Assembly: GCF_000344615.1 (NCBI RefSeq) | Contig: NZ_KB467824.1 | Span: 847,658-911,657 of the forward strand | Source: Janthinobacterium sp. CG3 | GTDB taxonomy: Bacteria; Pseudomonadota; Gammaproteobacteria; Burkholderiales; Burkholderiaceae_D | DNA: 64,000 nucleotides | Direction of reading: 5' to 3' | Shown here: in pieces, positions 1 to 64,000 of the stretch | How positions within the stretch are numbered: position 1 is the stretch's first letter | Layout: each line of letters begins with the position of its first letter | Translations under genes and position numbers: made by a program | The notes under the pieces: model-generated | Told to the model about the DNA's origin: nothing | The model's input: the letters and a program-made list of their open reading frames with translations, nothing else | The model's database searches: none

Positions 1-471
1 GAAGTGGCGAAAATGCACGCCAACAACATCCGCCTGAAGGTGGTCGGCGACCTGTCGCGCTTCAACGACAAGCTGCGCGGCATGATCGCCAACGCCGAGC
101 GCAAGACCGCCAACAACAGCCGCCTGACCGTGACCATTTGCGCCAACTATGGCGGACGCTGGGATATCATGCAGGCGGTCAACAAAATGGCGGCCGCGCG
201 CCCCGGCGCCTTGGACTTCACCGAAGAGCAACTGGCGCCGCACCTGGCGATGGCCTACGCGCCCGAGCCCGACCTGTTCATCCGCACCGGCGGCGAGCAA
301 CGCGTCTCCAACTTCCTGCTGTGGCAGCTCGCCTACACCGAACTGTACTTCACCGACACCTACTGGCCCGATTTCGACAACGCCAGCCTGGACGCGGCCA
401 TCGCCTCCTACCAGCAACGGGAGCGGCGCTTCGGCCGCACCGGCGCGCAACTGGCGGAAAAGACAAACTGA
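1..471 (+). CDS. uppS: Isoprenyl (undecaprenyl) diphosphate synthase, C-terminal part
   Basis: This cis-prenyltransferase condenses isopentenyl diphosphate units onto farnesyl diphosphate. The product is undecaprenyl diphosphate, the lipid carrier for peptidoglycan and O-antigen. The gene enters from the left edge already in frame, so the start lies outside the window; the GTG at position 4 is internal. The family signature is visible as [19 protein letters not shown], followed by [12 protein letters not shown], which together form the conserved C-terminal substrate-binding block. The stop overlaps the cdsA start (TGATG at 469-473), so the two are translationally coupled. It is the usual first gene before cdsA-dxr-rseP-bamA in proteobacteria. 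Assignment is firm; only completeness is lacking. Confidence 0.95.
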
Positions 472-1304
472 TGCTGAAAACTCGGATTATCACCGCCGTC
501 GTCCTGCTGGCGGTCTTGCTGCCGGTTCTGTTCTTCAATTACTTCCCCGCCTTCGCGGCCACCGCGACGCTGTTCCTCGGCGCCGCCGTGTGGGAAAGCT
601 TGCGCCTGTTTAAAAACCGCTACGCGCTGCCGCTGGCGCTGGTCTGCGCCGGCGCCTTCGCCTACACCTTCCTGTACAGCGGCGTCGACGCCCAGCCGCA
701 GTTCTGGTTCGCGCTGTGCTGCGCCATCTGGCTGCTGCGCTTCGCGCCGGCGCTGGCGACCGGCCTGCCGCCGCCCGAGGGCGCCGGCAACACCATGCTC
801 AGCGTGGTCTACGCCATCGCCATCGTCGGCAGCTTCGTCGCCATCGTCGCGCTGATGCGCCACTCGGCGGCGTACCTGTTGTCGGTGATGGCGCTGGTGT
901 GGATCGCCGACGTCGGCGCCTACTTCTCCGGCAAGGCCTTCGGCAAGCGCAAGCTGGCGCCGTCGATTTCTCCCGGCAAGTCGTGGGAGGGCGCCATCGG
1001 CGGCGGCGTCGCCGTGCTGGCGCTGTCGACGCTGAGCGTGCTGTTGGCGCCGTCCGCGCCGGCGCTGGCCGACACCTTCGCGGTGCGCCTGCAGGCGGCC
1101 TTCGGCTGGCCGCAGGCGCTGTTGTTGCTGGTGCTGGTGGTGGCCGCCAGCGTCGTCGGCGACCTGTTTGAATCCATGCTCAAGCGCCGCGCCGGCATCA
1201 AGGACAGCAGCCATCTGCTGCCGGGCCACGGCGGCGTACTCGACCGCATCGACGCGCTGGTGCCGGTGCTGCCGCTGGCCGCGCTGCTCGGCGCCTGGCT
1301 GTGA
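471..1304 (+). CDS. cdsA: Phosphatidate cytidylyltransferase (CDP-diglyceride synthase)
   Basis: This integral membrane enzyme makes CDP-diacylglycerol from phosphatidate and CTP, the branch point of phospholipid synthesis. The 277-residue product has many hydrophobic segments, starting with a membrane helix in the first 25 residues. It ends with the CDP-diglyceride synthase signature ([13 protein letters not shown], then [13 protein letters not shown]), which contains the catalytic acidic and lysine residues. The ATG at 471 overlaps the uppS stop and gives the normal family length. A longer reading from 138 is antisense-like overlap and is rejected. It sits between uppS and dxr in a co-transcribed envelope operon. 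Confidence 0.95.
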
Positions 1305-1315
1305 AGGACTACCCT

Positions 1316-2500
1316 ATGCAACGCATCACCATACTCGGCGCCACCGGCTCGATCGGCGTGTCCACGCTGGACGTGCTGGCGCGCCACCCGGAACGCTACA
1401 GCGTGTTCGCGCTGAGCGCCCACAGCAAGGTCGAGCAACTGGCCGGGCAGTGCGAACGCTTCCGCCCCGAGCGCGCCGTCGTCGGCAGCGCCGCCGCCGC
1501 CGCCCAGCTGAGCACCTTGCTGCGCGCCAAGGGTTTGAACACCGACGTCGACTACGGCGAGGCCGCCCTGTGCGCCATCGCCGCCGACAGCCGGGTCGAC
1601 GCCGTGATGGCCGCCATCGTCGGCGCCGCCGGCCTGGCGCCGACGCTGGCGGCGGCCCGCGCCGGCAAGAAGGTCTTGTTGGCCAACAAGGAGGCGCTGG
1701 TCATGTCGGGCCAGTTGTTCATCGACGCCGCGCACGCCAGCGGCGCCGTGCTACTACCCGTCGACAGCGAACACAACGCGATTTTCCAATGCCTGCCGCG
1801 CGGCTACGGGCGCAGCCCGGCCGACGCCGGCGTCGCCAAGATCCTGCTGACCGCCTCCGGCGGCCCGTTCCTGGCGCGCGCCGTCGACACGCTCGACGCG
1901 GTCACGCCCGAGCAGGCCTGCAAGCACCCGAACTGGGTGATGGGGCGCAAGATCTCGGTCGACTCGGCCACCATGATGAACAAGGGCCTCGAAGTGATCG
2001 AGGCGCACTGGTTGTTCGGCACCCCGGCGGCGCAGATCGAGGTATTGATCCACCCGCAAAGCGTGATCCATTCGATGGTCTCCTACGTCGACGGTTCGGT
2101 GCTGGCGCAACTGGGCAACCCGGACATGCGCACGCCGATCGCCCACGCGCTGGCCTATCCCGAGCGGATCGCCTCCGGCGTGGCCCAGCTCGACCTGGCG
2201 CAGATGGCCGCGCTGCAGTTCGAGCGCCCCGATTTGGCCCGCTTCCCCTGCCTGGCGCTGGCCTTCGAGGCGCTGCAAGCCGGCGGCACCGCGCCGGCGC
2301 TGCTGAACGCCGCCAACGAGGTGGCGGTGCAAGCCTTCCTCGACCTGCGCATCGGCTTTCGCCAGATCGACCAGGTGGTGCGCCACGTGATCGACAGCGT
2401 GGCGCACGGCGCCGCCTCGAGCATCGAGGCGGTGATGGCGCAGGACGCGCTGGCGCGCGGCGCCGCCGAGCGCTTCGTCGCGGCGCGGCCGGGCCGATGA
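1316..2500 (+). CDS. dxr: 1-deoxy-D-xylulose 5-phosphate reductoisomerase
   Basis: This enzyme carries out the first committed step of the MEP isoprenoid pathway: NADPH-dependent conversion of DXP to 2-C-methyl-D-erythritol 4-phosphate. The 394-residue cytosolic product starts with the nucleotide-binding GATGSIG loop. It has the metal and substrate site [11 protein letters not shown] and the flexible-loop/C-terminal motif [18 protein letters not shown] at 1301 overlaps the cdsA stop, but the ATG at 1316 is preceded by AAGGA at the right distance and matches the usual N-terminus ([12 protein letters not shown]), so it is preferred. It overlaps rseP by four bases (ATGA). It supplies isoprenoid precursors for the adjacent uppS product. 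Confidence 0.96.
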
Positions 2501-3846
2501 ATTTCCTGCAAACGCTGCTGGCGTTCGCGGTCGCGCTGGGATCGCTGATCGTCATCCACGAGCTGGGCCACTATTGGGTGGCGCGCTGGTGCGGCGTCAA
2601 GGTGCTGCGCTTTTCGGTCGGCATGGGCAAGGTGGTCTGGTCGCGCCGTTTCGGCCCGGACCAGACCGAGTGGGCCATCTCGGCGCTGCCGCTGGGCGGT
2701 TACGTCAAAATGCTGGACGGGCGCGAGCAAGACCTGGGCGCGCTCTCCGAGCAGGATTTGCAGCGCGAATTCACCCGCCAGAACGTCTGGCGGCGCATCG
2801 CCATCGTCGCCGCCGGGCCGCTCGCCAATTTCCTGCTGGCCATCGCGCTGTTCGCCGGCCTGTATATGTACGGCATCGCCGAACCGGCCAGCCGGCTCGC
2901 CGCCGCCACCGCGCATAGCGCCGCCGAGGCGGCCGGCGTGCGCCGCGGCGACCTGGTCACCGCGGTCAACGGCGAAACGGTGGCCACCTGGCCGGAGTTG
3001 CGCTGGCAAGTGATCCAGGCGGCGCTCGACAAGCGCGACGCCCACCTGCAACTGGAGCGCCCGGGCCAGGGCCGCGTCAACGCGCTGCTGCCGGCGGCGG
3101 CGCTGGCCGCGCTCGACCTCGACGCCGACGTGCTCGGCCAGGCCGGCATCGCGCCGGCGCGCCCGGCGCCGGTGCTCGGCCGGGTGGTCGACGGCGGCGC
3201 CGCCCAACGCGCCGGGCTGCGCCCGGGCGACTTGATCCTCAGCGTCGACGGCCGGGCGGTGGCCGACGGCCTGGCCTTCGTCGAGCTGGTGCGCGCCGCG
3301 CCCGGCAAGACGCTGGCCGTGCGGCTGCGCCGCGCCGGCCAGGAACTCGATGTGGCGGTGACGCCGGACGCCGAGGCGGGCGCAGCTGTAACAGTTGGTA
3401 AGATCAAGGCCGAGGTCGCCCAGGCGCCGGATATGATCGTGGTGGCAGCGGCGCCGCTGGCGGCCACCGCCAAGGCGGTCGTCAAGGTCTGGGACACCAG
3501 CGCGCTGACCTTGAAAATGATGGGCAAGATGCTGACCGGGCAGGCCTCGTGGAAGAACCTCACCGGGCCGATCACGATCGCCGACTACGCCGGCCAGACC
3601 GCGCGCGTCGGCGCGGTCAGCTACCTGAGCTTCATCGCCTTCATCAGCATCAGTTTGGGCGTGATGAATTTGCTACCCATTCCGGTTTTAGATGGGGGGC
3701 TTTTGCTGTATTATTCGCTGGAAGTTTTGACCGGACGCCCGATCCCGGAGCGGGTTGGCGAGCTGGCCCAGCGCCTTGGCGTGGGTTTACTGCTGACCCT
3801 GATGGCGCTTGCCGTCTTCAATGACGTTGCGCGGCTGCTGACCTGA
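2497..3846 (+). CDS. rseP: RIP site-2 zinc metalloprotease RseP
   Basis: This inner-membrane S2P-family protease cleaves anti-sigma factors such as RseA, and remnant signal peptides, within the membrane. It links outer-membrane stress to the sigma-E response. The 449-residue product has the zinc-binding HELGH at residues 21-25 inside the first helix. Two PDZ regions occupy roughly residues 130-300, and the last-third motif [11 protein letters not shown] provides the third metal ligand. The ATG start overlaps dxr by four bases. It lies immediately upstream of bamA, whose assembly products the sigma-E pathway monitors. The region around residue 300 has normal PDZ composition and no frameshift. 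Confidence 0.95.
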
Positions 3847-3915
3847 CCGTCGGCGCCGTTCCCACAGGCATTCTTTTGTGCGTGTTGTCCAATGATTTAC
3901 CCATTGATTTAGCCA

Positions 3916-6252
3916 ATGAAATTACACTCTGATCGTTTCGCCTCGCCTTCCTTTCGTCTCAGCCTGATCGGCGCCGCCGTGCTGGCCTTCTGCTCCGGCC
4001 AGGCCCTGGCCGTGGCGCCGTTCACCGTCAAGGACATCCGCGTCGAGGGCATCCAGCGCACCGAGGCGGGCACCGTCTTCAGTTACCTGCCGGTGCGCGT
4101 CGGCGAGAGCTTCGACGACGAGAAGAGTATCGCCGCCATCAAGGCGCTGTACGCCACCGGTTTCTTCAAGGACGTGCGCCTGGAAGCCGACGGCGACGTG
4201 CTGGTGGTGCTGGTGGAGGAACGCCCGGCCATCGCCAGCGTCGAGTTCACCGGCTCGAAGGAATTTGAAAAAGACATCCTGGTCAAGGCGCTCAAGGAAA
4301 TCGGCGTCGGCGAGGCGAAGATTTTCGACAAGGCCTCGGTCGACCGCGCCGAGCAGGAACTCAAGCGCCAGTACCTGTCGCACGGCCTGTACGGCGTGAA
4401 GATCACCACCACCGTCACGCCGATCGAGCGCAACCGCGTCAACGTGGTGTTCGCCATCGACGAGGGCGAGGTCGCGCGCATCAAGCAGATCAGCATCGTC
4501 GGCAACAAGGCCTTCTCCGACAAGGAGCTGCGCGACCAGCTGGCCTTGAACACCGGCGGCTGGTTCAGCTGGTACACCAAGGCCGACCAGTATTCGAAGA
4601 CCAAGTTGAGCGGCGACATCGAGTCGCTCAAGTCCTACTACCTGAACCGCGGCTACATCGAGATGCAGGTCGATTCGACCCAGGTCTCGATCACCCCCGA
4701 CAAGAAGGACATCTACATCACGATCAACGTCACCGAGGGCGAGAAGTACAGCATCGGCGACACCAAGTTCGAGGGTGAAATGTTCGGCCGCGAGGAGGAG
4801 TTGAAGTCGCTGCTGCTGCTCAAGAAGGGCGCCGTGTACTCGGGCGAGCTGCTGACGGCCAGCAACAAGCGCATCTCCGACCGCCTCGGCACCTTCGGCT
4901 ACGCCTTCGCCAACGTCAACGCCAACCCGGAGATCAACCGCGACAAGCGCGAAGTGTCGTTCACCTTCTTCGTCGACCCGGGCAAGCGCGTCTACGTGCG
5001 GCGCATGAACATCGCCGGCAACAGCACCACGCGCGACGAGGTGATCCGCCGCGAATTCCGCCAGTTCGAGTCGTCCTGGTACGACAGCAACAAGATCAAG
5101 CTCTCGCGCGACCGCGTCGACCGCCTCGGCTACTTCAAGGACGTCACCATCGACACCCCGGAGGCGCAGGGCACCAACGACCAGGTCGACGTCAACCTGA
5201 CCGTCGTCGAAAAACCGACCGGCAACTTCCTGATCGGCGGCGCCTTCTCGCAGTCGGAGAAGTTCACGCTGTCGGCGGCCATTTCGCAGGCCAACTTCGC
5301 CGGTAGCGGCAACACCGTCGGGCTGGAGATCAACACCAGCCACTACAGCCGCACCATCGCGTTTTCGCAGACCAACCCGTACTTCACCGACGACGGCGTC
5401 TCGCGCCGCTTCGAGGTGTACCTGCGCACGACCATCCCGCCGGCCGTCAACATCGGCAGCTACAAGGTCAAGCAGCAGGGCGCCAAGATCGAGTTCGGCG
5501 TGCCGTTCTCGGAAAGCGACACCATCTTCTTCGGCGCCGGCGTCGAGAAGACGCGCATTGAAACCGATACCACCAGCCCGGTGCGCTTCAAGAACTACGT
5601 GCGCGACAACGGCGGCCCGGCCGACGGCATCGGCAGCGCCGCCACCAACGCGGTGCCGCTGACGGCGTCGTGGCAGCGCGACAGCCGCGACAGCGCGCTG
5701 ACGCCGTCGATCGGCCGCTACCAGCGGGTCAACCTGGAAATCGACCTGATCGGCAACCAGAAGTATTACCGCGCCATTTACGACCACCAATACTTCCGGC
5801 CGCTGTTCCGCAGCGTGACGCTGGCGCTGCGCGGCGAGTTCGACTACGGCCACGGCATCGGCGGCAACGCCTTCCCGGTGTTCAAGAACTTCTACGGCGG
5901 CGGCATCGGTTCCGTGCGCGGCTACCAGAGCAGCTCGTTGGGCGCGGCCGACCCGAGCACCAACGACGCCCTCGGCGGCGCCGCGCGCCTGATCGGCAAC
6001 GTCGAGCTGCAAATGCCGTTCCCCGGCTCCGGCTCGGACCGCAGCCTGCGCTGGTTCGCCTTCGTCGACGGCGGCCAGGTCTACCAGGAGGGCGCCAAAC
6101 TGCGCGCCTCGGAATTGCGCTATGCTGCCGGTTTGGGCATCAGCTGGATTTCGCCGGTCGGCCCGCTGAAACTCAGCTACGGGCTGCCGCTGAACGAGAA
6201 GCCGGGCGACCGTATCGAGCGCTTCCAGTTCCAGATGGGCACCGGTTTCTGA
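3916..6252 (+). CDS. bamA: Outer membrane protein assembly factor BamA
   Basis: This is the central subunit of the BAM complex, which folds and inserts beta-barrel proteins into the outer membrane. The 778-residue precursor has a signal peptide ending near GQALA. Five POTRA domains follow (about residues 33-430), then a 16-strand Omp85 barrel with the VRGY motif in loop 6 (IGSVRGYQSSS). The C-terminal strand ends in phenylalanine (QMGTGF), as outer-membrane proteins usually do. Length and architecture are standard. A 69-bp gap separates it from rseP and it is followed 44 bp later by skp, its periplasmic chaperone. The long antisense ORF across the whole gene is a GC-skew shadow. Confidence 0.97.
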   Translation: MKLHSDRFASPSFRLSLIGAAVLAFCSGQALAVAPFTVKDIRVEGIQRTEAGTVFSYLPVRVGESFDDEKSIAAIKALYATGFFKDVRLEADGDVLVVLVEERPAIASVEFTGSKEFEKDILVKALKEIGVGEAKIFDKASVDRAEQELKRQYLSHGLYGVKITTTVTPIERNRVNVVFAIDEGEVARIKQISIVGNKAFSDKELRDQLALNTGGWFSWYTKADQYSKTKLSGDIESLKSYYLNRGYIEMQVDSTQVSITPDKKDIYITINVTEGEKYSIGDTKFEGEMFGREEELKSLLLLKKGAVYSGELLTASNKRISDRLGTFGYAFANVNANPEINRDKREVSFTFFVDPGKRVYVRRMNIAGNSTTRDEVIRREFRQFESSWYDSNKIKLSRDRVDRLGYFKDVTIDTPEAQGTNDQVDVNLTVVEKPTGNFLIGGAFSQSEKFTLSAAISQANFAGSGNTVGLEINTSHYSRTIAFSQTNPYFTDDGVSRRFEVYLRTTIPPAVNIGSYKVKQQGAKIEFGVPFSESDTIFFGAGVEKTRIETDTTSPVRFKNYVRDNGGPADGIGSAATNAVPLTASWQRDSRDSALTPSIGRYQRVNLEIDLIGNQKYYRAIYDHQYFRPLFRSVTLALRGEFDYGHGIGGNAFPVFKNFYGGGIGSVRGYQSSSLGAADPSTNDALGGAARLIGNVELQMPFPGSGSDRSLRWFAFVDGGQVYQEGAKLRASELRYAAGLGISWISPVGPLKLSYGLPLNEKPGDRIERFQFQMGTGF

Positions 6253-6296
6253 CCGGCGGCCTTGAGCATTCATTATTTTGACCACGGAGAATCAAG

Positions 6297-6815
6297 TTGA
6301 AGACCGCATCCGCTAACCTGCCGAAGTATCTTGCCGCGCTCGCATTGTGCTGGTGTTCGATGGCGCCGGTGCAGGCGCAGGCCCAGGATTCGAAGATCGC
6401 CTGGGTCAGCACCGAGCGCATTTACAACGAGTCGAAACTGGCCAAGCTGGCCGGCGAGAAGCTGGCCGAGGAGTTCAAGGCGCGCGAGAAGGCGGTGCAG
6501 GAACTGGCCGCGCGCTTCAAGACCGCCAGCGACAAGCTGGAGAAGGAGCTGCCGGGCTTGAACGAGGCCGACCGCGCCAAGCGCCAGCGCGAATATTTCG
6601 AGCTGGACAAGGAACTGCAGCGCCGCCAGCGCGAATTCCGCGAAGATTTGAACCAGCGCACCAACGAGGAGCGCGGCGCCATCGCCGAGAAGGCCAACAC
6701 CATCATCCAGCAGATGGCGCGCGTCGAAGGCTACGACGTGGTGCTGCAGGAGGCGCTGTGGGCCAACCCGCGCATCGACATCACCGACCGCGTGCTCAAG
6801 GCGCTCGACAAGTAA
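6297..6815 (+). CDS. skp: OmpH/Skp family periplasmic chaperone
   Basis: This trimeric periplasmic chaperone holds unfolded outer-membrane proteins for BamA. The 172-residue precursor has a signal peptide (about residues 1-28, ending QAQAQ). A mature domain then starts DSKIAWVSTERIYNES, which is typical OmpH. A long charged coiled-coil region (about residues 50-140) is rich in K, E, R and Q and forms the tentacles. The start is TTG at 6297, preceded by a good ribosome site (CGGAGAA); no in-frame ATG would keep the signal peptide. It is the usual gene between bamA and lpxD. Confidence 0.93.
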   Translation: MKTASANLPKYLAALALCWCSMAPVQAQAQDSKIAWVSTERIYNESKLAKLAGEKLAEEFKAREKAVQELAARFKTASDKLEKELPGLNEADRAKRQREYFELDKELQRRQREFREDLNQRTNEERGAIAEKANTIIQQMARVEGYDVVLQEALWANPRIDITDRVLKALDK

Positions 6816-6944
6816 CCGTATCAACCGGACCGGCGCCAACGCCAGCGGCGCCAGCACGGGCTCGGGCTCGGGCCCGCGGGGTCCGAGCCCGGCCGCGCCG
6901 CCGGCTCGGCTTGGCCCCGGTAACACAACAAGATAGGATACACT

Positions 6945-8003
6945 ATGAGCGCAACTCGACTGGGTGAATTGGTCGAACGCTTCGGCGGGCAATTGCACGG
7001 CGACCCGAACCTGGCGGTCAGCGGTATCGCGCCGCTGGCCGAGGCCGGCGCCGCGCACATCAGCTTCCTCAGCAACAGCAAACTGCGCGCCCAGGCGGCG
7101 CAAAGCCAGGCCGCCGCGCTGATCCTGTCGGCCGCCGACGACGCCGTCGTCGCGCCCGGTTACGCCGGCGCGCGCATCGTCACCGCCAACCCCTACGCGT
7201 ATTTCGCCCGCGCCGCGCAGTATTTCGAGTCGCTCGGCGCCTTCGTGCCGGCGCCCGGCATCGACCCCAGCGCCAGCGTCGCGCCCGGCGCTTCGGTGGA
7301 CGCCAGCGCCCATGTCGGCCCGCACGTGACCATCGCCGCCGGCGCCAGCGTCGGCCCCGGCTGCGTCATCGACGCCGGCTGCGTGATCGGCCGCGACGCC
7401 GTCATCGGCGCCGGCACCCACCTGTTCGCCAACGTGACGTTCCACGCCCGCTGCCAGATCGGCGCGCGCGGCATCATCCACTCCGGCGCCGTCATCGGCA
7501 CCGACGGCTTCGGCTTCGCCAACGAGGGCGGCGTGTATATCAAAATCCCGCAGACCGGCCGCGTGATGATCGGCGACGACGTCGACATCGGCGCCAACAC
7601 CACCATCGACCGCGGCGCGCTGGCCGACACCGTGATCGAGGACGGCGTCAAGCTCGACAACCAGATCCAGATCGGCCACAACTGCCGCATCGGCGCCCAC
7701 ACGGCCATGGCCGGCTGCGTCGGCGTGGCCGGCAGCGCCGTCATCGGCAAGTACTGCACCTTCGGCGGCGCCGCGATGGTGCTGGGCCACCTCACCATCG
7801 TCGACCGGGTCCACGTCGGCTCCGGCAGCATGGTGTCGCGCTCGATCCTCGAAGCGGGCCAGTACACCGGCTTCTACCCGTTGGCCAAGAACGCCGACTG
7901 GGAAAAAAGCGCCGCCATCGTGCGCAACCTGTCCGGCATGCGCGATAAAATCCGGGCAATGGAAAAAACCATCAAAACACTGACGAATCAAGAGCAAAAA
8001 TGA
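6945..8003 (+). CDS. lpxD: UDP-3-O-(3-hydroxyacyl)glucosamine N-acyltransferase
   Basis: Third step of lipid A synthesis: transfer of a 3-hydroxyacyl chain from ACP to the 2-amino group of UDP-3-O-acyl-glucosamine. The 352-residue product has an N-terminal uridine-binding domain (to about residue 100). Many left-handed beta-helix hexapeptide repeats follow, of the type [IV]GxxxxI, e.g. [18 protein letters not shown]. The catalytic region has [11 protein letters not shown] and [12 protein letters not shown] helical tail (residues 320-352) closes the trimer. It is 129 bp downstream of skp; the gap is GC-rich and holds no clear terminator. It overlaps fabZ by four bases. Confidence 0.95.
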
Positions 8004-8494
8004 CCACCACCACAGAACGCACGAAAAAAACCCTCGACATCCACCAGATCAAACAGTATCTGCCGCACCGCTATCCGATGCTGCTGGTCGACCGCGTGCT
8101 GGACTGGGAATCGGGCAAGACCATCACGGCGATCAAGAACGTCACCGTCAACGAGGAGTTCTTCAACGGCCACTTCCCGCACAAGCCGGTGATGCCGGGC
8201 GTGCTGATGATCGAGGCGATGGCGCAGACCGCGGCGATCCTGTCGTTCCTGACGATGGACATCAAGCCGGACGAGAATTCGGTGGTCTACTTCGTCGGCA
8301 TCGACAACGCCCGCTTCAAGCGCCCGGTCGAGCCGGGCGACCAGTTGAAGATGGACGTCGAGATCGTGCGCGTCTCGCGCGGCATCTGGAAATACAAGGC
8401 GGTCGGCAGCGTCGACGGCAAAGTCGCGGTGGAAGCGGATTTGATGTGCACCATCCGCAGCGCCAGCGACGCGAGCCAGCCAGCGGGGCAGTGA
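8000..8494 (+). CDS. fabZ: 3-hydroxyacyl-ACP dehydratase FabZ
   Basis: This hot-dog-fold dehydratase converts 3-hydroxyacyl-ACP to trans-2-enoyl-ACP. It competes with LpxA for 3-hydroxyacyl-ACP, which is why the genes are linked. The 164-residue product contains the active-site block [20 protein letters not shown] with the catalytic His and Glu. It also has [20 protein letters not shown] and the terminal W-K-Y-K-A-V-G-S strand. The ATG at 8000 overlaps the lpxD stop (ATGA). It is two bases from lpxA, consistent with one operon. Confidence 0.95.
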
Positions 8495-8495
8495 C

Positions 8496-9284
8496 ATGAC
8501 GGCGATCCATCCTAGCGCAGTGGTCGACCCGAAGGCGCAGCTCGACAGCTCGGTCGAGGTCGGACCGTACTCGGTCATCGGCCCGCACGTGCGCATCGGC
8601 GCCAACACCAAGGTCGGACCGCACGTCGTCATCGAAGGCCACACCACGATCGGCAGCGACAACCAGTTCTTCCAGTTCTCGTCGATCGGCGCCGCGCCGC
8701 AGGACAAGAAATGGTCCGGCGAGCCGACCCGCCTGGAAATCGGCGACCGCAACACCATCCGCGAATTCTGCACCTTCAACACCGGCACCGTGCAGGACGC
8801 CGGCGTGACGCGGCTGGGCAACGACAACTGGATCTCGGCCTACGTCCACCTGGCGCACGACTGCCAGGTCGGCAGCAACACGATCTTCTCGAACAACGCC
8901 CAGCTGGCCGGCCACGTCAAGATCGGCGACTGGGTGATCCTGTCGGGCTTCGCCAACGTGCACCAGTTCTGCCAGATCGGCGAGCACGCCTTCGTCGGCA
9001 TGAGCACCAGCCTGACCCAGGACGTGCCGCCCTACGTGCTGTTGTCGGGCAATCCGGCGGCGGCCCACGGCGTCAACATCGAGGGTTTGAAACGCCGCGG
9101 TTTCACCCGTGCGCAGATCGACGGCATCCGCGCCGCCTACAAGCTGATCTACCGCTCCAACCTGACGCTGGAAGAGGCCAAGGCGGCCTTGTTCGAAGAG
9201 GAGATGGCCAACCCCGAGGCGGCCGAACAAATCCGAGCGATGCGCGAGTTCCTCAACGGTGCGACCCGTGGCATCGTCCGCTGA
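8496..9284 (+). CDS. lpxA: UDP-N-acetylglucosamine O-acyltransferase
   Basis: First step of lipid A synthesis: it acylates the 3-OH of UDP-GlcNAc from 3-hydroxyacyl-ACP. The 262-residue product opens with IHPSAVVDPKAQLDSSVEVGPYSVIG and continues in hexapeptide repeats forming a left-handed beta-helix. The catalytic histidine lies in VHLAHDCQVGSNTI, and FANVHQFCQIGEHAFVGM is the conserved acyl-chain region. A C-terminal helical bundle follows GLKRRGFTRAQIDGIRAAYK. Length is normal for the family. Its end overlaps the proposed lpxB start. Confidence 0.95.
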   Translation: MTAIHPSAVVDPKAQLDSSVEVGPYSVIGPHVRIGANTKVGPHVVIEGHTTIGSDNQFFQFSSIGAAPQDKKWSGEPTRLEIGDRNTIREFCTFNTGTVQDAGVTRLGNDNWISAYVHLAHDCQVGSNTIFSNNAQLAGHVKIGDWVILSGFANVHQFCQIGEHAFVGMSTSLTQDVPPYVLLSGNPAAAHGVNIEGLKRRGFTRAQIDGIRAAYKLIYRSNLTLEEAKAALFEEEMANPEAAEQIRAMREFLNGATRGIVR

Positions 9285-10452
9285 CCTGTCGGTGGCGCTG
9301 GTCGCCGGCGAGGCCTCGGGCGACCTGCTGGCCGCCAGCCTGCTGTCGGGCCTGCGGCCGCTGCTGCCGCGGGCGCGCTTCCACGGCATCGGCGGGCCGC
9401 ACATGGCGCGGCACGGCTTCGAGTCGCACTGGCCGCTGGAAAGCCTGACCGTGCGCGGCCTGTTCGAGGTGATTCCGCGCTACCGCGGCATCAAGCGCAT
9501 CCAGAACGAGTTGCGCGACCAGTTGCTGGCCGAGCGGCCGGCGGTCTTCATCGGCGCCGACTACCCGGGCTTCAACCTGGGCCTGGAGATGCAATTGAAG
9601 GCGGCCGGCATCCCCACCGTGCACTACATCGGGCCGCAGATTTGGGCCTGGCGCGGCGGCCGCATCAAGAAAATCGTCAAGGCGGTCTCGCACATGCTGG
9701 TGATCTTCCCCTTCGAGGAGGAGATCTACCGCCAGGCCGGCGTGCCGGTCACCTACGTCGGCCACCCGCTGGCGGAGATGATCCCGCTGCAGCCGGACGA
9801 GGCGGCCGCGCGCGCGCTGCTCGGCCTGCCGGCGGACGCCAACGTCGTCACGCTGATGCCGGGCAGCCGCATGGGCGAGCTGAAACACAACGTGGCGGCC
9901 TTCGTCGGCGCCGCCAAACTGCTGCTGCGGCGCGACCATTCGCTGCGCTTCGTGGCGCCGATGGCGGGCGAGAAGCAGCGCCAGTACTTCCTCGAACTGG
10001 TGGCGCAGGCCGGCCTGCAGGACGTCGAGATCCTGCTCACGGACGGCCAGTCGCACACCGCGATCGCCGCCGCCGACGCGGTGCTGGTCGCTTCCGGCAC
10101 GGCCTCGCTGGAGGTGGCGCTGTTCAAGAAACCGATGGTGATCGCCTACAAAATGATGCGCGCCTCGTGGGAAATCATGCGCCACATGGGCTACCAGCCG
10201 TGGATCGGCCTGCCGAACATCCTGGCGCGCGAATTCCTGGTGCCGGAACTGCTGCAACACGCCGCCAGCCCGGAAGCGCTGGCCGAGGCCATGTGGCAGC
10301 AACTGAGCGACGTGCCGGGCCGCCTGCGCCTGGTGCAGCGCTTCACCGACATGCACCAAAGCCTGCTGCGCGACAGCGCGCGGGAGAGCGCGGCGGCGGT
10401 CATGCAAGTGATCGCCTCGTCCTCCTCGTCGGCATCCTCCACCCGCCTGTAG
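9259..10452 (+). CDS. lpxB: Lipid-A-disaccharide synthase
   Basis: This GT19-family glycosyltransferase joins lipid X and UDP-2,3-diacylglucosamine into the beta-1,6-linked lipid A disaccharide at the inner membrane face. The sequence has the N-terminal VALVAGEASGDLLAA motif, then FIGADYPGFNLGLE, GPQIWAWRGGRIKKI, LMPGSRMGELKHN and VLVASGTASLEVAL, all family hallmarks. The start is uncertain: GTG codons occur at 9259, 9268 and 9292, all in frame and without a clear ribosome site, so it probably relies on coupling to lpxA (26-bp overlap if 9259 is used). Up to 397 residues, normal for LpxB. Confidence 0.93.
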   Translation: MRPVASSADLSVALVAGEASGDLLAASLLSGLRPLLPRARFHGIGGPHMARHGFESHWPLESLTVRGLFEVIPRYRGIKRIQNELRDQLLAERPAVFIGADYPGFNLGLEMQLKAAGIPTVHYIGPQIWAWRGGRIKKIVKAVSHMLVIFPFEEEIYRQAGVPVTYVGHPLAEMIPLQPDEAAARALLGLPADANVVTLMPGSRMGELKHNVAAFVGAAKLLLRRDHSLRFVAPMAGEKQRQYFLELVAQAGLQDVEILLTDGQSHTAIAAADAVLVASGTASLEVALFKKPMVIAYKMMRASWEIMRHMGYQPWIGLPNILAREFLVPELLQHAASPEALAEAMWQQLSDVPGRLRLVQRFTDMHQSLLRDSARESAAAVMQVIASSSSSASSTRL

Positions 10453-10481
10453 TTGTACGGCATGACGCAATAAAGGCGTAA

Positions 10482-11102
10482 GTGAAAACTCTCTATCCCG
10501 GCTTGTTTGACGACCTGCCATTCTCGCTCGACGAAATCATCTGCGGCGTCGACGAGGCCGGCCGCGGCCCGCTGGCCGGCCCGGTCTTCGCGGCCGCCGT
10601 GATCCTCGACCCGGCCCGGCCGATAGCCGGCCTGCGCGACTCGAAAAAACTCTCGGCGGTGCAGCGCGACGCGCTGGTTCCGCTGATCAAGCAGCACGCG
10701 GTGGCCTGGGCCATCGCCGAATGCTCGGAGGCGGAAATCGACAGCCTCAACATCCTGCAGGCGACCATGCTGGCGATGCGCCGCGCGGTGGAGGCGCTGG
10801 CGACGGCGCCGACGCTGGCCCTGATCGACGGCAACCGCTGCCCGGTGATGCGGATCCAGGCCATCGCCATCGTCGAGGGCGACGACAAGGTCGACTCGAT
10901 CTCGGCCGCCTCGATCCTGGCCAAGACCGCGCGCGACGCCGCGCTGCTGGTGCTGCACGCCAGCTACCCGCACTACGGCTTCGACCAGCACAAGGGCTAC
11001 CCGACCGCGATGCACCTGGCGCGCCTGCGCGAACACGGCGTCTCGCCGGTGCACAGGCGCTCGTACGCGCCGGTGCGCAAACTGCTGGACCAAAACACAT
11101 GA
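10482..11102 (+). CDS. rnhB: Ribonuclease HII
   Basis: This enzyme removes single ribonucleotides and RNA from RNA-DNA hybrids. The 206-residue product has the active-site block [22 protein letters not shown] (Asp and Glu of the DEDD set). It also has [11 protein letters not shown], the IDGNRCP segment, and [18 protein letters not shown]. The start is GTG at 10482 with an AAAGGCG ribosome site; this keeps the usual short N-terminal extension before the first strand. It overlaps the downstream methyltransferase by four bases. lpxB-rnhB-trmH linkage is common in betaproteobacteria. Confidence 0.95.
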
Positions 11103-11884
11103 AACTGATTTCCTCGCGCGAAAACGCGCTCTACAAAGACCTCAAGCACCTGGCCGGCAGCTCGGCGGCGCGGCGCAAGGCCGGCCGCACGCTGCTCGAC
11201 GGCGTGCATCTGTGCCAGACCTATCTGAACCTGCGCGGCGTGCCGCCGCAGTGCATCGTCAGCGAAAGCGCGCTGCAAAACGCCGAGGTGGCCGACCTGG
11301 TGGCGCGGCTGGAGGCGCAACACGCCAACTGCATCGCCATGCCGGACGCGCTGTACGGCGCCCTCAGCCAGGTCGAGCACGGCGTCGGCATCCTGTTCGT
11401 CATCGAGACGCCGCAGCGCGCCGTCACGGCCGCGCTGAGCGAGTCGGCGGTCCTGCTCGACAACCTGCAAGACCCGGGCAACGTCGGCTCGATCCTGCGC
11501 AGCGCGGCGGCGGCCGGCATCAAACAAGTCTACTGCAGCGGCGGCACGGCGTTTTGCTGGTCGCCGAAGGTGCTGCGCGCGGCCATGGGCGCGCACTTCG
11601 TGCTCGACGTCTACGAAGGCGTCGACCTGGGCGCGCTGGTGTCGAATTCCGCCATCGCGGTGCTGGCCACCAGCGGCTACGCCGAACAGCGCCTGTACGA
11701 CGTCGACCTGCGCCAACCGGTGGCCTGGTTGCTGGGCCACGAAGGGCAGGGCGTCGCCGACGACCTGCTGGCGTTGGCGACGCACCGGGTGGTGATTCCG
11801 CACCAGGGCCAGGTCGAGTCGCTCAACGTCGCGGCCTGCGCCGCCGTATGTTTTTTTGAGCAAGTACGGCAAAATCAGGTATAA
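11099..11884 (+). CDS. TrmH-family (SPOUT) RNA methyltransferase
   Basis: This is an S-adenosylmethionine-dependent 2'-O-ribose RNA methyltransferase, either for rRNA or tRNA. The 261-residue product has an N-terminal substrate-binding region ([14 protein letters not shown]). The three SPOUT motifs follow: [28 protein letters not shown] and [12 protein letters not shown]. Together these form the trefoil-knot SAM site. The ATG overlaps the rnhB stop. The exact nucleotide target cannot be read from sequence, so no symbol is given. It is the last gene of the envelope cluster. Confidence 0.9.
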
Positions 11885-11970
11885 GCCCCGGCCAATCTAA
11901 GGTAAGGTGGAGCAATAAAGCGCCCGAAACGGCAATCGACACCAACGGCTGCGAACCGGGGTCAACCCCA

Positions 11971-12098
11971 ATGCCGCCAAGTTAATCAATTCGTAGGTCG
12001 GGTTAGCCGGAACGGCGTAACCCGACCGGCGTCGGCAGCGGCCCGGCGTCGGATTACGCTTCGCTAATCCGACCTACGACAGCCTAACTTGGCGGCAT
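11971..12098. repeat. Family A palindromic element, complete copy (MITE-like)
   Basis: This 128-bp element has perfect 14-bp terminal inverted repeats, ATGCCGCCAAGTTA at the left and its complement at the right. An inner pair of arms runs CGTAGGTCGG (left) to CCGACCTACG (right). It carries no coding potential. A related hairpin, or part of it, recurs at 19832, 22909, 34158, 36798 and 50565. It sits between two halves of a family B-like element (CGGGGTCAACCCC ending at 11969, and CCCACGCCCTTGGTTT at 12115-12130), which suggests insertion into that element. The remaining DNA between the methyltransferase and the EAL gene holds no gene. Confidence 0.75.
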
Positions 12099-12160
12099 GA
12101 GGATCAAACCCCAGCCCACGCCCTTGGTTTTACCTGGCGCCGCAGCCAACCGGAGCAGCA

Positions 12161-13360
12161 ATGGATATCGCGCAGTTGCACTTTCTCGTCGCCGAGGGCG
12201 ACCCGGCCCAGCGCAAGGCGCTGCTGGAGCTGCTGGCGCACCTGGGCGCGGCCCGCGTCACCGACGTGGCCGACGGCCACACGGCGCTGCGCAGCTTCCA
12301 GGCCGGCATCGTGCCGACGCTGGACATCGGCATCATCGACCTGGCGCTGCCCGGCATGGACGGCCTGGAGCTGATCCGCCGCCTGGCCGAGGCGCGCTGC
12401 GCGGCCGGCATCATCGTCATCGGCGCGCAAACCGACGCCGTGCTGTTTTCCGTCGAAACCATGGCGCAGGCCTACGGCGTCAACATGCTCGGCACCATCG
12501 CCAAGCCGGTCACCGCGGCCGCGCTGGAAGACTTGATCGGCAATTTCCAGCACGCCGGAGCGGTCGCCGCCGCCCATGTCGAGCATCCCGTGTTCAGCTT
12601 CGCGCAGGTGGGGCAGGGCTTGCAGGCGCGCCAGTTCGAACCGTTCTTCCAACCCAAGATCGAATTGGCGACCGGCCAGGTCAAGGGACTGGAAATGTTC
12701 GCCCGCTGGTTGCACCCGGAGCACGGCACGCTGGGGCCGGCCTCCTTCATCGACGCGCTGGAGGAAAACAAGCGGGTCGACTTCCTCGACTGGAGCATGA
12801 TCGACAAATCGGTGGCGGCCTGCCGCCGGCTGCACGACCAGGGCATCCCGATCTCCATCGCCATCAACGTGGCGCCGCAAACGCTGGGGCAGCCGGCCTT
12901 CATGGCGCAGATGGACGCCTGCCTGGCGCGGCACCGCATACTGGCCGACTACATCACCTTCGAGATGCCGGAATCGGCGGTGCTCAGCTCCGAGCCGCAC
13001 TTCCTCGAACGGCTGCTGCGGCTGCGCATCCAGGGCTTCGGCCTGGCCATCGACGACTACGGCACCTCGCGCTCGAACCTGCAACTGCTGGCGCGCATCC
13101 CCTTCACCGAATTGAAGATCGACCGCAGCTTCGTCGATGGCGCCTCCAAAAGCCGGGCGCTGGGCACCGTGCTCAGCTCCTGCCTGGGGCTGGCGCGCAG
13201 CCTGGAGCGGCGCTCGGTGGCGGTGGGCGTCGAAACCCGCGAGGACTGGGACTTCCTGCAAGGGCTGGGTTGCACCTACGCCCAGGGCTACTACATCGCT
13301 AAGCCGATGCCGGTGGACGAATTCCCGGCATGGCTGGCAGACTGGCGGCATTACTTCTAG
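12161..13360 (+). CDS. Response regulator receiver-EAL domain protein
   Basis: This is a predicted cyclic-di-GMP phosphodiesterase or sensor under phosphorelay control. The 399-residue protein has a receiver domain (about 5-125) with a phospho-acceptor aspartate in IIDLALPGMDG and the conserved KP in IAKPVT. An EAL domain follows (about 150-390). The EAL signature itself reads EMF (GLEMFARW), but the other catalytic positions are kept: INVAPQ, FEMPES, IDDYGTS, LKIDRSF, GVETRED and AQGYYIAKPM. It may therefore still bind or hydrolyse c-di-GMP; activity is uncertain. The start follows a weak GGAGCAGC site. It appears to be a single-gene unit next to repeats. Confidence 0.85.
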   Translation: MDIAQLHFLVAEGDPAQRKALLELLAHLGAARVTDVADGHTALRSFQAGIVPTLDIGIIDLALPGMDGLELIRRLAEARCAAGIIVIGAQTDAVLFSVETMAQAYGVNMLGTIAKPVTAAALEDLIGNFQHAGAVAAAHVEHPVFSFAQVGQGLQARQFEPFFQPKIELATGQVKGLEMFARWLHPEHGTLGPASFIDALEENKRVDFLDWSMIDKSVAACRRLHDQGIPISIAINVAPQTLGQPAFMAQMDACLARHRILADYITFEMPESAVLSSEPHFLERLLRLRIQGFGLAIDDYGTSRSNLQLLARIPFTELKIDRSFVDGASKSRALGTVLSSCLGLARSLERRSVAVGVETREDWDFLQGLGCTYAQGYYIAKPMPVDEFPAWLADWRHYF

Positions 13361-13403
13361 TTGCTTTCGTCGGTTGGGGGCAAATGCTCAGTGCCTATGG
13401 GAA

Positions 13404-13436
13404 TGACCGTCAGCTATCGGCCAAAAGCGGACATCG
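13404..13436 (+). repeat. Relic repeat copy 1 (GACCG...AGCGGACAT type)
   Basis: This short stretch reads GACCGTCAGC, then TATCGGCCAAAAGCGGACATCG. A similar sequence occurs in the opposite direction at 16000-16032, and a shorter similar one at 17333-17366. Together these lie at both ends of, and inside, the AT-rich accessory region. No ORF covers it. The match is by eye and imperfect. Confidence 0.45.
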
Positions 13437-13520
13437 TAGATAACGTGATGCGGACGTGTGTTTTGGCGGACATCGAGACAGGAGTGCGCCCGACATTATC
13501 ACTAAACTCAAAGGAATGGC

Positions 13521-14498
13521 ATGGATGAGAAGGAATTGTTGCGCGTTATCGCTTCCTCGAAGATTTTCAAGAATTGGCACTGGTTAAGCTACCACTTCGG
13601 AAGTCAAATTAACGGCAGACCTCATCCACTGGCTCAGGCAGTAATTTCGGCTTGCCTGATTTGCGAAGCAAAGATGCCCGGTTATGCGCCGCAATTCATT
13701 GAGCGCTTGGCAGGAGTGTCGGGGAGGGAGAAGCATATGCCAGATTGGGAGCAACTTCTTCAGCAGCTCGCCGAACTTCATGTAATCTCTTGGGTTGCAA
13801 GCTGGTACGGTGAGGGACTAGCTACGTTTGAACTCGAACCGACTACGCAACAATCGAAAAAAAACCCCGAAATCCTGTTCTCTACTGCTACACAGAACGT
13901 TGGTGTCGAGGTAAAAGCCCCAGCAATTTTCAAGCATTGGGAATCGCGTTCCGGAAACCCCATCCAATTTGCTTCGCGCTTTGCGCCTAAAGAAGTCATT
14001 GAAAAGTTGGTAGGTGACCAGTCGTCAACTCTGCCGCGCGATAATCCGGTTAAGGACTTCTTAATTAGCGCAAATGAAAAATTCTCCGGCTTTGCCTCGA
14101 GGGACCCGGGATTCATCGGCATTCTCGTAATTTGTTGGGACGATCACATATATGAGCCAATCTCTTCACTTATCCAGCCAGACTGCGGCCTCCTGACAGA
14201 GAATTCTTTTTTTAGAGATCAAGATGGACGTCCTCATCGATTCGACAATATTTCTGGAATAATCTTAATTCGCCACCTATATCAACTAGTTAGGGCTTGT
14301 AGGGACGAACCATTGATGGACGGGATTTCTCATCCGCTAGATTATGGGAAACAGGGCCAATTCCCTTGGAAGGCTTTTATCCAAAATCCTCACGGAAGGC
14401 CTGTTCCCAAAGAAGTGTTAGAGTGTTTTGATGGGCGCGAAATATGTGACGAGATGGGCGCGGAATATCGGCCTCAGGAATTTATTATGTGGCTTTAA
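13521..14498 (+). CDS. Unrecognised protein with PD-(D/E)XK nuclease-like motif
   Basis: Not a family I recognise. The 325-residue protein has no signal peptide or membrane segment. Around residues 104-134 it shows FELEPTTQQSKKNPEI, then twelve residues later GVEVKAPA. The spacing of Glu117 (NPE), Glu130 and Lys132 (VEVK) fits the core of PD-(D/E)XK nucleases, preceded by Glu-rich strand residues. A later hydrophobic strand (GFIGILVICWDD, about 200-211) could be another core strand. Codon use and GC are clearly lower than in neighbours, as expected for acquired DNA. The ATG at 13521 follows AAAGGAATGGC, a good ribosome site. It is the first of three genes in an accessory island. A nuclease role is inference from one motif. 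Confidence 0.6.
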   Translation: MDEKELLRVIASSKIFKNWHWLSYHFGSQINGRPHPLAQAVISACLICEAKMPGYAPQFIERLAGVSGREKHMPDWEQLLQQLAELHVISWVASWYGEGLATFELEPTTQQSKKNPEILFSTATQNVGVEVKAPAIFKHWESRSGNPIQFASRFAPKEVIEKLVGDQSSTLPRDNPVKDFLISANEKFSGFASRDPGFIGILVICWDDHIYEPISSLIQPDCGLLTENSFFRDQDGRPHRFDNISGIILIRHLYQLVRACRDEPLMDGISHPLDYGKQGQFPWKAFIQNPHGRPVPKEVLECFDGREICDEMGAEYRPQEFIMWL

Positions 14499-14625
14499 TC
14501 GAGAGCTGAGCTAGTCGATAATCCGCTAATCGGATAAAATAAGCTCGTGTAGAGTGAGCTCCACATTCCGGCAACAGATGGTTGAAAAACACTGGACGCA
14601 CGACACTTTAACTTTATGAAAAGCC

Positions 14626-15966
14626 ATGTACGCACGATTTCTCTCTGCCCCCGATTCTGATGGCACTTTTGACTACTTCTCTAACGTCCTCACACTTTTA
14701 CAATACACTCAAATCGATTCCGCAGACATTCATGCCGCAATAAATTGGAAGTTCGGTGAGCCGATGGATCGACGGATGTTGAAAATCCGTGCTCTTGTAT
14801 ATCACGAGATAACCCATTTTTTAGATTTGCACACAACTTTCTGGGGCCGTCAATATGTAGTGCGCAAACTTAACTTCGCTCAGTCATTGGCAAGAGACCT
14901 TCTAGACGTGGACGACAGGCTGGCCGTATTTGCCGTAGAGACAGGAGAAATCGATATACACAAAGAACTAATTGTCGAAGGAACGCTACCGCCAACGGCC
15001 TGTCAGCGCCTCACTCATCAGCTGCAGTACGAAGAAAAATTTGGCGTGGTTTTGATAATAAACTACTGCAATGGCGATACGATCCATCATCAGGTTCCTC
15101 TCAGCACTCTTTCTTTGCTAGAAGCGCACGCCACAGCCAACGAATTCCTATGTATTCTCGAGTATGCAGCGACGACCAGCGATCCAGTTGATGCTGCAAT
15201 TATCAATCGAGAAACACGAGAAAGCTTTGATGATCTGCTCGACGACGTATCAAGGATCGAATATTCCGTCCTACTTAACCTAGCCAGGATTCATTTCCCT
15301 GATCTCGGTCTTAAGTCGCTTATGGCGATGATTTCGACCTTAGCGCGCTTCGCTTTGGACGCGAATTTCATCAGAATTGGAATAATTGCCAACCGAATTG
15401 AAGAAACATTTTCGAACCTCCGTCTTGGCCACTTTCTTTCGATGGAATTAAGACGAAACTCTCAAAGGGCGTTGATTTTTTTTAAGACCGTACTTTTTAT
15501 GTACGAATGGAAGGAGTTGCTTTGCCCAGCGGACAAATACATATATCTCGCCTTAGTGGAGTCCGATCCACATGCCGCAATGGTAGAAATGTGGGTCAAA
15601 TACAAAGGGATGGATATCGAAGATTTCGGTGACAGCTTCGAGTTTCTTTTCGAAAAATCTCTGGAAGGACTAGGTAAGTATCAAACCACGTTATGCGATG
15701 CAATGCTTGCAGCAGAGAATTTTCAGAATAGAAAGATCATAGGCAATCGCCCTATTGGTTCAATCGCCCTGCCGAGTCTGAAGTTGATAGACATGGTCCT
15801 GCATGACGGCACTATTGTAAAGACTCCAAATTCGATCAACCTTGATATTGAAGCATATTTTAACATCAACATGAATCTATTCTCGCGCATGGAAAGACAG
15901 TACCGGGAATATAGAGGAACGAGAATACACATGCCTCCGGATACGATCGAATACTTTCTTTCTTAG
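14626..15966 (+). CDS. Unrecognised protein with HEITH metallopeptidase-like motif
   Basis: Not a family I recognise. The 446-residue protein has no obvious signal peptide. Residues 60-64 read HEITH inside LVYHEITHFLDLHTTFWG, the HExxH pattern of zinc metallopeptidases flanked by hydrophobic residues as in gluzincins. A possible third ligand is Glu166 in LLEAHATANEFL, about 100 residues later. The rest is mainly helical with no repeats. The DNA is low-GC like its neighbours. The ATG at 14626 has no strong ribosome site. It is separated from the upstream gene by 127 bp and from the next by 241 bp, so each of the three island genes may have its own promoter. Peptidase activity is inferred from motif only. 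Confidence 0.6.
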   Translation: MYARFLSAPDSDGTFDYFSNVLTLLQYTQIDSADIHAAINWKFGEPMDRRMLKIRALVYHEITHFLDLHTTFWGRQYVVRKLNFAQSLARDLLDVDDRLAVFAVETGEIDIHKELIVEGTLPPTACQRLTHQLQYEEKFGVVLIINYCNGDTIHHQVPLSTLSLLEAHATANEFLCILEYAATTSDPVDAAIINRETRESFDDLLDDVSRIEYSVLLNLARIHFPDLGLKSLMAMISTLARFALDANFIRIGIIANRIEETFSNLRLGHFLSMELRRNSQRALIFFKTVLFMYEWKELLCPADKYIYLALVESDPHAAMVEMWVKYKGMDIEDFGDSFEFLFEKSLEGLGKYQTTLCDAMLAAENFQNRKIIGNRPIGSIALPSLKLIDMVLHDGTIVKTPNSINLDIEAYFNINMNLFSRMERQYREYRGTRIHMPPDTIEYFLS

Positions 15967-15999
15967 AGTCAATAACGTAACTGGATGAGCTAATGGCGA

Positions 16000-16032
16000 C
16001 AAGGTCCGCTTCGGGTCGGAAGCAGTCGGTCG
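16000..16032 (-). repeat. Relic repeat copy 2 (inverted relative to copy 1)
   Basis: Read on the minus strand this is GACCGACTGCTTCCGACCC, then GAAGCGGACCTTG. That resembles the stretch at 13404-13436 with the same GACCG start and AGCGGAC end. It lies between the HEITH gene and the HEPN-like gene. The surrounding 241-bp gap (15967-16207) has no gene but also holds a perfect palindrome further right. Confidence 0.45.
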
Positions 16033-16151
16033 CGACAAGCAGATGCCTGGGCGACGAACACCCGGGACACTACGGCAATTGTGCTTCCAAGCGAGATTGC
16101 AGGGCAAGCTGCTGCTGTATTCGATACCAATTGATAAGCGGTGCCAGCATG

Positions 16152-16173
16152 GCATAATCGCTAGCGATTATGC
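16152..16173. promoter_or_regulatory. Perfect 22-bp palindrome, probable operator
   Basis: The half-site GCATAATCGCT is followed directly by its exact complement, giving an uninterrupted 22-bp dyad. It is centred about 45 bp upstream of the ATG at 16208. AT-rich sequence suitable for a promoter follows it (TAAATTTGCATTAATTT). Uninterrupted dyads of this length upstream of a start are typical of dimeric repressor sites. No regulator gene is seen in the island, so the binding protein is unknown. Confidence 0.6.
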
Positions 16174-16207
16174 TCAGATAAATTTGCATTAATTTCGAAC
16201 TGTTTAC

Positions 16208-17080
16208 ATGACTAAGAACCGAGTTCCAATGTATCCACGGGATGGCGCCGCCTCATTTAAATTGCCCTCTGAAAAAGAAGGGACGATTCAGCGAATGATC
16301 CCACTTGGGGAGTTTGCTGAAATGTTCACTGAGGAAGAGACGTTTAAAGTTCAGAGTCCCGAATCAGTAGATCCCGAAAGGACAAATCCGCATGCAATGT
16401 GGGTTACAGCAAAGATTGCAGATGTTGGATCGTCTTCTCCCATAGTGGCAAGGACACTTATCATGGCGCATGACATGCTGAGAAGCCGTATTCCGTTAAG
16501 CGATGATCAGAAGATAAAAAACGTGCTCCTGCTAATGCATAAGATCAAGAACAATCTTTTGCAATGCAGCCACTCCTCGGCCACTTACATTGAAGCTGAG
16601 AAAGAGCAAGCTGAGGTATTTGCGAATACAGTTCAAGGAGGCAGTACCCGAGCATACGCAAACTTCCCTGTTGTTCCCGACATCGAATCAACGGTTACGA
16701 ATTTCCTTATCTCCGCTCGGCGAATCATTACTGACGTATGCCAAATCCCTGTTCACTTTTTGGATACGAAGCAAACTCATAGTTCACTCGACTATCTTCT
16801 CGACAAGGAATTGGTACCCCGTCTTGGCAACGAACACCGAATGGTCATCTGGTTCAAAGAGAAAGCCGATAGCATCAAAAGGATTATCGCATTTCGAAAC
16901 GGGCAAGAACATGGGGCCACAACGAAGGGCGCAACGCTCGTTATTGAGAATTTTGCGCTACTACCGACCAATGAAGTGCATGTGCCTTTGTGGTATTTGG
17001 ACGGACAAAGTCCCACTTCCATTGCTGAAGAGATGCCGATTATGGTAGAGGCCTTAGTTGATTCGCGGAAACGATGTTAG
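16208..17080 (+). CDS. Unrecognised protein with HEPN-like RNxxxH motif, 3' frameshifted
   Basis: Function not recognised. The 290-residue reading is mostly helical and cytosolic. Near the C-terminus it has IIAFRNGQEHG, with Arg230, Asn231 and His235 in the RNxxxH arrangement seen in HEPN-domain RNases. A helix rich in K and N (MHKIKNNLLQC, about 110-120) lies upstream. The C-terminus as read (DSRKRC) looks artificial. One base earlier in frame, the DNA continues as an open reading FAETMLVGCIDATLP and on to 17226, which looks like the native tail, so the intact protein would have about 339 residues. Low GC like its neighbours. HEPN assignment rests on one motif and predicted helices. Confidence 0.5.
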   Translation: MTKNRVPMYPRDGAASFKLPSEKEGTIQRMIPLGEFAEMFTEEETFKVQSPESVDPERTNPHAMWVTAKIADVGSSSPIVARTLIMAHDMLRSRIPLSDDQKIKNVLLLMHKIKNNLLQCSHSSATYIEAEKEQAEVFANTVQGGSTRAYANFPVVPDIESTVTNFLISARRIITDVCQIPVHFLDTKQTHSSLDYLLDKELVPRLGNEHRMVIWFKEKADSIKRIIAFRNGQEHGATTKGATLVIENFALLPTNEVHVPLWYLDGQSPTSIAEEMPIMVEALVDSRKRC

Positions 17081-17226
17081 TCGGCTGTATTGATGCGACC
17101 TTGCCTGATTTTCCACCGATGATGTTGGTGCAAGCAAAGCTTAAACCAGTGTGTCCGGTCCAGTACGAGCTCATCGTTGACGCTTCACGTCTAAAGTTTC
17201 CAACTGCGGAGCAGGAAGCTAAATAG
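17062..17226 (+). pseudogene. Out-of-frame 3' tail of the HEPN-like gene
   Basis: In the frame one base back from the 16208 gene, the DNA is open from 17062 to the TAG at 17224. It encodes FAETMLVGCIDATLPDFPP, then MMLVQAKLKPVCPVQYELIV and a short polar end. It joins smoothly after Asp285 of the upstream reading if one base is restored near 17060. An ATG at 17074 (overlapping the upstream stop) could alternatively start a free 50-residue protein, but there is no ribosome site other than coupling. A single-base deletion or a sequencing error is the likeliest explanation. Confidence 0.5.
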
Positions 17227-17332
17227 GTATGCAGGTTGAGATTCGCATTTTTTTCATTGTCCTGCACACGCGGCTTCGACGGTTGGTAAGTCTTGGATCG
17301 AAGGCATTTCAATCTCAAGCGTTGTATATTCC

Positions 17333-17366
17333 AAAGTCCGCTTTGGGGCGTTTGCGGACTGTCAGC
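17333..17366 (-). repeat. Relic repeat copy 3 (partial)
   Basis: Plus-strand AAAGTCCGCTTTGGGGCG, then TTTGCGGACTGTCAGC, shares the GTCCGCTT core with copy 2 and the CTGTCAGC piece with copy 1. It lies just beyond the last island gene. Similarity is short and was judged by eye. Confidence 0.35.
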
Positions 17367-17433
17367 GCTATCGGGGAATTATTGTGGGAATATTTGAAAC
17401 CACATTGTCGATTTTCTGGACTATGGCGCTCGC

Positions 17434-17481
17434 CCTGTGGCTACCGCAATTTCACTTTACGGAATTGCCACAGGTTTTTTT
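17434..17481 (+). terminator. Rho-independent terminator at island end
   Basis: The arms CCTGTGGC (17434-17441) and GCCACAGG (17467-17474) pair perfectly, with extra pairing AATT/AATT inside the loop. Seven T residues follow (17475-17481). The T-run is on the plus strand, so it terminates transcripts coming from the accessory island. It lies next to the end of the minus-strand lipoprotein gene. The 17227-17433 stretch before it contains no convincing gene. Confidence 0.75.
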
Positions 17482-17495
17482 ATCTTAGACTTTAC

Positions 17496-18239
17496 TTAGC
17501 GAATGCCGAGGAAAGCGGTTCCGTGGTTGCGCGACGCGTCCGTGCCAGCGATCAGCAATTGGCGCCGGCCGTTGGCAAGCGGATATTCCACCGCAATACC
17601 GCTAGCGTTCTGTCCAGCCGTGCTGCAGGGCGCGGAACCAAACGCCAGCGTGAAATCGAATATATTCTTTCCCGATGCGCGCGGCTTCATGGCGCCGCTA
17701 AACGAGCAGCCGTTGGACGAGCCGGTGAAGGCGCCAGTCGCAGCGACAGTCAACGTAACCGGCTTGCCCAGCAGGTCGGTCAGATTCCACGCCCCGGCGA
17801 TATTGGCGAGCTTGGCCTCGGTATCGTACAAGTAGGTCGAATTCGGTAAAGTGGTGCTGCCGACAAATTTGTATTCGATCGGGCCTTCCGTCACAGTACC
17901 GTTCAAGCTCGTCTTCGGCACATATTTGGTGTTGAGGGTGCCTGACAGGACGGTTCCGTCTGCTACGAACTCTTTCAGATTGGTCGAGGTCAGGTTGCCA
18001 TTATCGACCTTGCCGCTGCCTTGAATGAAGCCGCCGACCGCGAGGCCGCCACCGACAAGTGGTGCGCCAAACAGCGTGTAAAATTCATGGTCCTCCAACA
18101 CGACCGTATAGTGGACGGCGGCGTTGTCGATAGTTCCTTCATACACGCCTTCTGCGCTAGCTATCGAATCGCCGCCGCCGCAACCGGCCAGTAGTATCGA
18201 TAATAAGGAAGCGGCCACTGTTGCATGTTGATATTTCAT
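17496..18239 (-). CDS. Predicted lipoprotein of unknown function
   Basis: The 247-residue product begins MKYQHATVAASLLSILLAGCGGG, a signal peptide with a clear lipobox (LLAGC), so the mature N-terminal Cys should be lipidated. The mature part is rich in Gly, Thr and Ser and predicted mainly beta. It has no motif I recognise; two Cys in the C-terminal half (NGCSF and APCST) may form a disulphide. The ATG at 18239 is chosen because it starts the signal peptide; an upstream TTG at 18263 would add eight polar residues. It is divergent from the Amj-type gene, with an AT-rich 219-bp region between them that must hold both promoters. Confidence 0.75.
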   Translation of the reverse strand: MKYQHATVAASLLSILLAGCGGGDSIASAEGVYEGTIDNAAVHYTVVLEDHEFYTLFGAPLVGGGLAVGGFIQGSGKVDNGNLTSTNLKEFVADGTVLSGTLNTKYVPKTSLNGTVTEGPIEYKFVGSTTLPNSTYLYDTEAKLANIAGAWNLTDLLGKPVTLTVAATGAFTGSSNGCSFSGAMKPRASGKNIFDFTLAFGSAPCSTAGQNASGIAVEYPLANGRRQLLIAGTDASRNHGTAFLGIR

Positions 18240-18458
18240 TTTAAATTCCCGTAAATTCACCAAAAGAATTAATTTTACGGGAGAACAAAGAAAATATCTT
18301 TAAATTAACTTTCAAATTTATTGTTTTAAAACAAGATAGTTTTTGGCAAATTGTGAACATGTTTTCGCACGGGAGAACTGGTAGTAACTATTTTACAACT
18401 GATTTGTTGTATCATGTGGCGCATTCGCCATCCGTACCTGTCTTGAAAGCGTCTACCG

Positions 18459-19265
18459 ATGGATAAGCAGTTGCTTTTTGTTTGTTTCCTTACCTTTGTC
18501 ATCCATATCATCGGCACGCTGGCCTACTCGGTGCGCATTGCCGGTGTACGCACCCGGCGCATCGCGGTGTCGTTCGCGCTGTTCAGTATTTTGGTGCTGG
18601 TGTCGCGCACCTCGAACTCCTTCCTCAGTCCTTTGCTGGCGAAGCGGGTGGAGTCGAACCTGCCGGGCCTCGACGCCGCCGGCGGCCTGTTGTCGGATTT
18701 CCGCTGGCTGCTGCTGTCGGCCAGTATCGCCACCGTGGTTGGCGCGCTGCTGATCCCGACATTCCAACGCGTGTTTTGCCGCGCCGTGCTGCACTTCCAA
18801 GTGCACCGCTCGGTGCCCAAGTTGATACTGCATGGTTTCTTCAAGGGCGGGCTGTCGTATGTGAAGGACTCGGCCAGCTTGCCGGCCGCCGCCAACGTCA
18901 CCACGCTGCACAAGGGCTACGGCGTGTCGCTGCGTATCAGCCTGCTCAACGTCGGCGCCGTCGCGCTGTGGACGGTCGGCGTGTTCGCCGCGCTGTACGC
19001 CGGCGTGCTCGACCCGGACGTGCGCGTGACCTCGAGCACGCTGTCGTCGATCATTAACGGCGGCGCCACCATCGCGATGGCCATCTTCATCGATCCGCAC
19101 ATGTCCGGCATGACCGACGATGTGGTGGAGGGCAGGGTCAGCGAGTCGCAGTTCCGCAAGGCGGTGGTTTGGCTGGTCGGCAGCCGCCTCGCAGGCACGC
19201 TTCTGGCGCAGGTCTTGCTGGTTCCGTCCGCGTTTTTGATCGTCTATGTCGCACGGGCGCTGTGA
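18459..19265 (+). CDS. amj: Lipid II flippase, Amj family
   Basis: Amj is the alternative lipid II flippase first found in Bacillus subtilis, where it can replace MurJ. The 268-residue protein has about six hydrophobic segments. It starts MDKQLLFVCFLTFVIHIIGTLAYSVRIAG, and SRTSNSFLSPLLAKRVE is a conserved Amj region. Its length matches the roughly 270 residues of the known family. It reads as a single gene divergent from a lipoprotein gene. In B. subtilis amj is induced by envelope stress; whether this is true here cannot be seen. Assignment is from remembered family features. Confidence 0.8.
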   Translation: MDKQLLFVCFLTFVIHIIGTLAYSVRIAGVRTRRIAVSFALFSILVLVSRTSNSFLSPLLAKRVESNLPGLDAAGGLLSDFRWLLLSASIATVVGALLIPTFQRVFCRAVLHFQVHRSVPKLILHGFFKGGLSYVKDSASLPAAANVTTLHKGYGVSLRISLLNVGAVALWTVGVFAALYAGVLDPDVRVTSSTLSSIINGGATIAMAIFIDPHMSGMTDDVVEGRVSESQFRKAVVWLVGSRLAGTLLAQVLLVPSAFLIVYVARAL

Positions 19266-19298
19266 GCGCCGCCACTCAATACAAACGATAGGACACAG

Positions 19299-19826
19299 AT
19301 GAAAATTGATACTTTCCGCCACGCCGCCGCCGCCGATGTGGCCGACGTTGCCCGCCTGGTCAACCTAGCCTACCGTCCGCCCGCCGGCGCGGCAGGCTGG
19401 ACCCACGAGTCCGATCTGGTGGCGGGGGAGCGCATCGACGCGGCCAGGGTCGCCGCGATGCTCGACCAGCAGCAGTCGGCGCTGCTGCTGGGGTTTTCCG
19501 AAGGGCGTCTGGTGGCTTGCGTCCATGTGGAAAAGGAGGGCGACAGCAGTTACATAGGCATGCTGGCGGTGGACCCGGCGTTGCAGACGGCCGGTGCCGG
19601 CAAGTGCATGCTGGCGCGCGCGGAGGAGTTCGCCCGCAGCGCGTTCGGCGCCGTCTCGACGCGCATGGTGGTGGTCTCGGCCAGGGAGGAGCTGCTGGCG
19701 TTTTACCTGCGCCGCGGCTACCGGAAAACCGGCGACGTGTCGGCCTTTCCGCTGGCCGCCGGCGTCGGCGTGCCTTTGCGCGACGGTTTGATGATCGAGG
19801 TGCTGGAAAAGAGCATGGCCGGTTGA
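19299..19826 (+). CDS. GNAT family N-acetyltransferase
   Basis: This is a 175-residue cytosolic acyltransferase of unknown substrate. The acetyl-CoA loop is seen in MLAVDPALQTAGAGKCML (Q-T-A-G-A-G-K, motif A of the GNAT fold). It is preceded by a beta-bulge strand and followed by the helix AEEFARS. The C-terminal FYLRRGYRKTGDVSAFPL is the usual FYxxxGF-like motif B. It lies 33 bp downstream of the Amj-type gene with a GATAGGACA ribosome site, possibly in the same transcript. Confidence 0.85.
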   Translation: MKIDTFRHAAAADVADVARLVNLAYRPPAGAAGWTHESDLVAGERIDAARVAAMLDQQQSALLLGFSEGRLVACVHVEKEGDSSYIGMLAVDPALQTAGAGKCMLARAEEFARSAFGAVSTRMVVVSAREELLAFYLRRGYRKTGDVSAFPLAAGVGVPLRDGLMIEVLEKSMAG

Positions 19827-19831
19827 ACGTA

Positions 19832-19949
19832 GTGCCGCTGCCGCAGGTCGGATTCGCTTAGCGTAAGCCGACGCCTGGCCGCTGGCGACGACAGTCGGGT
19901 TACGCCGTTCCGGCTAACTCGACCTACGAAATCCTTGATTTGGCGGCAT
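19832..19949. repeat. Family A repeat, degenerate copy
   Basis: It contains GCAGGTCGGATTCGC at the left, CCGGCTAACTCGACCTACG towards the right, and the conserved end AAATCCTTGATTTGGCGGCAT. The right end matches the element at 11971-12098; the left terminal repeat is degraded (TGCCGCTGCCG). It fills most of the space between the GNAT gene and tauA. The remaining stretch to 20093 holds only the tauA leader region. Confidence 0.6.
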
Positions 19950-20093
19950 TACCGTCTGAATGCGCAAATCAGATATCGTTGGTCGAAATGAGTCGTTTGG
20001 TTTGTGTCGCGCAGTGATTACAGTTTGAGTTCGGGGTTGCGCGGTCCAGTCGGACGCGCCGCCAAAGACTGTAACGCACTGTGAGGGCGCACC

Positions 20094-21095
20094 ATGAAGA
20101 GAATTTTTTTGAAGAGCGTATTGGCGCTGGCGGCCGCCGCCGCGCTGGCCGGACCGGTGTTCGCCGCCGACCGCGAGGTTAACATCGCGTTTCAAACGGT
20201 GGTCGAGCCGGCCAAGGTGGCGCAGGCCGACGGCGAGTATGAGAAGGCCAGCGGCTGGAAGATCAACTGGAAGAAGTTCGCCAGCGGCGGCGATGTGATC
20301 ACCGCCGTGGCCTCCGGCGATATCCACATCGGCTATGTCGGTAGCAGCCCGCTGGCGGCCGCGGCCACCAAGGGTTTGCCGATCGAGACCATTTTCATCG
20401 CCGCCGAAATCGGCGACGCCGAAGCGCTGGTGGTGCGCGACGGCAGCGGCATCACCAAGGCCCAGGACCTGGTCGGCAAGAAGATCGCCGTGCCGTTCGT
20501 CTCGACCACGCATTACAGCCTGCTGGCGGCGCTCAAGCACTGGAAGATCGATCCGAAGTCGGTGCAGATTCTGAACCTGCGGCCTACCGAGATCGCCGCC
20601 GCCTGGCAGCGCGGCGATATCGACGCCGCCTATGTCTGGGACCCGGCGCTGGGCAAGGCCAAGGAGAGCGGCAAGGTGCTGACCGACTCGGCCGAGGTGG
20701 CGAAGTGGGGCGCGCCGACCTTCGACGCTTGGATCGTGCGCAAGGACTTCGCCGCCGAGCATCCTGATTTCGTCACGGCCTTCGTGCGCGTCACGGGCAA
20801 GGCTTACGCCGAGTACCGCAAGAACGGCAAGAGCTGGGGCGCCGATTCAGCCCAGGCCGAGAAGATCGCCCGCCTGACCGGCGCCAGCAAGGCCGACATT
20901 CCGCTGCTGCTGGCCGGCAGCCAGTTCCCCACGCTCGACGAGCAGGCTTCGGCCAGGCTGCTGGGCGGCGGCACGGTGCGCACGCTGTCGGACACGTCGC
21001 TGTTCTTGAAGGAGCAGAAGAAGGCCGACAAGGTGCTGGCCAGCTATCAGGCCTTCGTCACGCCGCGTTTCGCCAAGCTGGCCTCGGCCCGCTAA
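20094..21095 (+). CDS. tauA: Taurine ABC transporter, substrate-binding protein
   Basis: This is the periplasmic binding component for taurine or a related alkanesulfonate. The 333-residue precursor has a signal peptide ending GPVFAAD. The mature protein begins REVNIAFQTVVEPAKVAQADG and contains SGGDVITAVASGDIHIGYVGSSPLAAA and RPTEIAAAWQRGDIDAAYVWDPALG, both typical of TauA/SsuA. It is the first gene of tauABC and is ten bases from tauB. Such operons normally respond to sulphur limitation through CysB/Cbl-type regulators; no such site could be confirmed here. Confidence 0.9.
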   Translation: MKRIFLKSVLALAAAAALAGPVFAADREVNIAFQTVVEPAKVAQADGEYEKASGWKINWKKFASGGDVITAVASGDIHIGYVGSSPLAAAATKGLPIETIFIAAEIGDAEALVVRDGSGITKAQDLVGKKIAVPFVSTTHYSLLAALKHWKIDPKSVQILNLRPTEIAAAWQRGDIDAAYVWDPALGKAKESGKVLTDSAEVAKWGAPTFDAWIVRKDFAAEHPDFVTAFVRVTGKAYAEYRKNGKSWGADSAQAEKIARLTGASKADIPLLLAGSQFPTLDEQASARLLGGGTVRTLSDTSLFLKEQKKADKVLASYQAFVTPRFAKLASAR

Positions 21096-21105
21096 AGGTG
21101 GCGCG

Positions 21106-21900
21106 ATGATCCGCTTGCACAAGGCTGGCGTCACGTTCGAGGCCGCCGGCGGCGCCGTCGAGGTGCTGCGCGATATTTCACTCGATTTGCAGGACGGCAG
21201 TTTCAACGTCGTCATCGGCGCCTCCGGCTGCGGCAAGACCACGCTGCTGAACCTGATCGCCGGCTTCGTCGCGCCGTCCGCCGGCAGCGTCGCCATCGAC
21301 GGCCGTGCCATCGCCGGGCCGGGCGCCGACCGCGGCGTGGTGTTCCAGGACGACGCGCTGCTGCCTTGGCAGAGCGTGCTGGAAAACGTCGCCTTCGGCC
21401 TGCACCTGGCCGGCGTGCCGAAGCCGCAGCGGAAGGCGAGGGCGCGCGAGTATCTGCTGCTGACCGGTTTGGAGCGCTACGCCGACTATCCGATCTGGAA
21501 GATCTCGGGCGGCATGCGCCAGCGCGTCGGCCTGGCGCGCGCGTTGGCGGTCGATCCGCGCTTTTTGCTGCTTGACGAGCCGCTCGGCGCGCTCGACGCG
21601 CTTACCCGCGAGCGGATGCAGGAACATTTGTTGCGGGTCTGGCAGGCTTCCGGCAAGGGGCTGTTCATGATTACGCACAGCGTCGAGGAGGCGCTGTTCC
21701 TGGCCACCGACCTGGTGCTATTGCGGGCCAGGCCGGGGCGGGTGGAGAGTATTCGTCGGCTGGATTTCGGCGCCCGCTTCGTGGCGGGCGAACCGGCGCG
21801 CAGCATCAAGTCGGACCGCCGTTTCGTCGAGTTGCGCGAAGCGATTTTGCACGATCTGTTGGGTAACGAGGACGCATACCCCGAGGAGTTGGCGGCATGA
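21106..21900 (+). CDS. tauB: Taurine ABC transporter, ATP-binding protein
   Basis: This is the cytosolic ATPase of the importer. The 264-residue protein carries the Walker A motif GASGCGKTT, the Q-loop VVFQDDALLPW typical of the nitrate/taurine/sulfonate group, the ABC signature SGGMRQRVGLARAL, and the Walker B LLLDEPLGALD. The switch His is in MITHSVEEALF. It starts ten bases after tauA and overlaps tauC by four bases (ATGA), so the three are one operon. Confidence 0.92.
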   Translation: MIRLHKAGVTFEAAGGAVEVLRDISLDLQDGSFNVVIGASGCGKTTLLNLIAGFVAPSAGSVAIDGRAIAGPGADRGVVFQDDALLPWQSVLENVAFGLHLAGVPKPQRKARAREYLLLTGLERYADYPIWKISGGMRQRVGLARALAVDPRFLLLDEPLGALDALTRERMQEHLLRVWQASGKGLFMITHSVEEALFLATDLVLLRARPGRVESIRRLDFGARFVAGEPARSIKSDRRFVELREAILHDLLGNEDAYPEELAA

Positions 21901-22733
21901 GTGAGTTAAATTCTATTTTTGCCCACTGGGACGAGGCCGGGCCAGCCGCGCCGTCGCGCCGGCCGTGGCGCCTGTCCGAGCGCGGCATCACCGCGCTGAC
22001 CGTGCTGTGCCTGTTCGCGCTATGGTGGGCCGTGACGGCCTTTGGCGCGGTGCCGCCCTTGTTCCTGCCGGGGCCGGCCGACGTGCTGGCGGCGCTGCGC
22101 GCGGTCGCCTCCGACGGGTTTGTCGACGCCACGTTGTGGCAGCACACGCTGACCAGCCTGGCGCGCGTGAGCGCCGCCTTGCTGCTGGCGGTGGCGACGG
22201 CGGTGCCGCTGGGCGTGCTGATCGGTTCCAGCGCGCGGGTCGGCGCGGTGTTCGACCCCTTGATCGAGTTCTACCGGCCCATTCCGCCGCTGGCCTACCT
22301 GCCGCTGATTGTTATCTGGTGCGGCATCGGCGAGCTGTCCAAGGTGCTGTTGATTTACCTGGCGATTTTCGCGCCGCTGGCCATTGCCACCGTCGAGGGC
22401 GTGCGCCGGGTCGAGCAGAGCCGTCTGCGCGCCGCCATGGCGCTGGGCGCCACGCGCTGGCAACTGGTGCGTTTCGTGGTGCTGCCGTCGGCCGCGCCGG
22501 ATATCCTCACCGGCGTGCGCATCGGCGTCGGGGTCGGCTGGTCGACCCTGGTCGCGGCCGAGCTAATCGCCGCCACCCGCGGCCTCGGCTTTATGATCCA
22601 GTCGGCGGCGCAGTTCCTGGTCACGGACGTGGTGGTGATGGGTATTCTGGTGATCGCCGTCATCGCCTTCGGCTTCGACTGGCTGCTGCGGCGTCTGCAA
22701 CGCGCCTGCGTGCCGTGGGCCGGGCTGGCGTGA
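21897..22733 (+). CDS. tauC: Taurine ABC transporter, permease protein
   Basis: This 278-residue inner-membrane subunit has about six transmembrane helices. The cytoplasmic EAA-type loop RRVEQSRLRAAMALGATRWQLVRFVVLPSAAPDIL contacts TauB. The N-terminal 25 residues are polar and cytosolic, as usual. It overlaps tauB by four bases. The expected fourth gene, tauD (taurine dioxygenase), does not follow; only a tiny membrane ORF is found before a repeat. Confidence 0.92.
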   Translation: MSELNSIFAHWDEAGPAAPSRRPWRLSERGITALTVLCLFALWWAVTAFGAVPPLFLPGPADVLAALRAVASDGFVDATLWQHTLTSLARVSAALLLAVATAVPLGVLIGSSARVGAVFDPLIEFYRPIPPLAYLPLIVIWCGIGELSKVLLIYLAIFAPLAIATVEGVRRVEQSRLRAAMALGATRWQLVRFVVLPSAAPDILTGVRIGVGVGWSTLVAAELIAATRGLGFMIQSAAQFLVTDVVVMGILVIAVIAFGFDWLLRRLQRACVPWAGLA

Positions 22734-22792
22734 ACGAACTTTTCCGCCCCGGCGCGCACTAACAGATAGTGCAATCGTCGCGGGAGGCGGCC

Positions 22793-22897
22793 ATGAAAAT
22801 TCCCAAGAATCTGCAAATTCCGGCAATCGTGTTGACGCTGGAGGCCATCATGTTGGCGGGCTTGTCGCTGATTTTCTTCGTGCTGATACCGCGGTAA
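22793..22897 (+). CDS. Small membrane protein at the end of the tau operon
   Basis: The ORF encodes 34 residues: a short basic start (MKIPKNLQ) and then one hydrophobic helix (about residues 9-32) ending PR. It has a near-consensus ribosome site (CGGGAGG, seven bases before the ATG), much better than chance. It lies 59 bp after tauC on the same strand and is followed by a family A repeat. It resembles an unannotated single-pass small protein. Whether it belongs to the transporter is unknown. Confidence 0.6.
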   Translation: MKIPKNLQIPAIVLTLEAIMLAGLSLIFFVLIPR

Positions 22898-22908
22898 TTA
22901 TGTCATTT

Positions 22909-22985
22909 CGTAGGTCGGATTAGCGTAGCGTAATCCGACAACGCCGGCGTGACGCGGGCGTGCCCGGTTACGCCATACCGGCTCA
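22909..22985. repeat. Family A repeat, partial copy
   Basis: It begins CGTAGGTCGGATTAGCG, then TAGCGTAATCCGAC, forming a hairpin. The remainder (GTTACGCCATACCGGCT) matches the inner part of other copies, but the TTGGCGGCAT end is missing. The right edge touches the stop codon of the minus-strand FHA gene at 22983. Confidence 0.65.
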
Positions 22986-24524
22986 AGCGGTCGACAAGGC
23001 GTGCGCGGCAATGGTGCTGTGCAGATCGTCGGCGCCGGTGCGGATGATCCAGCATTCCGGATACGGTTCGCTGGCGAAGCGGTTGTGCTTGGCGACGCGG
23101 CTCAGTTTGTCGAGCGTGGTGCTGGGTCCGAGCGCGGTTTCCTTGCCGGTCAGTTGGTCGAGGTGCCAGAAGCCGCCGTCGTGGTGGAACAGCAGCGGCA
23201 GCGCGGCAGCGTTCGGCGCGGCGGCGAAGGCCGGCAGCGGATAGCCGGGATGGCGGTCCGGCGCCAGCAGGTAGAAGCATTCGGCCTGCGCGCCCTGGTC
23301 GATGCGGTGCAGGATGACGCCGTGCGGCATGATGGCGCTGACCGACAACACGACGATGCCCTTGATGCTGGCGCTGAGTTCGATGCGCATGCCCAGGCGC
23401 AGCGGCGTCGGCTTGTTTTTACCCGGCCATACGCCGTCGAGCAGGATGCCATAGCGCGACACGTCCTCGATTTCAAAGCCGTTGTTGCAGCGCCGGATGG
23501 CCGCGTGGCGGCCGGACAGGCGCCGCGTCAGGCCGCTGTTGTCCTGGCCGTCGTCGCCGAAATGGCTCAGCAAGACGTCCGATTCCGGGTCGACCAGCTC
23601 GAAGCGGCCCAGCACGCACTCGTCCAGCGCGAACAGGCGGATTTGCCGCTGCGCGCCGGCTTCCGGCGCGGCGTTGACCAGGCAGGCGGCGCGGCTCGGA
23701 TGCGGGTGCGCCCGGCTGGCGCCCGGCAGGTCGATTTCAATCAGCTCCTCGTCCCACGCGATGGTGGTGAAGCCCATGTCGATCTTGCCCTGCGGCGCGC
23801 TCAGGTCGACGTGGGCGATGCCGGCGTTGCGCGCGGTGACGTCGAGGTCGTAGCCGCCGCCGGCCGGCGCGCTGACCCGGGCGATCGAGGCGTCGTCGGC
23901 CATGACGCGCACGTTTTTGTGCGTGCTCAGGAAAATCTGGTGGATTTCGGTCAGCGTGGCGTCGCGCCGCGGCACCAGGATGACGAAGGTGCACACCCAT
24001 TTCTGCGCCTGCGCGGCGGCGTCGGCGGCGCTGAGCACTTCGACCTCGATCTGGTACTGGCCGTGCTCCTTGTTGCGCGACGAGAATTCGACGAACACCG
24101 GGCGCCAGTCGCCGCGCGTGGTGCGCACGAACTGCTGGCGCGCCGCGCCGTGGGTGATCAGGTCCGACTGCAATTGCATGGTGATCTGCGGCGGGCAGTT
24201 TGCCGGCATGCCGCGCAATTCCATTTTCAGGGTCTGGCGGCCGCCGGCGGCGCGCGGGTCGAAGCCGCTGATGTGCAGATGGGCGTGGTTGAGTTCCTTG
24301 AACGGCGCCGGCGCGCGGCCGGCGGCGAGGGCGGGGGGCGTCGCTGCCGCCGGGCCGCTCGGCGCGGGCGCGGGAACGCCGCCGCGTGCGCCGCGCAGCG
24401 TGCGCAGCAGCTCGTAGCTCGACGGCGGCGGCGCGGTTTGCGCGTGGCCGCTGGCGCAAGTGTTTTCCCCAGGCATTACCCATAGCGTACAGTGCGGGTG
24501 ATCCGGGTTACAACATTTTTTCAT
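22983..24524 (-). CDS. FHA domain protein with N-terminal Cys/His cluster
   Basis: This 513-residue cytosolic protein is predicted to bind phosphothreonine peptides. The N-terminus has Cys4, Cys5, Cys12 and Cys23 with nearby His (PDHPHC, CASGH), which looks like a small zinc-binding knuckle. A Pro/Ala linker (about 30-80) leads to a beta-rich middle of unknown type. An FHA domain lies at about 290-390 (VLGRFELVD, then SGRHAAIRRCNNGFEIEDVSRYG), with the conserved GR, SxxH-like SGRH and following N/S positions. It is the last gene, 162 bp after the PP2C gene, of a minus-strand run with a kinase and a SEDS protein. Its likely partners are substrates of that kinase. Confidence 0.75.
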   Translation of the reverse strand: MKKCCNPDHPHCTLWVMPGENTCASGHAQTAPPPSSYELLRTLRGARGGVPAPAPSGPAAATPPALAAGRAPAPFKELNHAHLHISGFDPRAAGGRQTLKMELRGMPANCPPQITMQLQSDLITHGAARQQFVRTTRGDWRPVFVEFSSRNKEHGQYQIEVEVLSAADAAAQAQKWVCTFVILVPRRDATLTEIHQIFLSTHKNVRVMADDASIARVSAPAGGGYDLDVTARNAGIAHVDLSAPQGKIDMGFTTIAWDEELIEIDLPGASRAHPHPSRAACLVNAAPEAGAQRQIRLFALDECVLGRFELVDPESDVLLSHFGDDGQDNSGLTRRLSGRHAAIRRCNNGFEIEDVSRYGILLDGVWPGKNKPTPLRLGMRIELSASIKGIVVLSVSAIMPHGVILHRIDQGAQAECFYLLAPDRHPGYPLPAFAAAPNAAALPLLFHHDGGFWHLDQLTGKETALGPSTTLDKLSRVAKHNRFASEPYPECWIIRTGADDLHSTIAAHALSTA

Positions 24525-24651
24525 GGCGGGGGTGACGGAGGCGCTTGGCTGGACAAGGTAAACCAGAGCTTACGCGCTTTTGGTGGCCCGTGGCAACTTT
24601 CTCGACAATAGAAACGGATATTTTTGCGCCAGATCGTGGCCGCGCCAGCAA

Positions 24652-24675
24652 CGCAACAGTTGCGTAACTGTTGCG
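24652..24675. promoter_or_regulatory. Perfect inverted repeat between PP2C and FHA genes
   Basis: The arms CGCAACAGTT and AACTGTTGCG are separated by GCGT. On the minus strand it lies just after the PP2C stop (24687) and about 130 bp before the FHA start (24524). No T-run follows on either strand, so it is not a standard terminator. It may be an operator or an RNA hairpin that separates expression of the FHA gene from the upstream genes. A further CAACTG repeat follows at the right. Confidence 0.5.
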
Positions 24676-24686
24676 CAACTGTCGTG

Positions 24687-25676
24687 CTAGGTGGCGCGCG
24701 GGCGGGCCTCTCCCGGCAGTGCCGTTTCGTCAAGATTGCGCGCGGGCCGCTGCGGGCGGAAGCGCAGCGCCAGCGCGCTCAGGTTATCGACGTGCAGGCC
24801 GGCCGGCGGGTTGTCGAGGAAACTGTCGAACAGCGCGTCGAGCGCGCCGGCGGCGTCCAGTCCGGCCAGCAGCGCCGGCCAGCGCGCGACCCAGCGGTCG
24901 GGCCGGGCGCAGGCCCAAAAACCGTCGCTGGCGAGCAGGTAGAGCGCGTCCGCGCGCACAGTCAGGGCGCGGCGGTCGCCCAGTTGCCGCAGGAACGGCG
25001 GCAGGTTGGCGTCCGCCAGCGCGTACAGCGGGCCGGCCAGCACCTGCGGGTCGCTGATGGCGTTGCCGAGGATGAAAGCCTGCGAGATTTGCGGGCGGTG
25101 CTCGCCATGCACCTGCTGCCACCACTCGGCCTCGCCGAGCAGGCCGTGCAGCGCGAAGGTGGTGGCCGGCACATGGTCGATCGTCAGCGGCGTGGCCTGG
25201 CGCGCGGTGATTTCATACAGGCGCGAGTCGCCCACGTGGTACAGCAGCGGCGCCTGGCCGGGCCGCAGTTCCAGCAGCGTCAGCGTGGTGCCGGGGCGCT
25301 TGGCCTGGGCGCCGTCCATCGCGGCGAAGCGCGCCTGCAGCGTCTGGTGCAGCGCGTCGAGCCGCTCGGCCAGTTGTTCCAGCGTGGCGCAAGCCGGCAC
25401 CAGCAACAGGCCTTGCACCACCGCTTCGGCGGCCTGGCGCCCGTGGCCGTGGCCGCCCATGCCGTCGAGCACGGCGATGCGCACCTGTCCGGCCGGCCAG
25501 CCGGACACTTGCCGGTTCTGCTGGCGCTGGTCGAGCAGGAACGCGGCGCGGCCGTTGCCGTCGATCAGCAGCAAATTGTCTTGGTTTTCCGGCAGCGGCG
25601 GCGGGCCGGCGCCGGCGCAGCTGCGCGCCGCCACGTCCAGGCCGGGTCCGAAGTCGAGCGTGTCTGTCAATGGCAT
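24687..25676 (-). CDS. PP2C-family serine/threonine protein phosphatase
   Basis: This metal-dependent phosphatase is expected to reverse the kinase encoded at the head of the same gene run. The 329-residue cytosolic product has the PP2C motifs ENQDN (residues 30-34), VLDGMGGHGHG (about 69-79), GTTLTLLEL, HVGDSRLYE, LLASDGFW and, near the end, HVDNLSALAL. All metal-binding aspartates are present. The first motif lacks the usual RxxNED arrangement (here PENQDN), which still keeps the Asp. The ATG at 25676 follows the SH3 gene by about 120 bp. Confidence 0.85.
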   Translation of the reverse strand: MPLTDTLDFGPGLDVAARSCAGAGPPPLPENQDNLLLIDGNGRAAFLLDQRQQNRQVSGWPAGQVRIAVLDGMGGHGHGRQAAEAVVQGLLLVPACATLEQLAERLDALHQTLQARFAAMDGAQAKRPGTTLTLLELRPGQAPLLYHVGDSRLYEITARQATPLTIDHVPATTFALHGLLGEAEWWQQVHGEHRPQISQAFILGNAISDPQVLAGPLYALADANLPPFLRQLGDRRALTVRADALYLLASDGFWACARPDRWVARWPALLAGLDAAGALDALFDSFLDNPPAGLHVDNLSALALRFRPQRPARNLDETALPGEARPRAT

Positions 25677-25798
25677 GTTGGCGGGCGAAATATTGTCGCG
25701 TTAATCATCTGATATAGCTTAGCCGAAAAATGGCTTGCGGCCGCGGAAATATTGTCGTCGCAGCGCCCAGGTCAACGCGCGCCGTTGGTTTGAATGAA

Positions 25799-26254
25799 TT
25801 ACGGAGCCGGCGCCTCGGCGGCGCGGCGCAGCCACAGGCTGCTGGCCCAACCGACGCTGGCGTGGCCGTCGACATTGACGCTGACCTGCCACCAGTCGCC
25901 GTCGCGCACGCCGGTCGGCGTCAGCGCGGCGCCAGCCGGAATGGTGGCGATGCGCGCCGAGTTCACGCCGGCGCCGGCGCGCAGGTTCAAGTCCTGGTGG
26001 GCGCGGTAGGCCTGGCCGGCGACCGGCGCCGCGGCCGGATTAACCGTCGGCGATCCGTCCGGCGCCGTAACCGTAACCGGAAACAGCGGCAACATCAGGC
26101 TGCCCAGACCCCAGGTGCCGCCGGCCAGCAGCAGCAACGCGCGCGCGGTCGGGCGGCGCCACCAGCGCCGCGGCGTCAGCCACGCCGCCAGGATCAGTGT
26201 CAGGCACAGCCCCGCGGCATAGGCGGCGAGGCGATACAGGGTATCTGGTTGCAT
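25799..26254 (-). CDS. Membrane protein with bacterial SH3 domain
   Basis: The 151-residue protein has two hydrophobic segments (about residues 10-26 and 39-60). A short linker follows, then a bacterial SH3 domain (about 80-145) with the typical LNLRAGAG, ARIATIPAGAALTP, DGDWWQVSV and GWASSLWL strands. Bacterial SH3 domains of this sort usually face the periplasm and bind peptidoglycan or peptides. It lies 20 bp after the 26275 gene, in the same operon as kinase, SEDS and PP2C. A sensor or wall-binding role is inference. Confidence 0.75.
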   Translation of the reverse strand: MQPDTLYRLAAYAAGLCLTLILAAWLTPRRWWRRPTARALLLLAGGTWGLGSLMLPLFPVTVTAPDGSPTVNPAAAPVAGQAYRAHQDLNLRAGAGVNSARIATIPAGAALTPTGVRDGDWWQVSVNVDGHASVGWASSLWLRRAAEAPAP

Positions 26255-26274
26255 GCAAGCTCCCGGCGCGCCGT

Positions 26275-27831
26275 CTAAACGTCAAAGCGCAGCACGTAGT
26301 GGCCGGCCACCAGGTGGTGGCCGGGCGGCAGCAGGTAGGGCGCGTCGGCGCCGGCGTCGCCTATCCTGGCGACGAAGCGCAGCTCCTCGTCGAGGTGGTA
26401 AAGCGCCTGCGCCGGCGCGATGCGGCCGATGTGGAAGCCCTGCGGCGTAGCCTCGAAGCTGAAGGCGTTGCGCGACAGGCCGATGCGGTCGGCGCTGGCG
26501 CCGTCGGCGCCGTCGCCGCATTGCAGGAAGCGCGGCCCGTCGAGCAGGCGCAGCGCCGCCAGCGCCGGCGCGTTGCGGCCGAACACGAAGCGGGCGCCGC
26601 CGGCCACCGCCAGGCCCACCGGCTGGGCCAGGCTGAGCGTGGCGCAGTAGCGGTCGGCCAGTTCCGGGCCGACCGCCAGCAGGTTGATCGCGCGGGCGTC
26701 GACCGGGGTGAAGCTGGCCGGCGCGCTGATGCGCTGGCGGCCGGCTGCGGTGCTGGCGTACAGTTCGTCGGCGGCGTTGACGCTGAAGCAGATGGCCGGC
26801 CCGGCGCCGCCGGTGAGCGCCAGCGCGCCGTCAAACGGGATTTCCAGCGCGCTGGCACCGCTGTCGCGGTAGCGGCTCAGGCGCGGCAGCGCCAGCGCCA
26901 CCACGCTGACGCGTTGCTGCGCCAGCGGCGCATAGGTGGCGTCGCTCTCGGCGGCGCGCGTCTGCGGGCGGTGGCTCAGCGGCAGCGCGGTCGGTTCCAG
27001 CCCCGGCGCGGCCGGGTGCGCCGACGGGCGCGGCTGCCACACGGCGGGCTTGACGGCCTTGGGCGGCAGCGGCACGGGCGCGACGGCCGCCGAGTGTGGC
27101 ATCACCCGCGGCGCGCCGACCCGGGCGATTTTCAGCAGCAGGCGCGCGCCGGCCTCGCGTTTCGAGCTGATGGTGTAGTGGCCGCGGGCGGCGTCGAAGC
27201 GGCACTCGAAGGCGTCCTTCGGGCGCATTTGCACCTCCAGCGGCGCGTCCGGGCCGTCGTTGATGAGCAGCACGGCGCCGTCCTCGCCGAACGGCCAGCC
27301 GGCGGCGGCGAAGCTGGCGTGGCCGCCGTCGCCGCCGATCAGCGCCAGGCGCTGGTTCGGGTAGATCGGGCAAACCGGCTGCCACACCGCGCTGTCGCGC
27401 GAGACGCTGACGTTGTACAGGATTTTTTCGTCGGCCGCCGGCAGGTAGACGGCGTGGCCGAAGCGCACTTCGATCTGGCCGGCGCGCAGGGCCTCGGCGC
27501 CGACGACGTCGTAGCGTACCTGGTCGGCGCCGAGCAGGTCGCCGAAATCCTTCTGGTGCAGCGCCGTCAGGGTCTGCGCCAGTTCGCGCGTCTTGGCGCC
27601 GCGGGTCAGGTGGTAGTCGTCCTCGACCTCCTCCTGCGGCAGCATCAGCGTCACGTGCGAGAAGCAGCGCGTGGCGGCGCGGCCCTTGTGTTCGCGCGGG
27701 CTGCGTTCGAGCAGGTCGCGCAGCAGCGGACGGCGGGCGAACAACGCCAGGCCGGGCGCCTGCCAGATCGCCTCGCCGTTGAACACGTCGGGGACTTTGC
27801 CTATGACTTCGTGCTGGACGTAGATCGGCAT
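26275..27831 (-). CDS. Uncharacterised protein with divergent C-terminal FHA-like domain
   Basis: The 518-residue protein has no signal peptide. The N-terminal 200 residues (MPIYVQHEVIGKVPDVFNG onward) are not recognised. A beta-rich middle and a Pro/Ala linker (about 250-320) follow. The last 95 residues read FVFGRNAPALAAL, then IGLSRNAFSFEATPQGFHIG, which resembles the FHA order GR-x-SRxxxxxx, with Asn in place of the usual His. The ATG at 27831 has an excellent ribosome site (AGAGGAGAA) and lies inside the end of the SEDS gene (31-bp overlap). A much longer reading from 29676 in this frame is overlap with the SEDS gene and is rejected. Confidence 0.65.
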   Translation of the reverse strand: MPIYVQHEVIGKVPDVFNGEAIWQAPGLALFARRPLLRDLLERSPREHKGRAATRCFSHVTLMLPQEEVEDDYHLTRGAKTRELAQTLTALHQKDFGDLLGADQVRYDVVGAEALRAGQIEVRFGHAVYLPAADEKILYNVSVSRDSAVWQPVCPIYPNQRLALIGGDGGHASFAAAGWPFGEDGAVLLINDGPDAPLEVQMRPKDAFECRFDAARGHYTISSKREAGARLLLKIARVGAPRVMPHSAAVAPVPLPPKAVKPAVWQPRPSAHPAAPGLEPTALPLSHRPQTRAAESDATYAPLAQQRVSVVALALPRLSRYRDSGASALEIPFDGALALTGGAGPAICFSVNAADELYASTAAGRQRISAPASFTPVDARAINLLAVGPELADRYCATLSLAQPVGLAVAGGARFVFGRNAPALAALRLLDGPRFLQCGDGADGASADRIGLSRNAFSFEATPQGFHIGRIAPAQALYHLDEELRFVARIGDAGADAPYLLPPGHHLVAGHYVLRFDV

Positions 27832-30167
27832 GATGGATTCTCCTCTAAAGATAATGCGCTGGCCGCGCTGAACGCTAGCAGGGGGCACAGGAAAAACAGC
27901 AGGTGGCTGCCGCCGGCGGACAGGAAGCTCATCGGCTGCCCCATGATTGGCAGGATCGCCAGGTTGGTGCCCCAGGACAGCAGCAGGTGGCCCAGCACGA
28001 AGGCGGCGCCGCCGCACAGGGTGAAGTAGCGGAAGCGGCCCAGCCAGGCGTGGCGGTGGTCGCGCGCGGCGGCGCCGGCGGCGTGGCCGCGCAGCGCCGT
28101 GCGCAGCAGGCCGACGATGAAGGCCGCTTGCAACGCCCATAGCAGCAGGGCGCCGACCAGGCCGTGGCGATTCAGGAAAAAGGCCGGCGCGAAGTCGTCC
28201 TGCACCGCCGGGATCAGCAGCGCGGCGCCGGCGCCCTGGCCCAGGCCGGCCAGGCCCAGCATGGCGTCGGCGCCCCACCAGCCGCCGTCGCCGATGGCGC
28301 GCGCGCCCAGCAGCAGTTGCTGGCCGGTGTGCGGATGCAGCGCCGGCGCCAGCCAGGCCTGGAAGCGGTCGGCGTAGAAGTCGCCGGCCGGCGCCGCCTC
28401 GCCCGGGTCGGCGCCGCCGTGCATGCCGGCGATGGCGCCGGCCGCCAGCAGCACCAGCAGGGCCAACGCCGCCGCCAGAGCGCGGTTGCGCGCCGCCAGC
28501 GCGTAGGCGAACGCCATCGCGGTGCCCCAGACCAGCAGCAGGATCAGCGGCGAGTAGTCGTCGACCTGGACCAGCGCCACGCCCAGCAGGGCCAGGAACA
28601 GCAGCGCCGGCGCGACCAGGCGCAGCCAGCGCGCGGCGCGGCTGTCCCGGTGGTGGTCGTCGCCATGCCAGCCCAGGCGCAGCGCCAGACAGTGCGCGCT
28701 CAGGGCGGTCAGGGCCAGCTTGGCCAGTTCCACCGGTTGCAGGTCGAAGACGCCGGTTTCGTCGCCCCACAGCACCTGCATGGCCAGCGCGAGCAAGGCC
28801 AGCGCCGCCAGCGCGGCCAGAACCGCTTCGACGCCGCGCTGGCTGGGTACGCCCGTGTGGCGCGGGCCGCACAAGCGCCAGGCGCCGCCCAGGCCGGCGC
28901 CGATGGCCAGCAGGGCGGCGCTTTTCTGGTAATAGCGCAGCCACGAGGTTTCCATGCCGCCCAGGCCGAGTTCGAGTTGCGCCAGCAGGCCGGCCGCCAG
29001 CAGCAGCACGGCGGCGGCGCCGGCCAGCGTGAGGCGTCCCGGCAGGGCCAGCCATAGCCACAGCGCGGCGCCGGCCAGCGCCATCGACTGGGCCGCGGCG
29101 GGGGCGTGGCCGGCGCGCTGTAGCGCCAGCGCGGCGACGCCGCCGAGCAGTACCGCGGCGCACGCCAGCGCGTCGGCGCGCCATGAGCGCGCCGGCGGCT
29201 GCGGCCGCAACGTGGCCGCCAGCAGCGCCGCCAGCGCCAGCGCCAGGGCGCACCACAGCGGCGCCGCGGCGGCGCCGCTCCAGAGCGCGCGCCGCTGCCA
29301 TTGCCAGCTCAGCGACGGCGGCAACTGCAGGTCCGGCGCGCTGAACAGGGTCACGCGCCGGCTTGGCAGCAATTGCAATTGCCCGTCGGCGGCGCCGAGC
29401 TGGAAGCGGGTGTGGCCGACGACGATGGCCTGCACGCCGTCCAGTGGCAGTTCCTGCCGGCGCAGGTCGGTGTCGAGGCCGTGCGCCGACAGGGTCAGCG
29501 CGGCGCGTTCGCCGTCCGGGTTGCCGGCCGCCAGTTGCAGGCGGCCGTCGATGCGCGCCAGCCAGGCCGCGCCTGGCGTGACGTCGGCCAGGCCGAGCCG
29601 GTTGGCGCAGTGGACGTTGCCGCCGAAGGTCAGCGGCCGGCCTATCGTCAGTATCGCCGGCAGGGCGCGGTTCCACAGCGCCAGCGCGCGCGCGCCGAGG
29701 CGGGCGTCGGCGCAGGGCGCCTGCGCCTGGCCGTCGCGGTACAGCACCGCGCCGTCGTAGCGCCAGTGGTGGCCGTCGCGGGCGAAGCCGACGCTGGCGG
29801 CGTCGGCGTCCTCAACTTCGAAGCGGGCGGCGCCGATTTGAAAGGCCTGGCGCGCCGCCAGGCTGGCGCTGCCCATGCGCCGCTCGCCGGCCGCGCTGTG
29901 CAGCACCACCTGTTTGGCGGCGCTCAGGTTGCGCAACCACCAGGCGCCGGCGCCGTCGCGCCGCAACGCGATATGGTTATGGTCGGCCTGCGCCGCCGCC
30001 AGCTCGTGGCGGCCCAGTGCGACGCTGCCGCCGGCGTCCAGGCTGACCGTGATGCGCGCCGGGAACCAGGCGTCGGGCGCGCGCCACAGGCTCCAGGCCT
30101 GCAGCAGCAACAGCAAGGCTAGCGCGCAGGCGGTGGCGGCGCGCGGCGTTGGCCGCAACGCCATCAT
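27801..30167 (-). CDS. SEDS (FtsW/RodA/SpoVE) family protein with N-terminal FHA-like domain
   Basis: This is a probable peptidoglycan glycosyltransferase-type integral membrane protein of 788 residues, about twice the usual FtsW/RodA size. After a first helix (11-27), residues 39-118 look FHA-like (ALGRHELAAAQADHNHIAL, WWLRNLS) and residues 120-290 are soluble. Then come about ten membrane helices. SEDS motifs are seen at 474-484 (FDLQPVELAKL), 654-672 (PAVQDDFAPAFFLNRHGLV, with the Asp corresponding to the essential loop-4 residue) and 739-758 (LPIMGQPMSFLSAGGSHLLF). Its start overlaps the kinase stop (ATGA). No class B PBP partner is encoded in the run. It is clearly not the main FtsW or RodA, judging by context and divergence. 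Confidence 0.8.
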   Translation of the reverse strand: MMALRPTPRAATACALALLLLLQAWSLWRAPDAWFPARITVSLDAGGSVALGRHELAAAQADHNHIALRRDGAGAWWLRNLSAAKQVVLHSAAGERRMGSASLAARQAFQIGAARFEVEDADAASVGFARDGHHWRYDGAVLYRDGQAQAPCADARLGARALALWNRALPAILTIGRPLTFGGNVHCANRLGLADVTPGAAWLARIDGRLQLAAGNPDGERAALTLSAHGLDTDLRRQELPLDGVQAIVVGHTRFQLGAADGQLQLLPSRRVTLFSAPDLQLPPSLSWQWQRRALWSGAAAAPLWCALALALAALLAATLRPQPPARSWRADALACAAVLLGGVAALALQRAGHAPAAAQSMALAGAALWLWLALPGRLTLAGAAAVLLLAAGLLAQLELGLGGMETSWLRYYQKSAALLAIGAGLGGAWRLCGPRHTGVPSQRGVEAVLAALAALALLALAMQVLWGDETGVFDLQPVELAKLALTALSAHCLALRLGWHGDDHHRDSRAARWLRLVAPALLFLALLGVALVQVDDYSPLILLLVWGTAMAFAYALAARNRALAAALALLVLLAAGAIAGMHGGADPGEAAPAGDFYADRFQAWLAPALHPHTGQQLLLGARAIGDGGWWGADAMLGLAGLGQGAGAALLIPAVQDDFAPAFFLNRHGLVGALLLWALQAAFIVGLLRTALRGHAAGAAARDHRHAWLGRFRYFTLCGGAAFVLGHLLLSWGTNLAILPIMGQPMSFLSAGGSHLLFFLCPLLAFSAASALSLEENPSCRSTSSTKS

Positions 30168-31147
30168 GCCGGCCCCGACGTGGCCGTGGGCAGGCCGGCG
30201 CGCATGGCCGCCAGCATGCGGCTGATTTGCAGCGCGTTGTCCGGCCTCCCGGCGGGGGCCGCGTCGAGCAGCGCCCGCAGCATGGCCAGTGCGGCGCGGG
30301 CGCAGGCGGCGCCAGCCGCCAGTGCCACGCGGCGGCTGAACAGCGCCTCCTCAACCGGCTCCAGCGTGGCCGGCATGGCGCCGCCGCCGTGGCGCAGCAA
30401 TAGCGCGGCGCCACCGGCCTGGTGGTCGCGGTAGGCCTGGCCGCAGGCGTCGCAAAAGCGCAGAGGGGTGCCGCCGGTGGCGAGGAAGTAGAACAGCGCG
30501 CCCAGCGCGAAGTAGTCGCTGCGGGCGTCGCTGGCGTAGCCGCCGCCGGCCTGCGGGAAGAACTGCTCCGGCGCCTGCCAGCTGGCGGTGCCGGCGTAGG
30601 TCTGCGGCGCCGCCTCGGCTGCCGCGCGGTTGGTGCCGAAGTCGGCCAGCTTGACGCTGTGTTGACGGGCGTCGAGCAGCACGTTGGCCGGTTTCAGGTC
30701 GAGGTAGCGCCAGCCGTACTGGTGCACCTTGGCCAGCGCCTGGTTGAGCTGGCCGGTCCAGTCGAGCAGGCGCGCGAAGGGCACGGCGTGGCCGGCGCTT
30801 TTCAGGCCGGCGACGTGCTGGCCGAGGTCGCCGTCGAGCAGTTCCAGCGCCAGCACCGGCAAGCCCTGGTGGCTGCCGCTGTCGAGCAGGCGTACGATGT
30901 GGCGCTGGTCCCATGCTTGCAGCGACTGCAGAAAGGCGATTTCATTGGCGGCGCTGGCGACCCAGCGGACGCGCTGGCGCGGCTGGGCCAGCGCCATCTG
31001 CGGCTGGTTGACCAGTTTGAGGGCGACCTCGCGCAGGCCATGCGGACCGCTGGCGCGCCAGACGACGCCATAGGCGGAGCTGGCGATCTGTTCGCGCAGG
31101 CGGTAATGCCCGCGTTCCAGTGTGATGATTGCGCCCGCTGCCAACAT
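30164..31147 (-). CDS. Serine/threonine protein kinase, cytosolic, non-RD type
   Basis: This 327-residue Hanks-type kinase lacks a transmembrane segment or PASTA repeats. Visible motifs: a degenerate glycine loop (IASSAYGVVW, 21-30), VALK with Lys44, Glu69, the catalytic loop YLDLKPANVLL (Asp150, Asn155; HRD is replaced by YLD), DFG at 169-171 and a WQAPEQ activation/APE region. C-terminally it has a CDACGQ pair of cysteines. It is the first gene of the minus-strand run, and its stop overlaps the SEDS start. Paired with the PP2C phosphatase and FHA proteins, it should form a reversible phosphorylation switch. Non-RD kinases often do not need activation-loop phosphorylation. Confidence 0.87.
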   Translation of the reverse strand: MLAAGAIITLERGHYRLREQIASSAYGVVWRASGPHGLREVALKLVNQPQMALAQPRQRVRWVASAANEIAFLQSLQAWDQRHIVRLLDSGSHQGLPVLALELLDGDLGQHVAGLKSAGHAVPFARLLDWTGQLNQALAKVHQYGWRYLDLKPANVLLDARQHSVKLADFGTNRAAAEAAPQTYAGTASWQAPEQFFPQAGGGYASDARSDYFALGALFYFLATGGTPLRFCDACGQAYRDHQAGGAALLLRHGGGAMPATLEPVEEALFSRRVALAAGAACARAALAMLRALLDAAPAGRPDNALQISRMLAAMRAGLPTATSGPA

Positions 31148-31247
31148 GCTTCCCCCGTGTCGCGACGACGGCGGTCGCCGTCATGCGGAATTAGTCGGGG
31201 GAGGGGGAAAGAGACAGCGTGGTCAAAAAAGCAAAGACAAAAAAGCC

Positions 31248-31293
31248 GGGGTCAGATTTTAAGGCCTGACCCCAGGGTTACGCCGTTGGTTTT
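31248..31293. repeat. Family B repeat (GGGGTCAG/CTGACCCC)
   Basis: The arms GGGGTCAG (31248-31255) and CTGACCCC (31266-31273) form a perfect hairpin, followed by AGGGTTACGCCGTTGGTTTT. The same arms and the same CGCC.TTGGTTTT tail occur at 46203 and 57137, and flank the family A element at 11971. It lies between the kinase promoter region and the glycine-zipper gene. Confidence 0.65.
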
Positions 31294-31339
31294 GAATATA
31301 TCAAGGTTGCAGCGGAATTGCGGGCGCGCTGTCGCGGGG

Positions 31340-31858
31340 TCAGCGGTTGTGGCCGTAGTGGCGGTCACCGCGGTCGTCCCAGTCGCGGCCGTGACCGTGG
31401 CCATGGCCATGGCCACGGTAGTAGCCGCGGTCGTAGCCGCGCTGTTCAACGTAGACCACGGCGGGCGGGCTGTAATAACGTGGCGCCGGCTCGTAGTAGA
31501 CCGCTGCCGGACGCTCGTAATATACCGGTGCCGGACGCTCGTAGTACACCGCGGCGGGGGGCTCGTAGTACACCGGGGCAGGGCGCTCATAGTACACCGG
31601 CGCCGGCTGGTAGGCGCGGGTCTCGTAGTAGCCGCCGTTGTAGTTCGACGAACGGTGGCCGCCGCCAATGCTGTTGCCGACGACCGCGCCGAGCACGCCG
31701 CCGACGATGGCGCCGTCGCGTCCGCCAGTGTTATGGCCGATGGCCGCGCCAACGACAGCACCCGCCACGGTGTTAAATTGACGGTCGCCAGCGGCGGCCA
31801 CCGAAGAGACGGTGGCCGCGACCAGCACGACCGCGCTCAGAATAATGTTGTTCAACAT
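31340..31858 (-). CDS. Glycine-zipper protein with Pro-Tyr-Tyr-Glu tandem repeats
   Basis: The 172-residue precursor has a signal peptide (VLVAATVSSVAAAG). A glycine-zipper segment (about 28-66: AGAVVGAAIGHNTGG, GAVVGNSIGG) is typical of outer-membrane-associated proteins. Residues 85-135 hold tandem units of the type RPAPVYYE/PPAAVYYE. The tail is a His/Gly/Arg-rich stretch (YRGHGHGHGHG) that could bind metal. The ATG at 31858 follows GAAGGAAACG, a strong ribosome site. The role is unknown; it is probably surface or outer membrane. Confidence 0.8.
   Translation of the reverse strand: MLNNIILSAVVLVAATVSSVAAAGDRQFNTVAGAVVGAAIGHNTGGRDGAIVGGVLGAVVGNSIGGGHRSSNYNGGYYETRAYQPAPVYYERPAPVYYEPPAAVYYERPAPVYYERPAAVYYEPAPRYYSPPAVVYVEQRGYDRGYYRGHGHGHGHGRDWDDRGDRHYGHNR
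31470..31615 (-). repeat. In-gene tandem repeats coding for VYYE units
   Basis: Units of roughly 24 bp (plus strand CTCGTAGTACACCGGCGC-type) repeat about six times inside the glycine-zipper gene. They vary mainly at third codon positions. They encode the alternating P-A-P/A-V-Y-Y-E units and are likely to change in copy number between strains. Confidence 0.7.
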
Positions 31859-31970
31859 GGCGTTTCCTTCACTTCGGTGTGACCTGAATGATCTCCGTAT
31901 GAACTCACTATAACGTGCCGCCCCGAAAAAACCATGCCTTATACAACTCCTTACAAGTGGCATGCCGCGC

Positions 31971-32534
31971 TTACAAGGCGGCGCCGCCGCGCCACTCCGG
32001 ACGCAGCAGGCTGTACAGCTTGGCGTCGCGCATCGTGCCGTTGACGAAAAACGTCTGCCGCAGCGTGCCCTCTTCGGTGAAGCCGCATTTTTGCGCGACC
32101 CGTTCCGAGGCCAGGTTGAGCGGGTCCATCATCAGCTCCAGGCGATGGTACTGGTAGGCCTTGAACAGGTGGTCGACCAGCAGCCGGGTGGCCTCGGTGG
32201 TGTAACCGTGTCCGGCCAGGCTAGGCGTGAACAGGCGGTAGCCGATTTCGCGGCACTGCGGGGTGCGTCCCTCGAAATGCAGGATGGCGCCGACGATGTG
32301 GTGCAGATTGTCCTCGATGACGAACATCTCCCTTTCCTCAGTGACGAAGCCGTTCAGCATGAAGTCGCGGCGCATCGCCTCGGGCGACTTGAACTGCGAC
32401 GAAAAGTACTCGCCGCGCGAGGCAAGGTCGTTGGTCAGGGCGATGAAGACGTTCAGGTCGGCGCTCAACACGTGGCGCACGGTGCAACGGGGGCCTTTTA
32501 GCATGGGGGCTTTCAAACGCGGTTCGGCCCTCAT
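31971..32534 (-). CDS. GNAT acetyltransferase, RimJ/RimL type
   Basis: This is a predicted N-acetyltransferase of ribosomal-protein type, about 187 residues. It has GPRCTVRHV near the N-terminus (the RimJ/L strand, usually RLxLR). HHIVGAILHFEG, EIGYRLFTPSLAGHGYTTEATRLLVDHLF (acetyl-CoA loop G-H-G-Y) and NLASERVAQKCGFTEEGTLRQ are the classical motifs. The start is either ATG 32534 or ATG 32504; neither has a good ribosome site, and the first is used here. Confidence 0.82.
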   Translation of the reverse strand: MRAEPRLKAPMLKGPRCTVRHVLSADLNVFIALTNDLASRGEYFSSQFKSPEAMRRDFMLNGFVTEEREMFVIEDNLHHIVGAILHFEGRTPQCREIGYRLFTPSLAGHGYTTEATRLLVDHLFKAYQYHRLELMMDPLNLASERVAQKCGFTEEGTLRQTFFVNGTMRDAKLYSLLRPEWRGGAAL

Positions 32535-32682
32535 GTTAGTCGAATCAAAATAGCAATGCAAACGCCGTGGCGCGGCGCCAAAAACTGCTGCGCAAACTTG
32601 CTAAATGCGCTATTGTTTGCGATCCCTCGCCCAGCGCCAGGGTGCCAGTCATTTCCGTCAATGCCACTTCCCGAGGACCCGC

Positions 32683-34146
<1,464 letters not shown>

Positions 34147-34157
34147 GGCAGGTTTGC

Positions 34158-34189
34158 AGGTCGGATTACGCGTTCCGCTCATCCGACCT
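34158..34189. repeat. Family A hairpin, short copy
   Basis: The arms AGGTCGGAT (34158-34166) and ATCCGACCT (34181-34189) pair around a 14-base loop. This is the core hairpin of family A without the outer ends. It sits between two convergent genes and could act as a bidirectional terminator-like structure; there is no T-run. Confidence 0.6.
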
Positions 34190-34217
34190 ACGATACTGCC
34201 TGCGGGGGAGCGCGGCG

Positions 34218-35075
34218 TTAGATCGCGTTTAGCGGGATCTTCAGGTAGCGCACGCCGTTTTCTTCGGCCGCCGGCAGTTGCCCGGCGTTGATGTTGACCT
34301 GGATCGCCGGCAGGATCAGCGTCGGCATCTCCAGCGTGGCGTCGCGGCGGCTGCGCATGTCGACGAACTGTTGTTCGCTGACGCCGTCGCGGATGTGGAT
34401 GTTGCCGGCCCGCTGCTCGGCCACCGTCACCTCCCAGCGCGGTGCGCGTCCAGCCGGCGGATAGTCGTGGCACATGAACAGGCGCGTCTCCGGCGCCATC
34501 GCCAGAAGGGTCTGCACCGACTGGTACAGCGTGCTGGCGCTGCCGCCGGGGAAGTCGCAGCGCGCCGTGCCGACGTCGGGCATGAACAGGGTGTCGCCGA
34601 TGAAGACGGCGTCGCCGATCTGGTAGGCCATGTCGGCCGGGGTGTGGCCGGGAACGTGCAGCGCGCGCGCCTCCAGGCGGCCGATCTGGAACACCTCGCC
34701 AGCCTCGAACAGGTGGTCGAACTGGGAGCCGTCCAGCAGCGCCGGCCGCTGGTTGAAGACCGCCGCGAAGGCCCGCTGCACGGTGCGGATCGCCGCGCCG
34801 ATGCCGATGCGCCCGCCCAGCTGTTGCCGTAGGTAGGGCGCGGCCGACAAATGGTCGGCGTGGGCGTGGGTTTCCAGCAGCCAGCGGCAAACCAGGCCGT
34901 GCTCGCGCACGAAGGCGACCACCTTGTCGGCCGAGACGGTGGCGGTGCGGCCCGACTTCGGCTCGTAGTCGAGCACGGAATCGATGACCGCGCAGTCGAG
35001 GCCGTCGGCCTCGTAGACGACGTAGGTGACGGTGGAGGTGGCGGGGTCGAAAAACGCTTGTATTTGTGGCTTCAT
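34218..35075 (-). CDS. MBL-fold metallohydrolase (persulfide dioxygenase/ETHE1-like)
   Basis: The 285-residue cytosolic protein has the metallo-beta-lactamase motif THAHADHLS, plus VPGHTPADMAY, FIGDTLFMPDVGTARCDFPGGSA and a final metal His in FMCHDYPP. The DVGTARCDF segment is typical of ETHE1/Blh-type persulfide dioxygenases that oxidise glutathione persulfide. No rhodanese domain is fused. The ATG at 35075 gives the normal N-terminus (MKPQIQAFFDPATSTVTYVV). It is encoded alone, convergent to the peptidase gene. Confidence 0.85.
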   Translation of the reverse strand: MKPQIQAFFDPATSTVTYVVYEADGLDCAVIDSVLDYEPKSGRTATVSADKVVAFVREHGLVCRWLLETHAHADHLSAAPYLRQQLGGRIGIGAAIRTVQRAFAAVFNQRPALLDGSQFDHLFEAGEVFQIGRLEARALHVPGHTPADMAYQIGDAVFIGDTLFMPDVGTARCDFPGGSASTLYQSVQTLLAMAPETRLFMCHDYPPAGRAPRWEVTVAEQRAGNIHIRDGVSEQQFVDMRSRRDATLEMPTLILPAIQVNINAGQLPAAEENGVRYLKIPLNAI

Positions 35076-35225
35076 GGCGGATGGGCGATCTGAAATGTTG
35101 TCAGCATTATAGTTGTAAATACACGCATGCCGCGCGCCGTTATGCGGAAAGCGCATATGGCGTCCCTGCTGTGCGCCCGCTAGCGGCGCCCGGTGTTAGG
35201 CTGCGGGCTCACCAAGGAGATGCCC

Positions 35226-35531
35226 ATGAACGCAGCACAACCGGACAACGCGCAGGACAACGGGCAGGACAACGCCGCACAACGGGCCGTGGAACAGAAT
35301 GAATACCGCGGCTTCACGATTTCCGTCACGCCGGTCAAAGACCACGACGACCTGTGGGACTTCGAATACCGCATTGTACGGGACGGCCGGGACGCGGCGG
35401 CGCGGGCGGCCGGCGACATCACGCGCAGTCAGACGCTGGGCGGCTATCCGGCGCCCGAGGTGGCGCGCCTGGCGGGCTGGGAGGTGGCCAAGATCGAGGT
35501 CGACAACCTGCTCGCGCTTGAGCAAAAATAA
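35226..35531 (+). CDS. Small hypothetical protein
   Basis: The 101-residue product starts with a polar low-complexity segment rich in Asn, Asp, Gln and Ala (residues 1-25). A compact domain follows: EYRGFTISVTPVKDHDDLWDFEYRIVRDG. It has no signal or membrane segment. The ATG at 35226 is chosen because AAGGAG lies six bases before it, whereas the ATG at 35220 touches the ribosome site. It is followed by another small gene that starts similarly (YKGWEI), so the two may be distant paralogues. Function unknown. Confidence 0.75.
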   Translation: MNAAQPDNAQDNGQDNAAQRAVEQNEYRGFTISVTPVKDHDDLWDFEYRIVRDGRDAAARAAGDITRSQTLGGYPAPEVARLAGWEVAKIEVDNLLALEQK

Positions 35532-35613
35532 ACCGTTTAGCCCTTTTGGCGATAACGAAGCACGCCGCGCCGGGCTTCGTGCTAGGATTTCCGTTATTCA
35601 CAAGGAGGCGATC

Positions 35614-35862
35614 ATGGATGGCGGTTCGAAGATTCATTACAAGGGATGGGAAATCGTGCCGCTGGCGCTGCCGGCCGGCGAGCGGCAGTGGAGCGCTAGC
35701 TGCGACATCGAGCGCGCCGGCGCCGACGGCGTCGAGGTGTTCGAGGGCGCGACAATGCAATTCGTGCGCGAAAGCGAGGACGATGCCATCGCCGCCGCCT
35801 GCGACGAGGCCATCCGCCAGATCGACAACATCATCGCCAACCCCTTGGTGCGCTTGGCCTGA
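35614..35862 (+). CDS. Small hypothetical protein
   Basis: The 82-residue acidic protein contains IHYKGWEIVPLALPAGERQW and a C-terminal helix (DDAIAAACDEAIRQIDNII). A strong ribosome site (AAGGAGGCG) precedes the ATG. It lies 82 bp after the previous small gene and shares its opening Y-[RK]-G-[FW]-x-I pattern. No recognised family. From 35863 to 36025 no gene is seen. Confidence 0.75.
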   Translation: MDGGSKIHYKGWEIVPLALPAGERQWSASCDIERAGADGVEVFEGATMQFVRESEDDAIAAACDEAIRQIDNIIANPLVRLA

Positions 35863-36025
35863 CGCGGCGCGGACCGAGAGGTGCCGGCGAAGCATCCAGC
35901 ACGCCGGGCCACGGCTTGTACAATTCCAGCGCCCAGTTGCGCCCGGGGCGCCGAGCAGCATGTTGTTGCAGATCTTGGCCGCCTGACCGGTAGCGTCTGC
36001 GGACCTGCGCAGCGGCCTCGTTTAG

Positions 36026-36736
36026 TTAGCACAACTGGCCCTGCGCCGGCTGCTCCGGCTCCACTGCGGGCTGCTCGCGGGCCAGTTCCGGCCCCTCGCT
36101 GGCGGCCCGGTTGACGGCCGCGCCGACCGGGAACCAGGCGAACGCGTCCGGTCCCAACGCCGCCGTGCGCAGCAGGTGCTCGGCCTGCTCGGGCGACAGC
36201 GCCGGGTCGAGCCAGCGCGCCGCGTCGGCCGGGTCTAGCGCGACCGGGCGGCGGTCGTGCACGTCGACCATGCCGCCCTCGGCGTCGGCCGTCACCAGCG
36301 CGAAACCGGCTTCGGCCTTGTGTTCGTGGAAGGGGCCGAAGTTGGCCAGCACCGCCAGGAACACCGGGCCGCCGTCGCGGCGGTGGATGTGCCACGGCTG
36401 GCGCTGCGATTTCGGCCCGGTCCACTCGTACCAGCCGTCGACGGCGACGATGCCGCGGCCGTTTTTCAGCAGCGCGCCCCAGTAGCCGTTGCGGATTTTT
36501 TCCTGCCGCGCGCACGAGGCGATGCCCAGCCCCTTGGCGCCGCCCCACGGCGAGCGATAACCCCAGTGCAGGTCGTCGACGCGGCGCCGGCCGTCGGCGA
36601 TGTGCAGCACCGGGCGGTAGCTGCCGGGCGCGACGTTGTAGCTGGGCGCGGCCGCGCTGTCGAACAGCGCGTCGGTCCAACCGAAGGCGCTCACGTGGCT
36701 GGCGGCGGTCTGGTTCTGGTCGAATCGTCCGCACAT
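36026..36736 (-). CDS. SRAP/YedK (HMCES-type) abasic-site processing protein
   Basis: Proteins of this family crosslink to abasic sites in single-stranded DNA through an N-terminal cysteine and protect the site. The 236-residue product begins MCGRFDQ, so Cys2 is available after Met removal. It has APSYNVAPGSYRPVL, GWYEWTG with the catalytic Glu, FALVTADAEGGMVDVHDRRPVAL with the His, and a C-terminal Pro/Gln-rich tail. The usual NARxE segment reads ASCARQE, a conservative variation. It stands alone on the minus strand. Confidence 0.9.
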   Translation of the reverse strand: MCGRFDQNQTAASHVSAFGWTDALFDSAAAPSYNVAPGSYRPVLHIADGRRRVDDLHWGYRSPWGGAKGLGIASCARQEKIRNGYWGALLKNGRGIVAVDGWYEWTGPKSQRQPWHIHRRDGGPVFLAVLANFGPFHEHKAEAGFALVTADAEGGMVDVHDRRPVALDPADAARWLDPALSPEQAEHLLRTAALGPDAFAWFPVGAAVNRAASEGPELAREQPAVEPEQPAQGQLC

Positions 36737-36797
36737 ATGCTCTGTCCTCTTGTGTCTAATGTCGCTTAGTGCCTATGCCGCGAACGCCGAAAACCCT

Positions 36798-36848
36798 CAG
36801 GTCGGATTGGCGGTACGCGTAATCCGACGAAAATCCTTAACTTGGCGC
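36798..36848. repeat. Family A repeat, partial, overlapping a gene end
   Basis: It reads CAGGTCGGATTGGCGG, then GTACGCGTAATCCGACG and AAAATCCTTAACTTGGCG. The right end (TTAACTTGGCG) overlaps the last codons and stop (TAA at 36837-36839, minus strand) of the peptidase-hydrolase gene. The same end at 50565-50593 supplies the stop of another gene. Confidence 0.65.
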
Positions 36849-38894
36849 CTTGGTCGCCAGGTCGATCTGGTGGCGCAGGCGCGCCCGCGCGGTGGCCGTC
36901 GGTTCGGCCAGCGCCGCCGGCGCCTCGCGCTGGCTGCTGCCGGTGATGCGCGCGATGGTCGCCTTCAGCGCCGCCACGTCGTCGTCGAAGTCGCCGTGGC
37001 GGGCGGCTTGGGCGGCGTCGGCGTGGCCGGGCGTGTGCGTGTTCGGCGAGCGCACCCAGTCGGCCGCGCCGGCGGCGAACAGCTTGGCCAGCGCGGCGTC
37101 CTGGCGGATGAATTTTTCCATGCCCAGCAGCGGTTCGCCGTCCGGGTGCGACAGCGGTTTGCGGTAAATGGTTTCAAACGCGTTCGACACCAGGTACAGC
37201 AGCGACTTGTTGTAGATCCTGGCGCAGTTGTCGTCCTGCTCGGCGCGGTCGGTCAGCGTGAACAGGGCGAATTTTTTCACGCTCTTGTCCTTGATCGCCG
37301 GCAGATAGGTCTGGTGGAACAGCTCCATGGTGCAGGCCGGCGCCCACAGCGTGCAACTGGCCACGCTCAAGCCCAGGCCGGCGCTGCGGCTCCTGGCCAG
37401 TGGCCCGCCCTTGAAGGCGCCCCTGGTGCACAGGTATTGCAGCAGCGCCGCGTGGAAGATGCCGCCGGCGCTGTGGCCGACCAGGTGGATTTCGACGTCG
37501 GCGTCGGCGCCGACCAGGCGGGCGATCTCGTCGGCGACGATGCGCGCGCCGCCGGTCGGCGAACTGGTCGCCAACAGCGCGTTTTCCTTGATTTCGCTCC
37601 ACTGGGCCTTGCCGGTGAAGACTCGCCCGACCGGTTCGAGCAGGTCGTCGAGGCGGTCGAGCATGAAGTCCTTGGCGCTGTCGAGCGCGCCGTCGGGGCG
37701 GCGCCGGCGCAGCGCGTCGCTCAGCATATTGGCCAGCGTGGTCCAGTAGTCGGTGCGCCAGATAAAAGCCAGCGGGTAGCATTCGGCGTCGAGCAGGGCC
37801 TTGCGGTATTCGGCGAGGTGTTGCAGCGCCGCGTCCTGGCCGGTCAGGCCGCCGTGGGCGTACAGCACCAGGCGTTTCTTTTTCCAGCCGGCGGTGATGC
37901 GCGGGAAATCCTGCTGCAGGATCTGGCGCACCATCGCGGCCGAGGTGGCGATCTCGCCGTGCTCGTTGAGTTGGCCGTCGTTCTTGATGGCCACCACGTG
38001 CGGCCGGATTTCGCTGTACAGGAAGGACTTGGCGCGCACCGCGCCGACCGCCGCCAGGCCGTCCCGCGGCAGGCCGCTCGGCAGCAGGACCGGCACGCCC
38101 AGCCGGGCCACCCAGACGTCGCTGCCGTTCTGCAGCCAGTCGGCGTAGGAGATGCGCCCGAAGCCCTGCCGGCCCCAGTCCGGCCCCCAGGAATTTTGGA
38201 TCCAGAAGCCGTGCTCGTCGTAGGCGACGATGGCGAAGGCGTGGCCGCCGATCATCACCGGGTCGTGCTCGATGAGGCCGTCGGCCTGGACCTGCTGCCA
38301 GCCCTTGTGCACGCTGGCGCTGGCGTACAGCACGCCCACCTCGGTGATGGCGGCGTGCATGTCGACCAGGTTTTTATGGTTCACGCGCCGGTAGGCGCCG
38401 AGCGGGCGCGCGGCGGCGTCGCGCACGATGGCGTCGCTGAGCACGCCGATTTGCTTGCCGGGGGCGCGGCTCCACAAGGGTTCGGCGCAGACGCCGTGCT
38501 TGTACCAGCCCTTGATCGCCCCACGGCAGCTCGATCCCTCATAGTCGACGCCGGCCCACTCGTCGTAGCGGCGCGCCATGTCGTAGAACATCTGCGGGCT
38601 GACCGCGCCGAGGTCGGCGCTGTCGCGCCGCGTGCACAGCAGGTAGTGCGCCACCGTCGCCAGGCCGAAGCCGGTGCAGGCGCCTTCGCTGCCTTGGTCG
38701 AGGATGGGTACCAGCGCGCGCTGGTACTGCTCCAGTTCGCGCCGCAACGGTACCTCGACCAGCGTGGCGACGTACATGATGTCGCGGAAATCGATCGAGT
38801 CGGCACGCGTGACCAGCTTGCGCGGCTTGCCGGCGGCGTGGATGCGCGGCGCGTCGGCCTCGGCGGCGGTTTTTTTCGGAGCGGCTGTTGGCAT
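36837..38894 (-). CDS. Papain-like (C1) peptidase fused to alpha/beta hydrolase
   Basis: The 685-residue protein has no signal peptide. The N-terminal half (about 60-260) is a C1-family cysteine peptidase with oxyanion Gln67 and nucleophile Cys73 (DQGSEGACTGFGLATVAHY). His218 is in IGGHAFAIVAYD and Asn234 in WIQNSWGPDWG. There is no pro-domain. The C-terminal half (about 335-620) has an alpha/beta-hydrolase fold: LVLYAHGGL oxyanion strand and the nucleophile elbow LVGHSAGG with Ser475. The ATG at 38894 has AAGGAAGCC upstream. Such a peptidase-lipase combination is unusual; a role in defence, competition or protein turnover is open. The neighbours give no clue. Confidence 0.8.
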   Translation of the reverse strand: MPTAAPKKTAAEADAPRIHAAGKPRKLVTRADSIDFRDIMYVATLVEVPLRRELEQYQRALVPILDQGSEGACTGFGLATVAHYLLCTRRDSADLGAVSPQMFYDMARRYDEWAGVDYEGSSCRGAIKGWYKHGVCAEPLWSRAPGKQIGVLSDAIVRDAAARPLGAYRRVNHKNLVDMHAAITEVGVLYASASVHKGWQQVQADGLIEHDPVMIGGHAFAIVAYDEHGFWIQNSWGPDWGRQGFGRISYADWLQNGSDVWVARLGVPVLLPSGLPRDGLAAVGAVRAKSFLYSEIRPHVVAIKNDGQLNEHGEIATSAAMVRQILQQDFPRITAGWKKKRLVLYAHGGLTGQDAALQHLAEYRKALLDAECYPLAFIWRTDYWTTLANMLSDALRRRRPDGALDSAKDFMLDRLDDLLEPVGRVFTGKAQWSEIKENALLATSSPTGGARIVADEIARLVGADADVEIHLVGHSAGGIFHAALLQYLCTRGAFKGGPLARSRSAGLGLSVASCTLWAPACTMELFHQTYLPAIKDKSVKKFALFTLTDRAEQDDNCARIYNKSLLYLVSNAFETIYRKPLSHPDGEPLLGMEKFIRQDAALAKLFAAGAADWVRSPNTHTPGHADAAQAARHGDFDDDVAALKATIARITGSSQREAPAALAEPTATARARLRHQIDLATKAPS

Positions 38895-39049
38895 TGGCTT
38901 CCTTTTAATCGGTGGAGATGCTGCAAATAGTAATTTGGAAAGGTATTCTAGCAACACTTCGCCGGGGCGCGGGCCGAGTGTTGGCTGGCCGCTACTTGAA
39001 AGCAATTTATCGCGCGTGCCACATCTTTTTTTCTTACAAAAGTCAGCTT

Positions 39050-39964
39050 CTAGAAATCGTCCAGTGATCGCGCCGCGGTTGCCGGCATTACGCCAAGTTG
39101 AATCAATTTCTCTATCAAGCGCGCGGCGTCGAACGGTGCCTTGACCTTGATGTCATTGTCGAAATAACAGTAGATGTCGCGGCTGGCGCGCTTGGGCGGC
39201 TTGGCGTCGGCGATCTTGCGCGCGTCCGCCGGCTCAGCGCCTTTGCTCCAGACGGCGATACGGGCGGCCCAGCGCTCCAAGGCCTCGTCCGTGTAGCCGC
39301 TGGCGTACAGTTCCTTGTCGCCGTGCAGGCGCAGATACATGAAGTCCGCCGTAACGTCCTCGCAGTAGGGCCACTTGCCGGCCGTGTCGGCGACCACCAG
39401 CGCCACGCGGTATTTGCGCAGCAGGGCGACGAAGGAGGCGTCTTCAAAGCTGGCGTGGCGAATTTCCATGGCGTGCCGCAGCGGGCGTTTCTGGTCGATG
39501 CTCAGCTCGCTGCGTTCGCGCATGCGCGGCTCGCAACGCCGCGCCAGTTCCAGCGCCTGTTCGCTGTCGTGCGGCAGCAGGCTGAAAAACTCTTCGACCA
39601 GCGCCGCGTCGTAGCGAAAGCTGGGCGGGAACTGCCACAGGAAGGGTCCCAGCTTGCCGCGCAGATTGAATACGCCGGAGGCGAACACGTTGGCCAGCGG
39701 GCCGTCGATGTCGCGCAGGCGCTTGACGTGCGTGATAAAACGGTTGCCCTTGTGGCTGAAGACGAAACCCGGCGGCGTCGCCGCGTACCAGGCGGCGTAG
39801 CTCTGCGGCCGCTGCAGCGCGTAGAACGAGCCGTTCAGTTCGATACTGGGCAGCGCGCGCGACGCGTATTCCAGTTCGCGCGCCTGGGCCAGCCCGGCAG
39901 GGTAGAACGCGCCGCGCCACGGCGGGTAGCGCCAGCCGGAAATGCCGATGTAGATGTTTGCCAT
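39050..39964 (-). CDS. DUF72 family protein
   Basis: The 304-residue protein is of the YecE/DUF72 TIM-barrel-like type, function unknown. It starts NIYIGISGWRYPPWRGAFYPAGL and has the conserved ELNGSFYALQRPQSYAAWY, SHKGNRFITHVKRLRD, LGPFLWQFPPSF, FMYLRLHGDKELYASGYTD and DIYCYFDNDIKVKAPFDA. The last 20 residues extend past the family core. Their DNA (39085-39108) resembles the left end of the family A repeat, so the tail may be repeat-derived. Confidence 0.88.
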   Translation of the reverse strand: MANIYIGISGWRYPPWRGAFYPAGLAQARELEYASRALPSIELNGSFYALQRPQSYAAWYAATPPGFVFSHKGNRFITHVKRLRDIDGPLANVFASGVFNLRGKLGPFLWQFPPSFRYDAALVEEFFSLLPHDSEQALELARRCEPRMRERSELSIDQKRPLRHAMEIRHASFEDASFVALLRKYRVALVVADTAGKWPYCEDVTADFMYLRLHGDKELYASGYTDEALERWAARIAVWSKGAEPADARKIADAKPPKRASRDIYCYFDNDIKVKAPFDAARLIEKLIQLGVMPATAARSLDDF

Positions 39965-40077
39965 GTCGACTCCGTTTTGAGGGCGGGGGAGCATATAGCC
40001 AAGGGCACGAGCTGGGGTGGCGCCGCTGGTTTACTGTGTGGGCCGCGTTCCACTCGTGGTGCATGCGGCGTTGCATC

Positions 40078-40092
40078 GTTTCACCGTGAAAC
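40078..40092. promoter_or_regulatory. Palindrome upstream of prp operon, candidate activator site
   Basis: GTTTCAC and GTGAAAC are separated by one base. It lies about 135-150 bp upstream of the sigma-54 promoter at 40225, the usual distance for an enhancer-binding protein. In enterobacteria PrpR is a sigma-54 activator of prp genes. That this is its site is inference. Confidence 0.55.
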
Positions 40093-40224
40093 AAAATATG
40101 GAACGTTACAGTAAAATATGATGCCTGGTGAGAATTCGGCCATATTTCCTCTTGCAATGTTAACCCTTTGATTATGCGGCCAATTTGTTCAGAAACGGCG
40201 CGCGGTACGGGCCGCGCGGCCTCC

Positions 40225-40242
40225 TTGGCACGGCGCTTGCAA
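40225..40242 (+). promoter_or_regulatory. Sigma-54 (-24/-12) promoter of prpBC-acnD-prpF
   Basis: TTGGCACGGCGCTTGCAA matches the sigma-54 consensus TGGCACG-N4-TTGC[AT], with the GG and GC elements ten bases apart. It is placed to start transcription near 40254, about 40 bp before the prpB ATG at 40293. The stretch 39965-40224 between DUF72 and prpB has no gene; it contains the palindrome at 40078 and AT-rich sequence. Confidence 0.85.
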
Positions 40243-40292
40243 TACCATACTCAATACTTATCAACGCAACCATGCAAGCAAAGGATGAATAC

Positions 40293-41180
40293 ATGAGCCA
40301 ATACTCCGCAGGCGCCGCCTTTCGCAAGGCAGTACAAGAGGAATCCCCATTGCAGGTGGTCGGCGCAATCAACGCCAACCACGCTTTGCTGGCCAAGCGC
40401 GCCGGCTTCAAGGCCATCTATTTGTCGGGCGGCGGCGTCGCCGCCGGCTCGCTCGGCCTGCCGGACCTGGGCATTTCCAGCCTGGACGACGTGCTCACCG
40501 ACGTGCGCCGCATTACCGACGTGTGCGACCTGCCGCTGCTGGTCGACGCCGACACCGGCTTCGGCTCGTCGGCCTTCAACGTCGCCCGCACCGTCAAGTC
40601 GATGATCAAGTTCGGCGCCGCCGCCATGCACATCGAAGACCAGGTCGGCGCCAAGCGCTGCGGCCATCGTCCGGGCAAGGAGATCGTCAGCAAGCAGGAA
40701 ATGGTCGACCGCATCAAGGCCGCCGTCGACGCCCGCACCGACGAGAACTTCGTCATCATGGCGCGCACCGACGCGCTGGCCGTCGAGGGCCTGGAGGCGG
40801 CGCTGGAGCGCGCCATCGCCTGCGTCGAAGCCGGCGCCGACATGATCTTCCCCGAGGCGATCACCGACCTGGCCATGTATTCGCAGTTCGCCAAAGCCGT
40901 CAAGGTGCCGGTGCTGGCCAATATCACCGAGTTCGGCGCGACCCCGCTGTTTACCACCGATGAGCTGAAGGGCGCCGACGTCGGCCTGGTGCTGTACCCG
41001 CTGTCGGCCTTCCGCGCGATGAACAAGGCGGCCGAGAACGTCTATACGGCGATCCGCCGCGACGGCACCCAGCAGAACGTGGTCGACACCATGCAGACGC
41101 GCATGGAACTGTACGAACGCATCGACTATCACACCTTCGAGCAAAAGCTCGACGCGCTGTTCGCCGCGCAGAAGAAGTAA
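40293..41180 (+). CDS. prpB: 2-methylisocitrate lyase
   Basis: Last step of the methylcitrate cycle: it cleaves 2-methylisocitrate to pyruvate and succinate. The 295-residue product belongs to the ICL/PEP-mutase superfamily. It has [10 protein letters not shown] near the N-terminus, [28 protein letters not shown], the Mg site [19 protein letters not shown] (catalytic Cys in KRCGH) and [15 protein letters not shown]. The start at 40293 has AAAGGATG upstream; an in-frame ATG at 40272 would add seven residues. It is the first gene of the operon behind a sigma-54 promoter. Confidence 0.95.
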
Positions 41181-41208
41181 TCAACACGATAAACATCTGG
41201 AGAGCACC

Positions 41209-42366
41209 ATGAGTGGACAACAAGCAGCAGCACCCTTCAAGCCCAAAAAATCCGTCGCGCTGTCGGGCGTGACCGCCGGTAACACCGCGCTGTGCTCGGT
41301 CGGCAAGACCGGCAACGATTTGCACTACCGCGGCTACGACATCCTGGACGTCGCCACCACCTGCGAGTTCGAGGAAGTCGCCTACCTGCTGGTGCACGGC
41401 AAGCTGCCCGGCGTCGCCGAACTGGCCGGCTACAAGGCCAAGCTGAAGTCGCTGCGCGGCTTGCCGCTGTCGGTCAAGGCGGCGCTGGAGGCGCTGCCCG
41501 CCGCCTCGCACCCGATGGACGTGATGCGCACCGGCGTGTCGGTGCTGGGCTGCGCGCTGCCGGAAAAGGACGACCACAACGCGCCGGGCGCGCGCGACAT
41601 CGCCGACCGTCTGATGGCCTCGTTCGGCTCGATGCTGCTGTACTGGTACCACTTCAGCCACAACGGCAAGCGCATCGACGTCGAGACCGACGACGAGTCG
41701 ATCGGCGGCCATTTCCTGCACCTGCTGCACGGCGTCAAACCGTCCAAATCCTGGGAAAAGGCGATGCACACCTCGCTGATCCTGTACGCCGAGCACGAGT
41801 TCAACGCCTCCACCTTTACCGGCCGCGTCATCGCCGGCACGGGTTCGGACATCCACTCGGCCATCACCGGCGCCATCGGCGCGCTGCGCGGACCGAAGCA
41901 CGGCGGCGCCAACGAGGCGGCGTTTGAAATCCAGAAGCGCTACGAGAACCCCGACGAGGCCGAAGCCGACATCCGCGAGCGCGTCGCCAACAAGGAAGTG
42001 GTGATCGGCTTCGGCCACCCGGTCTACACGATCTCCGACCCGCGCAACGTGGTTATCAAGGAAGTGGCGCGCGAGCTGTCGCGGGAAGCCGGTTCGACGA
42101 AGATGTTCGACATCGCCGAGCGTCTCGAAACCGTCATGTGGGACGTCAAGAAGATGTTCCCGAACCTGGACTGGTTCTCGGCCGTGTCCTACCACATGAT
42201 GGGCGTGCCGACGGCGATGTTCACGCCGCTGTTCGTGATCTCGCGCACCTCCGGCTGGGCCGCCCACATCGTCGAGCAGCGCATCGACAACAAGATCATC
42301 CGCCCGAGCGCCAACTACGTCGGCCCGGAAGAGCTGGCATTCGTACCGATCCAGGAGCGTCCATGA
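41209..42366 (+). CDS. prpC: 2-methylcitrate synthase
   Basis: It condenses propionyl-CoA with oxaloacetate to 2-methylcitrate. The 385-residue citrate-synthase-fold protein has [12 protein letters not shown], catalytic-His regions [36 protein letters not shown] and [14 protein letters not shown], and a final Asp region [23 protein letters not shown]. The GVPT/MFTPLF pattern and the short size favour 2-methylcitrate over citrate synthase, and the operon context settles it. It is 28 bp after prpB, and its stop overlaps acnD. Confidence 0.95.
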
Positions 42367-44960
42367 TGAACACCCTGCACCGCAAAGCCCTGCCCGGCAC
42401 CAAGCTCGATTACTTCGACACGCGCGCCGCCGTCGACGCGATCGCGCCCGGCGCCTACGACAAGCTGCCCTACACCTCGCGCGTGCTGGCCGAAAACCTG
42501 GTGCGGCGCTGCTCGCCGGAGACGCTGAACGCGTCGCTGTCGCAGTTCATCGAACGCCGCCGCGACCTCGACTTCCCGTGGTTCCCGGCCCGCGTGGTCT
42601 GCCACGACATCCTCGGCCAGACCGCGCTGGTCGACCTGGCCGGCCTGCGCGACGCCATCGCCCTGCAGGGCGGCGACCCGGCGCTGGTCAACCCGGTGGT
42701 GCCGACCCAGCTGGTGGTGGACCACTCGCTGGCGGTGGAGTGCGGCGGCTTCGACCCGGCCGCCTTCGACAAGAACCGCGCCATCGAAGACCGGCGCAAC
42801 GAGGACCGCTTCGACTTCATCAACTGGACCAAGAAGGCGTTCAAGAACGTCGACGTGATCCCGCCGGGTAACGGCATCCTGCACCAGATCAACCTGGAGC
42901 GCATGTCGCCGGTGGTGCAGGTGCAAGACGGCGTGGCTTTCCCGGACACGCTCGTTGGCACCGACTCGCACACGCCGATGGTCGACGCGCTGGGCGTGCT
43001 GGCCATCGGCGTCGGCGGCCTGGAGGCCGAAAGCGTGATGCTGGGGCGGGCCTCCTGGATGCGCCTGCCCGACATCATCGGCGTGGAGTTGAGCGGCAAA
43101 CCGCAGCCGGGCATTACCGCCACCGACACCGTGCTGGCGCTGACCGAGTTCCTGCGCAAGCAAAAGGTGGTCTCGTCCTACCTTGAATTCTTCGGCGAGG
43201 GAGCCGCCCACCTGACCTTGGGCGACCGCGCCACCATTTCCAACATGGCGCCGGAGTTCGGTTCGACCGCGGCGATGTTCTATATCGACGAGCAGACCAT
43301 CAAGTACCTGAAGCTGACCGGCCGCGACGACGAACTGGTCAAGCTGGTCGAGCTGTACGCCCGCGAAACGGGCTTGTGGGCCGACACGCTGAAGGGCGCC
43401 GAGTACGAGCGCGTGCTGACGTTCGACCTGTCCTCGGTGGTGCGCAACATCGCCGGCCCGTCGAACCCGCACAGCCGCGTGCCGACCTCCGAACTGGCCG
43501 CGCGCGGCATCAGCGGCGTGGTCGAGAACGAGCCGGGCAAGATGCCCGACGGCGCCGTCATCATCGCCGCCATCACCAGTTGCACCAACACCAACAACCC
43601 GCGCAACATGATCGCCGCCGGCCTGATCGCCCGCAACGCCAACCGCCGCGGCCTGAGCCGCAAGCCTTGGGTGAAAAGCTCGCTGGCGCCCGGTTCGAAA
43701 ACCGTGGAATTGTATCTGCGGGAAGCGAACCTGCTGCCGGAGCTGGAGCAGCTCGGCTTCGGCGTGGTCGGCTTCGCCTGCACCTCGTGCAACGGCATGT
43801 CCGGCGCGCTCGACCCGCTGATCCAGAAGGAGGTGGTGGAGCGCGACCTGTACGCCACCGCCGTCCTGTCCGGTAACCGCAACTTCGACGGCCGCATCCA
43901 TCCCTACGCCAAGCAAGCCTTCCTGGCGTCGCCGCCGCTGGTGGTGGCCTACGCCATCGCCGGCACGATCCGCTTCGACATCGAGAAGGACGTGCTGGGC
44001 ATCGACGCCGACGGCCACGCGGTGACCTTGAAGGACATCTGGCCGAGCGACGAGGAAATCGACGCCATCGTCGCCGCCAGCGTCAAGCCGGAGCAGTTCC
44101 GCAAGGTCTACATTCCGATGTTCGCCAAGCAGGCCGACGACGGCGAGGCGGTTAGCCCGCTGTACGACTGGCGCGCGCAGACCACCTACATCCGCCGTCC
44201 GCCGTACTGGGAGGGCGCGCTGGCCGGCGCCCGTCCGCTCAAGGGTATGCGTCCGCTGGCGGTGTTGGGCGACAACATCACCACCGACCACCTGTCGCCG
44301 TCGAACGCCATCATGCTCGACAGCGCCGCCGGCGAGTATCTGGCGAAAATGGGCCTGCCGGAGGAGGACTTCAATTCCTACGCGACGCACCGCGGCGACC
44401 ACCTGACGGCCCAGCGCGCCACCTTCGCCAATCCGACGCTGAAGAACGAAATGGTGCTGGAGGGCGGCAAGGTGAAAGCCGGTTCGCTGGCGCGCATCGA
44501 GCCGGAAGGCACCGTCACGCGCATGTGGGAAGCCATTGAAACCTACATGGAGCGCAAGCAGCCGCTGATCGTCATCGCCGGCGCCGACTACGGCCAGGGT
44601 TCCTCGCGCGACTGGGCCGCCAAGGGCGTGCGCCTGGCCGGCGTGGAGGCCATCGCGGCCGAAGGCTTCGAGCGTATCCACCGCACCAACCTGGTCGGCA
44701 TGGGCGTGCTGCCGCTGGAGTTCCTGCCCGGCGTCAACCGCAACACCCTGCGCATCGACGGCAGCGAGACCTTCGACGTGGTCGGCGAACGCACGCCGCG
44801 TTCCACGCTGACGCTGGTTATCAACCGCAAGGGCGGCGAACGGGTGGACGTGCCGGTGATCTGCCGCCTCGACACCGCCGAGGAGGTGTCGATCTACGAG
44901 GCCGGCGGCGTGCTGCAACGCTTCGCCCAGGACTTCCTCGACTCCACCAAGGCGGCCTAA
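42363..44960 (+). CDS. acnD: Fe/S-dependent 2-methylisocitrate dehydratase AcnD
   Basis: It dehydrates 2-methylcitrate to 2-methylaconitate and works with PrpF; together they replace PrpD. The 865-residue aconitase-family protein has [20 protein letters not shown] and [23 protein letters not shown]. Iron-sulfur cysteines are in [11 protein letters not shown] and [11 protein letters not shown], and the C-terminal swivel has [16 protein letters not shown]. The start is ATG 42363 (ATGA overlap with prpC) or the adjacent ATG 42366. Absence of prpD and presence of prpF are consistent with the AcnD-type pathway. Confidence 0.94.
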
Positions 44961-44961
44961 G

Positions 44962-46152
44962 ATGAGCTACCAAGCGCAAATCAAAATCCCCGCCACCTTT
45001 ATGCGTGGCGGCACCAGCAAGGGCGTCTTCTTCCGCCTGCAGGACCTGCCCGCGGCCGCGCAGGTGGCGGGCGCGGCGCGCGACGCGCTGCTGCTGCGGG
45101 TGATCGGCAGCCCCGACCCGTACGGCAAGCAGATCGACGGCATGGGCGCGGCGACGTCGAGCACCAGCAAGACGGTGATCCTGTCGAGCAGCGCCAGGGA
45201 AGGGCACGACGTCGACTACCTGTTCGGCCAGGTCGCCATCGACAAGGCCTGCGTCGACTGGAGCGGCAACTGCGGCAACTTGTCGGCCGCCGTCGGCGCC
45301 TTCGCCATCAGCGGCGGTCTGGTCGACGCCGCGCGGATTCCCCGCGACGGTATCGCGACGGTGCGGATCTGGCAGGCCAATATCGGCAAGACCATCATCG
45401 CGCACGTGCCGGTCAGCGGCGGCGAGGTGCAGGAAACCGGCGACTTTGAACTCGACGGCGTGACCTTTCCGGCCGCCGAAGTGAAGCTGGAATTCCTCGA
45501 CCCGGCGGCCGAGGAGGAGGGCGGGGGCGGCGCGATGTTCCCGACCGGTAATCTGGTCGACCACCTTGAGGTGCCGGGCGTGGGCGCGTTCATGGTCACC
45601 ATGATCAACGCCGGCATCCCGACCATTTTCGTCAACGCGGCGGCGCTCGGCTACACCGGCACCGAACTGCAGGACGCCATCAACGGCGACGCCAAGGCGC
45701 TGGCCCTGTTCGAGACGATCCGCGCCCACGGCGCCGTGCGCATGGGCCTGATCCAGCACGTCGACGACGCGGCCACGCGCCAGCACACGCCGAAGGTCGC
45801 CTTCGTCGCCGCGCCGGCCGATTACGTGTCCTCCAGCGGCAAGCGGGTCGGCGCCGGCGACGCCGACCTGCTGGTGCGCGCGCTGTCGATGGGTAAGCTG
45901 CACCACGCCATGATGGGCACGGCCGCCGTCGCCATCGGCGCCGCCGCGGCCATTCCCGGCACGCTGGTCAACCTGGCCGCCGGCGGCGGCGCGCGCAACG
46001 AAGTGCGCTTCGGCCACCCGTCCGGCACCTTGCGGGTGGGGGCGGAGGCGAGCCAGGTCGACGGCCAATGGAGCGTGACCAAGGCCATCATGAGCCGCAG
46101 CGCCCGCGTGCTGATGGAAGGCTGGGTGCGCGTGCCCGGCGATTCGTTCTAA
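44962..46152 (+). CDS. prpF: 2-methylaconitate cis-trans isomerase PrpF
   Basis: This isomerase makes the aconitate isomer used after AcnD. The 396-residue protein begins IKIPATFMRGGTSKGVFFRLQDLP, a strong family signature. It continues with DPYGKQIDGMGAATSSTSKTVIL, DWSGNCGNLSAAVGAFAI (active-site Cys region) and ARNEVRFGHPSGTLRVGA. It starts one base after acnD. It is the last gene of the block before an intergenic family B repeat. Confidence 0.95.
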   Translation: MSYQAQIKIPATFMRGGTSKGVFFRLQDLPAAAQVAGAARDALLLRVIGSPDPYGKQIDGMGAATSSTSKTVILSSSAREGHDVDYLFGQVAIDKACVDWSGNCGNLSAAVGAFAISGGLVDAARIPRDGIATVRIWQANIGKTIIAHVPVSGGEVQETGDFELDGVTFPAAEVKLEFLDPAAEEEGGGGAMFPTGNLVDHLEVPGVGAFMVTMINAGIPTIFVNAAALGYTGTELQDAINGDAKALALFETIRAHGAVRMGLIQHVDDAATRQHTPKVAFVAAPADYVSSSGKRVGAGDADLLVRALSMGKLHHAMMGTAAVAIGAAAAIPGTLVNLAAGGGARNEVRFGHPSGTLRVGAEASQVDGQWSVTKAIMSRSARVLMEGWVRVPGDSF

Positions 46153-46202
46153 GACGCTGCGGCTTCTAGCTGCCGCGAACCTCAAAAACCAAAGACATCG
46201 AG

Positions 46203-46266
46203 CTGGGGTCAGACCCCTCGCGCCAAGGCGGGAAGGTCTGCCCCCCCCCGGGGTATGCCCTTGGTT
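46203..46266. repeat. Family B repeat between prpF and prpE
   Basis: It has CTGGGGTCAGACCCC at the left, a nine-C run (46241-46249) and GGGGTATGCCCTTGGTT at the right. The left arm and the CCCTTGGTT tail match the copies at 31248 and 57137. No gene is present in 46153-46327. The repeat separates prpE from the rest of the operon. Confidence 0.65.
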
Positions 46267-46327
46267 CGAGTGGGCGTTCGCGGCCCTTGTGCAGTCCCCC
46301 CATATTCGTATGACCAACGGAGGAGAT

Positions 46328-48217
46328 ATGAATTTCGCCGACTTCTATCAGCAATCGATCAATGCGCCTGAGCTGTTCTGGCAAGAAGAATCGAAGCTGG
46401 TCGACTGGAACACCCCGTTTTCGCAAGTGCTCGACCATTCGCGCCCGCCATTCGCCAAATGGTTCGTCGGCGGCCACACCAACCTGTGCCACAACGCGGT
46501 CGACCGCTGGGCCGCCACGCAGGGCGACAAGGCCGCGCTGATCGCCATTTCGAGCGAAACCAACTGCGAAAAAACCTATTCATTTACCCAGCTGCAGGCC
46601 GAGGTGGAGCGCTGCGCCGCCGTCATGCTGGCGCTGGGCGTGGGCCGCGGCGACCGCGTGCTGATCTATCTGCCGATGATCGCCGAGGCGGCCTTCGCCA
46701 TGCTGGCCTGCGCCCGCATCGGCGCGGTCCACTCGGTGGTGTTCGGCGGCTTCGCCGCCAACAGCCTGGCCAGCCGCATCGACGACGCCAAGCCGGTGCT
46801 GATCGTCTCGGCCGACGCCGGCTCGCGCGGCGGCAAGGCGATTCCGTACAAGCACCTGCTGGACGAAGCCATCGGCCTGTCCGCGTCCAAGCCGGCCAAG
46901 GTGCTGCTGGTCGACCGCGGCCTGGCGCCGATGGCGCTGGTGGCCGGACGCGACGTCGACTACGCCGCGCTGCGCGCGCGGCACATCGACGCGCGCGTGC
47001 CGGTGACCTGGCTGGAGTCGAACGAGCCGTCCTACATTCTGTATACCTCCGGCACCACCGGCAAGCCGAAGGGCGTGCAGCGCGACGTCGGCGGCTACGC
47101 GGTGGCGCTGGCGTCGTCGATGAAGTACAACTTCTGCGGCAAGCCGGGCGACACCTTCTTCGCCACCTCCGACATCGGCTGGGTGGTGGGGCACTCCTAC
47201 ATCGTCTACGGTCCGCTGATCGCCGGCATGGCCACCATCATGTACGAGGGCACGCCGCTGAGCCCGGACGCCGGCGTCTGGTGGGGCATCGTCGAGAAAT
47301 ACCGGGTGGCGCGCATGTTCTCGGCGCCAACCGCGATCCGGGTGCTGCGCAAGCAGCCGGTCGAGTTCATGCGCAAGCACGACCTGTCGTCGCTGAAGGC
47401 GCTGTACCTGGCCGGCGAGCCGCTCGACGAAACCACTTCGCAGTGGATTTCGGACGAGTTGGGCGTGCCCATCATCGACAACTACTGGCAGACCGAAACC
47501 GGCTGGCCGATCCTGTCGATCGCCAAGGGCGTGGAGGACAAGCCGACCCGCCTGGGTAGTCCGGGCGTGGCGATGTACGGCTACAAGGTGAAGCTGCTCA
47601 ACGAGTCCACCGGCGCGGAGTGCGGCGCCAACGAGAAGGGCGTGGTGGTGATCGACGGGCCGCTGCCGCCCGGCTGCATGCAGACCGTGTACGGCGACGA
47701 CGCGCGCTTCGTCGCTACCTACTGGTCGACCTTCGAGGGCCGGCAGGTGTATTCGACCTTCGACTGGGGCGTGCGCGACGCCGACGGTTACTACTTCATC
47801 CTGGGCCGCACCGACGACGTCATCAACGTCGCCGGACACCGCCTCGGCACGCGCGAAATCGAGGAGTCGCTGTCCAGCCACGCCAACGTGTCGGAGGTGG
47901 CGGTGGTCGGCGTCGAGGACAAACTCAAGGGCCAGGTGGCGGTCGCCTTCGCGATTTTGAAGCACGCCGAGCAGGCCGCCACGCCGCAGGGGCGGCTGGC
48001 GCTGGAGCGCGACATCATGGCCGTGGTGGACCGGCAATTGGGCGCGCTGGCGCGGCCGGCGCGGGTGTACTTCGTTGCCCAGTTGCCGAAGACGCGCTCG
48101 GGTAAATTGCTGCGCCGTTCGATCCAGGCGATCTGCGAAGGGCGCGATCCGGGCGACCTGAGCGTGATTGACGACCCGCTGTCGCTGCAGCAGATTAAGG
48201 GGGCGCTGAGCGCCTAG
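46328..48217 (+). CDS. prpE: Propionate--CoA ligase
   Basis: It activates propionate to propionyl-CoA with ATP, feeding PrpC. The 629-residue ANL-family enzyme begins [20 protein letters not shown]. Key motifs: the P-loop [57 protein letters not shown], and the acylatable lysine in [10 protein letters not shown]. The [13 protein letters not shown] segment and the operon context favour PrpE over acetyl-CoA synthetase. The ATG has GGAGGAGAT upstream. It may be transcribed from the prp promoter or its own. Confidence 0.94.
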
Positions 48218-48253
48218 TGGCAGTTGGCGTCCGGGCGCTGCGAACGTCAAAAG

Positions 48254-48289
48254 AACCAACGGCAAGGACTGTATGCCGTTGGTTTTTTT
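48254..48289 (+). terminator. Rho-independent terminator after prpE
   Basis: The arms AACCAACGGCA (48254-48264) and TGCCGTTGGTT (48274-48284) pair perfectly around a nine-base loop, followed by T residues to 48289. It ends the prp transcript 36 bp after the prpE stop. Confidence 0.9.
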
Positions 48290-48406
48290 ACGCGGCATCG
48301 ATTGCGCGGCTCCTTGATTTTTTTGCGCCGCGTAAGGGGCGGGTAAGCCAGCGGCGTTACGCTGGTTTCAACCTCACGGGGCCACATAAAAATCAAGGAG
48401 ACAAGT

Positions 48407-48715
48407 ATGCAGGACGATATGGTGCAAAAAATCAAGGCCGATCCGAATTACCGCAAGCTGGTGTCGGCGCGGTCCACTTTCGGCTGGACGCTGACGTGGG
48501 CGATGATGGCGGTGTACTACGGTTTTATCCTGCTGATCGCCTTCAACAAGGAATTGTTGAGCGCAAAAACAGGCGCCGGCGTGATGACCTGGGGCATGCC
48601 GATCGGCTTGTTCGTGATCGTTTTCACGGTCGTCGTCACCGGCGTCTACGTGCGTCGCGCCAACGGCGCCTACGACGAGCTGACCGCCGCCATCCGCCTG
48701 CGGGCCGCGGCATGA
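48407..48715 (+). CDS. yjcH: DUF485 membrane protein (YjcH-like)
   Basis: The 102-residue protein has two transmembrane helices (about 27-47 and 62-82) and the DUF485 core [27 protein letters not shown]. It is always found next to actP and is thought to help the symporter. AAGGAG lies before the ATG. It overlaps actP by four bases. Confidence 0.9.
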
Positions 48716-50376
48716 AGCATCTGAACACCCCACTCGTCGCGCTGGCCTTGTCCTGCGCGGCCGGCGCCGCCGTCGCGGCCGGCGCCGACCTCGGCCAGGC
48801 CGAGAAGCAGGCCACCAACTGGACCGCCATCCTGATGTTCGGCGCCTTCGTCGTGTTCACCCTATTCGTCACCAAATGGGCCGCCGGCAAGACCAAGTCG
48901 GCCTCCGACTTCTATACCGCCGGCGGTGGCATCACCGGTTTCCAGAACGGCCTGGCGATCGCCGGCGACTATATGTCGGCGGCGTCCTTCCTGGGTATTT
49001 CCGCCGCCGTTTTCCTAAACGGCTACGACGGCCTGATCTACGCGATCGGCTTCCTGGTCGGCTGGCCGGTGATCACTTTTCTGATGGCCGAACGCCTGCG
49101 CAACCTGGGCCGCTTCACCTTCGCCGACGTCGCCGCCTACCGCTTCAAACAGGCGCCGATCCGCATCTTCTCGGCCTCCGGTACGCTGGTGGTGGTGGCG
49201 TTTTACCTGATCGCCCAGATGGTCGGCGCCGGCCAGTTGATCAAGCTGCTGTTTGGCCTGGAATACTGGATCGCGGTGGTGTTGGTGGGTTCGCTGATGA
49301 TGGTCTACGTGCTGTTCGGCGGTATGACCGCCACCACCTGGGTGCAAATCATCAAAGCCGTGATGCTGTTGGCCGGCGCCTCTTTCATGGCCTTCGTGGT
49401 GCTGTCGCAGTTCAATTTCAGTCCCGAGGCGCTGTTCGCCAAGTCGGTCGAGATCCACGCCAAGGGCGAGGCCATCATGGGGCCGGGGACCTTCATCAAG
49501 GACCCGGTTTCGGCGATTTCCTTCGGCATGGCGCTGATGTTCGGCACCGCCGGCCTGCCGCACATCCTGATGCGCTTCTTCACCGTCCCGAGCGCGAAAG
49601 AGGCGCGTAAGTCGGTGTTCTGGGCCACCACCTGGATCGCCTATTTCTACATACTGACCTTCATCATCGGCTTCGGCGCCATCGTCCTGGTGAGCACCAA
49701 TCCCGAGTTCAAGGACGCCGCCGGCAAACTGCTGGGCGGTAACAACATGGCGGCGATCCACCTGGCCAAGGCGGTTGGCGGCGACGTCTTCCTCGGCTTC
49801 ATTTCGGCGGTGGCGTTCGCGACGATCCTGGCGGTGGTGGCGGGCTTGACGCTGTCCGGCGCCTCGGCCGTGTCGCACGACTTGTACGCGACCGTCTTCA
49901 AGAAGGGCAAGGCCACCAGCGCCAACGAATTGCGGGTCTCGCGCCTGACCACCATCGCGCTGGGCGTCATCGCCGTCGCCTTGGGCATCCTGTTCGAGAA
50001 GCAGAACATCGCCTTCATGGTCTCGCTGGCCTTCGCCATCGCCGCCTCGGCCAACTTCCCGGTACTGTTCATGTCGGTATTGTGGAAGGACTGCACCACC
50101 CGCGGCGCCACCATCGGCGGCTTCCTGGGGCTGGGCACGGCGGTCGCTCTGACGGTGGTGTCGAAATCGGTGTGGGTCGACGTGTTCGGCAACGCCGAGG
50201 CCTTGTTCCCGTACGCCTCGCCGGCGCTGTTTTCGATGAGCGCCGGCTTCGTCGGCATCTGGCTGTTCTCGATCCTCGACAAGAGTCCGCGCGCGCGCCT
50301 GGACCGGGCCGGCTACGAGGCGCAGGAAATGCGCTCGGAAACCGGGATCGGCGCGGCCACCGCCGCCGCGCATTAA
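48712..50376 (+). CDS. actP: Cation/acetate symporter
   Basis: This sodium:solute symporter family permease takes up acetate and other short-chain acids. The 554-residue protein begins with a signal-like N-terminal helix and has about 13 membrane helices. Motifs: [34 protein letters not shown] (sodium site), [39 protein letters not shown], and [19 protein letters not shown]. Its ATG overlaps yjcH. Neighbouring propionate genes suggest it may also carry propionate. Confidence 0.93.
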
Positions 50377-50421
50377 ACCTTCGCCGCGCTGGGAGAGCGC
50401 GGCAAACGGCGCGATCGGACA

Positions 50422-50452
50422 GCCCCTGGCCGCCAGCCCGGGGCGTTTTTTT
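50422..50452 (+). terminator. Rho-independent terminator after actP
   Basis: GCCCC (50422-50426) pairs with GGGGC (50440-50444), with further inner GC pairing (TGGC/GCCA), and a run of seven T follows. It lies 46 bp downstream of the actP stop. Confidence 0.85.
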
Positions 50453-50564
50453 GGTGCGCCCAGCATGGGACCACTCCTCGTGTGAAGGAAACGTGGGTCG
50501 TCAATCATGAGCCGAAGAGCACGAATCGCACAGAAGGCGCTGCCGATCGGGGCGAGCGGGCCAG

Positions 50565-50593
50565 AGACCTACGGAAATCCTTCACTTGGCGGC
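50565..50593. repeat. Family A right-end fragment overlapping a gene end
   Basis: AGACCTACGGAAATCC, then TTCACTTGGCGGC, matches the family A right end. The TCA at 50582-50584 is the stop (TGA on the minus strand) of the GGDEF-EAL gene, so the last Lys codon and stop come from the repeat. Confidence 0.6.
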
Positions 50594-52975
50594 GTTGCCC
50601 AGCATTTGCTCGAACGAGGCCAGGCTGACCGGCTCGCTAAAGTAGTTTCCCTGCATTTCGTCGCAATTGTTGGCTTTCAAGAAATTTAGCTGGCTGCTCG
50701 TTTCAACGCCTTCGGCAATGACGTCGATGCTCATGTTGTGGCCGATGCCGATCATGGTTTTCGCCATCACGCCGTCGAGGCCGTGCTCGGTGATACTGGC
50801 GATGAACGATTTCGGTATCTTCAGGTGGTTGATGGTCAGCTTCTGCAGGTTGCTCAGGCTCGACACGCCGGCGCCGAAGTCGTCGATGGTCAGCTTGATG
50901 CCCATCTTTCTGATTTCCTCGAACACTTCCTTGGCCAGTTGCGGATTGCGCAGCAAATAGGCTTCCTTGATTTCCAGTTCGAACATGCCCGGCGGCAGGT
51001 GCGAGTCGTGCAGCTTCTTGCCGATCAGGGTGGCGAAGTTTTTCTGGCTCAGCTCGCGGAACGACACGTTCATCGACAGCACCAGTTGCTGGTAGCCCAG
51101 CGCGTTCAGGCGCTGCAGGATCGTGCAAATGGAGTCGAACACCCATTCGCCGAGCGGAACGATGAGGCCGTTTTCCTCCGCCTCGGTCAGGAAGGCCTCC
51201 GGCAGCAGGACGCCCTGTTCCGGGTGGCGCCAGCGCAGCAGCGCCTCGGCGCCGAGGATCGCGCCGGTTTTTAGGCAGATGCGCGGCTGCAATACCAGGA
51301 ACATCTCGTCCCTGTCGATGGCGATGCGCATGCTCGCCTCCAGCTTGTTCTTGGCCTCGCTGGTGAGCTTCATCTCGGCCGAAAAAAAATGCACGTCATT
51401 GCGCCCGGCCGCCTTGGCGTGGTACATCGCCACGTCGGCCGCCTGGATCAGCTCCAGCACGGTGGAACCGTCGTGCGGGAAGATGCTCACGCCCATGCTG
51501 GTGCCGATCTCGATTTGCTTGCCGCACACCAGCGCGGCCTTGGCCATGTCGTGGCGCAGCCGTTCGATCATGCGCAGCGTGAAGCGCAGCGACGGCTGGT
51601 TGTCGAGCACCAGCACGAACTCGTCGCCGCCCAGGCGCGCCACCGTGTCGGTGTCGCGCACCGACGACTGCAGGCGCCGCGCCACCACCCGCAGCACCTC
51701 GTCGCCGGCGTCGTGGCCGAGGGTGTCGTTGATGTCCTTGAAGTTGTCCAGGTCGACCAGCACCGTCGCCACCAGGGTCTTGTTGCGCTGCGCCAGGTGC
51801 AGGGCCTTGTCGAGCCGGTCCCACAGCAGGCTGCGGGTGGCCAGGCCGGTTAGCAGGTCGTGGTTCAGCGCGTGCTCCAGGTGCGAGGTGCGGTGTATAT
51901 TGGCGGTGACGTCGTTGACGACGCCGATGAAATGGGTGGCCCTGCCTTGCTCGTCGAGTACCGGCGTGATGGTCAGGTCGTTCCAGAACAGCTCGCCGTC
52001 CTTGCGCTGGTTGCGGAAGATCACATGGCTTTCCTCGCGCGCGGCGACGGCCAGGCGCAGCGTGTTGCGTTCGGCCTCGTCCAGGCCGGGCGCGGTCATG
52101 AAGCGCGGGTCGCGCCCGATCACCTCGGCGGCGGCGTAGCCGGTGATGCGCTCGAACGCCAGGTTGACGTACTCGATCGGATTGTCGCGCCCGGCGCAGC
52201 GCGTGATGACGATGCCGTTGCCGCTGGCGTGCAGCGCGCGCTCGCGCAGGCGCAACTGTTCCTGCTGCCGGCGCAGTTCGGAAATGTCCAGGCCCATGCC
52301 GCACAGGTAGTGGCGCTCGCCGACCTTGAAGCGCGAGCCGGAGAACAGATACGGCCGGCTGCTGCCGTCCCTGGCCACCAGGCTGGCCTCGACCGCCTCG
52401 TCGCCGTCGTGCTCGAAGACGGCCTGGAGCTTTTCGGCGACGGCGCCGCGGTCGGCGTCGCTGAACAGCTTGAGCACGTCGAAGGTCAGCAGCTCCTCGG
52501 CGCTGCGCTGGCTGGCCTGCTCGACGCGCTTGTTCCACATGACGAGGCGGCCGCTCTGGTTGACCACATGGAAGGTGCCGGCCAGGAAATCGACCATCTC
52601 CTTGAGCGGGGTGCGGCCGATCAGGTCGTGTTCCGACTCCTCGCCGCAGGGCGCGGCCGGCGTGACGATGACGCAGAAACTGTGGAACTTGCCGCCCTTG
52701 CCGGACTGCGGCGCCAGCGTCAGGTTGAACGGGCAGCGCTGGCCGTCGGCGACGACGATGCTCGTTTCCACGCTCTTGCTGTGGCTGCGCGCCGCCGCCA
52801 GATAGCCGCCGCAGGCGCGCGGGTCGACGTCGGGCAGGATACTGGCCAGCGGCCGCAGCAAAATGTCGGCGTCGGTATAGCCCAGCAGGCGTTGGCAGGC
52901 GCTGTTCCAGCTGGTGATGCGGCCGGCCGCGTTGAGCGAAAAGGCAACGGATGGAAAATCTCTTGGGCTGATCAT
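50582..52975 (-). CDS. PAS-GGDEF-EAL cyclic-di-GMP protein
   Basis: The 797-residue cytosolic protein has three PAS-like sensor regions (about 5-110, 125-235 and 245-365). A GGDEF domain (about 375-530) has intact RLGGDEFVLV, and an EAL domain (about 545-790) has intact EALLRW, SMNVSF, IKEAYLL, IDDFGAGVSSL, LKIPKSF, IAEGVET and DEMQGNYFSEP. Both enzyme halves could be active. The second half lacks a membrane segment, so input comes through the PAS domains. The ATG at 52975 (AGGA site) is preferred to a GTG seven codons earlier. Confidence 0.9.
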   Translation of the reverse strand: MISPRDFPSVAFSLNAAGRITSWNSACQRLLGYTDADILLRPLASILPDVDPRACGGYLAAARSHSKSVETSIVVADGQRCPFNLTLAPQSGKGGKFHSFCVIVTPAAPCGEESEHDLIGRTPLKEMVDFLAGTFHVVNQSGRLVMWNKRVEQASQRSAEELLTFDVLKLFSDADRGAVAEKLQAVFEHDGDEAVEASLVARDGSSRPYLFSGSRFKVGERHYLCGMGLDISELRRQQEQLRLRERALHASGNGIVITRCAGRDNPIEYVNLAFERITGYAAAEVIGRDPRFMTAPGLDEAERNTLRLAVAAREESHVIFRNQRKDGELFWNDLTITPVLDEQGRATHFIGVVNDVTANIHRTSHLEHALNHDLLTGLATRSLLWDRLDKALHLAQRNKTLVATVLVDLDNFKDINDTLGHDAGDEVLRVVARRLQSSVRDTDTVARLGGDEFVLVLDNQPSLRFTLRMIERLRHDMAKAALVCGKQIEIGTSMGVSIFPHDGSTVLELIQAADVAMYHAKAAGRNDVHFFSAEMKLTSEAKNKLEASMRIAIDRDEMFLVLQPRICLKTGAILGAEALLRWRHPEQGVLLPEAFLTEAEENGLIVPLGEWVFDSICTILQRLNALGYQQLVLSMNVSFRELSQKNFATLIGKKLHDSHLPPGMFELEIKEAYLLRNPQLAKEVFEEIRKMGIKLTIDDFGAGVSSLSNLQKLTINHLKIPKSFIASITEHGLDGVMAKTMIGIGHNMSIDVIAEGVETSSQLNFLKANNCDEMQGNYFSEPVSLASFEQMLGNAAK

Positions 52976-53198
52976 GTGTTCCTCACGGGGCTGCACGACG
53001 GTCGACGCGACGTAGGTGCGCCAACGGTAGACCGCCGATGCGGCGCAGACGTTCCCCCTGGCGCCGGGCAGTGTCGCTATTGCTGAGCCAAATCATCCAT
53101 TGACGCCGCGCCACCGTGGTGGAACCTGCGGCGCGCGGGCTGGTCCAATATTTATTCGTCGCCGGGCAATTGCCGGGTGGAATCACAGGAGCGTCGCT

Positions 53199-53945
53199 AT
53201 GTATGAACAGTTTCAACGCAGTGGTCCGCTGATGGACTTGAACAGTTATCCTGCATGGGCGCAGGACATGGTGCTGGCCACGGCGCCGGCGAAGAACAAG
53301 GTGGTGGCGCACGAGTTGTTCGCGCGGATGCGCGAGGCCAGCCTGCCGGCCCAGGCCACCTATAATTTCCTGGTCGGCGGCTGGCCGGTCATCGAGCAGT
53401 TCCCGCAGTACATGGCGGTCAACCTGTGCAAGATCCAGTATGGCCGCTCGGCCGGGGAAAACATGGCGCGCCGCTACCTGATGCGCAATATACGGGTCGA
53501 GCAAAACCACGCCGACCACTGGGTCGAGTGGGCCAAGGCCTGCGGCATCAGCATGCGCGACCTGTTCGACAGCCAGGCGCCGGTGGAAAGCCAGGCGCTG
53601 AACCACTGGTGCTGGCACAGCTGCGAGCGCGCTTCGCTGGCGACCAGCATGGCGGTCACCAACCTGGCCATCGAGGGCGCGACCGGCGAGTGGGCCAACC
53701 TGATCTGCTCGTCCGACGCCTATGAAAATTCGTTCGCGCCGGAACTGCGGCGGCCGGCCACGCGCTGGCTGCGGCTGCACGCCCAGTACGACGACACCCA
53801 CCCGTGGGAGGCGCTGGAGATCATTTGCTCGCTGATCGGCAGGCGGGCCGAGCCGAAATACGTCGACATTCTGGTGCAGGGCCTGTCCAACAGCTACCAG
53901 TACATGGCGCTGTCGCTGGACCGCTCGATGGCGCCGAGCGGCTGA
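53199..53945 (+). CDS. TenA/haem-oxygenase-like fold protein
   Basis: The 248-residue helical protein resembles the TenA/PqqC/haem-oxygenase-like di-iron group. It has FLVGGWPVIEQFPQYMAVNLCKI, MRNIRVEQNHADHWVEWAKACGI (E-x2-H-x2-H candidate metal ligands) and a C-terminal LVQGLSNSYQYMALSLDR. It has no signal peptide. The ATG at 53199 has AGGAGCG upstream. It is divergent from the GGDEF-EAL gene. The substrate is unknown; a diiron oxidase or a non-catalytic role are both possible. Confidence 0.7.
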   Translation: MYEQFQRSGPLMDLNSYPAWAQDMVLATAPAKNKVVAHELFARMREASLPAQATYNFLVGGWPVIEQFPQYMAVNLCKIQYGRSAGENMARRYLMRNIRVEQNHADHWVEWAKACGISMRDLFDSQAPVESQALNHWCWHSCERASLATSMAVTNLAIEGATGEWANLICSSDAYENSFAPELRRPATRWLRLHAQYDDTHPWEALEIICSLIGRRAEPKYVDILVQGLSNSYQYMALSLDRSMAPSG

Positions 53946-54070
53946 GCCGGGCGCGCAGGGGTGGCCCGGCGCCGGAACCAACGAAAGCGCGGCCGCGTCT
54001 AAAAACTGTAGTTCGGCGCCGGCCCGCGCCAGCGCGCCGGCAATCCATAGTGTGTTACCAAGGGGGTTGT

Positions 54071-54406
54071 ATGAAACCTAGATTGCTACTTTCATCCGTC
54101 GTGGCGTTGCTGCTGTCGAGCGCCGGCGCCGGCGCGGCCCAGGCGGCCGTGCGTACCGATTTGCTCGGGGAGCCGGCGCCGCTGTCGGCCGCCACCCGCA
54201 CCGTCCGGGTCGGCCAGGACACCCGCTGGGTCAACGTGACCGGCGGCGAGGTCGTCCGATTCGTCTCCGGCGATCGCGAGTTCGCCTGGAATTTCGACGG
54301 CATCGACGTGGCCGGCGCGATCGACCTCAACCAAATCGCGCCGCGCGGGGCGCTGACGCACTCGGTGAAAGCCTACGTGGCGCCAAATCCCCTATATGCG
54401 GATTGA
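54071..54406 (+). CDS. CzcE-like periplasmic protein
   Basis: The 111-residue precursor has a signal peptide (ending AAQAAV). A CzcE-type domain follows: TDLLGEPAPLSAATRTVRVGQDTRWVNVTGGEVVRF, FAWNFDG and LNQIAPRGALTHSVKAYVAPNPLY. CzcE from Cupriavidus binds copper in the periplasm. His residues are few here, so metal binding is uncertain. The ATG at 54071 follows AAGGGGGTTGT. No metal-efflux genes are nearby. Confidence 0.8.
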   Translation: MKPRLLLSSVVALLLSSAGAGAAQAAVRTDLLGEPAPLSAATRTVRVGQDTRWVNVTGGEVVRFVSGDREFAWNFDGIDVAGAIDLNQIAPRGALTHSVKAYVAPNPLYAD

Positions 54407-54723
54407 CGGCGGCGGCAACATCGCCGGGTACGGCGGCACGCCGCCGGTGTGGATAAATCACATCAGTGGAGGCGAACGGATGACGTTACACTAGGAAAGA
54501 CTCAGTGACGCCTTTCCGCCCAGCGCCGGGGTTGGCCGATGTCGGCAGGGCGAGCACCAAAGAGTGGCAGGCGCGGGGCAGGCTTGGCGCCTGCCGTCCG
54601 TCAATGGTGCGCGCAGCCGCGCGCCACGCGCGTTTCCCGCGACGCCGGGGGCGGGCGGGTGCTGGCGCGAATCATGCTTGTGAACCACGTATCAACGTTG
54701 ATCGTTAACTCAAGGAGCCTGCC
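54407..54723. other. Intergenic region with palindrome before the purine permease
   Basis: These 317 bases hold no convincing gene; the small ORFs seen are GC-composition artefacts. Near the right end, ATCAACGTTGAT (54691-54702) is a perfect 12-bp palindrome about 25 bp before the permease start. It could be an operator. Otherwise nothing is seen. Confidence 0.5.
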
Positions 54724-54726
54724 GTG

Positions 54727-56220
54727 ATGAAACTGCACTTGGCCACACCCCCCGCCGCGCCGGACGGTGCCGCGCCCGTCCCGTCGCCGGTCGATGAAAT
54801 GCTGCCGCCGGGAAAACTGCTGACCCTCGGCCTGCAGCACGTGCTGGTGATGTACGCCGGCGCCATCGCCGTGCCGCTGATCGTCGGGCGCGCGCTCAAA
54901 CTGGCGCCGGAGCAAGTGGCCGCGCTGATCAGCGCCGACCTGTTCTGCTGCGGCCTGGTCACGCTGATCCAGTCGCTCGGCCTGGGCAAGCTGTTCGGCA
55001 TCCGCCTGCCGGTGATGATGGGGGTGACGTTCGCCTCGGTCAGCCCGATGCTGGCAATGGCCGGCAACCCGGAACTGGGCCTGAGTGGCATCTTCGGCGC
55101 GGTGATCGGCGCCGGCGTCGTTTCGATGCTGATCGCCCCCTTGATTGGCCGCATCCTCGGCCTGTTTCCGCCGGTGGTGACGGGCACCATCATCACCGTC
55201 ATCGGCGTGTCGCTGATGCGCGTTGGCGTCAACTGGGCGATGGGCGGCCCGCCGGCCATGGCCAAAATCGTCGATCCGGCCCACCTCGCCATGGTGGCGG
55301 CGGCCAACGCGGCCGGCACGCCCGTGCCGGCCGGCGCGGCGCCGATGGTGGCGAACCCGGCCTACGGCGCGCTCGACCACCTGGGCATCGCGCTGTTCGT
55401 GCTGGCGGTGATCCTGCTGGTGGCCAAATATGGCCGCGGCTTCCTGTCCAACATCTCTGTGCTGGTGGGCATCGCCGCCGGCACCGCGCTGGCCTTCGCG
55501 CTGGGCAAGGTCGACTTTGCCAAGGTGGCGGGCGCCAAAACCTTCGCCATCGTCACGCCGTTCCAGTTCGGCTGGCCGACTTTTGATCTGGTCGCGGTTC
55601 TTACCATGAGCCTGGTGATGGTGGTGGTCATGATCGAATCGCTCGGCATGTTCCTCGCGCTCGGCGAGATGACCGGCAAGCCGGTGGGACGCGACGACAT
55701 TAGCCGCGGCCTGCGCGCCGACGGCCTGGGCACGCTGCTCGGCGGCGTCTTCAACACCTTCCCCTATACCTCGTTCTCGCAAAACGTCGGCCTGGTCGGC
55801 GTCACCGGCGTGCGCAGCCGCTGGGTCTGCGTGGCCGCCGGGGCGATCCTGGTGGTGATGGGCGTGCTGCCGAAAATTGCCCAAACGGCTGAGGCGATCC
55901 CCTCGTTCGTGCTGGGCGGCGCCGGGCTGGTGATGTTCGGCATGGTTGCCGCGACCGGCATCCGCATCCTGGCCGGCGTCGACTATCAAGGCAAGCGCAA
56001 CAACCTGTTCATCGTCGCGCTGTCGATCGGCTTCGGCATGGTGCCGCTGGTTGCCGAAAACTATGCCCAGCACATGCCAAAGGTGCTGTCGCCGCTGCTG
56101 CACAGCGGTATCCTGCTGGCCGCGCTCGCCGCCGTCCTGCTCAACCTGTACTTCAACGGCGCCGGCTCGGCGGGCGACGCCAAGGCCGCCGCGGCGGCCA
56201 ACAGCCATGGCAGCGAGTAG
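54727..56220 (+). CDS. NCS2 family xanthine/uracil-type permease
   Basis: This is a nucleobase:cation symporter, most like xanthine or uric acid permeases. The roughly 497-residue protein has about 12-14 helices. Motifs: GLQHVLVMYAGAIAVPLIVG, GIRLPVMMGVTFASVSPM, and FNTFPYTSFSQNVGLVGVTGVRSRWV, the NCS2 signature in the PbuX/UacT-like form. The start is ATG 54727 or the preceding GTG 54724; AAGGAG at 54712 fits either. The symbol is withheld since the substrate is not certain. Confidence 0.87.
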   Translation: MKLHLATPPAAPDGAAPVPSPVDEMLPPGKLLTLGLQHVLVMYAGAIAVPLIVGRALKLAPEQVAALISADLFCCGLVTLIQSLGLGKLFGIRLPVMMGVTFASVSPMLAMAGNPELGLSGIFGAVIGAGVVSMLIAPLIGRILGLFPPVVTGTIITVIGVSLMRVGVNWAMGGPPAMAKIVDPAHLAMVAAANAAGTPVPAGAAPMVANPAYGALDHLGIALFVLAVILLVAKYGRGFLSNISVLVGIAAGTALAFALGKVDFAKVAGAKTFAIVTPFQFGWPTFDLVAVLTMSLVMVVVMIESLGMFLALGEMTGKPVGRDDISRGLRADGLGTLLGGVFNTFPYTSFSQNVGLVGVTGVRSRWVCVAAGAILVVMGVLPKIAQTAEAIPSFVLGGAGLVMFGMVAATGIRILAGVDYQGKRNNLFIVALSIGFGMVPLVAENYAQHMPKVLSPLLHSGILLAALAAVLLNLYFNGAGSAGDAKAAAAANSHGSE

Positions 56221-56385
56221 GGCGCCGCAAGCCCGCGGCGCACGCTTAAGGGGCTGAGCTTCTCGCCTTGGCGCCGCTGCTATAAGCGTTCGAGTCGCAG
56301 CTTCTCTTTCCGGTCTGTAGCACCGACCGGCAGGCCGATTGCTATGGTAGCGTTCCCGCAACCTGTGCTAGAATCTTGCCTCGTT

Positions 56386-56472
56386 GCCCGGGTGGTGAAA
56401 CTGGTAGACACCCGAGACTTAAAATCTCGTGTCCGTAAGGGCGTACCGGTTCGATTCCGGTCCCGGGCACCA
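56386..56472 (+). tRNA. tRNA-Leu (anticodon UAA)
   Basis: The acceptor stem GCCCGGG pairs with CCCGGGC, followed by A and an encoded CCA (56470-56472). The anticodon loop CTTAAAA lies between CGAGA and TCTCG, giving anticodon TAA at 56420-56422. A long variable arm (TGTCCGTAAGGGCG) and TTCGATTCC of the T-loop confirm a class II tRNA-Leu. It is 87 nt long and is followed by a terminator and an integrase remnant. Confidence 0.97.
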
Positions 56473-56507
56473 ACGAACATTTGGACGAAGTCCAGTAAAG
56501 AGTAAAG

Positions 56508-56547
56508 CCCGCCTTTTCCAGTTCTCACGGGGAAGGCGGGTTTTTTT
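56508..56547 (+). terminator. Rho-independent terminator after tRNA-Leu
   Basis: CCCGCCTTTTCC (56508-56519) pairs with GGGGAAGGCGGG (56529-56540) around a nine-base loop, with seven T following. It lies 35 bp after the tRNA. Confidence 0.9.
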
Positions 56548-56601
56548 ACGCCTATACGCTTGGCTTATGCCAGATCAAAACAGGTTAAATCACCCTATCG
56601 G

Positions 56602-56737
56602 TTGGCAAAAATTGGCAAGGGGTTTGGCAAAAATGGCGGCACCAGTAAAAGACGGCAAGGTATGTCGGCATCGCGTGATGGTTTTCGGCACCAGGTATTC
56701 AGGGGCATTCGACACGAAGGCCCAGGCACTGGCGCGG
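56602..56737 (+). pseudogene. Remnant of a tRNA-targeted phage-type integrase
   Basis: From the ATG at 56633 the DNA encodes MAAPVKDGKVCRHRVMVFG, then TRYSGAFDTKAQALAR. This resembles the N-terminal arm-binding domain of tyrosine integrases (basic start, GTRxSGxFxTKAxA). The reading then breaks into unrelated DNA at about 56738, so the catalytic domain is lost. Three TTGGCAA repeats (56602, 56612, 56624) just upstream look like integrase arm-type sites. Its position right after tRNA-Leu supports a decayed integrative element. Confidence 0.6.
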
Positions 56738-56739
56738 CG

Positions 56740-57009
56740 TATTCCGCCAAGTAGCGCCACGGCGCTCGGCACCAGCAAGGCGCTAAGTATGTACAAGGGG
56801 TTGTCCATGCTGCCGGTGGCGACCTTGATTTGGCCGATTACCCACGGCGCGACAATGTCGCTGGTAATGCCGACACTGCTGATCATGGCAATCCCCGCAG
56901 CGCACGCCGATGGCGGCAACTGCGCGCTTGGAATGGCCCAGAAAATCGGCAGCGCCGAGAAGATCGGCGCGGTGGCCAGCGACAGTAGCGCCAACGCCGC
57001 GGATTGTGC
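56740..57009 (-). pseudogene. C-terminal fragment of an MFS transporter
   Basis: The minus strand encodes ALALLSLATAPIFSALPIFW, then AIPSAQLPPSACAAGIAMI and VAPWVIGQIKVATGSMD, with three hydrophobic segments. This fits the last helices of a major facilitator family (anion:cation symporter-type) protein. The N-terminal part and the natural C-terminus are missing. It abuts the integrase remnant, so an insertion or deletion joined the two. Confidence 0.6.
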
Positions 57010-57136
57010 ACAGCGCAATGTAGGGACCGTGCTGCGCCTGGTGGTCGGAATGGCGAGCAATCTCAGCTGGTGCTCATAGTTGTTATCGACCCGACTCATA
57101 ATCCGATGCGGTACGCGGTCGGAGTGCATTAGTCGA

Positions 57137-57175
57137 AACCAAGGGCGTCACACTGGGGGGCAGACCCCGAGGGTC
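57137..57175. repeat. Family B repeat, partial
   Basis: AACCAAGGGCGTCACACTGG, then GGGGCAGACCCCGAGGG, matches the tail and GGGGTCAGACCCC core of other family B copies in the opposite orientation. It lies between the MFS remnant and hmgA. The rest of 57010-57230 holds no gene. Confidence 0.6.
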
Positions 57176-57230
57176 GGACCGCGTCGCCGGCATCCCGCTT
57201 GGCAAACGCAAGTCATGTTAGATATGACGA

Positions 57231-58538
57231 CTACACGGTGCCATTGAAATGCTTGGTGAAGCCCATCCAGCACTGGTAGTAGTCGGGCTGCAGTTGCGGC
57301 GAGGCCAAGGCGTGGGCGGTCGGGCAGATCACGTCGCGCGTCTCGAACATGAAGGCCATGGTCGCATCCACCTTGTGCGGCACGCTGGTGTCGCTCGCGC
57401 TGGCCTTGTCGAAGGTCGGCGCGTCCGGTCCATGCCCGCTCATGCAGTTGTGCAGGCTGGCGCCGCCCGGGCGGAATCCGCTGGACTTGGCGTCGTACTC
57501 GCCTTCGATCAAGCCCATGAATTCGCTGGCGACGTTGCGGTGGAACCAGGGCGGACGGAAGGTGTGTTCGGCGGCCAGCCAGCGCGGCGGGAAGATGACG
57601 AAGTCCAGCGTGTCCACGCCCGGCGTGTCCGACGGCGCCTGCAGCACCAGGAAGATGGACGGGTCCGGATGGTCGTAGCTGATCGAGCCGATGGTGTTGA
57701 AGTGGCGCAAATCGTACTTGTACGGCGCATAGTTGCCATGCCATGCCACCACGTCCAGCGGCGAATGCGCGATGGCGGCCGACCACAGGTTGCCGCCGAA
57801 CTTGGCGACCAGTTCAAAATCGCCTTCGCGGTCCTCGTAAGAGGCGCGTGGCGTCAGAAAGTCGCGCGGGTTGGCCAGGCCGTTCGAGCCGATCGGGCCC
57901 ATGTCGGGCAGGCGCAGCAGCGCGCCGTAGTTTTCGCAAATGTAACCGCGCGCCTCGCCATCCGGCAGGCTGACCTGGAAGCGCACGCCGCGCGGCACCA
58001 CGGCGATTTCCCGCGGCGCCACGTCGAGCACGCCGAGTTCGGTGGCGATGCGTAGCCGCCCCTGTTGCGGCACGATCAGTAGCTCGCCGTCGGCGTTGTA
58101 GAAGTAGCGCTTGTCCATTGACTGGTTGGCCGCGTACAGATGGATGGCGCAGCCGCTTTGCTGCGCGTGCGAGCCGTTGCCGGCCATCGTCACCCAGCTG
58201 TCGATGAAGTCGACGGGCGCCTGCGGCATGGGCAGCGGGTCCCAGCGCAGCTGGTTTGGCGGCGCGGCGACGTCATCGAAACGGCTGACAATGCGGCCGT
58301 TGCCGATCTGGCGGAACGGTTGGTGCATCGCCGCCGGGCGGATGCGGTACAGCCAGCTGCGCCGGTTGTGTGCGCGCGGGGCGGTGAAGGCGGTGCCGGA
58401 CAGTTGCTCGGCATACAGGCCGTACGGCGCGCGCTGCGGCGAATTCTGATGCGCGGGCAGGGCGCCGGGCAGGGCTTCGGTGGCAAACTCGTTGCCGAAG
58501 CCGGACTGGTAGCCGGGGTGTTCGAAAGAAGGGCTCAT
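57231..58538 (-). CDS. hmgA: Homogentisate 1,2-dioxygenase
   Basis: This non-haem Fe(II) enzyme opens homogentisate to maleylacetoacetate in tyrosine/phenylalanine breakdown. The 435-residue protein begins [19 protein letters not shown] and has [39 protein letters not shown] (His and Glu iron ligands) and [10 protein letters not shown]. The ATG at 58538 has CCAGGAGACAGC upstream. It is divergent from a LysR gene. fahA and maiA are not in the window. Confidence 0.95.
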
Positions 58539-58608
58539 GCTGTCTCCTGGAGGTCGGTATATGAACAATGTAGTGCAGCGGCGCTATTTTTACGATATAA
58601 ATACAAAA

Positions 58609-58626
58609 ATTATGACTATTCATAAT
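58609..58626. promoter_or_regulatory. Inverted repeat between hmgA and LysR gene
   Basis: ATTATG and CATAAT are separated by six bases, a T-N11-A-like arrangement typical of LysR-type regulator boxes. It lies in the 103-bp gap between the two divergent genes, 16 bp before the LysR start. It would suit autoregulation and control of hmgA. Confidence 0.6.
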
Positions 58627-58641
58627 GTAAATGGAGGTGGC

Positions 58642-59544
58642 ATGCAGCTGCGCGACTTGGATTTGAACTTGCTGGTGGTGTTTCACGAAGTGTTCCGCGA
58701 ACGCCAGATTTCCGCTGCCGCCAAGCGCCTGCGGTTGACGCAGTCGGCGGTCAGCAACGCGCTGGCGCGGCTGCGCCGCAGTACCGGCGACGAGTTGTTT
58801 GTACGTACCACGAGCGGCATGCAGCCCACGCCCTACGCCGAGCGCATGGCCGGACCGGTCGCCGCGGCGCTCGCGCATGTGGAACAGGCGTTCAACCCCG
58901 ACGAGCCGTTCGAGCCGGCCACCAGCCGGCGCCGTTTCAGCATTGCCATGACCGACGCCGGCGAGATGTATTTCATGCCACTGCTGATCGCCGCCTGCAC
59001 GGCGGCGGCCCCGCATGTCGATATTGTCTCGGTACGGGCCGGCCTGGTTGACCTGCGGGTCGAGATGGAAGCGGGCCGGGTCGACCTGGCCATTGGCGCC
59101 TTCGACGACGCCCCGGCCGTGCTGTACCAGCGCCGCCTGTTTCGCCAGGATTATGTGTGCATGTTCCGTCGTGGCCACCCGCTCGGCGAGGGGGCGCTGA
59201 CGGTCGAGCGCCTGGGCGCGGCGCGCCATCTGCTGGTCACCTCCATGGAAAGTCCCTACGACGGCATCAATCAGGCACTGGCCGACGCCGGCATTGCGCC
59301 CGGCAGCAGCTTCAGCGTGCCGAATTTTGCCGCCGTACCCTATATCGTTGGCAGCACCGACTTGGTGGCGACCGTGCCACAAAAGCTGGCCGAGCGCGCC
59401 GCCGCGGCGTTCCAGCTCGAGTATGTGAAATCGCCACTGCGCCTGCCGACGCTGCAGACCAATATGTTCTGGCACCGCCGCTATAACCTGGATGAGGGCG
59501 GCCGCTGGCTGCGCGCGCTGGTGGCGGACGGCTTCGCCGGCTGA
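58642..59544 (+). CDS. LysR family transcriptional regulator
   Basis: The 300-residue protein has an N-terminal helix-turn-helix (about 5-65: LNLLVVFHEVFRERQISAAAKRLRLTQSAVSNALARLR) and a C-terminal effector-binding domain. DELFVRTTSGMQPTPYA follows the HTH, as in NodD/LinR-type members. The ATG at 58642 follows GGAGGTGG; earlier in-frame ATGs add unneeded residues. Divergent orientation suggests it regulates hmgA, with homogentisate or a related aromatic as effector (inference). Confidence 0.87.
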   Translation: MQLRDLDLNLLVVFHEVFRERQISAAAKRLRLTQSAVSNALARLRRSTGDELFVRTTSGMQPTPYAERMAGPVAAALAHVEQAFNPDEPFEPATSRRRFSIAMTDAGEMYFMPLLIAACTAAAPHVDIVSVRAGLVDLRVEMEAGRVDLAIGAFDDAPAVLYQRRLFRQDYVCMFRRGHPLGEGALTVERLGAARHLLVTSMESPYDGINQALADAGIAPGSSFSVPNFAAVPYIVGSTDLVATVPQKLAERAAAAFQLEYVKSPLRLPTLQTNMFWHRRYNLDEGGRWLRALVADGFAG

Positions 59545-59770
59545 GGAAGGCCCGACCGCCCTGCAGCCTATGCGTAACTTCATCGGGCTCAAGGAGCGCC
59601 TGGAAGCCAGCGAGGACGCCGCGCGCGCCGCTCCGCCTGCCTGAGCTTGATAGCTGTCAACAGCGCTCGCTTGCCCCCAGGGTGTCGTTGCCATCCGTTA
59701 GCCAGCGAACAGTCGCCCTTATTGCCGGACCGTACAGTGGATGAATTATTCATTCCATAACAGGTGCGAG

Positions 59771-59959
59771 ATGAAAAATCCGTTTATGAGCGTGTTCCTT
59801 AGCGCGGCAAATCGTGCCGCAGGGTCGGCCAGAGCGCAGGCCACCGCGGCGGTGAAGCGGGAAGCGGCGAAGAATGTCCGGCAAATGAGCAGCGCCTGGG
59901 CCGAGGCATGGCTGGGGGCTGCCGCCACCCCGCGGAAAAAGAAAAGAACGCCGAAGTAG
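59771..59959 (+). CDS. Small basic protein of unknown function
   Basis: The 62-residue product starts MKNPFMSVFLSAANRAAGSAR and is helical and basic, ending PRKKKRTPK. AGGTGCGAG precedes the ATG. Similar short proteins beginning MKNPFMS are, as I recall, common in this family of bacteria. No function is known to me. The 59545-59770 gap has no gene. Confidence 0.65.
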   Translation: MKNPFMSVFLSAANRAAGSARAQATAAVKREAAKNVRQMSSAWAEAWLGAAATPRKKKRTPK

Positions 59960-59960
59960 T

Positions 59961-59992
59961 CCGGGACCGCGCTATCTAGCACCCGGCTTTTT
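59961..59992 (+). terminator. Possible terminator after the small basic protein
   Basis: CCGGG (59961-59965) and CCCGG (59982-59986) form a short stem, followed by CTTTTT. The stem is only five bases, so the call is weak. It lies two bases after the stop of the 62-residue gene and next to the stop of the convergent oxygenase gene. Confidence 0.45.
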
Positions 59993-60543
59993 CAGGGGGC
60001 GGCGTCGCCCGTTGTATACAGCACGTCAGATCGGAGCACGTACTTCGTGCCCGAGCTTACTTGTTCACCCTCGTGCCAGGTGTCATGGATGAAGAGCAAG
60101 GCCATGCCGGTGGCGGGCCGGACAATGAAATCCCGGAAGTCGGTCGCGCCGCCGGAAAATGTGTCGTTCAGGTAGACAAGCAATGTCAATTTGCTGGCAA
60201 GGCCGCCTTCGGACCAGGGGCCGTCCTTGTGCATCTTGAAGCGCTGGCCCGGCTTGTATTTGTAAAAGCGCAGTTGCGCCGGTAGGCCGACTGCCGTGGC
60301 GCCGCCATCCAGTACGGGTAGCTCCGTGGCGGCAAGGCGAGTCCAAAGCCGCTCCCGCCATGCGGGCAATTCACAGACGAGCCGCTGGTTGTTGCGCACG
60401 TTCGCCATCGGTTTCAGCACCAACTGTGTTCGCACCAATGCCGCCTCGAATCCCCGCGTCTCGGCGAGGGCGATCAATTCCGCGGACTCTGCCTTTGTAA
60501 TAAAGTCCGGAATGGCGAAAACGCAGTCCGAGTAACGGTGCAT
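59992..60543 (-). CDS. 2-oxoglutarate/Fe(II)-dependent oxygenase (prolyl 4-hydroxylase type)
   Basis: The 183-residue protein has a P4H-like fold. LRFYKYKPGQRFKMHKDG gives the HxD iron ligands (MHKD), LTLLVYLNDTFSGGATDF is the typical middle strand, and FIHDTWHEGEQVSSGTKYVLRSDVLY gives the distal His and the Lys/Arg that binds 2-oxoglutarate. The substrate is unknown. The GTG/ATG choice is simple: the ATG at 60543 gives a full-length domain. Confidence 0.85.
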   Translation of the reverse strand: MHRYSDCVFAIPDFITKAESAELIALAETRGFEAALVRTQLVLKPMANVRNNQRLVCELPAWRERLWTRLAATELPVLDGGATAVGLPAQLRFYKYKPGQRFKMHKDGPWSEGGLASKLTLLVYLNDTFSGGATDFRDFIVRPATGMALLFIHDTWHEGEQVSSGTKYVLRSDVLYTTGDAAP

Positions 60544-60552
60544 GTGCGCTTC

Positions 60553-60894
60553 CTACAGCGTCTTCCGATATACGATAAACTCCGATCTTTGAGCAATCTT
60601 GTCGTACACCTTCACCGCGGATGTGTTGCCAGGGTTGGTTTGCCAGTAGACCCTGCCGCAGCCGGCGGTGTTCGCGCGCGCATGGATTTCCTCAATGAGC
60701 TTGCCGGCGATACCTGCATCGAAACACCGGGTCCAGCTTGTCTGCGTTATTTCGGGGGACAGGGCCGTCTCGCCATGGCGTCCATACATCGCGTTATAGC
60801 TTAGCCACAATGGCTGCCACGCCGGGAAATCCTCCTTTTCGGCGGAGCGAACCTGGATCGCTCCGGTCACGGCGGTGTTCAAGCTTGGCGTCAT
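60553..60894 (-). pseudogene. GNAT acetyltransferase with internal deletion
   Basis: The 113-residue reading starts VRSAEKEDFPAWQPLWLSYNAMYG, a normal GNAT N-terminus, and ends AGCGRVYWQTNPGNTSAVKVYDKIAQRS, a normal C-terminus. It jumps from SWTRCFDAGIAGKLIEEI, so about 45-50 residues including the acetyl-CoA loop are missing, without a frame change. The remaining protein can hardly bind acetyl-CoA. It is nine bases after (upstream on the minus strand of) the oxygenase gene. Length comparison is from memory of related proteins. Confidence 0.65.
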
Positions 60895-60933
60895 GTTTGA
60901 ATGTGGGTTGCGTGTGGAAAAACAGGCGACATG

Positions 60934-61824
60934 CTACAGCTGGCGCGCCTCGAAAGTGTTGCACTGCGCGATCTGTCCGCTCTCGATGCCCTTGCTAAAC
61001 CAGCGCACGCGCTGCGCCGAGGTGCCGTGGGTAAACGAGTCCGGCACCACGTGGCCCTGCGACTGCCGTTGCAAGGCGTCGTCGCCGATGGCGGTGGCGG
61101 CGTTGAGCGCGGTTTCGACATCGCCATTTTCAAGGATGCTGCGCGCCTGGTTCGCATGGAAGGCCCACACGCCGGCGAAGCAATCGGCCTGTAACTCCAG
61201 CCGCACCGACATCGCATTGGCCTGGCTTTCCGACGAGCGCTGGCGCGCCTGGTCGACCTTGCCGCTGACGCCCATCAGGTTTTGCACGTGGTGGCCGACT
61301 TCATGGGCGATGACGTAGGCTTCGGCGAATTCGCCGGTGACTTTGAAACGCTCTTGCATCAGTTTGAAGAAACTCAGGTCGATGTAGACTTTCTGGTCGC
61401 CGGGGCAGTAGAACGGCCCGCTGGCGCTTTGACCGGCGCCGCAGGCGGTCGGCGTGCTGCCCGAGAACAGCACCAGCTTGGGTTTGACGTAGTTGCCGCC
61501 CTGGGAGCGGAACAGCTCGGTCCAGGTGTCTTCGGTGTCGGCCAGCACGGTCGAGACGAATTTCGCCACGTTGTCGTTGGCCGGCGGCGCGTGCGACGGC
61601 GCTTGCTGTCCGGTGCTGACCGAGCCGCCGCCACCGCTGAGCATATTGAGTATGGTGAGCGGGCTGACGCCGAGCACGTACGAGCCGACCAGGGCGATGA
61701 CGATGGTGCCGATGCCGATGGAGCGCCCGCCGAAGCCGAAGCCACCGCCACCGCCACCGCCACCGCCGCCTTCGCCGCGGCGGTCTTCGACGTTGTCGCT
61801 TTCACGATTGCCTTCCCATTTCAT
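60934..61824 (-). CDS. YpfJ-type neutral zinc metallopeptidase
   Basis: The 296-residue protein begins [17 protein letters not shown], followed by a glycine-rich stretch (19-32) and one membrane helix (about 35-60). The catalytic domain then has [16 protein letters not shown], the zinc site [15 protein letters not shown], and [14 protein letters not shown] with the third ligand Glu. It probably sits in the inner membrane facing the periplasm. The ATG at 61824 matches the family start. Confidence 0.9.
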
Positions 61825-62134
61825 ATTGTTTACTCCAGCGTGTGTGCGTTTATTTTCCTGTCCGCGCCGCGTCGGCGGGGGAGGGGTTTTTGGTGTTTTC
61901 GATACTATACGCTGATGGGGCGCGGGACCGGCGCAGCGTTGGCCGGGCCGAATTCGCGCGTTGGCCCGGTGCGGCGGCGGGTCGTTGGTGTAGTTGATGA
62001 TTGTCGCCCACCGTTGCAATGAGTATAATGAGAGTGATTCGCATTTACCTATTGGGTGGTGCACATTTCCCGTAAAACAAGCCAGGTGCGGTTCCCAGCC
62101 AGTGACGGATTTTTCACGCTTCAGGAGCCGCAAC
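61825..62134. other. Divergent promoter region of metallopeptidase and TonB receptor
   Basis: These 310 bases hold no convincing gene. The right part contains a Fur-like box at 62027-62045. The rest is moderately GC-rich leader DNA. No terminator is seen. Confidence 0.6.
62027..62045. promoter_or_regulatory. Fur-box-like site
   Basis: AATGAGAGTGATTCGCATT is a near-perfect dyad and closely matches the Fur consensus (AATGAGAATGATTCTCATT-type in betaproteobacteria). It is about 90 bp before the ATG of a TonB-dependent siderophore receptor, as expected for iron repression. Confidence 0.8.
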
Positions 62135-64000
62135 ATGTCCCGCCGTATCCCTTTGTCCGTCCCGCCCTACCGTCGCAGCGCATTGCGCCGGCATCCCCTC
62201 GCGCTGGCGCTGGCGCTGAGCCAGTCCGGCATGGCGCTGGCCGCCGCGCCGGAAGAGGGCGGCGGCGCGCCGCTGACGATGCCGGTGGTGACCGTTACCG
62301 GGGCGTCGGAACCGGGCTACGCGGCGCGCCGCAGCGCGTCCGCCGCCAAGTTGGAACTGACGCTGCGCGAAACGCCGCAGTCGGTATCGGTCGTCACGCG
62401 CGCGAAGATGGACGATTTCAAGCTCAGCAACGTCAGCGAGGTGTTGCTCAACACCACAGGCGTCACGGTGGAGCAGTTTGAAACGGACCGCGCCTATTTC
62501 ACCTCGCGCGGCTTTGACATCACCAATTTCCAGTACGACGGCGTCGGCCTGCCCGCCGTGTTCGGCAACCTGAATGGCGACGTCGACACGCTGCTGTACC
62601 AGCGCGTCGACGTGGTGCGCGGCGCCAACGGGCTGATGTCGGCCACCGGCAACCCGTCGGCCACCGTCAACTTCATCCGCAAGCGCCCCAGCGCGCAATT
62701 GATGGCGTCGGCCAGCCTAACGCTGGGTTCCTGGAACAAGCGCCGCGTCGAGGCCGACGTGTCGGCGCCGTTGAACGCCAGCGGCAGCGTCAGCGCGCGG
62801 GCGGTGCTGGCCAGGCAAAGCAACGACTCCTACCTCGACCGGTATTCGATGGACAAGGCCGTCGCCTACGGCATCGTCGAGGCCCGTCTGGCGCCGCGCA
62901 CCCTGCTCAGCGTCGGCCACAGCCACCAGACAAACAAACCGGTCGGCAACTTGTGGGGCGCGCTGCCGATGTACTACAGCGACGGCAGCCCGACCCGGTA
63001 TCCGGTCTCGGCCAGCACCTCGGCCGAGTGGTCGAACTGGCGGACCGAAACCGGCGCCACCTTCGCCGAGCTCAGCCACCAGTTCGACAAGGGCTGGAGC
63101 GCCAGGGGCAGCCTGGCCCACAACACCGCGACGTCGAACTCCCAGCTGTTTTACGTCTACGGCACGCCGGACAGGGCCAGCGGCACCGGCCTGTTCGCCT
63201 ATCCGTCGCGCTACGCCGCGCATGTCCGCCAGAGCCTGCTCGACGTGTCGGCGACCGGGCAGTTTGCGCTGGCCGGGCGGCGCCACGACCTGAGCGTCGG
63301 CGCCAGCCTGTCGCGCTCGACGCTGGACGACGTCTCGCACTACGGCGTCATCGGCGCGCCGTTGAGCGAGCGGCAGGCGCTCGGCGGCGGCTATCCCGAA
63401 CCGCTGTTCAACGCCTCCAGCGACGGCAGCGAAGTCGAGGACAAGCGCCGCGGCGCCTATGTCGCGGCGCGCTTCAACCTGGGCGACGACGTGAAACTGC
63501 TCACCGGCGTCAACGCGACCAAGGCCGAATCGCGCGGCACGGCGTACGCGGCGAACCATGCCAAGTCGGCCAGCAAGACCACGCCGTATCTGGGCGCCGT
63601 GCTGGACATCGGCAACAACGCCTCCGCCTACGCCAGTTACACCGAAATCTTCAACCCGCAAAGCGAAGTCGACATCGCCGGCAAGACGCTGGCCCCGGTC
63701 ATGGGGAGCACCGCCGAATTGGGCCTGAAGGGCGAGCTGTTCGAGCGCAAGCTGAACCTGTCCGGCGCCGTCTTCCAGACCAGGCAGAGCAACGCCGCCG
63801 AGCAGGCCGGCGTCATCGGCGCCAGGGCTTACTACCGCGGCATCAAGGCCGAGTCGCGCGGCGTCGACCTGGAGATGTCGGGCGAGCTGGCAAAAGGTTG
63901 GCAGAGCAGCGCCGGCTACACCCGCTTGTCGATCGAGGACAATGACGGCGCCGCCGCCAAGACCTATCTGCCGCGCAAAATGCTGCGCCTGTCGAGCACC
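62135..64000 (+). CDS. TonB-dependent siderophore receptor, 3' truncated by window
   Basis: The reading is open for 622 codons to the window end. It has a signal peptide (about 1-38, ending MALAAAP) and a TonB-box-like region (MPVVTVTG). A plug domain follows with [54 protein letters not shown] and [26 protein letters not shown], typical of FhuE/FoxA-type siderophore receptors. The barrel begins near residue 190. A CAGGAGCC ribosome site precedes the ATG. An upstream Fur-like box supports an iron-uptake role. The substrate cannot be told from sequence. Confidence 0.92.

Follow-up and report, generated by a model that had tools for sequence, protein, structure and literature searches.

Comparative analysis of Janthinobacterium sp. 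CG3 and its relatives suggests that a run of six genes in this bacterium forms one part of a locus in two parts, and that this locus makes and regulates a third SEDS-PBP pair for peptidoglycan synthesis, in addition to the FtsW-FtsI and RodA-PBP2 pairs (probability about 0.68). SEDS proteins partner with class B penicillin-binding proteins (PBPs), as stated in the available portion of PMC8765783, and this known partnership, together with a gene content that parallels a mycobacterial locus, is most simply read as pointing to a third synthase pair. A fuller version holds that the synthase is specific to its lineage, combines a giant PBP with a SEDS protein bearing an extracytoplasmic FHA-fold extension, and is governed by its own circuit of two kinases, a PP2C phosphatase and FHA proteins, independent of the actinobacterial one; we consider this version to be about evenly balanced between right and wrong.

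The six-gene run and its conservation

The window analyzed here is a stretch of 64,000 nucleotides from the 6.27-Mb CG3 genome. All six genes of the run at 22983..31147 are present, with the coordinates, overlaps and gaps as first read:

30164..31147, minus strand: Ser/Thr kinase (KIN), 327 aa, no transmembrane (TM)-like segment
27801..30167, minus strand: SEDS protein of a third class, 788 aa
26275..27831, minus strand: FHA-fold protein (G3, gene 3), 518 aa, no Pfam match
25799..26254, minus strand: SH3 protein (bacterial SH3 domain, two TM-like segments)
24687..25676, minus strand: PP2C-type phosphatase with ENQDN, DGMGGHG, GTTLT and GDSRL motifs
22983..24524, minus strand: FHA-domain protein (gene 6) with a Cys/His-rich N terminus

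The original prediction of six minus-strand genes of these kinds was borne out, as was its description of their layout, in which the first three genes overlap, the SH3 gene lies 20 bp further on, and the PP2C and FHA genes follow gaps of about 120 and 160 bp. From this spacing we infer a putative operon structure. Pfam families could be assigned to five of the six genes, with G3 being the exception. Elsewhere in the window, positions 13521-17849 are low in GC (44.7% at 14-16 kb and 50.1% at 16-18 kb, versus approximately 62-70% in most of the window) and hold four large plus-strand open reading frames, none with a Pfam match; this segment looks like an insertion.

Scanning named genomes listed at least 80 loci, including representatives of Duganella, Massilia, Rugamonas, Pseudoduganella, Telluria and Janthinobacterium; the closest SEDS proteins among the matches listed come from two Janthinobacterium loci (L125, 78% identity; L112, 70%). 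The six genes are complete in 68 of 80 listed loci and are collinear on one strand in all 68, which is the synteny among Oxalobacteraceae relatives on which the original prediction had staked itself. The 12 incomplete loci among those listed comprise eight cut by a sequence end, one without PP2C, and three without PP2C and FHA in the fetched flank. An M28 peptidase gene and a glycine-zipper gene each adjoin the set in 70 of the 80 listed loci, indicating that the set resides mostly in one chromosomal place. Of the 74 listed loci that have both genes, 32 have an SH3-PP2C gap of more than 500 bp, and in L037-L040 the intervening genes include, where read, GNAT and MFS genes. These wide gaps occupied by unrelated genes suggest that kinase-SEDS-G3-SH3 is probably transcribed separately from PP2C-FHA. 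In L129 (Massilia sp. H-1), matches to several cluster genes are all fragmentary, reflecting either decay or sequencing errors.

Conservation was counted over full-length proteins plus those of the window (SEDS 75, kinase 72, G3 76, SH3 76, PP2C 72 and FHA 72 of the 80 listed loci), and alignments A1-A6 each comprise a selection of 16 to 28 rows. Kinase residues K44, E69, D150, K152, N155 and D169 are invariant in 25 aligned sequences, the four PP2C motifs are conserved in 73 sequences, and G306, R307, S337 and H340 of the gene-6 FHA domain are invariant in 27. We take the kinase residues as a sign that the enzyme is active, and the FHA residues as a sign that the domain binds phosphopeptides.

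The divergent SEDS protein

The SEDS protein consists of an N-terminal TM segment, an FHA-fold region spanning residues ~33-292, extra TM helices and a SEDS core at ~375-775. Its PF01098 match scores 81.5 bits against a curated cut-off of 26.4, it has the fold of the FtsW/RodA/SpoVE family, and D658, which corresponds to the catalytic aspartate (D297) of FtsW, is invariant in 28 sequences. The protein falls far short of the NCBIfam equivalog cut-offs for ftsW (67.9 versus 337.5) and rodA_shape (60.4 versus 336.7). In a tree whose references were drawn from Burkholderiales and E. coli only, with rows cut by alignment and eight near-copies dropped, these proteins form one clade outside the FtsW and RodA clades (100/100), on long branches. 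Ten E. coli FtsW residues at which mutation blocks septal synthesis are given in the table of PMC8765783 available to us; five of these map as kept (Q147, Y242, D297, G371 and G381), and five are changed or unaligned (A135, W138, P196, G199 and R243), so the substrate or activity of this SEDS protein may differ. The structure model has low confidence in pieces around the active site. Loss of the SEDS motifs, or a place outside SEDS, would have told against the original prediction; the fold, the catalytic aspartate and about half of the FtsW active-site residues are retained.

An FHA fold was found both in G3 and in the SEDS extension. Profile comparison gave no clear likeness of either to the gene-6 FHA domain, and no support for kinship between G3 and gene 6. 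The sole profile relation among the FHA regions lies within the SEDS extension, one half of which resembles the other (65.5%, E 5.8e-5). When profiles A1, A2 and A3 were searched against PDB sequences, no matches were returned.

The probable partner PBP, the second gene run and their joint distribution

The original prediction noted no class B PBP nearby, a point that needs correcting: the set has one, residing in a second gene run that is split off in the CG3 genome. This genome contains eight transpeptidase matches, two of which adjoin the FtsW and RodA genes, and it thus carries two canonical SEDS genes with neighboring transpeptidases. Three matches were read (L172, L176 and L177), leaving out L173-L175. 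As candidates for the missing PBP, L172 was rejected as a membrane sensor-like protein by its sequence and L176 as a bifunctional-looking PBP. The third, L177, encodes a giant PBP of ~1100 aa, with a PF00905 score of 47.5 bits against a cut-off of 22.1. Its SxxK (S757-T-F-K760), SxN (S842-L-N844) and KTG (K1020-T-G) motifs are intact and invariant in 27 sequences, a set that skipped loci L181 and L183, and its sole NCBIfam match is to pbp2_mrdA, at 50 bits versus a cut-off of 455. In CG3 the giant PBP gene lies ~850 kb from the SEDS gene and adjoins the genes for a second kinase and a zinc-ribbon/SPFH protein. Among 35 other carriers, the SEDS and PBP genes are on the same contig, 13-32 kb apart, in 29, and on different contigs in six.

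In the second run the PBP gene is followed by B454, B287, B370 and B355, none of which has a Pfam match, and then by the genes for the zinc-ribbon/SPFH protein and for FGEK, a Ser/Thr kinase that carries an FGE domain. All seven genes keep this order in each of the 11 carrier genomes fetched. Of the 74 listed named loci with an FHA gene, 41 have FGEK in the flank, with flank length limiting the rest, always on the opposite strand and 0.2-4.7 kb further on. It was not found in the flanks of the two named Janthinobacterium loci, and the split of the locus may be shared there. The N terminus of FGEK (L178:188-2473) also matches SHOCT below threshold, and the FGE domain may serve to sense a ligand.

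We searched 195 genomes of the family with thresholds of 1e-10 for SEDS and 1e-30 for PBP, tabulating every positive and some of the negatives. The two sets prove identical, with 36 genomes having both genes and 159 neither. SEDS matches contain one in-frame stop in six of the 36 genomes, as does one PBP match, and G091 and G108 are represented for one or both genes by short fragments of the kind seen at contig ends. CG3 alone among 13 genomes of its own genus has the pair, and nine same-genus genomes have just two SEDS genes each by Pfam family. Presence is clustered by genus, with within-genus differences confined to g1, g11, g18 and g40, so few independent events lie behind the 36 and 159. 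The original prediction of a "non-canonical SEDS enzyme or transporter" is thereby narrowed to a divergent SEDS protein with the same distribution as a PBP.

The genomes lacking the pair offer a view of how the set comes apart. A search for the SPFH gene in 53 of the 195 genomes, picked to reveal negatives, matched 11, of which four are SEDS-positive and seven lack SEDS (two of these matches being distant). Five genomes from set-carrying genera retain the SPFH gene and have neither SEDS nor PBP. In G182, 11 of the 13 genes are kept and only SEDS and PBP are gone, with the kinase and G3 matches 117 bp apart and no Ns. In G040 (which retains SPFH, FGEK, FHA and PP2C) and in G067 and G177 (which retain SPFH, FGEK and FHA), the middle is kept and both flanks are gone, namely kinase-SEDS-G3-SH3 and PBP-B454-B287-B370-B355. 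G125 has SPFH and FGEK on a 4,775-bp contig. Absence of SEDS and PBP applies genome-wide, and that of KIN, G3, SH3 and the B genes applies within the fetched stretches. Because separated genes are absent while the middle is kept, a single deletion is hard to invoke, and this joint loss points to a shared function, although few lineages are involved and we claim no formal significance. Retention of the regulators without both enzymes in G182 means that the regulators do other work or are decaying. In G187 and G176 (L232, L233), distant FHA, SPFH and kinase homologues occur with no wall enzymes in the fetched stretch; perhaps they represent an older phospho-module to which the synthase was added later.

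Most of the set is also found in another family of the same order. G710 carries homologues of PP2C, G3, SEDS, KIN, PBP, SPFH, SH3, B355, B370, B287 and B454 within ~42 kb, with the PBP gene adjoining KIN-SEDS-G3 in divergent orientation and with the SEDS catalytic aspartate and the PBP motifs kept; the gene-6 FHA was not found in this genome. SLT/LysM and MltA proteins of the lytic-transglycosylase type are interspersed with its wall locus and may be bystanders. In sampled genomes the profiles matched sparsely: G3 in 2 of 398 and SEDS in 2 of 299 genomes of the phylum (G710 lies outside the former sample and probably outside the latter), and gene-6 FHA in 2, SPFH in 3 and PBP in 3 of 250 genomes of the order.

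Proposed mechanism and alternative readings

In the mechanism that we envisage, the divergent SEDS protein would polymerize glycan and the giant PBP would crosslink it. Judging from the gene set, the synthase or proteins that partner it might be phosphorylated by the SEDS-adjacent kinase and the second-run kinase. The FHA products of genes 3 and 6 might bind the phosphosites and so hold or release the synthase, which the PP2C phosphatase might reset. The SPFH protein may serve as a scaffold for the complex. Our main doubts are that the SEDS cavity is altered and that the distribution clusters by genus; the trigger is a third point of doubt.

This arrangement parallels, in gene content, the mycobacterial and actinobacterial pstP-rodA-pbpA-pknA-pknB-fhaA-fhaB locus, which, as described in the available part of PMC6554272, likewise comprises two kinases, one PP2C phosphatase, one SEDS protein, one PBP and FHA proteins. 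The linkage of such genes is present in relatives and split in CG3. Unlike the transmembrane PASTA kinases, both kinases here lack a PASTA match and a TM-like segment; the SEDS protein has an FHA-fold extension and extra TM helices, the PBP reaches ~1100 aa, SPFH, SH3 and four unnamed proteins are added, one kinase bears an FGE domain, and the distribution is limited. The analogous phospho-switch of the original prediction is upheld in part, by the conserved kinase, phosphatase, FHA and SEDS set and by the kinase and main PP2C motifs. With RodA-PBP2 and FtsW-FtsI the pair shares the SEDS fold, the catalytic aspartate and a co-inherited PBP matching pbp2_mrdA; it differs in that its SEDS protein occupies a separate clade, beside two canonical SEDS genes in the same genome. 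Salmonella PBP2SAL, as presented in the available part of PMC10492807, is also an alternative PBP in a Gram-negative bacterium, acting conditionally in a second elongasome; it has 63% identity to PBP2 and uses the same RodA, whereas here SEDS and PBP are both divergent and phospho-signaling genes are attached.

A real SEDS-PBP pair could instead make or attach another periplasmic glycan, or be regulatory and catalytically altered. We regard this as unlikely, given that the catalytic aspartate is invariant and kept in G710 too, that FtsW and RodA match the SEDS protein far better than does WaaL, and that the transpeptidase motifs of the partner are intact; peptidoglycan is the usual substrate of proteins with such motifs. 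Somewhat less probable still is a stress or conflict (defense-like) system with the wall enzymes as effectors and the FGE-domain kinase as ligand sensor. The FGE domain on the second kinase would fit such a role, as would the absence of the set from many relatives and the several FGE-domain proteins in the G710 stretch (L242-L244, C2 8000-62000), of which the one tested fuses a caspase to FGE; conflict systems described in the available parts of PMC7159879 and PMC8195603 include domains of the FGE, caspase, kinase and FHA types. Against it, the M28 peptidase and glycine-zipper neighbors recur in most relatives, the words "FtsW" and "penicillin" are absent from the main texts of these two papers, and a plasmid search gave no match, on which ground a plasmid-borne element was also rejected.

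Two further explanations appear to us very improbable, and equally so. Kinase, PP2C and FHA genes co-occur in a type VI secretion phospho-relay of the PpkA/PppA/Fha kind, and there is a weak TagH match (16.6 bits versus a cut-off of 120). TssB, however, occurs in 40 of 42 genomes tested, irrespective of SEDS and including the five SPFH-positive genomes without SEDS; it is missing from two SEDS-positive genomes and lies nowhere near the run, in line with the earlier remark that type VI genes are absent nearby. The genes might also be mere neighbors with no shared function, as the wide SH3-PP2C gaps with GNAT and MFS genes would allow, but collinearity at every complete locus, the joint presence and absence of SEDS and PBP, and the retention of most of the set in G710 all argue otherwise.

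The third synthase pair would add to the two SEDS-PBP machines of model Gram-negative bacteria. In a literature search that covered few subscription journals, we met no description of the set in proteobacteria, which agrees with the original prediction that none was known in betaproteobacteria, and a kinase-linked wall-building machine in Gram-negative bacteria is apparently undescribed. According to the available part of a review (PMC6213207), Gram-positive species account for most of the known bacterial Ser/Thr kinases, and few are from Gram-negative ones. The set is dispensable, since relatives exist without it. If our reading is correct, a third, kinase-linked pair would provide a dispensable system for studying the switching of a SEDS-PBP synthase by phosphorylation, with relatives that lack exactly the SEDS protein and the PBP serving as natural mutants.
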